Positions 1-47,473 of a stretch of 47,473 nucleotides of DNA are shown one piece after another; positions within the stretch are counted from its first letter, which is position 1; every line of letters starts with the position of its first letter. The DNA comes from Acidimicrobiales bacterium (lineage in GTDB: Bacteria; Actinomycetota; Acidimicrobiia; Acidimicrobiales; AC-9). A program made the position numbers and the translations under genes. The stretch lies in assembly GCA_036491125.1 (NCBI GenBank), contig DASXCO010000159.1, forward strand, positions 1 through 47,473, given 5' to 3'. Under the pieces are notes generated by a model. That model did no database searches. It was not told where the DNA came from and saw only the letters and a list, made by a program, of their open reading frames with translations.

Positions 1-1634
1 ATCGAAAGGGGCAGGTCGGGTACCTGCCAGGCGGAGGAGGCCGGGCCGATGACCTGCTCGGCCACAGACAACAGGCTCGAGTCGGAGGGCGTCCCGCCCC
101 CGAGCACGTCCTGGATCATGGCGTCGGCAGTTGGATCGCCAAGCAGCCCACCGTGGAACGCGGGCACCACCGCGGTGGGGATACCAAGGGGCTTGGCGTT
201 GCCGGAAGCGACGGCGTCGGCCAATGGCAGCAGCGCGTACTGGCGTACGCCCGCCACGGGACACGAGAGCACCGAGCGCAGGGCCGGCGCGTCCTGGACG
301 ATCGATCTGAGGAACGGTTGGCTGGGAGCCAGGTCGACGGTTGTCTCAGTTCCCACCGTGTCGCTCAAGGCCTGGAGGCCCAGCCCTCCGACGACACCCC
401 ATCCAGCGACGCCGGACGGCGGGTAGTAGACGCGCGCCGGTTGCACCAGCGGGCTGACCATGATCAAGGTGCTGACGGGAGCGTGCGGGGAAGCGGTGAG
501 GTAGGTCTTGGCCACTAGCGAGCCCTCGCTCTCGGCCACGATGCTCACCGGCTGGCCCGTCTGGTGGTAGAGAGCGTCGACCTGATCGGACATCAGCCGC
601 TCGAGCTGCGACAGCGGCTGCTGCGTATCGGACGACTGGTAGGGCAACGGCCGTCCAGCGGCGTCGACGCCGCGATAGGAGAAGCGTTGCTCGGTGTAGT
701 GCCCCGTGAATGGGGGAGCGGTCCTGCCGTTCCAGCTGCTCCAGAATCCGCTGGCCACCAGCACGGGCTTGCCGGTTGCACCCGACGGACCGCCGTCGTT
801 GCCTGGGTCAGAGCCGCTGGTGGACGCGTCGGCCCGCGTCGAGCTCGCCGGGTGGCTCACCGTCGCGAAGCCGATGGCCGATCCACCAACCACCACCCCG
901 AGCAACAGGGCCAGCCCTGCGGGAGCCAGCGGCAGGAATCGGTGCGAGCGCGCCGTGCCGGTGACCGCGTGCACCATTCCGAACCATGCCCAGGCGTTGA
1001 AGACTCCGGTGAGGGCGGCGATGGGCACCCACAGCCCTCTCGGGGACACCGCCGTCAGCCCCGCGGCGACGGTCAGGACGAGGAAGGTCAGGGCGATCCA
1101 GCCCAGCGCCCGCGGCGCCGGCGCCCGCCGCCACCAGCCGCTCGTGATGGCCCCGTGATGAACGAGAAAGGCGAGCAGCAGCACGGTCGGCACGGCGGCG
1201 AAGAACAGCCACGACACGGAGACCACCGCCAAACCGAACAGCAGGATCGTCCACGGCATCAACAACAGCGCGGCGAGGAACGTGAAGGCGATGCTGCGGG
1301 TCAGCAGCACGCGCGGTGCGGGCCGCGGGATGTCGTCGGGCCACGCTTCGCGAACGGTGAGTGCGGTCAACAATCCCCGAGCGAAGAGGACAGCGCCCGC
1401 CTCGGCCAGAAAGCCCGGCCAGCTGTTGTGGTAGACGATCAGCCATCGGAGGTCGTGGAAGACGCCGAATGGCACCGGGGCGTTCACCTGGGGAGCGAGA
1501 CCCATTCCCGACTGCACGCCGAGCTGGGTCAGCAGGGCGGCCTCGAGGGCGCCGGCGCCCGAACATAGGGCGATAAGCCGCCAACGGGACAGGAAACGGG
1601 ACCGACTGGGTTGTGGTGGCGCCTCACGTCGCAT
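1..1634 (-). CDS. Membrane protein with C-terminal serine-hydrolase-like domain (3' end beyond window)
   Basis: The frame is open from an ATG at 1634 to the left edge, giving 544 residues without a stop. A good Shine-Dalgarno (GGGGAG, 6 bases upstream) supports the start. Residues about 20-255 are mostly hydrophobic and hold roughly five or six membrane helices. A Ser/Gly/Asp-rich linker (about 256-290) follows. The rest is soluble and contains AESEGS with Ser369 in a nucleophile-elbow setting (E-S-E-G in place of G-x-S-x-G), after a V-x-V-A-S-G-F strand typical of alpha/beta hydrolases. I infer a membrane-anchored hydrolase or lipase/esterase-like enzyme whose catalytic domain probably lies outside the membrane. 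The Asp and His of a triad cannot be assigned and the C-terminus is missing. It is divergent from the MFS gene; the 131 bases between them hold TTGAGG and a GGTT/AACC inverted repeat but no promoter I trust. Confidence 0.75.
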   Translation of the reverse strand, partial: MRREAPPQPSRSRFLSRWRLIALCSGAGALEAALLTQLGVQSGMGLAPQVNAPVPFGVFHDLRWLIVYHNSWPGFLAEAGAVLFARGLLTALTVREAWPDDIPRPAPRVLLTRSIAFTFLAALLLMPWTILLFGLAVVSVSWLFFAAVPTVLLLAFLVHHGAITSGWWRRAPAPRALGWIALTFLVLTVAAGLTAVSPRGLWVPIAALTGVFNAWAWFGMVHAVTGTARSHRFLPLAPAGLALLLGVVVGGSAIGFATVSHPASSTRADASTSGSDPGNDGGPSGATGKPVLVASGFWSSWNGRTAPPFTGHYTEQRFSYRGVDAAGRPLPYQSSDTQQPLSQLERLMSDQVDALYHQTGQPVSIVAESEGSLVAKTYLTASPHAPVSTLIMVSPLVQPARVYYPPSGVAGWGVVGGLGLQALSDTVGTETTVDLAPSQPFLRSIVQDAPALRSVLSCPVAGVRQYALLPLADAVASGNAKPLGIPTAVVPAFHGGLLGDPTADAMIQDVLGGGTPSDSSLLSVAEQVIGPASSAWQVPDLPLS

Positions 1635-1765
1635 CGAAAGCTCCCCGTCTCGGGGCCCAAGCGTATCGACCCGGCCTGTCGGCGCACGCACCCTCTAACC
1701 TCTCATTGAGGCACTCATCATGGTTCTAGACAACCGATGAACAGGGGTGGGGGATTCCAGGGGCG

Positions 1766-3205
1766 TTGCCCGGACCGGCGCCAAAGGTTCGCAAGGTGCC
1801 AGGGGTTGTGCTCACCGTGAGAGGTGGGGTGCTGAGTCGCGGCGGCTTTCGCACGCTCCTCATCGGCCAGGGAGTGTCGTCGCTCGGCGACTGGATGGCC
1901 ACGATCGCCTTCATGGCCTTGGCCCTGGCGCTGACGGGCGACTCGGCTGCCGTCGCTGGCATTCTCGTACTGCGCCTGGCGCCAGCGGCGATCGCGGGTC
2001 CTCTCACGGCTCGGATCGTGCCCCGATGGAACCGCCGCAACACCATGCTCGCCATGGACGCCCTGCGGGCTGGTGCGATCGCCCTGGTCCCGTTCGTCCA
2101 CGCTCTCTGGTGGATCTACCTCTGGGCCTTCGTGGTGGAGGCGGCCAGCCTGGTGTTCCTGCCAGCGCGCGATGCGTCGATCCCCGACCTCGTCGAGGAT
2201 GAGGACCTGCCCCTGGCCAACGGCCTGATCCTCGGGTCGTCCTACGGGACCATCCCGCTCGGCGCGGCGGCGTTCGCCCTCGTATCGCTGTTGGCGGCCG
2301 GTAGCGTCAGCACCTCTTCGCCCCGGGGGGTGGGGCCGACATTCTGGGTGGATGCCGCCACCTACGTCGTCTCGTTCGCCCTGCTGAGCCGGATCCGGGG
2401 ACTGGGCGCGGCACCGTCCCGTGCCGTTCGACCGCTCGAGGACGACCTGCCGAGAGGGTTCCTCTCGGCCTTTCGGATCCCACTCGTGCGGGCGGTGGCG
2501 CCAGCTGCGCTGTCCGTCGCCTTGGGCGTGGGCGCCCTCTTCTCCCTCGGGATCGTCTTCGTGCGCGGCGTGCTGCACGCCACCGACATCCAGTTCGGTG
2601 TGCTCATCGCCCTGTTCGGGGCGGGCGCGGCCATCGGCCTGGTCGTGCTTCGCCGACTCCGTTTCCACGGCATGACATCGGTGCTCTGGTGTGTCGCCGG
2701 CCAGGGAGTCGTCATCGCCGCGATGAGCCTGTCCCCGGGTGTGCCGCTCGCGTACCTCGGCGCCACTGCCTTCGGGGGGTTCACCGCCGCCTGCCTGGCG
2801 GGCGCCATGAGCCTGCTCCAGGAGAGCCTCGACGGCGAGCAGCGGGTCCTCGCCTTCGCCGCCTTCCACGTGGTGATACGGGTGGGTTTGACCGTTGCCG
2901 CCCTCGGTGCTGGGGTGGCCGCGGATCGGCTCGAGGGTGTGAGGTGGCCGGTCCTCGGCATGCTGCCGCCCGCCCGGGTGGTGCTGATGTGCTCGGGTCT
3001 GTTCGTCGTCGCCTCGGCTGTCGTCACCTGGTTCAGGTTGCGACAGCGGCCGGTCGACATCGGTCGGAGCGAAGAGGTCGCGGGCGTCGCGGTGGCTCTG
3101 CCCGACTACCCGCTCGCTGGCCCCGGGCCCACCCCAGCGTTCTCCGACAAAGATCCCTCCGAAGCGACCTCCTTCGTGCCACCCCGTCGGCCGCCGGGCG
3201 TGTGA
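1766..3205 (+). CDS. MFS transporter
   Basis: This is a hydrophobic protein of up to 479 residues with about 12 predicted membrane helices. It has the N-terminal MFS pattern F-R-x-L-L-I-G-Q-x-x-S-x-L-G-D-W, followed by a long helix and a basic loop (PRWNRRNTM), as in the MFS_3/enterobactin-exporter-like branch of putative drug or metabolite exporters. A hydrophilic tail of about 45 residues ends the protein. The substrate cannot be told from sequence. The start is uncertain: TTG 1766 has AGGGG very close before it, and in-frame GTG codons at 1808, 1817 and 1829 would remove 14-21 residues that are not part of the conserved fold. The alpha/beta hydrolase follows 55 bases downstream with its own promoter-like sequence. 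Confidence 0.8.
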   Translation: MPGPAPKVRKVPGVVLTVRGGVLSRGGFRTLLIGQGVSSLGDWMATIAFMALALALTGDSAAVAGILVLRLAPAAIAGPLTARIVPRWNRRNTMLAMDALRAGAIALVPFVHALWWIYLWAFVVEAASLVFLPARDASIPDLVEDEDLPLANGLILGSSYGTIPLGAAAFALVSLLAAGSVSTSSPRGVGPTFWVDAATYVVSFALLSRIRGLGAAPSRAVRPLEDDLPRGFLSAFRIPLVRAVAPAALSVALGVGALFSLGIVFVRGVLHATDIQFGVLIALFGAGAAIGLVVLRRLRFHGMTSVLWCVAGQGVVIAAMSLSPGVPLAYLGATAFGGFTAACLAGAMSLLQESLDGEQRVLAFAAFHVVIRVGLTVAALGAGVAADRLEGVRWPVLGMLPPARVVLMCSGLFVVASAVVTWFRLRQRPVDIGRSEEVAGVAVALPDYPLAGPGPTPAFSDKDPSEATSFVPPRRPPGV

Positions 3206-3224
3206 GACATGCTCGGCGGTGTGC

Positions 3225-3252
3225 TGAACACTAAATAGTCGTCGGAGATACT
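3225..3252 (+). promoter_or_regulatory. Putative promoter of the alpha/beta hydrolase gene
   Basis: TGAACA (3225-3230) and GATACT (3247-3252) are separated by 16 bases and resemble -35 and -10 boxes. The -10 ends 8 bases before the GTG start at 3261, and no Shine-Dalgarno is placed well for that start, so the transcript may be leaderless. This is an inference from spacing only. Confidence 0.45.
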
Positions 3253-3260
3253 CTGGCGTT

Positions 3261-4142
3261 GTGTCCGAGCGGGTCGCGTCGCTTCGTAGCCTCGTACTGA
3301 TCAGGCCGGAGCTGGAGCAGATCCACTTGGACGGCTCGGTCGAGGACACTGTGCTCCTGACCGCCGACGGTGTGCACCTGAGTGCCCGCTGGTGGCGACG
3401 TCCGGGCCGGGCGCGGGCGGCAGTCGTCCTGGTTCACGGCTTTGGCGCGTCGAAGGAGGACGGCGGGATACGGGCGCTCGCAGCCGATCTGCACGGGGCC
3501 GGCTTCGATGTGCTCACCTACGACGCGCGTGGCCATGGCGCCTCGGAGGGCAACTGCTCTGTGGGGGGTGACGAGCGCCTGGACGTCGCCGCCGCCGTAG
3601 CCTTGGCCGCCGACGGTGGCCAGCCCGTGGTGCTGGTGGGTGTCTCCATGGGCGCCATCGCTGTCTTCTGCTATGTCGGTTCGATGGCTGCCGAGGATCG
3701 GTCGTCGCGGGTGGCGCCGGCAGGCGGTGGCGAGTCGCCGATCGCCGGTGTGGTCGCGGTCAGCGCCCCGGCGCGGTGGCGAATGTCGCCCAGCCTCGTC
3801 GGACTCGCGATCCTCGGCCTAACCAGGACCAAGGTCGGGCGCTGGTTCATGCTCCACCGACTCGGGGTGCGGATCAACATCGGCTGGGCGCTTCCCGACC
3901 CCCCGCTCTCGGCCATCGGCCAGGTCGGCGTGCCGGTGGCGGTGGTCCACGGCCGCCGTGACCGTCTGATCCGGGCGGGGGAGGCCCGTCTGCTGTTCGA
4001 CGGGGCCGCCGAGCCCCGCCGCCTCGATGTGGTCGCCCGCATGGGCCACGGGATCGACGATGCGGCCCGTGAGGCCGTGGTCAGCGCGATCGACTGGGTG
4101 ATGGGCATCCCGAGCGGCGAGGTTCCCGCCGTCAACGGCTAG
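3261..4142 (+). CDS. Alpha/beta hydrolase (serine hydrolase, lysophospholipase-like)
   Basis: This is a 293-residue cytoplasmic protein with the full alpha/beta-hydrolase layout. It has an oxyanion-hole motif HGFG (59-62), the strand-turn motif YDARGHGAS (87-95), the nucleophile elbow G-V-S-M-G with Ser129, an acid Asp234 in VHGRRD and a catalytic His263 in RMGHG. This arrangement fits carboxylesterases, monoacylglycerol lipases and similar enzymes; the substrate cannot be inferred. The GTG start lies 8 bases after a -10-like box. The gene converges on degV with only 22 bases between the coding ends. Confidence 0.85.
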   Translation: MSERVASLRSLVLIRPELEQIHLDGSVEDTVLLTADGVHLSARWWRRPGRARAAVVLVHGFGASKEDGGIRALAADLHGAGFDVLTYDARGHGASEGNCSVGGDERLDVAAAVALAADGGQPVVLVGVSMGAIAVFCYVGSMAAEDRSSRVAPAGGGESPIAGVVAVSAPARWRMSPSLVGLAILGLTRTKVGRWFMLHRLGVRINIGWALPDPPLSAIGQVGVPVAVVHGRRDRLIRAGEARLLFDGAAEPRRLDVVARMGHGIDDAAREAVVSAIDWVMGIPSGEVPAVNG

Positions 4143-4143
4143 G

Positions 4144-4165
4144 GCCGGCGACGGTCAGCGCCGGC
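4144..4165. terminator. Hairpin between convergent hydrolase and degV genes
   Basis: GCCGGCG (4144-4150) pairs perfectly with CGCCGGC (4159-4165) across an 8-base loop, in the short gap between two convergent genes. There is no clear T-run on either side, so it is only a possible bidirectional terminator. It overlaps the degV stop codon. Confidence 0.4.
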
Positions 4166-4986
4166 TATCCCCACCACCACGCCAACCCCGTGAGCGGGCC
4201 GGTGTGGACGATCATCACGGGCCCGAAGGAGCCGACGAAGGCTGTCGCCGGCTCAACCTCGGAGCGCACCACGTCCATCATGCGCTGCGCGGACTCGGGC
4301 TCGGCGGCGTGCAGGGCGGCGACGTGCAGCGGGGCACCTCGGACCTTGGACCGCCGCCAGTGGTTCAACAACTGCTCGAGGGCGGCGTCACGGCTGAGGG
4401 AGGGCCGCAGCGGGCGGATGCCGCCGTGCTGGAACTCGAACAGGGGCCGCAGGCCCAGGTAGGTGCCGGCCCGTCCGGCGATGTCGGGGAGGCGCCCGCT
4501 GCGAACGAGGTACTTGAGCGTGTCGACAGCGGCGACGAGACGGACCCGGCTGCTCACGAGGCGGGCTCTCGTCACCACCTCGTCGAGGGGCTCCCCGTTC
4601 CGGGCGGCCTCCGCCGCGGCCAGCACGACCAGGCCCTCGGCGCCGGCGGCCGTGGCGGTGTCGATGACCTGCACCTGCCCGCCGGACGACTCGGCCGCCA
4701 GCAGGGCGGCCTTGTGGGTGCCGCTCATACGCTCGGAGACCGTGAGCACCACCACGCCGTCACCTGACTGGCGCGTTTCGATGGCCTCGCCGAAGGCTCC
4801 CGGTGCCGGCCCCGAGGTGTGCACACCTTCGTCGATCCGGCGCACGACCTCCTCGAGGGTGACCTGATTGTCGGGGTAGGTGGTGCCCCCGATGGTCAGC
4901 TGCATCGGCACCACGGTGATATCGAGCCGCTCGACCAGGCCCTTGTCCAGGGCAGCGGCACTGTCGGTGATGACGGCTACGGCCAT
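4165..4986 (-). CDS. DegV family fatty-acid-binding protein (FakB-like)
   Basis: The 273 residues match the DegV family in length and motifs: VITDSAA at the N-terminus, TSGPAPG (family TSxPS-like), the S-x-R-M-S-G-T-H-K loop, the DT-x(3)-A-A-G pattern, TLKYLVRSGRL (family TLxYLxxGGR), and a terminal HTGP motif. DegV proteins bind a fatty acid; the FakB members present it to the kinase FakA, and the resulting acyl-phosphate is the substrate of PlsY. The ATG start follows GAGAGG closely. It is the last gene of a minus-strand group whose middle gene is PlsY-like, which fits a role in acyl-phosphate handling. No FakA (DAK2-domain kinase) is present in the window. Confidence 0.9.
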   Translation of the reverse strand: MAVAVITDSAAALDKGLVERLDITVVPMQLTIGGTTYPDNQVTLEEVVRRIDEGVHTSGPAPGAFGEAIETRQSGDGVVVLTVSERMSGTHKAALLAAESSGGQVQVIDTATAAGAEGLVVLAAAEAARNGEPLDEVVTRARLVSSRVRLVAAVDTLKYLVRSGRLPDIAGRAGTYLGLRPLFEFQHGGIRPLRPSLSRDAALEQLLNHWRRSKVRGAPLHVAALHAAEPESAQRMMDVVRSEVEPATAFVGSFGPVMIVHTGPLTGLAWWWG

Positions 4987-5046
4987 GACCTCTCGGTTCG
5001 TGCGACGAGCGCGGACGTGGGGGCTGGCATTTAAGCGGTTAGGAGA

Positions 5047-5667
5047 TCACCTCAGTATGTCCCGGTCAAGAACCAGGCGACAGAGGTAGGTACCAAGTCG
5101 CGAACGGCCCTCGGGTGGCCCGTTGCCGAGGAGGCGCTTGGCCAGGAGTGGGATGACGATTGCCACACCCATCCAAGCTCCCCTTCGACCCCGGGTCGCG
5201 GCCAACACCGGGGCTAGCCCCAGCATCGCCAGAAAACTCCCCAGCGCCGTGTGCCCGCTCAGCCTACCGCCTGCCAGCCCGGCTCCCAGAACTGCCGCGC
5301 CCTCGGGCGCCATCACCAGGAGACCGCCCAGCGCCGGGGAGATTCCGCGGCCGCCGGCACCAGCCAGGAAGGGCGACCAGTTGTGGCCGGCCACGCCGAG
5401 CCCGGCTGCCCCGGCCCCGAGCTCGGGGCGGCGGCTCCCGGCGAGGACCGGTCCTACGGCGCCCTTGGCAAGCTCGAGGCAACCGACGACGGCGAGCGGA
5501 CCGAAGCCCGCCACGCGGTAGAGCGAGGTGCCCGAGACGGTGCCGGAGCCGGTGGTCCGCAGGTCGACTCCCCGGAGTCGGCGGGCGGCGAGATTGGAGA
5601 ACGGGACGGATCCGGCCAGGAAGGCCGCAGCGACGACGGACCAGGGGGGGAAGTCGTCCCGGCGCAC
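5047..5667 (-). CDS. Divergent PlsY-like glycerol-3-phosphate acyltransferase
   Basis: From GTG 5667 the protein is 206 residues, the usual PlsY length, and largely hydrophobic. Three family motifs are recognisable in order: AGSVPFSNLAAR (18-29; family GS-I-P-x), TTGSGTVSGTSLYRVAG (38-54; family GSGN-I-G-A-T-N) and GHNWSPFLAGAGGRG (94-108; family GH-x-F-P-x-F-x-F-KGGKG). PlsY moves an acyl group from acyl-phosphate to glycerol-3-phosphate in the membrane. Here the Asn of motif 2 is Thr and the lysines of motif 3 are Ala and Arg, so substrate use may differ. Alternative starts are GTG 5688 and TTG 5703, the latter behind AGGCGG and 17 bases after the previous stop. The frame stays open far upstream, but that part overlaps the VC0807-like gene and is not coding. 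Confidence 0.75.
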   Translation of the reverse strand: MRRDDFPPWSVVAAAFLAGSVPFSNLAARRLRGVDLRTTGSGTVSGTSLYRVAGFGPLAVVGCLELAKGAVGPVLAGSRRPELGAGAAGLGVAGHNWSPFLAGAGGRGISPALGGLLVMAPEGAAVLGAGLAGGRLSGHTALGSFLAMLGLAPVLAATRGRRGAWMGVAIVIPLLAKRLLGNGPPEGRSRLGTYLCRLVLDRDILR

Positions 5668-5720
5668 CCCATCAGCATTCCCGGCCACGGCGGCGACAGA
5701 CAAGCCGCCTGGCTGCAGCC

Positions 5721-6494
5721 TCAGGAGGGTAGCCCCACCGTCGTCGGCTTGGTCCGCGACGACCAGTGGAGGCTGAATCCCTCGCCGTGCATGGCTCGCC
5801 GGAACCACATCGTCGACACCAGGATGGCCGTGACGATGGCGATCAACGACGCTGCCGTCTTCAGCAGGACGAAGGACTTCACCGAGTAGGTGAGCAGCAG
5901 CCAGAGCGTCAGAGTGGCGTTGCTCAGGAACACGAACGTCCACAGGAGCGACACCCGCAGGAAGAACTTGCGGACGAAAGGCTGACGCAACAGGGCGGGG
6001 TCCAGGGGGCAGAAGTCCTGGGCCAGGCGCTCGGCCAGCGGGCGTCCGGCCGGGACCGAGACGAGGAAGGCGCCGGCGACCAGGAAGGTCCCCAGGGTCG
6101 GCTGTAGGAAGTAGACAAAGGCGCTGCCGGTGGCCATGGCCAGCGCTGTTCGCATGGTGAGCAGTGCACAGGCCATCACGAGCAGCCCCGGTATGGGCCG
6201 ACCTGTCACAACCCGCCGGCCCAGTGCGACGTAGGAAAAGGCCACCGTGGCCAGCAGTGCGCCGCGCAGGCCGAGCAGCGAGAGCATCACGTAGAACAAC
6301 GCCACCGGGCCCACCGTGCTCTCCACCAAGCCCGGCAACGCGTGACGGGCGAAGGCTCGTGGGGCTGGAAGGTGAATGGTGTTCGTTGCGAGGGGCAAGG
6401 AGTGGTCTTCCGACTGCGTTGAGCCAGGTCGCCAAACTGGCCGGGCAGGCGTGTCACCCGAGGGCGTTATCTCTTTGGCCAACGGTACACCCAT
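5721..6494 (-). CDS. VC0807-like multi-helix membrane protein
   Basis: This protein of up to 257 residues has about six hydrophobic helices and ends just upstream of the PlsY-like gene, so the two are probably one operon. The pattern (LLGLRGALLATVAFSYVALG, a helix pair, F-V-R-K-F-F-L-R-V-S-L-L-W-T-F-V-F-L, then a closing helix with M-W-F-R-R-A-M) resembles the VC0807/DUF3159 group of membrane proteins of unknown function; I assign this from the pattern only. The first 40 or so residues from ATG 6494 look unstructured and have no ribosome site, so a later start such as TTG 6398 (225 residues) is possible. Given its neighbours, a lipid-related role is a guess. Confidence 0.65.
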   Translation of the reverse strand: MGVPLAKEITPSGDTPARPVWRPGSTQSEDHSLPLATNTIHLPAPRAFARHALPGLVESTVGPVALFYVMLSLLGLRGALLATVAFSYVALGRRVVTGRPIPGLLVMACALLTMRTALAMATGSAFVYFLQPTLGTFLVAGAFLVSVPAGRPLAERLAQDFCPLDPALLRQPFVRKFFLRVSLLWTFVFLSNATLTLWLLLTYSVKSFVLLKTAASLIAIVTAILVSTMWFRRAMHGEGFSLHWSSRTKPTTVGLPS

Positions 6495-6555
6495 ATGGTC
6501 GTGAAGGTTCGACGGCGTAGATACCCACTCCTGCGCCTGTTATTCCCACGGGCGT

Positions 6556-6561
6556 TAGGTT
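6556..6561 (+). promoter_or_regulatory. -10 box (TAGGTT) for the DUF2505 gene
   Basis: TAGGTT fits the actinobacterial TANNNT -10 consensus and ends 6 bases before the GTG at 6568. This is the spacing expected when transcription starts at the start codon itself. Confidence 0.5.
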
Positions 6562-6567
6562 GGATGG

Positions 6568-7095
6568 GTGCGTTTCTCCGTCGAGCAGTCGATCGCCGCG
6601 CCCCGCGACGCCGTGGAGGCCGCCTTCCTCGACCCTGGCTTCTACGCCGCGCTCGGTGAGCTCTCCGGCATTCGGCCCCCGGAGGTCGTGGAGCGCCGCG
6701 TCGAAGGACCAGACAGCAAGCTCGTGCATCTCCGGGTGCAGTACGCCTTTGCGGGCAACCTCTCGGGTCCCGCACGAGCCGTGCTCGACCCCGACCGCCT
6801 CACATGGGTCGACCATTCGACGTTCGATCGGGCCGCGCACCGCATCGAGTTCGAGATCGTGCCCGATCACTACGAGGACCGTCTGCAGTGTGCAGGTTGG
6901 TACCAGTTCGAGCCGAGTGGCGAGCACGCCACCCGCCAACTGATCGGGGGCGATCTGCGGGTGCGGTACCCGATCGTGGGTGGGCTGGTCGAGCGGGCGA
7001 TCATCGTCGGGATGCGCCAGCACCTCGATGAAGAGGCCCGGATCCTCGAACGCTGGCTGCGGGACAGCGGCGCCATCGCCAGCGATACCGGATAG
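6568..7095 (+). CDS. DUF2505 family protein (START/SRPBCC-like fold)
   Basis: The 175-residue soluble protein begins MRFSVEQSIAAPRDAVEAAF. It then shows F-Y-A-A-L-G-E-L-S, a run of alternating beta strands and a closing amphipathic helix (VGMRQHLDEEARILERWL), the pattern of the DUF2505 family, which belongs to the START/polyketide-cyclase-like superfamily. Such proteins have a hydrophobic cavity, but the ligand of this family is unknown. The GTG start lies 6 bases after a TAGGTT box. It is divergent from the VC0807-like gene and precedes the recombinase. Confidence 0.75.
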   Translation: MRFSVEQSIAAPRDAVEAAFLDPGFYAALGELSGIRPPEVVERRVEGPDSKLVHLRVQYAFAGNLSGPARAVLDPDRLTWVDHSTFDRAAHRIEFEIVPDHYEDRLQCAGWYQFEPSGEHATRQLIGGDLRVRYPIVGGLVERAIIVGMRQHLDEEARILERWLRDSGAIASDTG

Positions 7096-7166
7096 TCGCC
7101 AAGGGCAGCGGGTTGCCCTGCAGCATCCGCGGCGTGGCGGCGGGTCGCCACTACCGTCGTTGATCG

Positions 7167-8048
7167 GTGACTTGGCATCTCGACTCGTTCTCGCGTTCGC
7201 TCACCGGGGCCGCACCCGGCACCGTCGAGGCCTATGGCAGGGACCTGGCCGCGTTCGTGACCTGGGCCGAGCGAGGAGGCCTTCGCGGCCCCGACGTGAT
7301 CGATCGCCTGCTGCTTCGGCGGTACCTCGCCTACCTCTCCACCCGCGGGTACGCCCGCAACACGATCGCCCGCAAGGCGGCAGCCCTGCGTCGCTACTTC
7401 GGCTGGCTCCGCCGGAGCGGCTCGTTGCCGTCGGATCCCGCCCGGCGACTGTCGGCACCGGCCGGCGAGGACCGGCTCCCCCGGGTGCTGACCCGCACGG
7501 AGGTCGAGGCCATGCTGGACACGCCGGTAGCCCGGGCCGACGCCGTCCCCGAGGCCGTGCGGCGTCGCGACGACGCCGTGCTCGAGCTTCTCTACGGCAG
7601 CGGGCTTCGGGTCTCGGAGCTGACGGGCCTCGACCTCGGCGACGTCGACCTGCCCTCGGGGATCGTCGTGGTCTGGGGAAAGGGGTCCAAGCAGCGACGG
7701 GTGCCCATGCACGCCGCCTGCGTCGAAGCCCTCCGGGCCTGGTTGGAGCAGGGCCGTGAGGCGTTGGTCCGCCCCAGCTCTCCGGCCGATGCCATCTTCC
7801 TCAACGCCAGGGGGAACCGCCTGGGACCGCGTGACGTCCGGCGCATCCTGGACCGCCGGTCGAGGGTTCCGACCCATCCCCATGCCCTCCGGCACAGCTT
7901 CGCGACCCACCTGCTCGACGGGGGCGCGGATCTTCGGGTCGTCCAGGAGCTGCTCGGCCACGCCACCCTGGAGACGACCCAGGTGTACACCCACGTGAGC
8001 AAGGATCACCTGGTCACCGTGTACGAGAAGACCCACCCCCGAGCGTGA
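7167..8048 (+). CDS. xerC: Tyrosine recombinase XerC/XerD-type
   Basis: The 293 residues are the normal Xer length. Residues 1-95 form the SAM-like core-binding domain, and 105-290 the catalytic domain. All catalytic residues are visible: Arg148 in GLRVSEL, Lys172 in WGKGSK, His239 and Arg242 in HPHALRHSF, His265 in LLGHATLE, and the nucleophile Tyr274 in TQVYTHV. Xer recombinases resolve chromosome dimers at dif, working with FtsK; an ftsK gene lies about 30 kb away at 38054. Placement just upstream of rpsB and the absence of any phage or integron context support the housekeeping enzyme over a mobile-element integrase. XerC and XerD cannot be told apart securely here. Confidence 0.9.
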   Translation: MTWHLDSFSRSLTGAAPGTVEAYGRDLAAFVTWAERGGLRGPDVIDRLLLRRYLAYLSTRGYARNTIARKAAALRRYFGWLRRSGSLPSDPARRLSAPAGEDRLPRVLTRTEVEAMLDTPVARADAVPEAVRRRDDAVLELLYGSGLRVSELTGLDLGDVDLPSGIVVVWGKGSKQRRVPMHAACVEALRAWLEQGREALVRPSSPADAIFLNARGNRLGPRDVRRILDRRSRVPTHPHALRHSFATHLLDGGADLRVVQELLGHATLETTQVYTHVSKDHLVTVYEKTHPRA

Positions 8049-8054
8049 TCCGGC

Positions 8055-8087
8055 GGTGGCACCTCGGGGGCCGAGCGGGGCGCCACC
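8055..8087 (+). terminator. Hairpin between xerC and rpsB
   Basis: GGTGGC (8055-8060) pairs with GCCACC (8082-8087), and CTCGG (8063-8067) with CCGAG (8071-8075) inside it. No T-run follows, so it may be a weak terminator of the recombinase gene or part of the rpsB leader. A TAAGCT box at 8099-8104 just downstream could be the -10 of an rpsB promoter. Confidence 0.4.
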
Positions 8088-8215
8088 CCTCCGTTCGGTA
8101 AGCTCCACGGGTCGGGTCGGTTCTCCGCCCGGCGAGACCATCACCCGTGCGCTCCCACGGTCGCCCTTCGGGGCGCTGCGCGCGGGGTCGGACAACCGAT
8201 GGGAAGGAGCCAGCA

Positions 8216-9283
8216 GTGGCCGTCGTGACCATGAAGCAGTTGCTAGAGGCCGGGGTGCACTTCGGCCACCAGACCCGGCGCTGGAACCCGAAGATGCGTC
8301 GTTTCATCTTCGGCGAGCGCAACGGCATCTACATCATCGACCTCAATCAGACGCTGAAGCGCATCGAGGTCGCCTATTCCTATGTCCGGGACCTCGTGGC
8401 CGGCGACGGGACGGTGTTGTTCGTCGGGACGAAGAAGCAGACCCAGGACGCCATCTCGTCGTACGCCAACGAGTGCGGGATGCCGTACATCAACGAGCGG
8501 TGGCTCGGCGGCATGCTCACCAACTTCGCCACCATCAGCGGGCGGGTGAAGAAGATGCAGGAGTACGAGCGCATGAAGGCGGCCGGTGATTTCGACGCCA
8601 TGCCGAAGAAGGAGGCCCTCATCCTCAGCCGGGAGCTCGACAAGCTCCAGCGCAACCTGGGCGGCATCCGCACCATGAGCCGGCTGCCCGACGCCATCTT
8701 CGTCATCGACACCAAGAAGGAGCACATCGCCGTCACCGAGGCGAACAAGCTCGGCCTGCCGATCCTCGCGGTCGTCGACACCAACTGCGACCCCGACATC
8801 ATCCAGTACGTCATCCCGGGCAACGACGACGCCATCAGGGCCGGCACCCTCATGTGCCGGATCGTGGCCGACGCCGTCAAGGAGGGCAGCTTCATCGCCT
8901 CTCGGGGCGGCGCGGCGGCCGCGGGCGGATCCCCTCCCGCGCCCGACCCGGCGGCGGAGGATCGGCGAGCCCGCGAGCAGGTGGAGGCGCGCCGCCAGGC
9001 CGCGGTGCAGCAACAGGAGCGCGAGGCCCGGCTGGCCGAGCAGGGTCGCAGCCGCTCCCGGAGCCCCGAGCCGGCCCCCAGCCCCGCGCCGGCCCCCGGC
9101 CCCGCGCCAGCGCCCAGCCCCGCGCCGGCCCCCAGCCCGGCGCCGGCAGCCAGCCCCGCCGACACCTCCCAGGCCAGCGCACCATCAGCGCCCGATGGAG
9201 CGGCGTCCGAGGCGCCGGCCCAGTCTCCAGCCCCCCAGTCCACAGCGACTCAGTCCGCCGGCACCCCGGCCCAGGAGCAGTAG
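8216..9283 (+). CDS. rpsB: 30S ribosomal protein S2, with a long Pro/Ala-rich tail
   Basis: Start GTG 8216 lies 6 bases after GGAAGGAG and gives the family N-terminus [20 protein letters not shown]; an earlier in-frame ATG at 8147 would add non-conserved residues. The 355-residue protein contains the S2 landmarks [33 protein letters not shown] and NCDP. S2 binds the 30S neck near the mRNA exit and recruits S1. The fold ends near residue 240. The last 115 residues are a charged helix-like segment (ERREQ-type, about 245-285) followed by tandem Pro-Ala/Ser repeats and a Gln/Thr/Ser-rich end, much longer than in textbook S2 (about 240-290 residues). tsf follows 2 bases later. Confidence 0.97.
9070..9162 (+). 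repeat. Degenerate tandem repeat coding the Pro/Ala tail of S2
   Basis: The stretch is built of imperfect units around GCGCCGGCCCCCAGCCCC and encodes a run of alternating PAP, SPA and GPA triplets. It lies inside rpsB and preserves the frame. Such repeats can change length by slippage. Confidence 0.8.
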
Positions 9284-9285
9284 CG

Positions 9286-10077
9286 ATGCCCGAATTCACA
9301 GCCAAGGACGTGCAAGCCCTCCGTCGGGCGACCGGCGCCGGCATGCTCGATGCCAGGCGCGCCCTGGAGGAGACCGACGGGGACGCCGAGAGAGCCAGGC
9401 GCTGGCTGCGGGAGCAGGGTCTGGCCAGCTCCGGCCGCCGGAGCGACCGTCCCAGCTCCCAGGGCGCCGTATCAGTGGTGGTCGACGGGCCTGGCGCGAT
9501 CGTCGAGCTGCGGTGCGAGACGGACTTCGTGGCCAAGTCGGCCGAGTTCGTGCGCCTGGTCGAGGAGCTCACCCAGGCAGTGGCGACCAAGGGTGAAGAG
9601 GCTGCGGGCGAGCGACAGGGCGACGTCGACGAGCTCAACGTGACGCTCAAGGAGAACATCAGCGTCGGCCGGGTCGTGCGCTTCCTCCCCGCAGAAGGGG
9701 CGATCCTGGACAGCTACCTCCACCTCCAGAACGGGAGGGGGGTCAATGCCGTCCTGGTGGAGATGGAGGGTGGCACGAAGGAGCTCGCCCACGAGGTCGC
9801 CGTCCACGTCGCCTTCGCCCGACCCACGTACCTGGCCCGCGAGGATGTCCCAGCGAGCGAGGTCGAGACCGAGCGCGCGACCATCGAGAGCATCAGCCGC
9901 AAGGAGGGAAAGCCCGAGGCGGCTCTGCCCAAGATCGTGGAGGGTCGGCTCACGGGCTGGTTCAAGGAGCGGTGCCTGCTGGAGCAGCCCTATGTACGGG
10001 ACGAGAAGCGCACGGTCGCCCAGCTGGTCGGCGAGGCGAGGGTGACCCGCTTCGCCCAGGTGGAGGTCGGGGCCTGA
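9286..10077 (+). CDS. tsf: Elongation factor Ts
   Basis: ATG 9286 follows AGGAG with 8-base spacing and gives 263 residues. The N-terminal UBA-like domain contains the family signature around VQALRRATGAGMLDARRALE. The core holds the motif TDFVAKSAEFVRLVEEL, equivalent to the EF-Tu-contacting TDFV-A sequence, and the C-terminal segment LLEQPYVRDEKRTVAQL is typical of EF-Ts. The protein exchanges GDP for GTP on EF-Tu. Between residues 45 and 62 there is a short Ser/Arg linker. Its stop codon is directly followed by the pyrH start, consistent with rpsB-tsf-pyrH-frr co-expression. Confidence 0.97.
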   Translation: MPEFTAKDVQALRRATGAGMLDARRALEETDGDAERARRWLREQGLASSGRRSDRPSSQGAVSVVVDGPGAIVELRCETDFVAKSAEFVRLVEELTQAVATKGEEAAGERQGDVDELNVTLKENISVGRVVRFLPAEGAILDSYLHLQNGRGVNAVLVEMEGGTKELAHEVAVHVAFARPTYLAREDVPASEVETERATIESISRKEGKPEAALPKIVEGRLTGWFKERCLLEQPYVRDEKRTVAQLVGEARVTRFAQVEVGA

Positions 10078-10824
10078 GTGCTCCACTCCCGCCAGCAGCC
10101 CGCCTCTCCGCGCTGGCGACGTGTGGTACTGAAGATCTCCGGGGAGGCGCTGGCCAGCTCGGCGTCCGACGAGACGATCGACGGCGTGGTCGTCGAGCGC
10201 ATCGCGACCGAGATCGCCGCCGCCCGCGCTGACCTCCAGGTCGAGCTGGCGGTGGTGGTCGGGGGCGGCAACATCTGGCGAGGGACAACCGGCGCCGGCA
10301 CGGGGATGGACCGCGCCACTTCCGACTACATGGGCATGCTGGCCACGGTGATCAACGCCCTGGCCCTCCAGGACGCCATCGAGCGACAGGGCCAACCGAC
10401 GAGGGTCCTCTCGGCCATCGAGATGGCCGAGGTCGCCGAGCCCTATATCCGCCGGCGGGCCATGCGGCACCTGGAGAAGGGACGGGTCGTCATCTTTGCG
10501 GCCGGGATGGGGAACCCGTACTTCACGACCGACACCCCGGCGGCCCTCAGGGCCGCCGAGATCGAGGCTGACGCCATACTCAAGGGCACCCACTCCGGCG
10601 TCGACGGCGTCTACAGCGCCGACCCCAAGGTCGACCAGGATGCCGTCCGCTTCGACCGGATCTCGTTCATGGACGTGATCTCTCGTGACCTCAAGATCAT
10701 GGATCTCACCGCCGTGACCTTCTGCAAGGACAACGGTCTGCCCATCCTCGTCTTCGACCTCATGAGCGAGGGAAACATCGGTCGCGCCCTTTCGGGGGAG
10801 CCGATCGGTACGCTTATCACGTGA
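10078..10824 (+). CDS. pyrH: Uridylate kinase (UMP kinase)
   Basis: This 248-residue protein of the amino-acid-kinase fold phosphorylates UMP to UDP. Visible landmarks are [12 protein letters not shown] (phosphate-binding Lys), [32 protein letters not shown], and [20 protein letters not shown] with [17 protein letters not shown]. The GTG start touches the tsf stop (TGAGTG); no separate ribosome site is obvious, so translational coupling is likely. The first 13 residues are a basic extension. The stop overlaps the frr start. Confidence 0.97.
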
Positions 10825-11393
10825 TGGACGATTCACTCGTCGGTGCCGCTCTGGACGAGGCCCGGGAGAAGATGGGCAAGGCGGTGGGCCACACGCAGAC
10901 CGAGTTCGGCGGCGTTCGCACCGGGCGGGCGACGCCGACGCTGGTGGAGAAGCTCAAGGTCGAGTACTACGGCTCCGAGGTCCCCCTTCAGCAGCTGGCG
11001 GGATTCAGCGTGCCCGACGCCCGACTGCTCGTCATCTCGCCCTACGACAAGGGCTCTCTCAAGGCCATCGAGAAGGCCATCCTCCACTCGGATCTCGGGA
11101 TCACCCCCTCGAGCGACGGGCAGGTGATCCGTCTGGCGTTCCCTCCGCTTACCGAGGAGCGGCGCAGAGATCTGGTCAAGGTCGTGCGCCACAAGGCCGA
11201 GGAGGGCAAGGTCGCGACCCGCAACCTGCGACGAGCGGTCCGCCACGAGTTGGAAGCGCTGGAGCATGATGGGGACATCTCCTCTGACGAACTCGACCGG
11301 GCCGAGAAGGAGCTCGAGAAGGTCACGCATCACTATGTGGCGGAGATCGACCGCGTTCTGCAGCACAAGGAGCAGGAGCTCCTCGACATCTGA
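10824..11393 (+). CDS. frr: Ribosome recycling factor
   Basis: The 189 residues match the family length. RRF domain I is formed by long helices, with VRTGRATPTLVEKLKVEYYGSEVPLQQLA near the start, the conserved ISPYDK and LRLAFPPLTEERR-type segment (here VIRLAFPPLTEERRRDLVK) in the middle, and a closing helix rich in Glu/Lys. With EF-G it splits the post-termination 70S ribosome. The ATG at 10824 overlaps the pyrH stop as TGATG; the GTG three bases earlier is possible but less likely. Confidence 0.97.
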   Translation: MDDSLVGAALDEAREKMGKAVGHTQTEFGGVRTGRATPTLVEKLKVEYYGSEVPLQQLAGFSVPDARLLVISPYDKGSLKAIEKAILHSDLGITPSSDGQVIRLAFPPLTEERRRDLVKVVRHKAEEGKVATRNLRRAVRHELEALEHDGDISSDELDRAEKELEKVTHHYVAEIDRVLQHKEQELLDI

Positions 11394-11459
11394 CCGTCTC
11401 GCGGCGGGACGTCGGAGCACTTCCGGCCCACGGGCCGGCCCGATGACAGGAGAGCCACC

Positions 11460-12650
11460 ATGGACCAGAGCGACGAGACACAGGGCCGAGCGGCGAGACC
11501 GGGTCCCGGCGACAGCATCCGTATCATCGGCGCCGAGGAAGCGGGCTCCGCGGCGGGTGTCGACCTCACCCAGCCGCTGTTGTCGACGGTGGACTCGGCC
11601 GATCGCGACTCCGGGGGTCAGGGGGAGAGACCGGGCGGGGGAGCCGAGGACGAGCTCAACGACTGGCCGAGCCCGCCGCCGCGAGACGACCGGGCGTTCG
11701 ATCTCAGCGATCTCGACGACCCCGAGGAAACAGGTCGCTTCAAGAGCCAGCCACCGCCGAAGGCGCCGCCCTCGAGGACGGGCCGGCAGACGCCCTCGAC
11801 GCCGGCGTCGCCCCGGAAGGATCATCCTCAGCGCGGCGATCTGACGACGCGGGTCCTGACCGGGCTGGGCATCGGGCTGGCCGCCATCATCCTGTTCAGG
11901 CTGGGCTCGCTCACGGCGCTGGTCCTTGTGGTGCTCGTCGTCACCGTGGCCGCGGCCGAGCTGTTCGGCGTCCTCCGCCGCGCCGGGTACCGTCCCGCCA
12001 CCCTGGTGGCGCTGGTGGCGACGGTCGGGATACTGATCGGCGCCTACATGAAGGGCGAGGCTGCCATCCCCCTTGTACTGGGCCTGGTGGTGGTGTTCAC
12101 CCTCCTCTGGTACCTCGTGGGCGTGGTGAGAGATCGGCCCACGGTCAACGTGGCAGTGACCTTCCTCGGCTTCATGTGGGTCGGGTTCCTCGGGTCGTTC
12201 GCCGCCCTCCTCCTGGACCCGAGAATGTTCCCCAACCGCCACGGCGTGGCGCTGCTCCTGGGCGCGGCGGTGACGACCGTCGCCTACGACGTGGGTAGCT
12301 TCCTCGTGGGTAAGAGGTTCGGCCGCCACCATCTCGCCCCCGCGATCAGCCCCAACAAGACCTGGGAGGGCTTGATCGGTGGCACCCTCGCCAGCGTGCT
12401 CGTGGGCGCCGTGGTCGTGAGCCAGATCAGCCCGTGGACAACGACGAGAGGCATCGCCCTGGGGCTGGTCGTGGCCGTGGCGGCGCCGCTGGGCGACCTG
12501 TGCGTGTCGTTGCTCAAGCGCGACATCGGGGTCAAGGACATGGGTTGGATCCTGCCCGGGCACGGCGGGGTGCTGGACCGGGTCGACGCGCTGCTCTTCG
12601 TCGTTCCCGCGACCTATTATCTGGTGCGCCTCATCAACTTCGGCGGGTAA
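11460..12650 (+). CDS. cdsA: Phosphatidate cytidylyltransferase
   Basis: The enzyme makes CDP-diacylglycerol from phosphatidate and CTP in the membrane. The 396 residues split into a charged, disordered N-terminal part (about 1-130, rich in Asp, Glu, Pro, Gly and Arg) and a membrane part of about eight helices. The CDS signature is clear near the C-terminus: S-L-L-K-R-D-I-G-V-K-D-M-G followed by P-G-H-G-G-V-L-D-R-V-D. The SPNKTWEG motif is also present. The ATG follows GACAGGAGA at good distance. The cytosolic N-terminal extension is long for bacteria but common in actinobacteria. The dxr start lies 7 bases downstream. Confidence 0.95.
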   Translation: MDQSDETQGRAARPGPGDSIRIIGAEEAGSAAGVDLTQPLLSTVDSADRDSGGQGERPGGGAEDELNDWPSPPPRDDRAFDLSDLDDPEETGRFKSQPPPKAPPSRTGRQTPSTPASPRKDHPQRGDLTTRVLTGLGIGLAAIILFRLGSLTALVLVVLVVTVAAAELFGVLRRAGYRPATLVALVATVGILIGAYMKGEAAIPLVLGLVVVFTLLWYLVGVVRDRPTVNVAVTFLGFMWVGFLGSFAALLLDPRMFPNRHGVALLLGAAVTTVAYDVGSFLVGKRFGRHHLAPAISPNKTWEGLIGGTLASVLVGAVVVSQISPWTTTRGIALGLVVAVAAPLGDLCVSLLKRDIGVKDMGWILPGHGGVLDRVDALLFVVPATYYLVRLINFGG

Positions 12651-12657
12651 CGACCGC

Positions 12658-13821
12658 ATGACCACCGTCAGCCTCGTCGGCTCAACGGGTTCTATCGGCA
12701 CCCAGGCGATCGACGTCGTCCACGCCGATCCGGGTGCCTTTGAGATCATCGCCCTGGGTGCCAACCGATCCGTCGACCAGCTCGCGGCCCAGGCCCGCCA
12801 GCTCCGGCCCCGGCAGGTCGCCGTCGCTGACGCGAGCCTGGAGCCCCGTCTGCGCGAGCTGGTTCCCTCGGGCATCGAGGTCCTGGCCGGACCGGAGTCG
12901 CTGCCTGCCATCGCCGCCGCCGCCGAGGTGGTGGTCAACGGGGTCGTGGGGTTCGCCGGGCTGCCGGTGACGCTCGCCGCCCTCGAGGCCGGTCGCCGCC
13001 TCGCCCTGGCCAACAAGGAGTCGCTCATCGCCGCCGCGCCCGTCGTCGAGCGGGCGCGGGTGACACCCGGGGCGGAGATCCTGCCCGTCGACTCCGAGCA
13101 CTGCGCCCTCCATCAGTGCCTGCGGGCCGGCTCGGGCGCGGTCAGCGAGCTCGCCCGCATCGTGCTGACCGCCAGTGGGGGACCGTTCCGCGGTCGCAAA
13201 CGGGCCGATCTGTCGGCCGTGACGCTCGAAGAGGCGCTGGCCCACCCGACGTGGAGCATGGGACCGAAGATCACCGTCGACTCGTCGACCCTCATGAACA
13301 AGGGCCTCGAGGTGATCGAGGCCCATGCGCTCTTTGGCGTCGAGTACGAACGCATCGAGGTGATCGTGCACCCGCAGTCGGTGGTGCACTCGATGGTGGA
13401 GTTCTGCGACGGGGCCACTGTCGCCCAGCTCTCACGGCCGGACATGCGCCTGCCGATCGGTTACGCCCTCCACTATCCGGCGCGACTCCGGCAGCCCTTC
13501 GGCGTGCTCGACTGGACCCGCCTCGACAAGCTCGACTTCGAGCCGCCTGATCTGGAGGCTTTCGCCTGCCTCGGGCTCGCCTACGAGGCCGGCCGGCTGG
13601 GAGGGGCGGCGCCGGCCTGGCTGAACGCCTCCAACGAGGTGGCGGTCTCGGCGTTCCTCGAGGGCAGCCTGCCCTGGCTCGGTATCGCCGAGGTGGTGCA
13701 GGACGCGCTGCATGCCTATTCGCCTGTGGAGCTGCATAACGTGGACGACGTGCTCGAGGTTGATCGAATGGCGCGCCGGGCCGCGGGTCTCGCCGTGCAG
13801 CGCAGGTGTCAGGCGGCGTGA
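12658..13821 (+). CDS. dxr: 1-deoxy-D-xylulose 5-phosphate reductoisomerase
   Basis: This is the second enzyme of the MEP isoprenoid pathway, converting DXP to MEP with NADPH and a divalent metal. The 387-residue protein has the NADPH motif VSLVGSTGSIGTQ at its start, LANKESLI, the metal-site motif PVDSEHCALHQCL (family PVDSEHxAIxQ), the loop LTASGGPFRG, and the conserved W-S-M-G-P-K-I-T-V-D-S-S-T-L-M-N-K-G-L-E block. It lies between cdsA and rseP as in many actinobacteria, and a second MEP gene, ispG, follows two genes later. The end overlaps the start of the M50 protease. Confidence 0.97.
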   Translation: MTTVSLVGSTGSIGTQAIDVVHADPGAFEIIALGANRSVDQLAAQARQLRPRQVAVADASLEPRLRELVPSGIEVLAGPESLPAIAAAAEVVVNGVVGFAGLPVTLAALEAGRRLALANKESLIAAAPVVERARVTPGAEILPVDSEHCALHQCLRAGSGAVSELARIVLTASGGPFRGRKRADLSAVTLEEALAHPTWSMGPKITVDSSTLMNKGLEVIEAHALFGVEYERIEVIVHPQSVVHSMVEFCDGATVAQLSRPDMRLPIGYALHYPARLRQPFGVLDWTRLDKLDFEPPDLEAFACLGLAYEAGRLGGAAPAWLNASNEVAVSAFLEGSLPWLGIAEVVQDALHAYSPVELHNVDDVLEVDRMARRAAGLAVQRRCQAA

Positions 13822-15236
13822 GCGACGACGGCCCCGATTCGCCATCCCCGGGACCGGGACCGCCGCCCACACCGCCTGGAGCGTCGGAAGCGTCGGAAGC
13901 GCCCCCGGGGTCGTCGCCCGGGGCGACTCCGACGGGGCGTCGACCTCCAGTGCCGTTGAACGACCCGGCCGAGCAGCGACGGGCGGCAGTGCGGCTGCTG
14001 CTCGTGGTGGGGGCGGGCGTGGCGGCGGCGGTCCTGACGGGCACGACGGGCACCCTCGTCGTGGTGCTGGCCATCGTGATCATGATCATGCTCCATGAGC
14101 TGGGCCATTTCGCCACCGCCAAGTGGGGCCACATGAAGGTGACCGAGTACTTCCTCGGGTTCGGCCCCCGCCTGTGGTCGATCCACCGGGGCGAGACGGA
14201 GTACGGGGTCAAGGCCATCCCCGCTGGTGGCTACGTGAAGATCCTCGGGATGAGCAACCTCGAGGAGGTCGACCCCGCCGACGAGCCCCGCACCTACCGC
14301 GAGCAACCCTTCGGGCGCCGGCTGTCGGTGGCCGTGGCGGGCTCGGCCGTCCACTTCATCCTGGCCTTTCTCATCCTGTGGGTGCTCTTCTCGTTCGTGG
14401 GCGTGCCCAGCGGCAACCAGGTCGCGGTCGGCGGCTTCTCGACGATCGAGGGAACTGCCAGCCCCGCCAAGCAGGCGGGCCTCCAGCCCGGCGACGTGTT
14501 CGTCTCCGTCGACGGCCGGGCTCTCTCCTCCTCCGACCAGCTGGTGTCCTACATCCAGTCTCACGCCGGCCAGCCCGTGACCGTGGTGGTCAAGCGCCGT
14601 GGTGACACGCAGACGATCAGGGTGACGCCGCTCGACGAGCGGACGGTCAAGGTGCAGGGCCAGCCGGCGCCGCCACCGTCCTCAACCCCGTATGGGATCA
14701 TCGGCGTCCAGCTGACGTCGCCGGTCGAGACGACCAACCCGATCGCCGCCGTGGGCCGGTCGACCGTCGACCTCGGCCGCTTCTCCTGGGACACGCTCGC
14801 TGCCCTCGGGAGCGTGTTCTCCCCCCACGGCATCAGCAACTACACCCACGAGGTGACCAGTCCGACGGGGAACACGGGGAATCAGAGCCAAGCGACGACG
14901 TCCAACAGCAACAGCCCCCGGTTCGAGTCCCCGATCGGGATCGTGCGGCTGGCGTCGGAGGCGTCACACGCCGGCCTGCGTGAAGTCCTCCTCCTGCTGT
15001 TCAGCATCAACGTGTTCGTGGGCCTGTTCAACCTGTTCCCTATGCTGCCCCTCGATGGCGGTCACGTCGCCATCGCCGTGTACGAGAAGGCCCGCTCGCG
15101 GCGCGGCCGCCGCTACCACGTGGACGTGGCCAAGCTGCTGCCCGCCACCTACCTGGTGTTCCTCGTCCTGGTCGTGCTCGGGGTGACCGCCATCTACATG
15201 GACGTCACCCATCCGCTTGCCAACCCCTTCCAGTGA
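13818..15236 (+). CDS. rseP: Site-2 membrane metalloprotease (M50, RseP/Rip-type)
   Basis: This intramembrane zinc protease cleaves anti-sigma factors and other single-span proteins. From GTG 13818, which overlaps the dxr stop as GTGA, it has 472 residues; GTG 13806 is an alternative adding four. The zinc motif HELGH is at 93-97 inside the first core helix, and the third ligand motif lies in LPLDGGH near the C-terminus (family NxxPxxxLDGG). One PDZ domain lies between (about 220-290: G-L-Q-P-G-D-V-F-V-S-V-D-G), followed by a Ser/Thr/Asn-rich insert. A Pro/Ser/Glu-rich tail of about 50 residues precedes the first helix. It sits between two MEP pathway genes, a typical actinobacterial order (compare Rip1 of mycobacteria). 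Confidence 0.95.
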   Translation: MSDDGPDSPSPGPGPPPTPPGASEASEAPPGSSPGATPTGRRPPVPLNDPAEQRRAAVRLLLVVGAGVAAAVLTGTTGTLVVVLAIVIMIMLHELGHFATAKWGHMKVTEYFLGFGPRLWSIHRGETEYGVKAIPAGGYVKILGMSNLEEVDPADEPRTYREQPFGRRLSVAVAGSAVHFILAFLILWVLFSFVGVPSGNQVAVGGFSTIEGTASPAKQAGLQPGDVFVSVDGRALSSSDQLVSYIQSHAGQPVTVVVKRRGDTQTIRVTPLDERTVKVQGQPAPPPSSTPYGIIGVQLTSPVETTNPIAAVGRSTVDLGRFSWDTLAALGSVFSPHGISNYTHEVTSPTGNTGNQSQATTSNSNSPRFESPIGIVRLASEASHAGLREVLLLLFSINVFVGLFNLFPMLPLDGGHVAIAVYEKARSRRGRRYHVDVAKLLPATYLVFLVLVVLGVTAIYMDVTHPLANPFQ

Positions 15237-15243
15237 GGATCCG

Positions 15244-16488
15244 ATGACCCGTCCCCCTGTCATCGCCGCCGCCCGCCGGCCCACCCGCAGGATCACCGTG
15301 GGTGACGTGGCCGTCGGAGGCGGCGCCCCCGTCAGCGTGCAGTCGATGACGATCACCAAGACCGCCGACGTGGAGGGCACGCTCTCGCAGATCTACGCCC
15401 TGGCCGGGGCCGGAGCCGACATCGTGCGCTGCACGTGCAACGAGGCCGAGGCGGCCGAGGGGTTGGCCCGCATCGTCCCCCGCTCGCCGGTGCCGATCGT
15501 GGCCGACGTCCACTTCCACTACGAGATGGCCATGGCGGCGCTCGAGGCGGGCGTCCAGTGCCTCCGGCTCAACCCCGGCAACCTCCGCAAGCCGGAGGAG
15601 ATCAAGCTCGTGGCCAACGAGGCCAAGGACCGGGGCGTGCCGATCCGCATCGGCGTGAACGCGGGGTCGCTGCACCCCCAGCTCTACAAGAAGCACGGCG
15701 GGGCCACGCCCGAGGCGTTGGTCGAGTCCGCCCTGATGGAGCTGGCGTACTTCGACGAGGTCGACTTCCACGACGTCAAGATCTCGGTCAAGGCGTCGAA
15801 CGTCCCGCTCATGATCGAGGCCTACCGTCAGCTAGCCGACACGGTCGACCATCCGCTGCACCTCGGCGTCACGGAGGCCGGACCCCCGCCGGCTGGCCTG
15901 CTGAAGGCCACCGCCGGCATCGCCACGCTCCTCGCCGAGGGGATCGGCGACACCATCAGGTACTCGCTCACTGCCGATCCGGTCGAGGAGGCTCGGGCCG
16001 GTCGTCAGCTGCTGGAGGCGCTCGGGCTCAGGGAGCGCAAGGGCCTGGACCTGATCGCCTGTCCGTCATGCGGGCGGGCCGAGATCGATGTGATCGGCGT
16101 GGCCAAGACCGCCCAGGAGGCACTGATGGGCCGCAACCTGCCCATCCAGGTGGCCGTCATGGGCTGCGTGGTCAACGGACCGGGCGAAGCCAGAGAGGCC
16201 GACCTCGGCATCGCCGCCGGCCGCCGCCGGGGACACCTGTTCATCAAGGGCAAGATCATCCGCGTGGTGCCCGAGGACGAGATGGTCGAGGCGCTCGTCG
16301 CCGAGGCCGAGCAGCTCGTGGCCCAGGGGATCGAAGCGCGGCTGGCGGCGGCCGACGCCGGAGCCGAGGCGGCGGCCGAGGCCGACCGCCGGGCTCTCGT
16401 GGACGACCGGGGCGACGACGTCAACCAGAGCGAGACGAAGGTGGACCTCATCCGTAAACAGCTCTCACACGACGAGGACGCGCACTAG
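15244..16488 (+). CDS. ispG: 4-hydroxy-3-methylbut-2-en-1-yl diphosphate synthase
   Basis: IspG reduces MEcPP to HMBPP with a [4Fe-4S] cluster, the penultimate MEP step. ATG 15244 follows GAGGAT with short spacing and gives 414 residues. The TIM-barrel half includes SVQSMT, IVADVHFHYEMA and CLRLNPGN. The cluster-binding half contains CPSCGR, MGCVVNGPGEA and a conserved Glu nearby, so all three cysteine ligands are present. A charged tail of about 40 residues (Ala/Glu/Asp-rich) extends beyond the usual end. The segment IVRCTCNEAEAAE carries two cysteines where many homologues have Val/Pro. Confidence 0.97.
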   Translation: MTRPPVIAAARRPTRRITVGDVAVGGGAPVSVQSMTITKTADVEGTLSQIYALAGAGADIVRCTCNEAEAAEGLARIVPRSPVPIVADVHFHYEMAMAALEAGVQCLRLNPGNLRKPEEIKLVANEAKDRGVPIRIGVNAGSLHPQLYKKHGGATPEALVESALMELAYFDEVDFHDVKISVKASNVPLMIEAYRQLADTVDHPLHLGVTEAGPPPAGLLKATAGIATLLAEGIGDTIRYSLTADPVEEARAGRQLLEALGLRERKGLDLIACPSCGRAEIDVIGVAKTAQEALMGRNLPIQVAVMGCVVNGPGEAREADLGIAAGRRRGHLFIKGKIIRVVPEDEMVEALVAEAEQLVAQGIEARLAAADAGAEAAAEADRRALVDDRGDDVNQSETKVDLIRKQLSHDEDAH

Positions 16489-16497
16489 ACAGGGGCG

Positions 16498-17724
16498 GTG
16501 GACTTCGACCTGCGTCCCGTGGCCCGGGAGGAGGTCCCCGGGTTCCTGCGGTGCTCGGAGGGGGCCTTCGGTGTCCAGGCGGACGACGAGGCAGTCGAGG
16601 TGGAGGCGGCTGCGGTCGAGGACGACCGCAGCCTGGCCGTGTTCGACGGCGACGACATGGTGGCCACTGCCGGCGCCTTCAGCTTCGAGCTGACGTTGCC
16701 GGGGCTCACCAGTGCTCGCGCAGCCGGTGTGTCGTACGTCGGCGTCCAACCGACGCATCGCCGGCTCGGGCTCCTGCGGGCGATGATGCGCCGTCAGCTC
16801 GACGACGTGCGCGATCGGGGCGAGGCCCTGGCCGTGCTCACCGCCAGCGAGGGCGGCATCTACGGTCGCTTCGGGTACGGACCGGCGACGTTCGTGGCCT
16901 CCTACGAGATCGACCGGCCGGCCGGGCTGGCCCGAGGGCCCCAAGGCACCATCCACCTGGTCTCGGGCGAGGTGGCGGCCGGCGCCTATCCGGCCGTGTA
17001 CGACGACGCCCGCCGCCGACAGCCGGGCGAGGTCGGCCGGTCGCAGCCGTGGTGGGACAGCTTCTTCTTCGACTACGAGGGCCGTCGTAGCGGTGCCGGA
17101 CCGCTCTTCCACGCCGTTCGTGCCGGTCCGGGAGGCGAGCTCGACGGCTACGTGTCCTACCGGTTCGACCGGAGGGCCGAGGGCGGGGATCTCGATCGGG
17201 CCACGGTGCGGGTGGAGGAGCTGTGCGCCACGAGCGGGACGGCCTACGTCGACCTGTGGGCGTTCGTGTGCGACATCGACCTCACCCGTGGCGCCCAGCT
17301 CAGCGGCCGCCCCCTCGACGAGCCCGTGCGCTGGTTGCTGCGGAACCCTCGCAGCCTCCGCCTCACCGCGATGCAGGACCACTTGTGGGTGCGCCTGGTC
17401 GACCTGGCCGCGTCGCTCGAGGCCCGGCGCTACCTGGTGGACGGCTCGCTCGTCCTCGAGGTCGACGATCCCTTCTGCCCTTGGAACGAGGGGACGTGGC
17501 GGCTGGAAGCGGGTCCGTCGGGAGCCGAGGCCCGGTCCGTCAGCGGGCAGGATGCCGACCTCTCGCTCGGCGCCCGCGAGCTGGGCTCCACCCTGCTCGG
17601 CGGGCTGGCGTTCTCCGAGCTGGTCCGGTCGGGCCGGGTGGTGGAGCGGGTGGCGGGGGCTGCAGCGAGGGCGGACGCCATGTTCGGTTGCGACCCGCCG
17701 CCATTCTGCGCGACCGAGTTCTGA
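16498..17724 (+). CDS. Eis-like GNAT N-acetyltransferase
   Basis: The 408-residue protein has the three-part layout of the Eis family: an N-terminal GNAT domain, a second degenerate GNAT-like domain, and a C-terminal SCP2-like region. The acetyl-CoA loop is visible as VGVQPTHRRLGLLRAMM (family V-x-P-x-x-R-x-x-G). The region YGRFGYGPAT follows, as in Eis. The chain ends in CATEF; in Eis the C-terminal Phe carboxylate takes part in catalysis. Eis enzymes acetylate amines of aminoglycosides or proteins; the true substrate here is unknown. It starts 9 bases after ispG, so it may share the transcript. A short hairpin (17733-17745) lies between it and the convergent proS. Confidence 0.85.
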   Translation: MDFDLRPVAREEVPGFLRCSEGAFGVQADDEAVEVEAAAVEDDRSLAVFDGDDMVATAGAFSFELTLPGLTSARAAGVSYVGVQPTHRRLGLLRAMMRRQLDDVRDRGEALAVLTASEGGIYGRFGYGPATFVASYEIDRPAGLARGPQGTIHLVSGEVAAGAYPAVYDDARRRQPGEVGRSQPWWDSFFFDYEGRRSGAGPLFHAVRAGPGGELDGYVSYRFDRRAEGGDLDRATVRVEELCATSGTAYVDLWAFVCDIDLTRGAQLSGRPLDEPVRWLLRNPRSLRLTAMQDHLWVRLVDLAASLEARRYLVDGSLVLEVDDPFCPWNEGTWRLEAGPSGAEARSVSGQDADLSLGARELGSTLLGGLAFSELVRSGRVVERVAGAAARADAMFGCDPPPFCATEF

Positions 17725-17746
17725 GCACGGACCGCCCGTCGGGCGC

Positions 17747-19123
17747 TCAGTAGGCCCGGCCGACGATGGCCACGTCGTCGTCCAGCAGGCAGCGGACGGA
17801 GACGCCGGCGGCGGCCAGCTCAGCCTCTCCGTCGACCCCCACGTTGCGCCAGGGCACCCGGGCGAAGCCGTCCTGGGCCGCCTCCCTGGCCTCGGCGACG
17901 GTCGAGACCTCGGCGGTCCGCTCGTCGCGCCGGGCCTCGGCCTCGGCCAGCAGGGCGCCCTGGGCGGCGCCCAGGGCCTCGCCCACTGACGCCACCGTCT
18001 GGCCGAGCGCCACCGCGGTGCGATCGCCGTTGTCCCGGCGGATGAGGGACACCTTCCCCGCCGCCAGCTCCCGCGGTCCGACCTCGATGCGCACGGGGAC
18101 GCCCTTCAGCTCCCAGTCCGTGACGCGGCGCCCGTAGGAGGTGTCTGTCGCGGCGTCGAGCTCGACCCGATGTCCGGCCGCGGCCAGGTCGGCGGCGAGC
18201 GCCTCGGCCGCTGGTCCCGTCCCGTCCTCGTCCCGGACCAGGACGACGACCACCTGGATCGGGGCCAGGCGGGGCGGCAGGCGCAGGCCGTTGTCGTCAC
18301 CGTGGGCCATGACGAGCCCCCCCACCATGCGCGTCGAGACGCCCCAGGACGTCTGCCAGCCGTAGGTCGACTCTCCGGTCCTTGACTGGAACTCGATACC
18401 GAACGCTCGTGAGAAGTTCTGTCCGAGCTCGTGGCTGGTGCCCATCTGCAGCGCCTTGCCGTCGGCCATCATCGCCTCGCAGGTCCAGGTCGTGATGGCC
18501 CCTGCGAAGCGCTCCCGTTCGGTCTTGCGACCGGTCAGGATGGGCACGGCCAGGACCCGGACCATGACATCGCGATAGACGTCGTTCAGGATCCTCAGGG
18601 CGTAGTGGCGGGCGTCGTCCTCGGTCTCGTGCACCGTGTGGCCCTCCTGCCACAGGAACTCCGTGGTCCGCAGGAACAGCCTGGGCCGCAGCTCCCAGCG
18701 CACCACGTTGGCCCACTGGTTCACGAGCAGCGGGAGATCCCGATAGCTCTGGAGCCATTTGGCGAGGTAGCCGGCGATGATCGTCTCGCTGGAGGGGCGG
18801 ATGACCGCCGGCTCCTCCAGCTTCCTGCCGCCCCCGTGGGTGACCACGGCCAGCTCGGGGCTGAACCCCTCGACATGCTCGGCTTCCTGGTGCACCAGGG
18901 ACTCGGGGATGAGCAGGGGGAAATAGACGTTGCGGGCACCCGCCGCCTTGATCCGGGCATCGAGCTCCGCCTGCATGCGCTCCCAGATGGCGTAGCCGTA
19001 GGGCCGGATGACCATGGTGCCCCGCACGGGGCCGTTGTCGGCGAGCTCGGCCTTGGCGACGACGTCCTGGTACCAGCGGGGAAAGTCGTCCGCTCGAGGG
19101 GTGAGAACGGGGGCACGGGGCAC
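17747..19123 (-). CDS. proS: Prolyl-tRNA synthetase, archaeal/eukaryotic-type (short)
   Basis: The enzyme charges tRNA-Pro. Class II motif 2 is clear (RWELRPRLFLRTTEFLWQEG), and motif 3 is in MVGGLVMAHGDDNGLRLPPR. At 458 residues it lacks the editing insertion found between motifs 2 and 3 of the usual bacterial ProS (about 570 residues). Its sequence and the C-terminal R-A-Y end match the archaeal/eukaryotic class, which also occurs in some bacteria. The GTG start has no Shine-Dalgarno but lies 6 bases after a TAGCAT box, so it may be leaderless. It is divergent from rimP. Confidence 0.95.
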   Translation of the reverse strand: MPRAPVLTPRADDFPRWYQDVVAKAELADNGPVRGTMVIRPYGYAIWERMQAELDARIKAAGARNVYFPLLIPESLVHQEAEHVEGFSPELAVVTHGGGRKLEEPAVIRPSSETIIAGYLAKWLQSYRDLPLLVNQWANVVRWELRPRLFLRTTEFLWQEGHTVHETEDDARHYALRILNDVYRDVMVRVLAVPILTGRKTERERFAGAITTWTCEAMMADGKALQMGTSHELGQNFSRAFGIEFQSRTGESTYGWQTSWGVSTRMVGGLVMAHGDDNGLRLPPRLAPIQVVVVLVRDEDGTGPAAEALAADLAAAGHRVELDAATDTSYGRRVTDWELKGVPVRIEVGPRELAAGKVSLIRRDNGDRTAVALGQTVASVGEALGAAQGALLAEAEARRDERTAEVSTVAEAREAAQDGFARVPWRNVGVDGEAELAAAGVSVRCLLDDDVAIVGRAY

Positions 19124-19129
19124 CAGGCG

Positions 19130-19135
19130 ATGCTA
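19130..19135 (-). promoter_or_regulatory. -10 box (TAGCAT) for proS
   Basis: On the minus strand TAGCAT fits TANNNT and ends 6 bases before the GTG start of proS. No ribosome-binding site is present between them, which suggests a leaderless transcript. Confidence 0.45.
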
Positions 19136-19220
19136 TTGGCACGCCGGTACCTCAGTGGCCAGTGGGGTCTCGAAGAGGGCAAATGGACGCGTTTGGCCAG
19201 GGTCCGAAATCGGCCGGCAT

Positions 19221-19229
19221 TGCTATACT
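19221..19229 (+). promoter_or_regulatory. Extended -10 promoter (TGC-TATACT) of the rimP-nusA-infB operon
   Basis: TATACT (19224-19229) is a near-perfect -10 hexamer preceded by TGC, an extended -10. No good -35 lies 16-18 bases upstream. The transcript would begin near 19236 and carry a leader of about 100 bases containing the hairpin at 19269-19289. Confidence 0.65.
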
Positions 19230-19268
19230 AGGCCCCGTAGCCGTTCAGTTCGATAGGTCGAGCAGAGA

Positions 19269-19293
19269 GGCGTGGGCGGTGCCCACGCCTTTT
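19269..19293 (+). terminator. Attenuator-like hairpin with T-run in the rimP leader
   Basis: GGCGTGGGC (19269-19277) pairs perfectly with GCCCACGCC (19281-19289) over a 3-base loop. It is followed directly by TTTT (19290-19293), the form of an intrinsic terminator. It lies between the promoter and the rimP ribosome site, not at an operon end, so it probably acts as an attenuator. The operon encodes NusA, which is known to affect pausing and termination at such hairpins. Confidence 0.65.
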
Positions 19294-19336
19294 GCTTCAG
19301 CAAGGGCGGTCGTGACGAGACGAGAGGAGGTGCGAG

Positions 19337-19882
19337 GTGGGTCAGACGAGACGAGCTTACGAGTTGATCGAATCGGTACTGTCCACCTCGGGCCTCGAGC
19401 TCGTGGACGTCCAGGTCGGTGGCGGGCTCGTCCGCGTGACGGTCGACCGACCCGGCGGCGTCGATCTTGACGGCCTGAGCGAGATCAACCGGGCCATCTC
19501 GGCCGCGCTCGACCGCGAGGATGCCATTCCCGGCGGGCGCTACACCCTCGAGGTCACGAGCCCTGGGGTCGAGCGGCCGCTGCGGACGCCCGAGCAGTTC
19601 CAGCGCTTCATCGGGTCCCAGGTGAGCGTGAAGACGCGACCGGGGATCGACGGAGAGCGACGACTCGCCGGCCGTCTGGCCCACGCCGACGGCTCTGGCG
19701 TGGTGATCACGGGCGCCGGCCTTCCCGAGGACGGACGGCGGCTGGCCTACACCGATATCGAACGGGCCCGGACCACTTTCGAATGGGGACCGACCGATCC
19801 GGGCAATGGCGGCCGGCGCGGTGCCCGTCGGGCTCCCCATCGCCCCTCGCCACCCTCGACCAAGAAGGTCAGGACGTCATGA
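19337..19882 (+). CDS. rimP: Ribosome maturation factor RimP
   Basis: RimP assists 30S subunit maturation. The GTG start follows GAGAGGAGG with 6-base spacing. The 181 residues show the N-terminal alpha/beta domain (ELVDVQVGGGLVRVTVDRPGGVDLDGLSEINRAISAALD split by short loops) and the family motif YTLEVTSPGVERPL. The C-terminal SH3-like domain ends near residue 155 and is followed by a basic Gly/Arg/Pro tail. The stop overlaps the nusA start as ATGA. It is the first gene of the nusA-infB operon, as in most bacteria. Confidence 0.95.
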   Translation: MGQTRRAYELIESVLSTSGLELVDVQVGGGLVRVTVDRPGGVDLDGLSEINRAISAALDREDAIPGGRYTLEVTSPGVERPLRTPEQFQRFIGSQVSVKTRPGIDGERRLAGRLAHADGSGVVITGAGLPEDGRRLAYTDIERARTTFEWGPTDPGNGGRRGARRAPHRPSPPSTKKVRTS

Positions 19883-21225
19883 GCAAGAGCAACAACAACT
19901 TCGAGTTCCTGGAGGCACTCCAGCAGATCGCCCGGGACAAGGGCATCGGCGTCGACACGCTGCTCGACGCCCTGGCCAACGCGCTCGTCTCGGCCTACAA
20001 GCGCATGCCGGGCGCGGCCGAGGAGGCCGTGGTGACCGTGGACCCGCAGTCGGGCGAGATCCGGGTCTACGGACAGGACCTCGACGAGGACGGGAACGTA
20101 GTTCGCGAGTGGGACGACACCCCTGACGACTTCGGCCGCATCGCCGCCCAGACGGCCAAGCAGGTGATCCTGCAACGGATCCGCGAGGCGGAGCGCGACC
20201 TCAAGTACGAGGAGTACGCAGGTCGCGAGGGCGACATCGTCACCGGCATCATCCAGCAGAGCGACAACCGCTACACGCTCCTCGACCTCGGGAAGGTCGA
20301 GGCGCTGCTGCCCCAGGCCGAGCAGGTGCCATACGAGCGTTACGACCACGGCGCCCGGCTCAAGGCCTACATCGTCGAGGTCCGCAAGACCACCAAGGGT
20401 CCGCAGATCGTGGTCAGCCGGACTCACCCCGGCCTGATCAAGCGTCTCTTCGAGCTCGAGGTCCCCGAGATCAGCAGCGGGGTCGTCGAGATCAAGGCCG
20501 CGGCCCGTGAGCCGGGACACCGCACCAAGATCGCCGTGTGGTCGAACGACGCCAACGTCGACCCGGTCGGGGCGTGCGTCGGGGCCCGCGGGGCCCGTGT
20601 GCGGATGGTCACCAACGAGCTGCGGGGCGAGAAGGTCGACATCGTGCCCTTCTCCGAGGATCCGGCGGAGTTCGTGCTCCGGGCGCTCCAGCCGGCAAAG
20701 GTGAAGGAGGTTCGCCTCGACGACGGGGCGGGCACGGCCACGGTGATCGTCCACGACTTCCAGCTCTCGCTAGCCATCGGCAAGGAGGGCCAGAACGCCC
20801 GCCTCGCCGCCCGCCTGACCGGTTGGCGGGTCGACATCAAGAGCGAGACCCAGCTGGCGGAGGAGGAGGCCGGCTACGGCGGCGAGGAGTGGGCCGAGGG
20901 CGAGTGGGTGCAGAACGAGTCGGGGGACCTCGTCTGGCAGCCCGCCGAGGGCGGCGAAGCGGTCTCGGCCGAGGCGTGGTCCCTCGGGGAGCCGAGTGCC
21001 GCCACCGAGGAGAAGGTGGATGCCGCGGGGGACGGGGCCGGTGCCGACGGGCCTGCCGAGGGTCCTGGCGCCGCCGACTCCACCGGGTCGGCCGAGTCGG
21101 CTGTCCCGGGCGAGTCGGTCCCAGCCGATCCTGCCCCGACTGAGGGGGTACCAGCAGGAGAGGAGGTCAAGGGGGGCGAGGTGGCCGCCCACAAGGCGGC
21201 CGACGAAGAGGAGGCGCCCGCATAA
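19879..21225 (+). CDS. nusA: Transcription termination/antitermination factor NusA
   Basis: NusA binds RNA polymerase and nascent RNA and tunes pausing, termination and antitermination. ATG 19879 overlaps the rimP stop. In the 448 residues, the N-terminal RNAP-binding domain (1-125) is followed by S1 (about 130-200, GDIVTGIIQQ) and two KH domains with ACVGARGARVRMVTNELRGEKVDIV and LAIGKEGQNARLAARLTGW. After residue 345 comes an acidic tail of about 100 residues rich in Glu, Ala, Gly and Pro, in place of the acidic repeats of the E. coli protein. The stop (TAA) overlaps the unusual ylxR start. Confidence 0.97.
   Translation: MSKSNNNFEFLEALQQIARDKGIGVDTLLDALANALVSAYKRMPGAAEEAVVTVDPQSGEIRVYGQDLDEDGNVVREWDDTPDDFGRIAAQTAKQVILQRIREAERDLKYEEYAGREGDIVTGIIQQSDNRYTLLDLGKVEALLPQAEQVPYERYDHGARLKAYIVEVRKTTKGPQIVVSRTHPGLIKRLFELEVPEISSGVVEIKAAAREPGHRTKIAVWSNDANVDPVGACVGARGARVRMVTNELRGEKVDIVPFSEDPAEFVLRALQPAKVKEVRLDDGAGTATVIVHDFQLSLAIGKEGQNARLAARLTGWRVDIKSETQLAEEEAGYGGEEWAEGEWVQNESGDLVWQPAEGGEAVSAEAWSLGEPSAATEEKVDAAGDGAGADGPAEGPGAADSTGSAESAVPGESVPADPAPTEGVPAGEEVKGGEVAAHKAADEEEAPA
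21207..21214 (+). promoter_or_regulatory. Shine-Dalgarno sequence deciding the ylxR start
   Basis: AGAGGAGG near the end of nusA lies 7 bases before an ATA at 21222. There is no ATG, GTG or TTG in the ylxR frame at a usable distance. It is one of the strongest ribosome sites in the window and is the main support for initiation at ATA. Confidence 0.6.
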
Positions 21226-21512
21226 CGCCACGCAGGACCTGTGTCGGCTGCCGCCGCACAGCGTCTGCAGAGGCACTGCTGCGGATCGTTCGCACCGGTG
21301 CGGGGGACCTGGCCGTCGGCCGGGACCTGCCGGGTCGGGGAGCGTGGCTGTGCGCCGAGTCGGCCCGGTGCCTGGATCTGGCCCTGCGGCGGGACGGGTT
21401 CTCACGGGCGCTGCGGGCTCCCGTGGACCGGCTCGCAGCGGAGCGGTTGCGAGAGGCGCTGGGCGCCAGTCCCGGGAGAGACCCGGGATCACCGGGGGGT
21501 GTGGGAGGATGA
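21222..21512 (+). CDS. ylxR: YlxR (DUF448) small RNA-binding-type protein, apparent ATA start
   Basis: The frame encodes 96 residues with the YlxR signature: RTCVGCRRT near the N-terminus, LLRIVRTGAGDLAVGRDLPGRGAWLC split by short turns, and a C-terminal helix CLDLALRRDGFSRALRAP. YlxR sits between nusA and infB in most Gram-positives and is thought to bind RNA or act as a nucleoid-linked regulator. No standard start exists upstream of the conserved part. ATA 21222, overlapping the nusA stop as ATAA and 7 bases after AGAGGAGG, is the best candidate; ACG 21225 is next. A single G-to-A change of an ancestral ATGA overlap would explain this while keeping nusA terminated. The last 18 residues are Gly/Pro-rich. 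Confidence 0.8.
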   Translation: MTPRRTCVGCRRTASAEALLRIVRTGAGDLAVGRDLPGRGAWLCAESARCLDLALRRDGFSRALRAPVDRLAAERLREALGASPGRDPGSPGGVGG

Positions 21513-21555
21513 ACACCCTCGGGTAGTACGAGCCAAGAGAGGATTGAACCAGCAG

Positions 21556-24498
21556 TTGGCGAAGAAGATTCGTGTCTACGAGCTCGCTCGTGAGCTCGGC
21601 TTGACCAACAAGGAGGCGCTCGACCTCTGCGAGGCGCTGGGGATCGGGGTCAAGAGCCATTCCTCGAGCATCGAGGACGCCCAGGCTGACCGCGTCCGGC
21701 GTAAGGCCGATCGCGACGGCCTACGGCGGGCAGTGGCCCCCGAGGAGCCACCCCCTCCGTCGCGGGCCGCCGCCCCGACGGCGGGCCCCGGCACCCGCGT
21801 CACCCGGTCCGGCGATGCCCCTGGCCGCCCTGCCCCTGGCCGCCCTGCCCCCCGAGTCACGCCGTCGCGACCTTCCTCCGAGCCCACCGAGCCGGTCCGT
21901 CCGCCCGCTGCCGGCGTCCCCGATGTCGGCACCCCGGCCGCTGCCGCGCCGGCCCCGACACCGCCGACCGAGACCCAGCAGCCGGCGGCGAGCCCGCCGG
22001 CCGCGGCCGCGCCCGCCCCGACGCGGCCGACCGAGGCACCGAGGTCGCCGGACCGGACCACCCCGAGAGGCCCGACGGAACGGGCCACCCCGAGAGGTCC
22101 GACGGACCGGCGTCCCCCCGCCGTACCGTCCCTCGACGCTCCATCTGCCCCCCGACCTCGTCAGAGCGAGCCCGGGCCGACCGCCCGAGGCGGCGCCAGC
22201 CGACCCCCCGCGGGCGAGCCCGCGCCGCGCCGGTCGCCTGGCGGCCCTGACGGCGGCGGCCCCGGCGGTCGATCGGCTCCTCCGGCTGGCGGCGGCGGTC
22301 GACCGCCTGTCAGCCCCAGCACCGGCCGCCCCATCCCGCCGCCACCCGGCGGCCCTCCTCGATCGTCCACCGGCCGTCCGATCCCGCCGCCCCCGGGTAT
22401 GGGTGGACGTGGCGCGCCCGCCGGGCCTCGGCCACCAGCCGGCGCCGGCCGTCCCGGAGGGGGCAGCCGCCCCGCTGGCACCGGAACCGGCCGACCGGGT
22501 GGCTACGGAGGTTCGCGACCTGGGACTGGCTACGGCGGCGGGCGCCCGGGAGGGGGGCTGGGACGCGGTCCCATGCCGCCGCCTCCGCCTGGACGAGGTG
22601 GTCCGGGCGGACGTGGGCGGCCCCCGCAGCGCCGACCTCGTCGTCGCCGACGCAACATGGAGGAGCTGGAGCCGACCCAGCTGACGACCTACACGCCATC
22701 CAACGCCCCGGTGCCCGAGGACGAGGTGGTCGTCGAGCGGGGCTCCACCGCCCAGGACATCGGGCCCAAGCTCAACCGCTCGGCCGGCGACGTCGTGCGC
22801 TTCCTGCTGCTGCAGGGCGAGATGGTGACGGCGACCCAGTCGCTGAGCGACGACATGATCGATCTGTTCGCGGCCGAGATCGGGGCCAGCGTGCGCCTCG
22901 TCGACGCCGGCGAGGAGCAGGAGGCAGCCCTCCAGGCCAAGTACTTCGAGGCCGACGAAGAAGAGGACCCCGAGCTCCAGCGGACGCGGCCGCCGGTGAT
23001 CACGGTGATGGGCCACGTCGACCATGGCAAGACCAAGCTCCTCGACCGCATCCGCGAGACCAACGTGGTGGCGGCAGAGGCCGGCGGCATCACCCAGCAC
23101 ATCGGCGCCTACCAGGCGAACAAGGACGGGCGCCTCATCACCTTCATCGACACGCCCGGCCACGAAGCCTTCACGGCCATGCGAGCGCGTGGGGCCGAGG
23201 TCACCGACATCGTGGTCCTGGTCGTGGCGGCCGACGACGGCGTGATGCCCCAGACGATCGAGGCGCTCAGCCACGCTCGGGCCGCCGAGGTGCCCATCAT
23301 GGTCGCCATCAACAAGATCGACCGCGAGGATGCCGATCCCAATCGGGTGATGCAGCAGCTGTCGGACCAGGGCCTGGTGCCCGAGCGCTGGGGTGGCGAC
23401 ACGATCATGGTCGAGCTGTCCGCCCTGCAGAACGTGGGCATCGACGAGCTGCTCGAGCAGCTGCTGGTGCTGGCCGAGGTCCAGGAGCTGACGGCCAACC
23501 CGGAGGGGCGGGCACGCGGGGTGGTCCTGGAGGCCAATCTCGACGTCGGCCGAGGACCGGTGGCCACCGTCATCGTCCAGAAGGGCACCCTGCGGGTCGG
23601 CGATCCCATGGTCGCGGGCGCGGCCTGGGGACGGGTGAAGGCGCTCGTGGACGACCGCGGGGACAACATCAAGGAGGCGACGCCCTCGACGCCGGTCGAG
23701 GTCCTGGGCTTCTCCGAGGTGCCCAGCGCTGGTGACGACCTGCGGGTGACGTCCGACCAGGGCACTGCTCGCACCATCGGCGAGGCCCGCGAGCAGCGCA
23801 TCCGGTTCGCCGGGTACACACCTACGCCGTCGGCTTCGCCGGGAGCCAAGCTCGAGGACGTCTTCGAGCAGATCCAGCGGGGCGAGACGGCCACCCTCAA
23901 CCTGATCCTCAAGGCCGACGTCCAAGGTTCGTTGGAGGCACTCACGGAGAGCCTGCGGAAGCTGGAGCGCGACGAGGTCAAGCTGAGCTTCGTGCACCGC
24001 GCCGTCGGCGGCATCACCGAGAACGACGTCCAGCTGGCGGCGGCGTCGACCGCCACCATCATCGGGTTCAACGTGCGGCCGGACCGTCGGGCCCGGGAGA
24101 TGGCCGAGACCCAGAACGTCGAGATCCGCACCTACGAGATCATCTACAAGGTGCTGGAGGAGATCGAGGCCGCCATCGTCGGGATGCTCGCCCCCGAGTT
24201 CCAGGAGATCGTCACCGGAGACGCCGAGGTACGGGCGGTCTTCCGGGTGCCGCGTGTGGGGGCTGTGGCCGGCTGCTACGTCCGCAACGGCGTCATCACG
24301 CGCGGTTCCAAGGTCCGCTTCCTGCGCGAGGGCGTCGTCATCTGGAAGGGCGCGATCTCTTCCCTGCGTCGTTTCAAGGACGATGTACGAGAGGTCCAAT
24401 CGGGCTTCGAGTGCGGCATCGGTCTGTCCGACTTCCAGGACCTGAAGGAGGGCGACATCATCGAGACGTTCGAAGAGCGGGAGATTCCACGCACGTAG
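21556..24498 (+). CDS. infB: Translation initiation factor IF-2
   Basis: IF-2 is the GTPase that brings fMet-tRNA to the 30S subunit and drives subunit joining. TTG 21556 gives the family N-terminus [21 protein letters not shown] and lies 12 bases after AGAGAGGA; TTG 21544 is closer to that site but too near. Of 980 residues, about 60-375 form a Pro/Arg/Gly/Ala-rich disordered linker. The G domain starts near 480 with GHVDHGKT (486-493), DTPGHE and NKID. Beta-barrel and C-terminal domains follow. The frame stays open upstream across ylxR, but that part is not conserved IF-2 sequence. Confidence 0.95.
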
Positions 24499-24500
24499 GT

Positions 24501-24779
24501 GTGCTGGAGGTCGACCTCCACCTGCCCTACAGCCGCTCGCTCAAGACCAAGCGGGCCGTCGTCAAGCCGATCCTCGAAGGTGCCCGCCACCGGTACTCGG
24601 TTGCCGCGGCCGAGGTGGCACACCACGACCGCTGGCAGCGGGCCGGGTTAGGCCTGGCGGCGGTGGCAGCGAGTGTCGGCCACGTGGAGGAGGTGCTGGA
24701 CCAGGTGGAGCGCTTCATCTGGTCAAACCCCGACGTCGAGGTGCTGGGTGCCGAGCGCCACTGGTTGGACCGGGCATGA
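24501..24779 (+). CDS. ylxP: YlxP-like DUF503 protein
   Basis: The 92 residues from GTG 24501 match DUF503: LEVDLHLPYSRSLKTKRAVVKPILEGAR (split by turns), VAAAEVAHHDRWQRAGLGLA and a closing V-E-V-L-G-A-E-R. These small proteins sit between infB and rbfA and are of unknown biochemical role, probably linked to ribosomes. Family members begin about four residues earlier (pattern M-x-x-G-V-x-E). In this frame those codons are ACG-CAC-GTA-GGT, so an ACG at 24489 behind GGGAG could be the true start. The stop lies at the edge of a REP-like repeat. Confidence 0.85.
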   Translation: MLEVDLHLPYSRSLKTKRAVVKPILEGARHRYSVAAAEVAHHDRWQRAGLGLAAVAASVGHVEEVLDQVERFIWSNPDVEVLGAERHWLDRA

Positions 24780-24833
24780 CGGCCGGCGGCGGGGTTGGGC
24801 TTCCCGCCCGGGGCTGCGCAGCCGCGGGAGAAA
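24779..24833 (+). repeat. REP-like GC-rich palindromic repeat, copy A
   Basis: The first 21 bases (24779-24799, core GGCCGGCGGCGGGGTTGG) occur again, identical and on the minus strand, at 46900-46920 inside the YfhO-like gene. A second shared block, CCCGCCCGGGGC, is followed by a palindrome (GGCTGCGCAGCC here) that parallels the GGCGGC-GAA-GCCGCC hairpin of the other copy. The copy starts at the ylxP stop codon and ends before rbfA. Confidence 0.6.
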
Positions 24834-24855
24834 GACGGACAAGGGGGTGGTGACG

Positions 24856-25245
24856 GTGGTCGATCGTCGGCGCAGCAAGCGGAACCGTCCACGATTTCCC
24901 CGGACGGCGAGGGTCAACGAGGTCCTGCGCGAGGTGGTGGCTAGCGAGATCGAGCGGCTCTCCGACCACGACGAGCGGTTGTTGCTCGTCACGGTCACCG
25001 CAGTGGAGAGCGAGCCCGACCTCCGTCATGCCACGGTCTTCCTGAGCTCGCTCGGCGAGCCGGCCCGCGAGGGTCTGGAGCAGCAGCGGGTCCGGCTCCA
25101 GGCTGCTATCGGCCGCCAGGTCCGCCTCAAGCGCACGCCCCAGCTGACCTTCAGCCCCGACCCCGGGGTGGTCGACGGAGAGCGGGTGGAGGAGATCCTC
25201 CGCCGCCTCTACGGGCCGGGCGCGGGAGCCGATGCGGGAGACTGA
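24856..25245 (+). CDS. rbfA: Ribosome-binding factor A
   Basis: RbfA is a cold-shock-linked 30S maturation factor with a type-II KH fold. From GTG 24856, 8 bases after AAGGGGG, it has 129 residues; GTG 24847 and 24850 are also possible. Visible features are R-T-A-R-V-N-E-V-L-R-E-V-V-A-S-E-I-E-R-L, the strand pair around LLLVTVTAVESEPDLRHATV and the helix ending R-Q-V-R-L-K-R-T-P-Q-L-T-F-S-P-D. The family Ala-x-Gly interruption is not obvious but the order of elements fits. It overlaps truB by 14 bases. Confidence 0.93.
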   Translation: MVDRRRSKRNRPRFPRTARVNEVLREVVASEIERLSDHDERLLLVTVTAVESEPDLRHATVFLSSLGEPAREGLEQQRVRLQAAIGRQVRLKRTPQLTFSPDPGVVDGERVEEILRRLYGPGAGADAGD

Positions 25246-26203
25246 TCGACGCGCTTCGGGGCCGGCTCATACCCCGAGCCGGCCTCCCGGGCCGGCTGAT
25301 ACCCCGAGCCGGCCTCCCGGGCCGGCTGACGGCCTGCTCGTGGTCGACAAGGACGAGGGTTGGACCTCCCACGACGTCGTCGCCCGCTGCCGGCGGCTCC
25401 TCGGCCAGCGTCGGGTCGGCCACGCCGGGACCCTCGATCCCGCGGCCACCGGCGTCCTGTTGGTGGGACTGGGAAGGGTCACCCGCCTGATGCGCTTCCT
25501 GGGGGCCCTGTCGAAGTCCTACGCGGGCGAAGTCGTGCTCGGCGCGACCACCAGCACCCTCGACGATCAGGGAGACGTCGTCGAGCGGTTCGACATGCGG
25601 GGGGCGACCGTCGATCAGGCCCGCGAAGCGGCGCGCACCCTGACAGGCGAGATCATGCAAACGCCTCCCATGGTGTCGGCCCGCAAGGTGGGCGGGAGGC
25701 GCCTGTACCAGCTGGCCCGGGAGGGCGTGGAGGTCGAACGGAGCGCCCGACCGGTCACGGTCTCCCGCTTCGATGTCGAGCCCACCGACGAGCCAGGCGT
25801 GTTCGCCATCGAGGTTGACTGCTCCTCGGGCACGTATGTGCGGAAGCTGGCCGCCGACCTCGGGTCACTCCTCGGTGGCGGCGCCCACCTCCGACGATTG
25901 CGGCGGCTCGCCATCGGCTCCTTCACCCTGGGCGAGGCCCGACGTCTGGACGAGCTCTCACCCGATTCGGTGGTCGCCTCGGTCCTCAGCCCCCTCGAGG
26001 CCATGAGGGACTATGCCCGACTGCGGGTCGATGACGGGGTGGCCAAGGCCGTCGGACACGGGGCAAAGATGGAGAGGACCGACGTGGGCGCCGTGGGGGA
26101 GGGGCCTTGGGCGGTGGTCGACGACCGGCGGCTGCTGGCCGTCTACGAGGAGGGCGACGACGCCCGCTTGAAGCCCGCCGTCGTGCTGGTTACGAGCCAG
26201 TAG
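25232..26203 (+). CDS. truB: tRNA pseudouridine(55) synthase
   Basis: TruB makes pseudouridine 55 in the T-loop of tRNAs. The catalytic Asp69 is in GHAGTLDPAATG. Other landmarks are GLLVVDKDEGWTSHDVV, the KSYAGEVVLG strand and CSSGTYVRKLAADLG. The 323-residue protein ends in a PUA-like domain. Its N-terminus carries an extra 30 residues with an in-frame duplication of a 10-residue unit (ending PSRPPGP), encoded by a 30-base tandem repeat. Start ATG 25232 lies inside the end of rbfA. Confidence 0.95.
   Translation: MRETDRRASGPAHTPSRPPGPADTPSRPPGPADGLLVVDKDEGWTSHDVVARCRRLLGQRRVGHAGTLDPAATGVLLVGLGRVTRLMRFLGALSKSYAGEVVLGATTSTLDDQGDVVERFDMRGATVDQAREAARTLTGEIMQTPPMVSARKVGGRRLYQLAREGVEVERSARPVTVSRFDVEPTDEPGVFAIEVDCSSGTYVRKLAADLGSLLGGGAHLRRLRRLAIGSFTLGEARRLDELSPDSVVASVLSPLEAMRDYARLRVDDGVAKAVGHGAKMERTDVGAVGEGPWAVVDDRRLLAVYEEGDDARLKPAVVLVTSQ
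25261..25330 (+). repeat. 30-base tandem repeat in the 5' end of truB
   Basis: Units 25261-25290 and 25291-25320 differ at one base, and a partial third copy of 9-10 bases follows. Each unit contains GAGCCGGC and GCCGGCT, so the array can form hairpins. It keeps the truB frame and encodes two copies of a Pro/Ser/Arg-rich decapeptide. Confidence 0.85.
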
Positions 26204-26206
26204 CCT
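26201..26206 (+). promoter_or_regulatory. -10-like box (TAGCCT) before ribF
   Basis: TAGCCT contains the truB stop codon and ends 8 bases before the ribF ATG. It fits TANNNT and may let ribF be transcribed separately as a leaderless message. The same hexamer precedes the arfB-like gene at the same distance. Confidence 0.35.
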
Positions 26207-26214
26207 CGGGGTCG

Positions 26215-27216
26215 ATGGAGGTCATCGACGACCTACGGCAGTGTCCGCGCCCCGAGCAGGGCAGCGCCACCACGATCGGCGCCTACGACGGTGTTCATCT
26301 GGGACACCGTCGGGTGATCGCCGAGGTGCGGGAGCGGGCGCAGCGTCTGGGCCTGTGCACCGCGGTGGTGACGTTCGACCGCCACCCAGCGACGGTCGTG
26401 CGTCCCGAGTCAGCTCCGCTCCTGCTCACCGACCTGGACCAGAAGATCGAGCTGCTGGCCGACACCGGTGTCGATCACGTGGTCGTCATCACCTTCGACG
26501 AGGACCGCTCACGCGAGTCGGCCGAGGACTTCGTCGAGGAGGTGCTGGTCGGTTGCCTGCGGGCGCGGGTCGTCGTCGTCGGCCAGGATTTCCACTTCGG
26601 CTACGGACGGCGGGGCAACGTGGCCCTCCTCTCCCGCATGGGACAGGAGCGGGGCTTCGAGGTGGTCGGTCTCGGCCTGGTCGACGAGACCGGCGATCGT
26701 TCATCGGCCACGGACGAGGCGGTGTCGTCGACCCGTATCCGCACCCTGCTGAGCGAGGGTCGGGTGACCGAGGCGGCCCGGCTTCTGGGCCGGCCTCACG
26801 AGGTTCGGGGCGTTGTGCAACCTGGTGACGGCCGGGGCGGCGCCGAGCTGGGGTTCCCCACCGCCAACATCGCCGTCCCCCCCGAGATCCTGCTACCGGC
26901 CGAGGGGATCTATGCCGGCTACTACGAGCGTCCGGACGGCTCCACCCACGCCGCAGCCATCTCCCTCGGCCGCCGCCCCACGTTCTACGACCACGCCGAC
27001 TCGTCGCTCCTCGAGGCGTACCTGCTGGAGTTCTCGGGGGACCTGTACGGCGAGCGGGTCAAGGTGCGCTTCGTGACCCGCCTGCGGGGCGAGGAGCGTT
27101 TCGACTCGCCCGAGGCGCTGGCCGCCCAGATGGCCAGGGACGTGGAGGCCACCCGCGCCGCGCTCGACGGCTGGACCCTCAGCTCTCTGGGGGCGGAGGG
27201 CGGCGCTGGCGCTTGA
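26215..27216 (+). CDS. ribF: Bifunctional riboflavin kinase / FAD synthetase
   Basis: RibF makes FMN and then FAD from riboflavin. The N-terminal FMN adenylyltransferase domain (about 1-185) holds TIGAYDGVHLGHRRVI, with the HxGH nucleotidyl-transfer motif, then VVGQDFHFGYGRRGN, and ISSTRIR-like VSSTRIRTLL. The C-terminal flavokinase domain has GRGGAELGFPTANI (family G-x-x-L-G-x-P-T-A-N), GIYAGYYE and LEAYLLEFSGDLYG. The length is 333 residues from ATG 26215, which lacks a strong ribosome site. The end overlaps the convergent arfB-like gene by 38 bases. Confidence 0.95.
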   Translation: MEVIDDLRQCPRPEQGSATTIGAYDGVHLGHRRVIAEVRERAQRLGLCTAVVTFDRHPATVVRPESAPLLLTDLDQKIELLADTGVDHVVVITFDEDRSRESAEDFVEEVLVGCLRARVVVVGQDFHFGYGRRGNVALLSRMGQERGFEVVGLGLVDETGDRSSATDEAVSSTRIRTLLSEGRVTEAARLLGRPHEVRGVVQPGDGRGGAELGFPTANIAVPPEILLPAEGIYAGYYERPDGSTHAAAISLGRRPTFYDHADSSLLEAYLLEFSGDLYGERVKVRFVTRLRGEERFDSPEALAAQMARDVEATRAALDGWTLSSLGAEGGAGA

Positions 27217-27607
27217 GCTCGCCCCGGCGGCGCTTGTGATCGAGCCGTCGTCGCTTGGATGCCGAGCTCGGGGCCGTGGCGACGCGGCGACGCTCGACCC
27301 GAAGGGCGACCGCCAGCCGGGCGGCCAGGCGCTCCAGGGCCAGCTGGCGGTTGCGGGCCTGCGAGCGCTCGTCAGAGGCCACCACACGCACGACGGGGCC
27401 GAGCCGATCGATCAGCCGGGCCCGCTGTCGCGGGCCCAACGATGGCGAGGAGGCGACGTCGAATCGGACCTCCACCCTGGTGTTGGCGGTGTTGGCGTGT
27501 TGGCCGCCGGGGCCGCCGGCACCGCTGAAGCGCCACTCGAGCTCGCCGATCGGGATCGAGCACGAGCGCGTGACCCGGAGGTAGCCCTCCTCCACCGGTG
27601 CTGGCAC
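27179..27607 (-). CDS. arfB: ArfB/ICT1-type peptidyl-tRNA hydrolase (GGQ-domain ribosome rescue factor)
   Basis: The short (142-residue) GGQ protein has the ArfB layout. [16 protein letters not shown] places the catalytic GGQ at 34-36, followed by [14 protein letters not shown] (family H-V-N-K-x-x-S-R-V-E-L), a helix, and a strongly basic tail ([20 protein letters not shown]) of the kind that enters the empty mRNA channel. ArfB frees stalled non-stop ribosomes without needing a stop codon. The codon-reading domain of RF1/RF2 is absent. GTG 27607 lies 8 bases after a TAGCCT box; GTG 27595 is an alternative. It overlaps ribF tail to tail. Confidence 0.85.
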
Positions 27608-27643
27608 CGGTCTCGAGGCTAACCCGCCTGAGGGGCGGAGCCC

Positions 27644-27652
27644 TGCTACAGT
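27644..27652 (+). promoter_or_regulatory. Extended -10 promoter (TGC-TACAGT) for rpsO
   Basis: TACAGT with an upstream TGC forms an extended -10 about 60 bases before rpsO. No convincing -35 is present. A Shine-Dalgarno GAGGAA (27699-27704) lies 9 bases before the rpsO ATG. Confidence 0.5.
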
Positions 27653-27713
27653 CGGTCCTGCCGGGGCATTCGCGCCCTGGCGACTCTTTGCGATATCCGA
27701 GGAACTTCGAAGC

Positions 27714-27971
27714 ATGCCCGACAAGTCGGCCACGATCACCGAGCACCGACTCCACGACACCGACACCGGGTCACCCGAGGTGCAGATCGCGCTCCTCACC
27801 GAGCGCATCAACCACCTCACCGAGCACCTGAAGGTGCACAAAGGTGACCACCACACCAGGCGAGGGCTGATGAAGCTCATCGGCCGCCGCCGTCGGCTGC
27901 TCGATTACGTGATGGCCAATGACGTCGAACGGTACCGGGGCATCATCGCCCGGCTCGGGCTACGTCGCTGA
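27714..27971 (+). CDS. rpsO: 30S ribosomal protein S15
   Basis: The 85-residue protein contains the S15 signature ([23 protein letters not shown] in two parts, then [22 protein letters not shown]). S15 is a primary binder of the 16S rRNA central domain. It is a few residues shorter than the common 89. It precedes pnp, the usual arrangement. An extended -10 lies upstream and a structured 205-base gap downstream. Confidence 0.97.
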
Positions 27972-28064
27972 GCGTCGCAGACGACAACACCGGGCGCCCC
28001 TAGGGCCGTCCGACGCACATACCAATAAAGCTGAGGCGGGAAGGACCCGCTCGATAGTACGCAG

Positions 28065-28160
28065 CAGGCGGCGCCGGCTGTCAGCTGCCAGTGGCCGGCC
28101 ACCCGGCAGGGAGAGAAGGTCAGGTGCCCGACCACTGGGAACTGGCCCGGCGGCCGCCTG
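28065..28160 (+). promoter_or_regulatory. Structured pnp leader (nested inverted repeats)
   Basis: CAGGCGGC (28065-28072) is complementary to GCCGCCTG (28153-28160), enclosing a second pair CCAGTGG (28088-28094) and CCACTGG (28132-28138). The outer arm ends just before the ribosome site AAGGAG of pnp. In enterobacteria pnp mRNA leaders fold into a long stem cut by RNase III and used for autoregulation; a similar role here is an inference. Confidence 0.5.
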
Positions 28161-28176
28161 ACAGACAAGGAGTGTC

Positions 28177-30720
28177 ATGGCGGACGCCATCTCAGTGTCG
28201 GCTCCCATCAGCGGGACCGACCGACGTCTTTCCCTCGAGACCGGCAAGCTGGCCGGTCAGGCCGACGGAGCCGTCGTCGCACGGCTCGGCGACACGGTCG
28301 TGCTGGTCACGGCCACTGCGGCCAAGACGGTGCGCGAGGGAATCGATTTCTTTCCGCTGACCGTCGACATCGAAGAACGCATGTACGCGGCCGGCAAGAT
28401 CCCCGGGTCGTTCTTCCGGCGCGAGGGTCGGGCAACCGACCAGGCCATCCTCACCGGCCGGCTCATCGACCGCCCCCTGCGGCCGTCGTTCCCAGCCGGC
28501 TTCCGGAACGAGGTCCACGTGGTCGGCACGATCCTCGGCGCCGACCTGGAGAATCCCCACGACGTGCTGGCCATCAACGCCGCCTCGGCGGCGTTGATGG
28601 TGTCGGGCATCCCGTTCGACGGGCCCATCGGGGCCGTCCGCATCGCCTGGTCCCAGGACGGGGACTGGGTACCCCACGCCACCTACCAGGAGGGCGACCG
28701 CTCGACCTTCGAGCTGGTCGTGGCCGGTCGGGCCCTCGGGGACGAGCCCGACAGCGACGTCGCCATCATGATGGTCGAGGCCGGGGGGACCGAGAAGGCC
28801 TGGACCTACTACGCGGACGGCGCTCCGAAGGTCACAGAGGAGGTCATCGCCGCCGGCCTGGAGTCGGCCAAGACCTGGATCCGGGAGTCGATCGAGCTCC
28901 AGCGCCGGCTGGTGGCGGAGGCGGGGACGAAGCCGACGATCGCCTACGAGTCCCAGCTCGACTACGGCGACGACGTCTGGACGCGGGTCCTCGACGTGGG
29001 AACCGAGAGCCTCACCCGGGCGACCTCCATCGTCGCCAAGGCCGAGCGCAATGCCGCCCTCGACGAGGCGGGAGCCTCGATCGCCGCCTCGCTCGACGAG
29101 GAGCTCAGCGGGCGTGAGCGGGAGGTGAAGGCGGCGGTCCGGGCGCTGACCAAGCAGCTGGTCCGCCGGCGCATCGTGGAGGAAGGCGTGCGCATCGACG
29201 GGCGGGGGCCCGGCGACATCCGGCCTCTCAGCGCCGAGGTCGGCGTGCTACCGACCGCCCACGGCTCGGGGCTGTTCCAGCGGGGTGAGACCCAGGTCCT
29301 CAACGTGACGACCCTGGGCATGCCCCGGATGAACCAGCTGCTCGACACCATCGGGATCGACGAGTCGAAGCGCTACATGCACCACTACAACTTCCCGCCC
29401 TTCTCGACGGGCGAGACGGGCTTCATGCGGGGTCCCAAGCGCCGGGAGATCGGCCACGGGCTCCTGGCGGAGCGGGCCCTTCTGCCGGTGGTTCCCTCCG
29501 CCGAGGAGTTCCCCTACACGCTGCGGTTGGTGTCCGAGGTGCTGAGCTCGAACGGGTCGACCTCGATGGCCTCGGTCTGCGGCTCGACGCTCTCGCTCAT
29601 GGACGCCGGCGTGCCCATCAAGGCACCCGTGGCCGGGATCGCCATGGGCCTGGTGCACGCCGAGGGCCGCTACACGACCCTGACCGACATCCTGGGAGCC
29701 GAGGACGCGTTCGGCGACATGGACTTCAAGGTGGCGGGCTCGGCCGATGCCGTGACCGCCCTCCAGCTGGACACGAAGATCGATGGGTTGCCGGCCGACG
29801 TGCTGGCCGAGGCCCTGCAGCAGGCCCACGAGGCCCGGCTCACGATCCTCGAGGTGATGGCGGACGCCATCTCCCGGCCCCGGGCGAGCGTGAACGAGCA
29901 CGCTCCCAAGATCGTGAGCATCGAGATCCCCCTCGACAAGATCGGCGAGGTCATCGGGCCCAAGGGCAAGGTCATCAACGCCATCCAGCAGGAGACCGGC
30001 GCCGACATCAACGTGGACGACGACGGCATGGTCGGGACGGTCACCATCGGGGCAAAGGACGGCGGGGCGGTGGAGGACGCCCGCAAGCGCCTGGGGCTCA
30101 TCCTCGAGCCACCGAAGGCCGAGCTCGGTGCCGTCTACCCCGGGAAGGTCGTCAACATCACCAAGTTCGGCGCCTTCGTCAACATCCTCCCTGGGCGCGA
30201 CGGATTGGTCCACATCTCCAAGCTGGGCCAGGGTCGACGCGTCGAGCGGGTCGAGGACGTCGTCGAGCTCGGACAGTCCCTCGACGTACGGGTCGACGAC
30301 ATCGACCCACAGGGGAAGATCTCGCTGTCGCTGGCGGGCAATGGTGCCGGAGGCGGTGACTCCCCGCGTTCGGGGGGGAACGTCGACGCCCGTGACCATG
30401 CGGGCTCCGGCGACGCCCCCGAAGGGCGTCGGCGGCGGGACGACACCTCGGGTGGCCGGGGGCGCCCCGGCGACCGGGGCCCGACGACCGACAGCCCGGC
30501 GAGCGGGGTGGCGACGGCCGAGAGCCGCGGCAGCTTCGCCTCCTTCGATGAGGACGCCTTCGAGCGCGAGCTCGAGTCCGAGATGGGCCAGCTCGGGCCG
30601 GAGGCCACTGCTTCAGGTGGCGGCTCCCGCCGCTCCGAGGGCGGTCGCGGTGGTGGCAGCGCCGGTGGTGGTGGCGGGGGCGGGGGCGGCCCTCGGCGGC
30701 GCCGCGGCGGTCGGCGCTGA
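28177..30720 (+). CDS. pnp: Polyribonucleotide nucleotidyltransferase (PNPase)
   Basis: PNPase is the phosphorolytic 3'-5' exonuclease of RNA decay. In 847 residues the two RNase PH-like domains flank a helical linker; RLIDRPLRPSFPAGF and SSNGSTSMASVCGSTLSLMDAGVP (in parts) mark the catalytic halves. KH begins near 577 (IGEVIGPKGKVIN) and S1 covers about 649-720. The last 125 residues are an Arg/Gly/Ser/Asp-rich disordered tail ending in a poly-Gly run and RRRRGGRR, with one ordered-looking island, SFASFDEDAFERELESEMG. The ATG follows AAGGAG. The next gene, an M16 peptidase, begins 4 bases after the stop. Confidence 0.97.
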   Translation: MADAISVSAPISGTDRRLSLETGKLAGQADGAVVARLGDTVVLVTATAAKTVREGIDFFPLTVDIEERMYAAGKIPGSFFRREGRATDQAILTGRLIDRPLRPSFPAGFRNEVHVVGTILGADLENPHDVLAINAASAALMVSGIPFDGPIGAVRIAWSQDGDWVPHATYQEGDRSTFELVVAGRALGDEPDSDVAIMMVEAGGTEKAWTYYADGAPKVTEEVIAAGLESAKTWIRESIELQRRLVAEAGTKPTIAYESQLDYGDDVWTRVLDVGTESLTRATSIVAKAERNAALDEAGASIAASLDEELSGREREVKAAVRALTKQLVRRRIVEEGVRIDGRGPGDIRPLSAEVGVLPTAHGSGLFQRGETQVLNVTTLGMPRMNQLLDTIGIDESKRYMHHYNFPPFSTGETGFMRGPKRREIGHGLLAERALLPVVPSAEEFPYTLRLVSEVLSSNGSTSMASVCGSTLSLMDAGVPIKAPVAGIAMGLVHAEGRYTTLTDILGAEDAFGDMDFKVAGSADAVTALQLDTKIDGLPADVLAEALQQAHEARLTILEVMADAISRPRASVNEHAPKIVSIEIPLDKIGEVIGPKGKVINAIQQETGADINVDDDGMVGTVTIGAKDGGAVEDARKRLGLILEPPKAELGAVYPGKVVNITKFGAFVNILPGRDGLVHISKLGQGRRVERVEDVVELGQSLDVRVDDIDPQGKISLSLAGNGAGGGDSPRSGGNVDARDHAGSGDAPEGRRRRDDTSGGRGRPGDRGPTTDSPASGVATAESRGSFASFDEDAFERELESEMGQLGPEATASGGGSRRSEGGRGGGSAGGGGGGGGGPRRRRGGRR

Positions 30721-30724
30721 CCGG

Positions 30725-31972
30725 TTGATCCGCACCAGCCAGCTCGCCTGCGGGCTGCGCCTCGTCACCGAGGCCATGCCCGACGTCCGCTCGGTGACCA
30801 CCGGCTTCTGGGTGGGCACGGGGTCGCGCGACGAGCGCGCCGGCGAGATCGGCGCCTCCCATTTCCTGGAGCATCTGCTCTTCAAGGGCACGCCGACACG
30901 GACGGCGCGCGCCATCGCCGAGGCGGTGGACGCCGTCGGAGGCGACATGAACGCCTTCACCACCAAGGAGTACACGGCGTTCTACGTGCGCCTGTTGGCC
31001 GAGCACCTCGATCTCGGCCTCGACGTGCTGTGCGACATCATGTGGTCGCCGGCCCTGCGACCGGACGAGCTCGAGGCTGAGCGCCAGGTGATCCTCGAGG
31101 AGATCCTGATGCACGGCGACGAGCCGGCTGACCTCGTCTACGACCGCTTCGCCGCCGCCCTCTTCCCGGACCACCCGCTGGGCCGGGAGGTGCTGGGGAC
31201 CCAGGACAGCATCGAGGCCATGGCGACCGGTCAGGTGCGGCAGTTCTTCGAGGAGCACTACCGGCCGGCCAACATGGTTGTCGCCGCCGCCGGGGCGGTC
31301 GATCACGACCGGGCGGCTGCCGGCATCGAGGCCCGCTTCGCCGGCCTGGCCGGCGGTGCACCGCCGCGACGGACGCCGCCGGACGGGCGGTACGAGCCGT
31401 CGGTCGTCGTTCCCCGGTCGACCGAGCAGGCGCACCTGGTTGTCGGGGTACGGGCTCCCGACCGCCACGACCCGGATCGCTGGCCGCTGGCCATCCTCGA
31501 TCATGCCCTCGGCGGCGGCGCGTCGAGCCGGTTGTTCCAGGAGATCCGGGAGCGGCGCGGCCTCGCCTACTCCGTGTACTCCGATCGCGTCGCCTACGAG
31601 GACACGGGGTCGCTCGCCGTGTACGTGGGAACCACGCCGAGCCGGGTCCGCGACGTGCTCGAGCTGGTCACGATGGAGCTGGATCGGCTGACGAAGGACG
31701 GGATCACCGCCCACGAGCTGGACGTGGCCCGCGGCCATCTTCGGGCCGAGACCCTCCTGGCCCTCGAGGACTCCGCCGCCCGCATGAGCCGGATCGGACG
31801 CAGCCTCCTCCTCCATCACGAGGTCCTGACGGTGGACGAGCTGTTGGCCCGGATCGACGCCGTCACCGTCGAGCACGTCGGCGCCGCTGCTCGCCGGGTG
31901 CTCGGTGGGCCACGCACGGTGGTGGTGCTCGGCCCCTACCAGGAGGCGGACCTGGCGGCCGCCGTTCGTTAG
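30725..31972 (+). CDS. M16 family zinc metallopeptidase (processing peptidase-like)
   Basis: From TTG 30725 the protein has 415 residues, the usual size for the PepR/mitochondrial-processing-peptidase beta group. The inverted zinc motif H-F-L-E-H is at 46-50, with the distal Glu in ERQVILEEILMHGDEPAD. The C-terminal half shows GGGASSRLFQEIRERRGLAYSVYS, the substrate-holding R/Y segment. Location directly after pnp matches the gpsI-pepR order of mycobacteria. The substrate is unknown. The frame is open further upstream over the pnp tail, but only the sequence from TTG on is conserved. Its stop forms part of the TAGGGT box before dapB. Confidence 0.9.
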   Translation: MIRTSQLACGLRLVTEAMPDVRSVTTGFWVGTGSRDERAGEIGASHFLEHLLFKGTPTRTARAIAEAVDAVGGDMNAFTTKEYTAFYVRLLAEHLDLGLDVLCDIMWSPALRPDELEAERQVILEEILMHGDEPADLVYDRFAAALFPDHPLGREVLGTQDSIEAMATGQVRQFFEEHYRPANMVVAAAGAVDHDRAAAGIEARFAGLAGGAPPRRTPPDGRYEPSVVVPRSTEQAHLVVGVRAPDRHDPDRWPLAILDHALGGGASSRLFQEIRERRGLAYSVYSDRVAYEDTGSLAVYVGTTPSRVRDVLELVTMELDRLTKDGITAHELDVARGHLRAETLLALEDSAARMSRIGRSLLLHHEVLTVDELLARIDAVTVEHVGAAARRVLGGPRTVVVLGPYQEADLAAAVR

Positions 31973-31975
31973 GGT
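31970..31975 (+). promoter_or_regulatory. -10 box (TAGGGT) for dapB
   Basis: TAGGGT ends 6 bases before the dapB ATG and includes the stop codon of the peptidase gene. The same hexamer at nearly the same distance precedes the first tetR gene and the gtrA-like gene. Confidence 0.45.
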
Positions 31976-31981
31976 GCAGGT

Positions 31982-32794
31982 ATGCGAGTCGGCGTTCTCG
32001 GAGCTGGGGGGCGCATGGGCTCTACGGTGTGCCAGGCGGTCGCCGACGATCCCGACCTCGAGCTGGTCGCGGCCGTCGACCCCCGTCTGGCCGGCATCGA
32101 CATCTACCAGGTGACGGGGGTCAAGGGCTCAGACGTCCAGGTGGAGGGCGACGCCGAGGCGCTCCTCAGGGCCGAGACGCAGGTGGCGGTTGACTTCACC
32201 GAGGTGGGTGTGGCCCGCGAGAACCTCCGGTGGTGCGCCGCCAACGGGGTGCACGCGGTCGTCGGGACGACGGGGTTCACCGGAGACGACATGGCCGAGC
32301 TGGAACGTCTGTTCTCGGGCTCTTCCAACTGCGTCCTGTCGGCCAACTTCGCCATCGGCGCTGCCCTGATGACGCGCTTCGCCGAGCTGGCCTCTCCGTA
32401 CGTCGACACTGCCGAGATCGTCGAGCTCCACCACGACGCCAAGCTGGACGCGCCGTCCGGCACGTCGCTGCGCATCGCCGAGGGGATGTCCAGGTCGCGC
32501 CGGGCGTCGGGCGCTGGCGGCTGGGGCGAGGACCCGACCAGGACCGAGGTGGTGAAGGGTGCCCGGGGCGCGGTCGGTCCCGGCGGGGTGCGCGTGCACT
32601 CGGTCCGGCTGCGCGGGCTCGTCGCCCACCACGAGGTCATCCTGGGGGCCGCGGGCCAGACGCTCACGATCCGTCATGACTCCTACGACCGCACGTCGTT
32701 CATGCCGGGCGTGATGCTGGCCGTCAAGTCGGTGGCTGACCGGCCCGGCCTGACCCTCGGGCTCGATTCACTGCTCGGCCTCGGAGAGTCCTGA
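31982..32794 (+). CDS. dapB: 4-hydroxy-tetrahydrodipicolinate reductase
   Basis: DapB reduces the dihydrodipicolinate precursor on the way to lysine and diaminopimelate. The 270 residues begin with the dinucleotide-binding motif VGVLGAGGRMGS, followed by VDFTEV, VVGTTGF and the catalytic block ELHHDAKLDAPSGTS with His and Lys in place. A GRTHS-like NAD(P) loop is replaced by KGARGAVGPGGVRVHSVRL, common in actinobacteria. The partner dapA lies about 2.6 kb downstream beyond an inserted three-gene block. Confidence 0.97.
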   Translation: MRVGVLGAGGRMGSTVCQAVADDPDLELVAAVDPRLAGIDIYQVTGVKGSDVQVEGDAEALLRAETQVAVDFTEVGVARENLRWCAANGVHAVVGTTGFTGDDMAELERLFSGSSNCVLSANFAIGAALMTRFAELASPYVDTAEIVELHHDAKLDAPSGTSLRIAEGMSRSRRASGAGGWGEDPTRTEVVKGARGAVGPGGVRVHSVRLRGLVAHHEVILGAAGQTLTIRHDSYDRTSFMPGVMLAVKSVADRPGLTLGLDSLLGLGES

Positions 32795-32864
32795 ACCCCG
32801 GACCCCTCGTGCACCGCGGGAGGACTATCGGGGCCGGTCGCCATCGCCGCCAGACGCCCCCCGG

Positions 32865-32870
32865 TAGGGT
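32865..32870 (+). promoter_or_regulatory. -10 box (TAGGGT) for the first tetR gene
   Basis: TAGGGT ends 5 bases before the GTG at 32876. No Shine-Dalgarno fits between them, so a leaderless message is likely. Confidence 0.5.
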
Positions 32871-32875
32871 GGGTC

Positions 32876-33487
32876 GTGGCCGGCGATGCCCGTCTGCGGA
32901 TCCTGGAGGCGACCTACACCTGCGTCGCCCGGTACGGGCTGGCCAAGACGACCGTTGAGGACGCGGCCCGGGCCTCGGGCATGGCGCGGGCCACGATCTA
33001 CCGCTACTTCCCCGGCGGGCGGGACCAGCTGGTGGCCGAGGTGATCGCGTGGGAGGCGGCCCGGTTCTTCGACCGGTTGGCGACCGCCGTCGGCGAGACC
33101 GAGGGCCTTGACGAGCTGCTCGAGGAGGCGCTGTTCTTCGCCCACCGGGCCGTCGAGGAGCACGAGGTCCTGCAGAAGATCCTTCAGACCGAGCCCGACC
33201 GCCTCCTGCCCCAGCTGACGGTGGAGAGCACCCGGATCCTCGCCTACATCCGGGCCTTCCTGATGCCGCACATGGCGGAGCAGTCCCGGGCGGCCGGGCT
33301 CGACCCGGAGGAGGCGGCCGACTTCGTGGCCCGCATGCTGCTGTCGTTCACCGGGTCACCCGGGCAGTGGGACCTTTCGGATCGGGCCCAGGTCAGGGAG
33401 CTGGTCCGCACCGAGGTGCTCGCTGCCCTCCACCCCCTGCCGGCACCGGGGGTGGGCGTGACGGATGACACAATGAGACCATCTTGA
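32876..33487 (+). CDS. TetR family regulator 1
   Basis: This is a 203-residue TetR-type repressor. The N-terminal helix-turn-helix reads K-T-T-V-E-D-A-A-R-A-S-G-M-A-R-A-T-I-Y-R-Y-F (about 22-43). The C-terminal ligand domain is helical and shows no known ligand pattern. It is clearly paralogous to the next gene: A-K-T-T, D-x-A-R, G-x-x-R-A-T, Y-R and F-P-G-G are shared in register. The last codons before its TGA include a TGAGAC element that belongs to the operator region ahead of the second regulator. Confidence 0.88.
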   Translation: MAGDARLRILEATYTCVARYGLAKTTVEDAARASGMARATIYRYFPGGRDQLVAEVIAWEAARFFDRLATAVGETEGLDELLEEALFFAHRAVEEHEVLQKILQTEPDRLLPQLTVESTRILAYIRAFLMPHMAEQSRAAGLDPEEAADFVARMLLSFTGSPGQWDLSDRAQVRELVRTEVLAALHPLPAPGVGVTDDTMRPS

Positions 33488-33519
33488 CGATGAGACGAAG
33501 TATGCGAGAATGTCTCATT
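33472..33519 (+). promoter_or_regulatory. Operator/promoter between the two tetR genes
   Basis: AATGAGAC (33472-33479) and GTCTCATT (33512-33519) are perfect inverted copies. A second TGAGAC lies at 33491-33496, forming TGAGAC-N15-GTCTCA with the right arm. A TTGACG (33484-33489) and GAATGT (33508-33513), 18 bases apart, resemble -35 and -10 boxes, with transcription starting at or next to the GTG at 33521. A repressor bound to the inverted repeat would cover the promoter. Confidence 0.65.
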
Positions 33520-33520
33520 A

Positions 33521-34180
33521 GTGACGGTGACCGGCATGCTCCCGGAAGCGACGGCAGAGGCGGTGACTGACGGCACGCCCGAACCGAGCACCCAGGAGCT
33601 GCGGGTGGTCGACGCCACCCTGCGCTGCATCGCCCGCTGGGGTGTGGCCAAGACGACGCTCGACGACGTGGCCCGCGAGGCGGGATGGAGCCGGGCAACC
33701 GTCTATCGGCTCTTCCCGGGGGGCAAGGACGCCGTGCTCGAGACCGTGGTCGCGGTCGAGCTCGGGCGGCTCTTCGGTGCCTTGGACGACCGTCTGACAG
33801 CGGCGCGCGACCTCGAGGACCTACTTGTCGCCGGTATGAGCGAGGCCGGCGCCCAAGTCACCCGCCATCCGGCGCTGCGGTTCCTCGTCACCCACGAGCC
33901 CGAGGTGATCCTGCCCCAGATCTCCTTCGCCCGGGCTGAGCGGGTCCTGGCCAGGGCGGCGTCGTTCGCCTCGCCCTATCTGGCCCGGTGGCTCAGTCTC
34001 GAGGAGGCCAACCGGGTGGTCGAGTGGATGACCCGGATCGTGATCTCCTACGCCGCCTCCCCGAGCGCAGGGGTCGACATCGCCGACCCCGCCTCGGTAC
34101 GGCGGCTCGTCCGTAGTTTCGTGCTACCCGGCATCCGGGCGTCGGTCGACGCCCAGGTGCGGGCCCGACCCGTCAGCTGA
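33521..34180 (+). CDS. TetR family regulator 2
   Basis: This is a 219-residue TetR-type repressor with helix-turn-helix K-T-T-L-D-D-V-A-R-E-A-G-W-S-R-A-T-V-Y-R-L-F and then PGGKD. It closely resembles the preceding regulator in this domain, which suggests tandem duplication. An N-terminal extension of about 27 residues precedes the fold. The GTG start has no ribosome site and lies 7 bases after a -10-like box embedded in an inverted repeat, so self-repression is likely. The di-iron ferritin-like gene follows 16 bases later and is probably in the same transcript. Confidence 0.88.
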   Translation: MTVTGMLPEATAEAVTDGTPEPSTQELRVVDATLRCIARWGVAKTTLDDVAREAGWSRATVYRLFPGGKDAVLETVVAVELGRLFGALDDRLTAARDLEDLLVAGMSEAGAQVTRHPALRFLVTHEPEVILPQISFARAERVLARAASFASPYLARWLSLEEANRVVEWMTRIVISYAASPSAGVDIADPASVRRLVRSFVLPGIRASVDAQVRARPVS

Positions 34181-34196
34181 CCCAGGAGGAACCTAC

Positions 34197-35315
34197 ATGG
34201 CCACGAACGAGGAGCTCATCGGCCGCAGCGACGTCGACGACATCGAGGCGATCCTGTCGGTCACCAACACCGACGTCGACGAAGCGGTCCACGCCGTGAC
34301 CGACAACGCCGAGGCCATCTTCACCTGGGACTACGAGAAGGGTGCCCGTCCCAAGCTGTCCCGTCTCTACGAGAAGGCCAAGGGCTCGATGTGGAACGGC
34401 GAGACCGACCTGCCGTGGGACACCGAGGTGGACCAGGAGTCCGTGGTCGTCGCCAACGCCGCCGCGACAGGCGGCTTCGGCCAGGGCATGGACGTCTCCG
34501 GCACACCGTTCGCCAGCTGGACGGACGCGGAGTGGGTGCAGCTCGGCATCGAGAGCCAGAACTGGACGCTGTCGCAGTTCCTGCACGGCGAGCAGGGGGC
34601 CCTCGTGTGCACGGCCAAGATCGTGGAGTCGGTGCCCTGGATCGACGCCAAGTACTACGCGTCCACCCAGGTCATGGACGAGGCTCGCCACGTCGAGGTC
34701 TTCTCCAAGTACCTCGACACGAAGCTGTCGGGCCACTACCCGATCAACGCCCACCTGCGGATGCTGCTCGACGACATCATCGCCGACAGCCGCTGGGACA
34801 TGACCTACCTCGGCATGCAGATCATGGTCGAGGGGTTGGCGCTGGCGGCGTTCGGCTTCATCCACAGCTTCACCACCGAGCCCCTCCTCAAGCAGCTGCT
34901 CAAGTACGTGATGGCCGACGAGGCCCGTCACGTGGCGTTCGGTGTCCTGAGCCTGCAGGAGTACTACGAGCAGCTGAGCACGGCGGAGATCCGCGAGCGG
35001 CAGGAGTTCGCCTTCGAAGCTGCGGTGCGCATGCGCGACCGCTTCCTGCAGCAGGAGGTGTGGGACCGCATGGGTGTGCCGGTCAAGGAGATCGTCCCCC
35101 TCGTCATGCAGGCGCCCGACCGGACGGCCTTCCAGTCCATGCTGTTCGCCAAGATCGTCCCCAACTGCAAGAAGCTTGGTCTGCTCGACGCGGCCGACGG
35201 GTGGCTGCGCGAGCGTTTCACCGACCTCGGCGTCATCGCCTTCGAGAGCTGGGCGGACACTGGTGAGGAGTACGAGGCGTTCGCCTTGGCCCAGGGGGAC
35301 AAGCGCTCCGCCTAA
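34197..35315 (+). CDS. Di-iron ferritin-like protein (putative oxidase/oxygenase)
   Basis: The 372-residue soluble protein carries a full duplicated di-iron motif with equal spacing: Glu132 then D161-E-A-R-H165, and Glu212 then D241-E-A-R-H245 (E-x29-E-x2-H twice). This is the metal site of ferritin-like di-iron carboxylate enzymes such as ribonucleotide reductase R2, acyl-ACP desaturases and AurF-type N-oxygenases. Length and an aromatic-rich core favour an oxidase or oxygenase over iron storage. The substrate is unknown. The ribosome site AGGAGG with 7-base spacing is among the best in the window, so high expression when derepressed is likely. Two TetR genes precede it. Confidence 0.85.
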   Translation: MATNEELIGRSDVDDIEAILSVTNTDVDEAVHAVTDNAEAIFTWDYEKGARPKLSRLYEKAKGSMWNGETDLPWDTEVDQESVVVANAAATGGFGQGMDVSGTPFASWTDAEWVQLGIESQNWTLSQFLHGEQGALVCTAKIVESVPWIDAKYYASTQVMDEARHVEVFSKYLDTKLSGHYPINAHLRMLLDDIIADSRWDMTYLGMQIMVEGLALAAFGFIHSFTTEPLLKQLLKYVMADEARHVAFGVLSLQEYYEQLSTAEIRERQEFAFEAAVRMRDRFLQQEVWDRMGVPVKEIVPLVMQAPDRTAFQSMLFAKIVPNCKKLGLLDAADGWLRERFTDLGVIAFESWADTGEEYEAFALAQGDKRSA

Positions 35316-35342
35316 CTCCGTGGCGTGGCTCCACCGGTGGGG

Positions 35343-35348
35343 TAGGGT
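35343..35348 (+). promoter_or_regulatory. -10 box (TAGGGT) for dapA
   Basis: TAGGGT lies 33 bases before the dapA ATG, leaving room for a short leader with the strong ribosome site GGGAGGAGG (35366-35374). Unlike the other TAGGGT boxes it would give a leadered message. Confidence 0.45.
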
Positions 35349-35381
35349 GCGGAGGGGAGGCTCGCGGGAGGAGGTGTGCAG

Positions 35382-36311
35382 ATGGCCCGTTCAGGCCGTT
35401 TCGGCGCCATGATGACGGCCATGGTGACACCGTTCGACGACCGCTTCGCGCTGGACCTGGACGCAGCCGCGGCGCTTGCCCGCTGGTTGGTCGACCATGG
35501 CAGCGACGCACTCGTGGTGGCCGGCACGACCGGCGAGGGCTCGGTGCTCTCCGACGACGAGAAGGCGGAGCTGTGGCGCGTCGTCGCCGAGGCGGTGACG
35601 GTACCGGTCGTCGCCGGCGCGGGCACCAACGACACCCGGCACTCCGTCGAGCTGACGAAGCTGGCCGAGGTGGCGGGGGCGGCCGGCATCCTGGCGGTGA
35701 CGCCTTACTACAACCGGCCCTCACAGGCCGGGCTGGCGGCCCACTTCCGGGCCGTCGCCAGTGCCACCTCGCTCCCGGTGCTCGTGTACGACATCCCGGT
35801 CCGCACCGGTCGCAAGGTGGCCCACGACACGCTGCTCGGGTTAGCTCGCGAGGTGTCGAACGTGGTGGGGGTGAAGGACTCGGTGGGCGATGTCGCCGGG
35901 TCAGCCAGGCTCCTGGCCGAGGCGCCTCCCGACTTCGACTTCTACAGCGGGGAGGATCCGCTCAACCTCGCCCTGCTCGCCCTGGGCGCGTCGGGCGTGG
36001 TCAGCGTGTGCAGCCACTGGGCGGGCCCGGAGATCGCCGAGATGATCTCCGCCGTTGGTGCGGGCGACCTCGAACGGGCTCGAGCCCTCAACACCGACCT
36101 GCTGACGTCCTACGCGTTCTGCAGCACGGAGGATGCCCCGAACCCTCTGCCGGCAAAGGCCATCATGCGCCGCCTGGGGTTGCCCGTGGGTCAGTGTCGC
36201 CTTCCCATGGGACCGGCGTCCGCGTCGCTCGACGAGCGGGCAGCCGACGTGCTCGCTGGCCTGCGCGCCCAGCCGCGGGCCGGCCGTGCGGCTCGTGAGC
36301 CCGTTGGCTGA
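35382..36311 (+). CDS. dapA: 4-hydroxy-tetrahydrodipicolinate synthase
   Basis: DapA condenses pyruvate with aspartate semialdehyde. ATG 35382 lies 7 bases after GGGAGGAGG and gives 309 residues. The TIM-barrel landmarks are AMVTPFD, VVAGTTGEGSVLSDDE, AGTNDTRHSVELT, TPYYNRPSQAGLAAHF (catalytic Tyr) and the Schiff-base Lys in VGVKDSVGD. The C-terminal tail is Arg/Ala-rich. The stop overlaps rnj by 17 bases. Together with dapB it supplies diaminopimelate for the cell wall and lysine. Confidence 0.96.
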   Translation: MARSGRFGAMMTAMVTPFDDRFALDLDAAAALARWLVDHGSDALVVAGTTGEGSVLSDDEKAELWRVVAEAVTVPVVAGAGTNDTRHSVELTKLAEVAGAAGILAVTPYYNRPSQAGLAAHFRAVASATSLPVLVYDIPVRTGRKVAHDTLLGLAREVSNVVGVKDSVGDVAGSARLLAEAPPDFDFYSGEDPLNLALLALGASGVVSVCSHWAGPEIAEMISAVGAGDLERARALNTDLLTSYAFCSTEDAPNPLPAKAIMRRLGLPVGQCRLPMGPASASLDERAADVLAGLRAQPRAGRAAREPVG

Positions 36312-37968
36312 TCCCGTCCGGATCGTCTTCCTGGGCGGGCTGGGGGAGATCGGTCGCAACTGCGCCTGCATCGAGCTGGAAGGCCGCATCCTGCTGCTCG
36401 ACTGCGGGCTGATGTTCCCCAATCTCGAGATGCCCGGCGTCGACCTGGTGCTGCCCGACTTCACCTACCTGCGCGAGAACGCCGATCGCGTCGAGGCGTG
36501 CATCCTCACCCACGGCCACGAGGACCACACGGGCGGGCTGGCCTATCTGCTGCAGGACCTCTCGTCGCTGCCGGTCTACGGCTCGTCCCTCACCCTCGGC
36601 CTGGCCCGCAATCGCATCGAGGAGGCAGGGATGCTCGCCCGGGTCGAGCTGATCCCGGTCGCCGACGGCGAACGGCGCCGCATCGGCCCCTTCGATGTCG
36701 AGTTCATCCCCGTGACCCATTCGGTCCCTCACGGCTTCGCCACTGCCTTCCACACCCCGCAGGGAGTCCTGCTGCACTCGGGGGACTTCAAGCTCGACCT
36801 GACTCCGGTCGACGGCCGCCGCACCGACCTGTCGCGGATCGGCGCCATCGCGTCGGAGCACGGCATCCGCCTGCTGCTGTCCGATTCCACCAACGCCGAG
36901 GAGCCCGGTTACACGGCGAGCGAGTCGTCCGTCGGCGTGGCCCTGCGGGGCCTGTTCGAGGAGCACAGGGACAAGCGAATCATCACGGCCTGCTTCGCCA
37001 GCCACGTGCACCGCGTCCAGCAGGTGTGCGACGCAGCCATTCGAAGCGGGCGGTACGTGGCCACGCTGGGGCGGTCGATGGCCAAGAACGTCGCCCTGGC
37101 GCGCGAGCTCGGCGTGCTCCGCCTGCCCGACCAGGCCCTGATCGACATCGAGCGCCTGGACGAGTTCGACCCCGCCGAGGTCTGCGTCGTCTCCACCGGC
37201 TCGCAGGGAGAGCCGATGTCGGCGCTGTCGCTCATGGCGGCGAGCGAGAACAAGTGGTTGCGGGTAGGCGAGGGCGACCTGGTCATCATCAGCGCCAACG
37301 CCATACCGGGCAACGAGTGGGCGGTGGCCAAGGTGATCGACGGCCTGTACCGGCTCGGGGCCGAGGTGGTGCATTCCGATCAGGCCCAGATCCACGCCAG
37401 CGGGCACGGCAAGCAGGGCGAGCTGCAGACCATGCTCGCGGTCGCCAAGCCGGAGGCGTTCATCCCTGTCCATGGGGAGTTCCGCCACCTCACCCACCAC
37501 GCCCGGCTGGCCGAGGGCATGGGTGTGAACCAGTCGAAGGTGCTGTTGTGCGAGGACGGAGACGTCGTGACCCTGGACGACGGCGTCATCGCCAGGACGG
37601 GCCAGGTGCCGGCCGGCTATCTGTACGTCGACGGGATCGTGGGCGACGTCGGCCACGGTGTCCTGCGCGACCGCCGGGCACTGTCCGCCGAGGGGCTGAT
37701 CGTGGTCGTGGTCATGATGGACGGGCAGGCAGGCAAGCTCCTCACCGGTCCCGAGATCATCACCCGGGGATGGGTGCACGCCCCCGAGGCCGAGGGCCTG
37801 CTGGACGATGCCCGGGCCGCCGTCCAGGCCAGCCTGGAGGAGGCTATCGAGGAAGGGGCTACCGATCACGACACGCTGCGGCGGCACGCGCGCGCGGCCA
37901 TGGGCAGGATCGTCGGCGAGCGCACTCGGAGGCGGCCAATGATCGTCCCCGTGGTGATGGAGGCGTAG
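36295..37968 (+). CDS. rnj: Ribonuclease J
   Basis: RNase J is a metallo-beta-lactamase/beta-CASP ribonuclease with endo- and 5'-3' exonuclease activity. From GTG 36295 it has 557 residues, the family norm. The zinc motif HGHEDH is at 73-78, and further metal/phosphate motifs are THSVPHG, HSGDFKLD and SDSTNAE. The beta-CASP region includes ITACFASHVHRVQQV and the C-terminal part VHGEFRHLTHHA. TTG 36304 is an alternative start. The dapA-rnj-ftsK order is typical of actinobacteria, and with PNPase the window holds two main RNA-decay enzymes. Confidence 0.95.
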   Translation: MSPLADPVRIVFLGGLGEIGRNCACIELEGRILLLDCGLMFPNLEMPGVDLVLPDFTYLRENADRVEACILTHGHEDHTGGLAYLLQDLSSLPVYGSSLTLGLARNRIEEAGMLARVELIPVADGERRRIGPFDVEFIPVTHSVPHGFATAFHTPQGVLLHSGDFKLDLTPVDGRRTDLSRIGAIASEHGIRLLLSDSTNAEEPGYTASESSVGVALRGLFEEHRDKRIITACFASHVHRVQQVCDAAIRSGRYVATLGRSMAKNVALARELGVLRLPDQALIDIERLDEFDPAEVCVVSTGSQGEPMSALSLMAASENKWLRVGEGDLVIISANAIPGNEWAVAKVIDGLYRLGAEVVHSDQAQIHASGHGKQGELQTMLAVAKPEAFIPVHGEFRHLTHHARLAEGMGVNQSKVLLCEDGDVVTLDDGVIARTGQVPAGYLYVDGIVGDVGHGVLRDRRALSAEGLIVVVVMMDGQAGKLLTGPEIITRGWVHAPEAEGLLDDARAAVQASLEEAIEEGATDHDTLRRHARAAMGRIVGERTRRRPMIVPVVMEA

Positions 37969-38053
37969 CGACGGGGTCCTGACTTCTGCTGGGGCTGCTG
38001 GGGCTTCTGGGGCCACGGTGGCTGGTGGGGCTGGTGTTACCGTTGTGGTCATT

Positions 38054-40570
38054 GTGAACACCACGAAACGCCGCCCCAGCGGGCCGACCAGGCGCCGAAC
38101 CACCCGATCCCGGCGCACCCGCCGGGGGTTGGGGGCGTCGATGGGCCGCCTCTTCAGCGGCGGGTCGAGATCTCGCCCGCGGCCGCGCACGCGCCAGGGA
38201 CCGTCACTCGGTGCGCGAACGGTCGCCGGCGCCGCTGACCTGGTCGGCCGTCTGGTACGCCAGCCCGCCGACGTGTGGGGCCTGGTCCTGCTGGTCGCGG
38301 GCGTGCTCGCCGGTCTCGCCGTGTACGCCGACCTCCTCGGACCGGGCGGGCGGCTCTTCGACCACGCCGGGCGCTCCATCCTCGGGTGGGCGGTCGCTCT
38401 GGTGCCACCGGGGCTGGCGCTGGTCGGCTGGGTGCTCGTGCGCGGACGCGAGGACGTCGAGCCGGAGCCGGTTCGCAGCATCGTGGGAGCGACCCTGGTG
38501 CTGGTGTCCGTCAGCGGGTTGGCCGACCTCGCCGCCGGTGCTCCCCGGCTGGCGGACAGGCTCGCCACTCTCCGGGACGCGGGTGGCTACTTGGGGGCCG
38601 CGGTCGGCTATCCCCTTCATCTCGCCCTGGCCACCTGGGGTGCATCCATCGTGCTGTTCACCACCCTCGCGCTCGGGCTGTTGACGGTGACCGGTACCAC
38701 CGTGCGCGAGGCAGCGACCGCCCTCGCCGGCGGTGTGGCCGCCCTGGGCCAACTCGGGCGCCGGGCGGTGGAGGCGGCGACCGCCGCTGCGGCCGACGGT
38801 CGGGGTGCTAGTCGGGGCGCCCACTCGCGCGGTGCGAGCGCCGGTCCGCGGCCTCGCGGTGCGGCGGAGTCGAACGGTGCCGAGAGCGACGAGGTCGACG
38901 AGGTCGACGAGGCCGACGAGGCCGCGGAGCCGCCGGTCGACGGCGGCGCGCCCAGCACCACATCGTCGCCCGAGGATGGCGAGTCGTCCGAGGACCGCCG
39001 CTTGGCAGCGGCGTCGGTGGCTGCGGCCGCCGGCGTGACGCCGTTCACTGCGGGCCGCGATCGGGGCGGGCCGGTCGAGCAGCTCAAGATGGAGCTCGGT
39101 CCCACGGTTGGATCGTGGTCGCTGCCGCCAGGGCGGCTGCTGAGCGCCAGCCAGGCCCAGAAGGTCGACCGCCGCCAGGTCGAGACCGCGGGCAGGATGC
39201 TCGAGGACGCCCTCGCCGCCCACGGGGTGGCCACCAGGCTGGTGGGAATGACCGTGGGTCCGACGGTGACCCGCTACGAGCTCGAGCTGGGCGCCGGAGT
39301 CAAGGTGGCCAGAGTGACGAGCCTGTCGAAGGACATCGCCTACGCCATGGCCTCTCCGGACGTTCGGATCCTGGCGCCCATTCCCGGGCGCTCGGCGATC
39401 GGGGTGGAAGTGCCCAACCGCCAGCGCCAGCTGGTGGCGCTGGCCGATATCCTGAGCTCCGACGAGGCCCGCCGGGCCGTCCACCCCCTCGAGGTGGCCC
39501 TGGGCCGCGACATCGCCGGGCGGCCGGTGATGGTCAACCTGGCCGAGATGCCGCACGTGCTCATCGCCGGCGCCACGGGCGCCGGCAAGTCCTCGTGCAT
39601 CAACTCGGTCGTCACCTCGATCCTGATGCGTTCCACCCCCGACCAGGTGCGGCTCATCCTGGTGGACCCGAAGCGGGTCGAGCTCGGCCACTACAACGGC
39701 CTGCCGCACCTCCTCACCCAGGTCGTGGTGAACCCAAAGCGGGCCGCCAACGCCCTCACCTGGGCGGTGCACGAGATGGAGCGCCGTTACGACCTCTTGG
39801 CCGAGGCGGGAATGCGCGACATCGCCGGCTACAACCGGGCTATCGACGCCGGCGAGCTCGTGGCCGAGCCGAACCCCGACGACGGGGAGGAGCGGCCCGT
39901 GAATCCCCTGCCCTACGTGCTCGTCGTCGTCGACGAGCTCAACGACCTCATGATGGTGGCGGCACGCGACGTCGAGGAGTCGATCTGCCGGATCGCCCAG
40001 ATGGCCCGCGCCGTGGGCATCCATCTCGTCATCGCCACCCAGCGACCGTCGGTCGACGTGATCACCGGTGTGATCAAGGCCAACATCCCGTCCCGGCTGG
40101 CCTTCTCGGTCTCGTCGCTCGCGGACAGCCGCGTCATCCTCGATCAGGCGGGGGCGGAGCGGCTGATCGGCAAGGGCGATCTCCTCCTGCTCACGGCGTC
40201 CTCGAGCAACCCCCGTCGTCTCCAGGGTCCCTGGGTCGGCGAGACCGAGGTCCGCGCCGTCGTCGCCCACTGGCGCCGCCAGAGCCAGCCCCGGTACGTC
40301 GAGGGCGTCGAGGGCGACGCCCCGTCGGGGGACGACCGCAGCTTCGGCGACGAGGGTGACGACGAGGAGCTGGTCGCCCAGGCCATGGAGCTGGTGGTCC
40401 GGTCGCAGCTGGGCTCGACCTCGATGCTCCAGCGGAAGTTGCGAGTGGGCTTCGCCCGGGCTGGTAGGTTGATGGACCTGCTGGAGCGGCGCGGCATCGT
40501 AGGCCCGTCGGAGGGTTCCAAGGCCCGTGCCGTGCTGATGACCCCCGAGGAGCTTGATCAGCGGGCATGA
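38054..40570 (+). CDS. ftsK: DNA translocase FtsK/SpoIIIE
   Basis: FtsK pumps DNA at the division septum and activates Xer recombination at dif. From GTG 38054 it has 838 residues; GTG 38045 and earlier in-frame codons are possible since no ribosome site is clear. The N-terminus is very basic (about 1-45) and is followed by four membrane helices (about 70-230), then an acidic/Ser linker. The motor domain holds Walker A GATGAGKSS (near 505) and Walker B VLVVVDELNDLM. The C-terminal gamma winged helix (VRSQLGSTSMLQRKLRVGFARA in parts) reads KOPS-type polar sequences. The stop overlaps the next gene as ATGA. Confidence 0.95.
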   Translation: MNTTKRRPSGPTRRRTTRSRRTRRGLGASMGRLFSGGSRSRPRPRTRQGPSLGARTVAGAADLVGRLVRQPADVWGLVLLVAGVLAGLAVYADLLGPGGRLFDHAGRSILGWAVALVPPGLALVGWVLVRGREDVEPEPVRSIVGATLVLVSVSGLADLAAGAPRLADRLATLRDAGGYLGAAVGYPLHLALATWGASIVLFTTLALGLLTVTGTTVREAATALAGGVAALGQLGRRAVEAATAAAADGRGASRGAHSRGASAGPRPRGAAESNGAESDEVDEVDEADEAAEPPVDGGAPSTTSSPEDGESSEDRRLAAASVAAAAGVTPFTAGRDRGGPVEQLKMELGPTVGSWSLPPGRLLSASQAQKVDRRQVETAGRMLEDALAAHGVATRLVGMTVGPTVTRYELELGAGVKVARVTSLSKDIAYAMASPDVRILAPIPGRSAIGVEVPNRQRQLVALADILSSDEARRAVHPLEVALGRDIAGRPVMVNLAEMPHVLIAGATGAGKSSCINSVVTSILMRSTPDQVRLILVDPKRVELGHYNGLPHLLTQVVVNPKRAANALTWAVHEMERRYDLLAEAGMRDIAGYNRAIDAGELVAEPNPDDGEERPVNPLPYVLVVVDELNDLMMVAARDVEESICRIAQMARAVGIHLVIATQRPSVDVITGVIKANIPSRLAFSVSSLADSRVILDQAGAERLIGKGDLLLLTASSSNPRRLQGPWVGETEVRAVVAHWRRQSQPRYVEGVEGDAPSGDDRSFGDEGDDEELVAQAMELVVRSQLGSTSMLQRKLRVGFARAGRLMDLLERRGIVGPSEGSKARAVLMTPEELDQRA

Positions 40571-41835
40571 ATCGTGCACCGAGCCGGCCGGCGTTGCTCA
40601 AGCCGCTGGGCCCGGTACGGCAACGGAAGCGGTGGCACCGGGTACTGGTGTGGTCGCTCGTGGTGGTCGTGCTGGCGGCCGGAGCATTCGTCGGGTTCCA
40701 GCTGACGCGAGGTGTGCCGTCGCCCGGCGTCCGCTCGGCCCTGCCCGTGAGCATCCGGGTGCCGGGAGCTCCACCGGCGCTTCCCTGGCCGGCCAGGGGC
40801 GAGGCCGTCGTGGGTCTGGCGGGACAGGGCGCGCTCGGCTCGTCCGGGGGGAACGCTCCCGTGCCGATCGCCAGCGTCACCAAGATGATGAGCGCCCTCG
40901 TCATCCTGCGCGACCACCCCATGGGCCCGGCGGACCCGGGACCACCGGTGGCCATCACGCCGGTCGACGTCGACCAGTACAACGCCGCCGTGGCCGGGAA
41001 GGAGTCGGCGGTGAAGGTGACTCCCGGCGAGATGATCACCGAGCGCCAGATGCTGGACGCCCTGCTGGTCGGCTCGGCGGACAACATCAGCTCGGTCCTG
41101 GCCAACTGGGATGCAGGGAGCGAGGCCGCCCTCCTGGCCAAGATGAACGCCGCCGCCGCCGCCTTCGGGATGCAGGCGACCCACTACGTCGACCTCAACG
41201 GGCTGAACGCGGCCACGGTCAGCACCGCCAGCGACCAGCTGACGCTGGTCCAGGCGGCCATGGCCGTCCCGACGTTCGCGGCGATCGTGCGCCAACCCGA
41301 GGTGACGCTCCCCGTCGCCGGCAGGGTGTTCAACTTCAACCGGCTGGTGGGCAAAGACGGGGTCATGGGGGTCAAGACCGGCAACACGATGGCCGCCGGC
41401 TCGTGCTGGGTGTTCGCCGCCGACCGGGTCGTGGCCGGCCAGCACGTGACCGTCCTCGGCGTCGTGCTCGGCCAACCCGGTCCGGCCGCCCCGCAGCCGG
41501 CGCTGGACTCGGGCAGGGCCCTGCTCGACGCGGCGGGCGCGTCGCTGGCCTCGGTCACCGCGGTGCCGGCGGGACAGCCGGCGGCCACGGTGTCCGCTGC
41601 CTGGGTGGGCGGCTCCGTCCCGGCCTCGACCGGCGCTCCCGTCAGCTTCCTCGGGTGGCCCGGGATGCAGGTGCAGACGCAGTTCCAGCCCCGGCAGGTG
41701 GGTTCCTCCTTCCCGGCCGGCACCATCGTCGGCACCCTGACCGTGCGGGCCGCGGGTCAGGCCCACCAGGTGCCGGTGAAGGCGACCTCGTCGCTGCCGG
41801 GGCCCTCGCTGCAGTGGCGCCTCCGCCACGTCTGA
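40567..41835 (+). CDS. D-alanyl-D-alanine carboxypeptidase (S11, PBP5-like)
   Basis: The 422-residue protein has one N-terminal membrane helix (about 24-45) and an extracytoplasmic penicillin-binding domain. The active-site motif S-V-T-K is at 103-106 and the K-T-G motif at 270-272. At the second motif position the sequence is S170-A-D-N173, so the usual S-x-N (often S-A-N-D) appears as S-A-D-N. The C-terminal region is a beta-rich domain as in PBP5. Such enzymes trim the terminal D-Ala of peptidoglycan stems. ATG 40567 overlaps the ftsK stop, so division-linked co-expression is likely. Confidence 0.88.
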   Translation: MNRAPSRPALLKPLGPVRQRKRWHRVLVWSLVVVVLAAGAFVGFQLTRGVPSPGVRSALPVSIRVPGAPPALPWPARGEAVVGLAGQGALGSSGGNAPVPIASVTKMMSALVILRDHPMGPADPGPPVAITPVDVDQYNAAVAGKESAVKVTPGEMITERQMLDALLVGSADNISSVLANWDAGSEAALLAKMNAAAAAFGMQATHYVDLNGLNAATVSTASDQLTLVQAAMAVPTFAAIVRQPEVTLPVAGRVFNFNRLVGKDGVMGVKTGNTMAAGSCWVFAADRVVAGQHVTVLGVVLGQPGPAAPQPALDSGRALLDAAGASLASVTAVPAGQPAATVSAAWVGGSVPASTGAPVSFLGWPGMQVQTQFQPRQVGSSFPAGTIVGTLTVRAAGQAHQVPVKATSSLPGPSLQWRLRHV

Positions 41836-41884
41836 CGGCCAGCGGATCAGCGTCGCGCCGCTACGAGCTGCACAAAGGTCCCCG

Positions 41885-41935
41885 TTGGCCCGGTAACGCC
41901 GTGCCCGCTATTATGAAACGGACTCGACTCGTTTC
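41885..41935 (+). promoter_or_regulatory. Promoter and palindromic operator of the MFS exporter-tetR operon
   Basis: TTGGCC (41885-41890) and TATTAT (41909-41914) are separated by 18 bases. Directly after the -10, GAAACG (41915-41920) and CGTTTC (41930-41935) form an inverted repeat with a 9-base spacer that covers the expected transcription start. Position and symmetry fit a TetR operator controlled by the regulator encoded at 43561. The ribosome site GGAGGT (41945-41950) follows. Confidence 0.75.
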
Positions 41936-41953
41936 GATATAGCTGGAGGTACC

Positions 41954-43564
41954 GTGCGAGTGCGGAGACCGTGGTGGATTCTCGGGGTGTTGTGCGTGAG
42001 CCTGCTGATGATCGGGCTCGACAACACCATCCTCAGCGTGGCCCTGCCCACCCTGGTGCGCGACCTGCACGCCTCGTCGAGCCAGCTGCAGTGGATCGTC
42101 GACTCGTACACGATCGTCTTCGCCGGCCTCCTGCTGGTCGCCGGCAGCCTGGGGGACCGCTTCGGGCGGAAGTGGGCCCTGCTCGTCGGTTTGGCCGTGT
42201 TCAACGTGGGGTCGGTCCTCTCGGCCTTCGCCGGCTCGCCCGAGGTCCTGATCGGCACCAGGGCGCTGATGGGCGTGGGCGGAGCGTTGGTCATGCCGGC
42301 CACGTTGTCCATCCTGACCAACGTCTTCGTCGAGGCCCGGCAGCGGGAGAAGGCGATCGGCATCTGGGCCGGGGTGGTCGGCGTCGGGGTGGCGATCGGG
42401 CCGATCGCCGGCGGGCTCCTGCTCCAGCACTTCTGGTGGGGCTCGGTGTTCCTGGTCAACGTTCCGATCGTGACGGCGGGCATGCTGGCGTGCGCGTTCC
42501 TGGTGCCCAACTCCGCCGATCCCGGTGTCCCCCGCCTCGACCCGGTGGGCTTCGCACTCTCCATCGCCGGGCTCTGCGTGCTGCTGTGGGGAATCATCGA
42601 GGCGCCCACCACCGGGTGGGGATCGACACGGGTCCTGGCCGGCATGGCCGGCGGGATCGCCATCCTCGCTGCCTTCCTGGTCTGGGAGCTCCACACCGAT
42701 CACCCCATGGTGAACCTGGGGTTCTTTCGCAACCGCAGGTTCAGCGCCTCGTGTGCGGCCGTGGCGCTCGTGGTCTTCGCCCTGTTCGGCATGCTGTTCG
42801 TGGAGACTCAGCACCTGCAGTTCGTGCTGGGCTACTCGGCGCTGGATGCGGGTATCAGGTTCATCCCCGTGGCGGGCACGCTGCTCCTCGGGGGGCCGCT
42901 GTCCACTGTTCTGGTGCGCCGGCTCGGGACCAAGGCGGTGGCGGGTGCCGGCCTCGTGATGGTGTCCGCAGGACTGGCCTGGCTGGCCACCGTCTCGGAC
43001 GGGTCGACGTACCTGTCCGCCGTACTGGGCCCGTTCATCATCATGGGCCTGGGCATGGGTCTCACCATGGCCCCGGCCACCGAGGCGATCATGGGCTCTC
43101 TTCCGAGGGCCCAGGCCGGAGTGGGCTCGGCCATGAACAGCGCCGTCATGCAGGTCGGTGGGGCCATGGGCGTCGCCGTCATCGGCAGCGTCTTGGCGTC
43201 CGGCTACCGGTCGGTCGTCGGCGGCACGCTGGCCGGTCACGCCGTCCCCCCCGTGGCGGCCTCGGCGATCAAGAGCTCCGTGGGTGGCGCCCTCGAGGTG
43301 GCGCACCGAGCTCCGGGCGCCCTGGGCGCGGCGCTGGCTGCGGTCGCCCGCCACGGCTTCGTCCACGGGATGGAGCTGGCGATGCCGCTGGCTGCGGGTG
43401 TGGCCCTGGCCGGGGCCCTGGTGGTGCTGGTCTTCCTGCCCGCTCGGGCCGAGGGTGACCCCGACGCCGCCGAGCCGGCCGACCACGAGGCGCAGCCGGT
43501 AGCGTCGGCCGCGGCGGGGGACGAGCGGGAGCCCGTGCCCGCCCCCGTCGGGGCCCGCCGATGA
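41954..43564 (+). CDS. DHA2-type (14-helix) MFS drug exporter
   Basis: The 536-residue protein has about 14 hydrophobic segments. It shows MFS motif A in GSLGDRFGRKWALLVG, the downstream GTRALMGVGGALVMPATLSIL segment, and exporter motif C in GVGVAIGPIAGGLLL. These place it in the EmrB/QacA family of proton-driven multidrug exporters. The hydrophilic C-terminal tail is short. The start may be GTG 41954 (3 bases after GGAGGT) or GTG 41960 (9 bases). It overlaps the tetR gene as ATGA and lies behind a clear promoter with operator. Likely inducers and substrates are toxic amphipathic compounds; none can be named. Confidence 0.9.
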   Translation: MRVRRPWWILGVLCVSLLMIGLDNTILSVALPTLVRDLHASSSQLQWIVDSYTIVFAGLLLVAGSLGDRFGRKWALLVGLAVFNVGSVLSAFAGSPEVLIGTRALMGVGGALVMPATLSILTNVFVEARQREKAIGIWAGVVGVGVAIGPIAGGLLLQHFWWGSVFLVNVPIVTAGMLACAFLVPNSADPGVPRLDPVGFALSIAGLCVLLWGIIEAPTTGWGSTRVLAGMAGGIAILAAFLVWELHTDHPMVNLGFFRNRRFSASCAAVALVVFALFGMLFVETQHLQFVLGYSALDAGIRFIPVAGTLLLGGPLSTVLVRRLGTKAVAGAGLVMVSAGLAWLATVSDGSTYLSAVLGPFIIMGLGMGLTMAPATEAIMGSLPRAQAGVGSAMNSAVMQVGGAMGVAVIGSVLASGYRSVVGGTLAGHAVPPVAASAIKSSVGGALEVAHRAPGALGAALAAVARHGFVHGMELAMPLAAGVALAGALVVLVFLPARAEGDPDAAEPADHEAQPVASAAAGDEREPVPAPVGARR

Positions 43565-44199
43565 GCCCGCTGGTGGGGGCGTCAGTGCTCAAGCGCGGCC
43601 CTGGTCGGCCCCGCAGCGCCGAGGCCCACCGGGCCATCCTCGACGCCGTGCTGACGCTGCTGGCCGAGGAGGGTTTCAGCCGCATGAGTGTCGAGGGTGT
43701 CGCGGCCCGGGCGGGCGTCGGCAAGGCCACGGTCTATCGGCGCTGGCCGTCCAAGGTGCCCCTGGTGATCGAGGCGATCGACACGGTGGCGTCAGAGCGG
43801 ATCTCGGTCCCGGACACCGGAACCGTTCGAGGTGACCTCACCGAGTTCCTCACGCAGCTCGTTCGGGCCATGGGTGGACCCGATGGCCGTCTGGTCGCCC
43901 CGCTGCTCGAGGCCATGAGCCGCAGTCCAGCGCTGGCTGCCGCCGTTCGGAGGGACCTCATCGCGCCCCGTCGTGACGTCGCCAACGAGATCATCCGGCG
44001 GGGTATCGACAGGGGCGAGCTGCGCCCCGACCTCCACATCGACGTGGCGTTGGACGCTCCCGTGGCGATCGTCTTCCACCGGCTCCTCCTCACCGGAGAG
44101 ACCGTCGACGAGGGGCTGGTCCACCGGATCGTCGATCAGCTCCTCGACGGCATAGCCGCCCAGGATCGGCCGACTCGGGATTCGAATAGGGTGCAGTAA
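43561..44199 (+). CDS. TetR/AcrR regulator of the adjacent MFS exporter
   Basis: The 212-residue regulator begins with a basic K-R-G-P-G-R-P-R-S arm and a helix-turn-helix (M-S-V-E-G-V-A-A-R-A-G-V-G-K-A-T-V-Y-R-R-W) followed by PSK, typical of the TetR_C_11/16 group. It is co-translated with the exporter through an ATGA overlap, so it probably represses the operon by binding the GAAACG/CGTTTC palindrome upstream. It is not closely similar to the two tandem TetR proteins at 32876 and 33521. The stop overlaps the next start as TAATG. Confidence 0.9.
   Translation: MSPLVGASVLKRGPGRPRSAEAHRAILDAVLTLLAEEGFSRMSVEGVAARAGVGKATVYRRWPSKVPLVIEAIDTVASERISVPDTGTVRGDLTEFLTQLVRAMGGPDGRLVAPLLEAMSRSPALAAAVRRDLIAPRRDVANEIIRRGIDRGELRPDLHIDVALDAPVAIVFHRLLLTGETVDEGLVHRIVDQLLDGIAAQDRPTRDSNRVQ
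44187..44192 (+). promoter_or_regulatory. -10 box (TAGGGT) for the gtrA-like gene
   Basis: TAGGGT inside the end of the tetR gene lies 6 bases before the ATG at 44199, with surrounding bases (TAGGGTGCAG) identical to those before dapB. It may allow separate leaderless expression. Confidence 0.45.
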
Positions 44200-44735
44200 T
44201 GGACGTGGGGCTCGACACCGCGGTGGCCCCGACCAGGGGGACGCAGGGGGAGCGGGCCCTCGTCTGGTGGCGCAGCCCGCTCGTGACCCGGGTCGTGCGC
44301 TACGCCCTGGGCTCGGTGGTGGCCAGCCTGGTGAGCCTGGTTACCTTCGTCGTCGTCTACGGCGTCCTCGGCGGCCTCAGCCCCCGTCAGTCGAGCGTCG
44401 CCGCCAGCCTGGTGGGCATGATTCCGGCGTACTTCCTCAACCGGAACTGGGCATGGGGCCGCCGGGGCCGCTCGCATCTGGTGAAGGAGATCATCCCCTA
44501 TCTGGCCGCGTCCCTGCTGGGCCTGGTGGCGGCCATGTGGTCGGTGGACGTCGCCTCCAGCCACGTGAAGTCGTTCACGACCGACAAGACCCTCCAGGTG
44601 ACGCTGGTGGCCATGGCCTATGCGGGGACGTACGCCGCCCTCTGGATCGTGAAGTTTCTGTTCTTCAACGTCCTGTTCACCCGGCCCCATGGGGGCGGCG
44701 ACGCCGTGCCCGCGCCCGGCGAACGGGACCTCTGA
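44199..44735 (+). CDS. GtrA-like family membrane protein
   Basis: The 178 residues contain four membrane helices and the GtrA signature: Y-F-L-N-R-N-W-A-W after helix two, then a basic loop and V-K-E-I-I-P-Y. GtrA proteins are thought to flip lipid-linked sugars, such as bactoprenol glucose, across the membrane. Here an N-terminal extension of about 28 residues precedes the first helix. It overlaps the convergent YfhO-like gene by 59 bases. As YfhO proteins are also tied to envelope glycan glycosylation, a shared pathway is possible. Confidence 0.85.
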   Translation: MDVGLDTAVAPTRGTQGERALVWWRSPLVTRVVRYALGSVVASLVSLVTFVVVYGVLGGLSPRQSSVAASLVGMIPAYFLNRNWAWGRRGRSHLVKEIIPYLAASLLGLVAAMWSVDVASSHVKSFTTDKTLQVTLVAMAYAGTYAALWIVKFLFFNVLFTRPHGGGDAVPAPGERDL

Positions 44736-47473
44736 GGTACCAGGCCAGCCCCAGGGTGCCGAGGGCGGCCAGCCCGGCCAACGAGGTGAACACGCCGACG
44801 GTCACGCTCGCCGGTCGGTAGCTCCAGGTGACGGTCGAGCTCCCGGCAGGCACGGGAACGGCCTGCAACAGGGCCCCGTTCGTCGGCACCGCGACCTCGT
44901 GGGACACGCCGTTGGGTCCCGTTCGGACCGTGGCCGACCACCCGGGCGCGGCGGCGACGCTGCGGACGACGAGGGACGGTCGGGAGGTACCGACCACGAC
45001 GGTCTGATTGCCGGTCAGCGGGTCATCGGTGACCCGCAGGGTCGCCGCCGGCGCCGGTCCGCCGTCGGCCGGGGCCACCCAGAAGCGCCCTCTGGCCGCC
45101 GTGTTGCGGAACACGACGAAGCTGCCCAGGGTCTCCACGAACTGCCACTTGGGCGGCGTGATGGCCCCCTGCAGGGGACCGGCCAGCAGGAGAGGACCCG
45201 CCTGTTGGGTGCCGACCGTGGCCGAGTCGACGGTAAGGGGGCAGGCGCCGCCGTTGGCGACGACGATTCCCACCGCGGTGGTCGTCCCGTCGAGGGCGAC
45301 CCTGGCGGAGCCGGGCCGACTCGGATCGACGCTCAGGGGGCTGGACGCCGGCGTGGTGGCGCCGGTGGGTGTCAGCAACCCGAGCCCCAGCCCGCCGGGC
45401 GGTGGGGGACAGCTCGGATCGGGGCGCAGCTGCACGCTCACGCTGGTCAGGCGGAGGGGCGAACCGACGTACCAGGCCTGCTGGCCTCGGGGGGGCAGCG
45501 TCTCGGGCACGGCGCCCGCGGGCGCAGCCGCCGGCCCGGGCGGGGCCGGCTGGGCCAGGTAGCTCGGCCTGGTGACCAGCGTGGTCAGGTTGAGGTCGTC
45601 GAACGTGGACCCGGACAACGCCGTCACCGACAGGTCGGACTGCTGGTGGGTGCCGGTGGCCTGGTCGTAGTCGCCCCTGACCACGGACCCGTAGCCCTGC
45701 GCGCTGCTGAGACTTCGCAAGATGTTGAGATCGGGCTGGCCGAGGTCGTCGAGGGCGCCAGGGTCGCTCCTGTCGGGGTCGTAGATGGCGAAGCGCCCGG
45801 AGGACCCGGTCTGGGCGGCGACGGCCGAGGCCATGGTGGTCGTGTCGGTGAGGGCGCTTGGGGAAGTGGGCGCGAGCCAGTACTGGTTGGCCTGGTAGAT
45901 GGTCAGGTCGACCACCACGACGGCCATCAGGGCCCGCAGCAGGTGCCGACGTGGAATCCGGTCCCACCCGGCGGCCACGAGCCCTCCGACCACCGCCAGC
46001 ACCAGGCCAGCGGCCAGATAGGCCTCCAATCGGTGGAACGACCCCAGCGGGACCGGTGAGCCGAGCTCCTGGGAGAGGACCACGGGGCTGGCGACGAGGG
46101 CGCCGACGAGGGCGGCGAGACAGGCCACCGGCAGCAGCGTCCAGGCCCGCTCGGTCCGACTCGGTCGCGCCGGGCCAGGGCCGATGGTGATCCGCTGGCG
46201 CACCCCGTCGATCCAGTAGGCGAACAGGACCGCCAGGCCGACGTCCACCGTCACCATGTTGCGGTTCTGCAGCCGCTGCTGGCCGTAGATGGGGATGTGG
46301 ACGAGGAGGTGGCCGAGGGGCGTGTAGCCACCGAAGGACAGGACCAGGCCGACGGCGATGAGCAGGTACCAGACGCCCAGCCCCTCGGAGGCCCGGCGCG
46401 ACCGCCACGGCCGTGTGAGCATGGCGAAGGCGGCGCAGACGGGGAGGATCCCGATGTAGGAGCTGACCTCGGCCAAGTTGTACGGGCCGCGGTAGAGCGG
46501 CACCCCGAAGCGTCCGTAGCCGCCCAGTAGGTACGGCATGGCGGTCAGGGCGGTGAGCTTGGGCGGGAACGACCCGCTGATGAAGAAGGCGTACGAGGTG
46601 CCCGCTCGCTGCGAGTTGGACGCGAACACCAGGCCGGGGAGCCACTGGATGGTGGTGAGGACGAGGGCCGCGGCGGCGGCGATCGCCATCTGGACGAGGA
46701 TCCGGCCCGCTCGGTGACGCCAGACCAGCCAACCTCCGTAGATGGCTACGAGGATGGAGTCGTCTATGAGGGCCTCGGGCGACCCCGTGAGGACCAGCAG
46801 ACTGATGCACCCCCCCAGCAGCACCATCGGCCATATTGCTGGCGGCTTCGCCGCCCCGGGCGGGGCCCCATCCCCGCCCTCCGCCGAAGCGGCGGGGCCC
46901 CCAACCCCGCCGCCGGCCGTGGCCATTGCTGGCGACTTCGCCGCCCCGGGCGGATGGGCCATCCGGTGGACGGCCACCAGCATCCAGGGCACCAGGCTGG
47001 CTCCCTGCACCAGGTCTATGTGGCTCAGCTGGGCGCTCATGAAGCCCCCGACCGAGAACGACAGGCTGCCGAGGAAGGAGGCCCCGACCGAGAGGCGGGA
47101 TCGGCGCAGGAACACGTACAGGCCGACGGCGCCGACGACGTACACGAGGATCTCGTTGACGACCCATGCCGCCTCCGCGGGCAGCACCGTGAACAGGAGC
47201 GTCCCCGGATACAGGGCGCCGGCGTTCAGACCGCCCAGGAGCGCGGTGCCGCTCCAAATGTAGGGGTTCCACAGAGGGAGGTGCCCGTGGTCGAGGTTGC
47301 GGGCGACGAGCACCCGCAGGGGAAAGTTCTGGATGAGGTTGTCGGCGCTGACCAGCGGATGCCCGGCGAGGGACGGCACCGAGAAGGTCAGCACCGGCAC
47401 GAGGACCAGCACGGCGACGGCCAGTGGCGCCGGCCGGGCGGCGCTGGCGAGCGCGTGCCGGACTGCGTATGGG
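44677..47473 (-). CDS. YfhO-like large membrane protein (5' end may lie beyond window)
   Basis: The frame is open to the right edge, giving at least 931 residues; GTG 47412 would give 911, but the sequence before it completes the first membrane helix, so the true start is probably outside. About 12-13 membrane helices occupy the N-terminal 520 residues. Early motifs such as S-A-D-N-L-I-Q-N-F-P-L-R and P-L-W-N-P-Y-I-W-S-G match YfhO, a GT-C-like fold linked to glycosylation of teichoic acids or other envelope glycans. The C-terminal 380 residues form a large, probably extracytoplasmic domain, ending with a last helix and a basic tail. A loop near residue 180 (131-176 region) contains a Gly/Ala/Pro insert coded by a repeat. 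Confidence 0.8.
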   Translation of the reverse strand, partial: PYAVRHALASAARPAPLAVAVLVLVPVLTFSVPSLAGHPLVSADNLIQNFPLRVLVARNLDHGHLPLWNPYIWSGTALLGGLNAGALYPGTLLFTVLPAEAAWVVNEILVYVVGAVGLYVFLRRSRLSVGASFLGSLSFSVGGFMSAQLSHIDLVQGASLVPWMLVAVHRMAHPPGAAKSPAMATAGGGVGGPAASAEGGDGAPPGAAKPPAIWPMVLLGGCISLLVLTGSPEALIDDSILVAIYGGWLVWRHRAGRILVQMAIAAAAALVLTTIQWLPGLVFASNSQRAGTSYAFFISGSFPPKLTALTAMPYLLGGYGRFGVPLYRGPYNLAEVSSYIGILPVCAAFAMLTRPWRSRRASEGLGVWYLLIAVGLVLSFGGYTPLGHLLVHIPIYGQQRLQNRNMVTVDVGLAVLFAYWIDGVRQRITIGPGPARPSRTERAWTLLPVACLAALVGALVASPVVLSQELGSPVPLGSFHRLEAYLAAGLVLAVVGGLVAAGWDRIPRRHLLRALMAVVVVDLTIYQANQYWLAPTSPSALTDTTTMASAVAAQTGSSGRFAIYDPDRSDPGALDDLGQPDLNILRSLSSAQGYGSVVRGDYDQATGTHQQSDLSVTALSGSTFDDLNLTTLVTRPSYLAQPAPPGPAAAPAGAVPETLPPRGQQAWYVGSPLRLTSVSVQLRPDPSCPPPPGGLGLGLLTPTGATTPASSPLSVDPSRPGSARVALDGTTTAVGIVVANGGACPLTVDSATVGTQQAGPLLLAGPLQGAITPPKWQFVETLGSFVVFRNTAARGRFWVAPADGGPAPAATLRVTDDPLTGNQTVVVGTSRPSLVVRSVAAAPGWSATVRTGPNGVSHEVAVPTNGALLQAVPVPAGSSTVTWSYRPASVTVGVFTSLAGLAALGTLGLAWYLRGPVRRARARRRRPHGAG
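46835..46953 (-). repeat. REP-like repeat, copy B, inside the YfhO-like gene
   Basis: Two 29-base direct copies (46835-46863 and 46925-46953, one mismatch) flank a GC-rich palindromic core. The core contains 21 bases (46900-46920) identical in reverse complement to 24779-24799. The hairpins GGCGGC-GAA-GCCGCC and CCGCCG-CTT-CGGCGG are visible. The element is in frame and encodes a Gly/Ala/Pro-rich insert with a P-P-G-A-A-K peptide repeated at both ends. Confidence 0.7.

Follow-up and report, generated by a model that had tools for sequence, protein, structure and literature searches.

Several described systems resemble parts of the locus considered here. The acuR-acuI-dddL operon of Rhodobacter sphaeroides is leaderless and begins with a TetR gene, and its ligand-relieved repression has been shown; its operator, TAATAGAC-N6-GTCTATTA, is an inverted repeat that overlaps the promoter, and the downstream enzyme genes are better translated (PMC3017554). 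The repressors AlkX and Rv3249c (M. tuberculosis) are tied to alkane hydroxylase genes, i.e. alkB-rubA-rubB (PMC9430723; 5ydp, 5d1w). Among dimetal enzymes, the R2-like ligand-binding oxidases (R2lox) include the alkane monooxygenase GkR2loxI (PMC10867098, PMC6060897) and are defined by a Val/Tyr pair (Val72/Tyr162) that forms an ether cross-link (PMC6060897). A seventh metal-site His is characteristic of the N-oxygenases (H225/E229 in Dob3; PMC13061610).

We analysed a window of 47,473 nucleotides (i.e. the whole stretch of DNA) from an Acidimicrobiales genome. Two TetR genes and an open reading frame of 372 residues were called on its + strand where the initial annotation had placed them. 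The features of this locus are as follows.

31982-32794, + strand: dapB, the upstream neighbour and context outside the unit; named by the initial annotation, with a homologue upstream in 26 of 65 loci (loci with enough DNA only)
32876-33487, + strand: tetR1, TetR family, 203 aa, GTG start; from the ORF call, a TetR_N match and its place in the T1 clade of the tree
33458-33471, + strand: second dyad GTGAC-ggat-GACAC, upstream of the tetR2 promoter; candidate accessory operator
33474-33479, + strand: extra TGAGAC half-site, 17 bp upstream of the operator left arm; a similar half-site occurs in locus L005
33484-33489, + strand: predicted -35 TTGACG of the tetR2 promoter, which includes the tetR1 stop codon; TTGAC is among the most conserved columns
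33491-33517, + strand: predicted operator TGAGAC-N15-GTCTCA, overlapping the -10 GAATGT (33508-33513); position-specific conservation in 58 loci
33521-34180, + strand: tetR2, TetR family, 219 aa, predicted leaderless; GTG 3 nt past the operator
34184-34189, + strand: Shine-Dalgarno AGGAGG of the dimetal gene, from sequence, 7 nt before the ATG
34197-35315, + strand: R2-like Glu4His2 dimetal-carboxylate protein, 372 aa; from the ORF call, ligand conservation and the AlphaFold2 (AF2) fold
35376-36311, + strand: dapA, the downstream neighbour and context outside the unit; named by the initial annotation, conserved

Like the acuR operon, this unit has a TetR gene first, an inverted repeat overlapping the promoter and, downstream, an enzyme gene that is probably the better translated, with repression and the leaderless start being only predicted here; it differs from the acuR operon, which has one TetR, in its enzyme, arm sequence and spacing. 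The AlkX and Rv3249c systems likewise place a TetR beside a dimetal oxygenase gene and provide the best fold match to TetR2, but AlkB is an integral membrane non-heme diiron enzyme and the identity of these TetRs to TetR2 is 22-23%. R2lox proteins share with the window enzyme the R2 fold, the Glu4His2 site, a Glu at the first ligand position and a Z of about 22, whereas A135 and M207 replace the Val72/Tyr162 pair in the window enzyme and identity is about 15-18%. The diiron oxygenases AurF, CmlI and Dob3 (PF11583; PMC13061610) have the six ligands in common with it and belong to its best Pfam family, but the window protein is without the seventh His and falls just under the family cut-off. The R2 subunit of class I ribonucleotide reductase (PF00268) is alike in fold and ligand pattern, while the window enzyme has no radical Tyr.

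Our preferred reading, to which we assign a probability of about two in three, is that the locus encodes a substrate-inducible dimetal oxygenase or oxidase for a hydrophobic compound, which would be repressed by an autoregulated TetR2, with TetR1 probably sharing the site. From an earlier proposal of an inducible oxidative enzyme under two-step control, this keeps the inducible oxidative enzyme under TetR control as the best reading, with the two steps as a less probable addition. Comparison provides the gene order, the conservation and position of the operator, its single site per genome, the TetR duplication, the metal ligands and the predicted fold; we infer repression, the leaderless start, the ligand, the substrate class and the role of TetR1, and all regulatory statements rest on comparison. 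In this model, tetR2 and the dimetal gene would form one repressed operon. Bound to TGAGAC-N15-GTCTCA, which overlaps both promoter elements (-35 and -10) of the predicted leaderless tetR2 message, TetR2 would keep RNA polymerase from transcribing both its own gene and the enzyme gene behind it. The repressor would leave the operator on binding a small hydrophobic molecule, which is probably a substrate or product of the enzyme. The enzyme, whose gene has a strong ribosome site to itself, would oxidise this compound by activating O2 at an Fe/Fe or Mn/Fe centre within the R2-like fold. TetR1, an old duplicate with its own promoter, probably recognises the same half-site pattern or one close by, and may act as a basal repressor or second sensor.

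The gene order is conserved well beyond the window. A scan of species genomes recovered 80 homologous loci with 69-82% identity, nearly all labelled Acidimicrobiia or Actinomycetota. Where enough upstream DNA is available, the adjacent TetR (TetR2) is kept in 57 of 69 loci and both tetR1 and tetR2 in 44; downstream, dapA or rnj follows in 55 of the 62 loci with enough flanking DNA, and dapA lies within 2.2 kb in 49 of them. The initial annotation made its proposal depend on the TetR-TetR-dimetal triad recurring elsewhere, and these 44 loci show that it recurs class-wide. It had also described the three genes as interrupting a usual dapB-dapA-rnj-ftsK order, which we correct: dapB-tetR-tetR-dimetal-dapA-rnj is itself the usual order in Acidimicrobiia. 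Because the tetR-tetR-dimetal order is common across Acidimicrobiia loci, it is a class-level gene order, and a recent insertion between dapB and dapA is ruled out. By sequence comparison, tetR1-tetR2-dimetal is an old conserved unit of Acidimicrobiia. The enzyme family is present in 65 of the 148 Acidimicrobiia genomes sampled; other Actinomycetota contain enzyme homologues with about 40-52% identity and different neighbours.

Some loci have additional features. In several class members, a protein of 213-228 aa is encoded between the dimetal gene and dapA (e.g. L024 5135-5818 and L073 5145-5783); its gene is absent from the window, and the protein has no Pfam match in the other genomes carrying it. 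The dimetal gene is duplicated in tandem in L005 (4001-6208) and L196 (from about 5077). The labels of some public metagenome-assembled records are doubtful: five records titled Bifidobacterium breve (L014, L020, L027, L029 and L047) have an Acidimicrobiia-type locus sequence, and their titles look wrong.

The inverted repeat between the two TetR genes, previously proposed as an operator, reads ATGAGAC-N15-GTCTCAT at 33490-33518 with 0 mismatches. Only three copies of ATGAGAC or its complement exist in the 47 kb window, all of them inside 46 bp at the operator. The palindrome alone would be no more than suggestive; it is more than chance because it is conserved in other genomes, and this comparative evidence supports a real operator. 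Alignment of 58 non-redundant loci gives a conserved block, TTGAC-RR-TGAGAC-A...G-Y-C-TA-NYGTCTCA, in which the -35 stands directly before the left arm and the -10 runs into the right arm. The tetR2 start codon (GTG or ATG) falls 2-4 nt past the right arm in 55 of 64 loci, and a leaderless message is therefore predicted. There is a strong preference for the N15 spacing, with 50 sites; N7 comes next with 15 and is enriched because of an inner half-site.

The operator accompanies an adjacent TetR in 62 of 71 loci, compared with 1 of 13 loci without one (Fisher p 3e-8; shuffled background 1.7%), although these counts and the Fisher value overstate the independent evidence because the loci share ancestry. 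The site is degenerate or spaced differently in nine TetR-bearing loci; in L061, no TetR separates the operator from the enzyme gene, which follows it directly. Within the class, the promoter-plus-operator pattern is found in 43 of 148 genomes, once in each, against 3 hits for the reversed-pattern control. The exact hits are upstream of the enzyme, with the sole exception of genome G122, which is without the enzyme; its site is at the end of a contig, and the 28 N-terminal residues of a TetR2-like protein come after it. As no genome in the class sample has more than one predicted TetR2 site, whatever induces TetR2 should be a guide to the substrate of the enzyme, and an uncharacterised family thereby gains a testable handle.

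Two other sets of candidate sites were rejected. One-mismatch hits in the enzyme-less genomes G049 and G011 have no homologue near and are probably due to chance. A search for a wider regulon in the window's own genome found 61 relaxed matches on each strand, compared with 34 for the reversed control, with the promoter context only at the window site; one further exact operator match in this genome (contig C194, L139) has a centre rich in G+C and is without a promoter of this kind.

Of 59 non-redundant loci, 11 have the dyad GTGAC-N4-GNCAC upstream of the tetR2 promoter, usually at a distance of 15 or 26 nt from the -35, compared with a mean of 0.06 in shuffles. This significance is overstated, since the pattern had first been spotted by eye in the very sequences that were then counted. 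This second dyad is a candidate element that may serve TetR1 or another regulator.

Both regulators are clear TetR-family members, with TetR_N matches of 1.5e-10 for TetR1 and 4.8e-10 for TetR2 (41.1 and 39.5 bits, respectively, against a Pfam cut-off of 24); TetR1 also matches TetR_C_35 below the cut-off (1.8e-4). They share 37% identity over 180 residues (E 2e-30). In a tree of 60 TetRs, TetR1, TetR2 and the TetRs from outside the class form three groups (support of 88, 99 and 100, respectively), so the TetR1/TetR2 pair most likely descends from one old duplication. The tandem pair is a clean case of a repressor duplication that has been retained. A possible -10 (TAGGGT) lies at 32865-32870 before the GTG start of tetR1, and the tetR1 message is possibly leaderless. 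An upstream scan of 41 loci found no conserved operator before tetR1 and no enrichment of operator half-sites.

The recognition-helix core is RAT in both window TetRs and mostly identical across sister pairs. It is therefore plausible that both read the same or related sites, as had been suspected from the window alone. A special form of our main reading goes further and takes TetR1 and TetR2 to be partners in an obligate heterodimer, or else two sensors, on the 27-bp operator, so that control would respond to two inputs. We consider this unlikely: the sister genes stay together in 44 of 69 loci, mostly with the same core, and the operator, with its inner GTC-TA half-site and enriched N7 spacing, fits more than one dimer, but several lineages that keep tetR2 alone nearby (L010, L014 and L045) retain the operator unchanged, and genomes outside the class combine one adjacent TetR with an unchanged N15 spacing.

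For TetR2 as the autoregulated repressor of our preferred reading, the AlphaFold2 model (pLDDT 92.3) predicts a helical C-terminal domain with the TetR fold. Of 1000 aligned PDB chains, 810 have a Z of at least 8, the best being AlkX (Z 14.8) and Rv3249c (14.7). QacR and FadR are tied with these two, so the AlkX/Rv3249c match is just a lead; fold matches of TetR and helical-bundle proteins say little about ligand or reaction.

A variant of the operator occurs outside Acidimicrobiia. The pattern TTGAC-NN-TGTGAC-N15-GTCACA is present in 5 of 246 genomes sampled across the phylum (G185, G196, G207, G274 and G303), and each TGTGAC-N15-GTCACA site occupies the same promoter position at an enzyme-homologue locus. 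These five genomes share the architecture of the class, but with one adjacent TetR. The recognition helix of this TetR is SRQT in the four genomes where it was read, whereas that of the class TetR2 is RAT (SRAT), and the FPGGKD segment that follows it in the class TetR2 is one residue longer. Both arms carry the change from TGAGAC to TGTGAC symmetrically, as would be expected of a dimeric regulator. The operator/helix change is probably one event on the tree and therefore provides no independent statistical support. Natural TGAGAC and TGTGAC operators with differing recognition helices are nonetheless ready material for studying how TetR specificity changes. A broader synthesis, which we regard as rather doubtful, would be a new R2-like oxygenase family with a phylum-old single-site repressor module, in which the symmetric arm change goes with an Ala/Gln helix change and a one-residue insertion after the helix, and the duplicated TetRs provide two-input control.

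The dimetal protein had been singled out for two equal E-x29-E-x2-H metal sites behind a good ribosome site, and both observations stand. The AGGAGG site lies immediately ahead of the gene, the metal-site spacing is exact (E132-x29-E162-x2-H165 and E212-x29-E242-x2-H245), and the six ligands, i.e. E132, E162, H165, E212, E242 and H245, are invariant in 45 homologues. Structure comparison, as the initial annotation had suggested, indicates an R2-like model (pLDDT 88.9) that matches R2 and R2lox at a Z of about 22 (with 7qbp: Z 22.1, 248 residues, rmsd 3.0). The positions of the R2lox Val/Tyr cross-link, placed by spacing from the shared ligands, correspond to invariant A135 and M207, and the enzyme scores 39.2 bits against the R2-like ligand-binding oxidase NCBIfam, below the cut-off of 194. 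Judged from the model and the alignments, the enzyme is an R2-like Glu4His2 protein without the signature residues of AurF N-oxygenases, R2lox or tyrosyl-radical R2. No dedicated reductase or transporter adjoins its gene in the window. Literature searches on the enzyme family with TetR or Acidimicrobiia yielded no characterised member.

An AurF-type N-oxygenase that produces nitro or N-oxy compounds is improbable. Each of the 45 homologues has AurF (PF11583) as its top family (E 0.01 or better, 3.7e-12 at best), but the window protein itself scores 29.5 bits against a cut-off of 29.6, and in place of the seventh His of the N-oxygenases (PMC13061610), four before the last Glu ligand, it has V238, conserved in at least 90%. 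A protein that handles iron or peroxide without catalysis, controlled by a stress-responsive TetR, also seems a poor fit: membership of the ferritin-like superfamily and the lack of partner genes alongside would agree with it, but the fold is R2-like over about 250 residues and a 35% homologue (L136) lies among AMP-ligase and acyl-carrier genes. Very improbable is a ribonucleotide reductase small subunit (R2), or a remnant of one, in a nucleotide-supply operon: R2 proteins are the closest folds and the enzyme is the sole PF00268 match in the genome, a weak one (7.4e-5; 22.7 bits, below the cut-off of 33.6), but the genome (96% complete) contains a B12-dependent (class II) reductase fragment (NF005122, 536 bits) and no detected class I reductase, the residue four after H165, which we take to be the R2 tyrosyl-radical position, is an invariant Phe (F169), although Phe is also present there in some R2 proteins, and neither the multiple copies per genome nor the TetRs beside paralogues agree with such a role.

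For the oxygenase or oxidase that we prefer, the neighbours of paralogues give hints of hydrophobic or CoA-linked substrates, a link that is loose because these neighbours vary. They include genes for an RPE65-type carotenoid oxygenase (L187 4253-5593), an enoyl-CoA hydratase (L200 4803-5660), an AMP-ligase (L205 6081-7709) and a PF10118 hydrolase (L188 6839-7732), and in L188, L190, L193 and L205 a paralogue has a TetR of another subfamily next to it. The window genome itself has a second enzyme copy with 59% identity (G000 C33 6978-8030, L132), which is without the operator and lies upstream of a solute-binding protein gene. No operator precedes the paralogues in the 20 copies examined, except for the dap-locus copy of G110.

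Other arrangements were seen in more distant genomes. The 35% homologue L136 (7944-9071) is on a Streptomyces plasmid, in the company of genes for AMP-binding, acyl carrier and acyl-CoA dehydrogenase proteins. In Actinomycetota with large genomes, the homologue and an AurF-family gene are transcribed divergently (L122 8098-9084 and L120 6473-7858).
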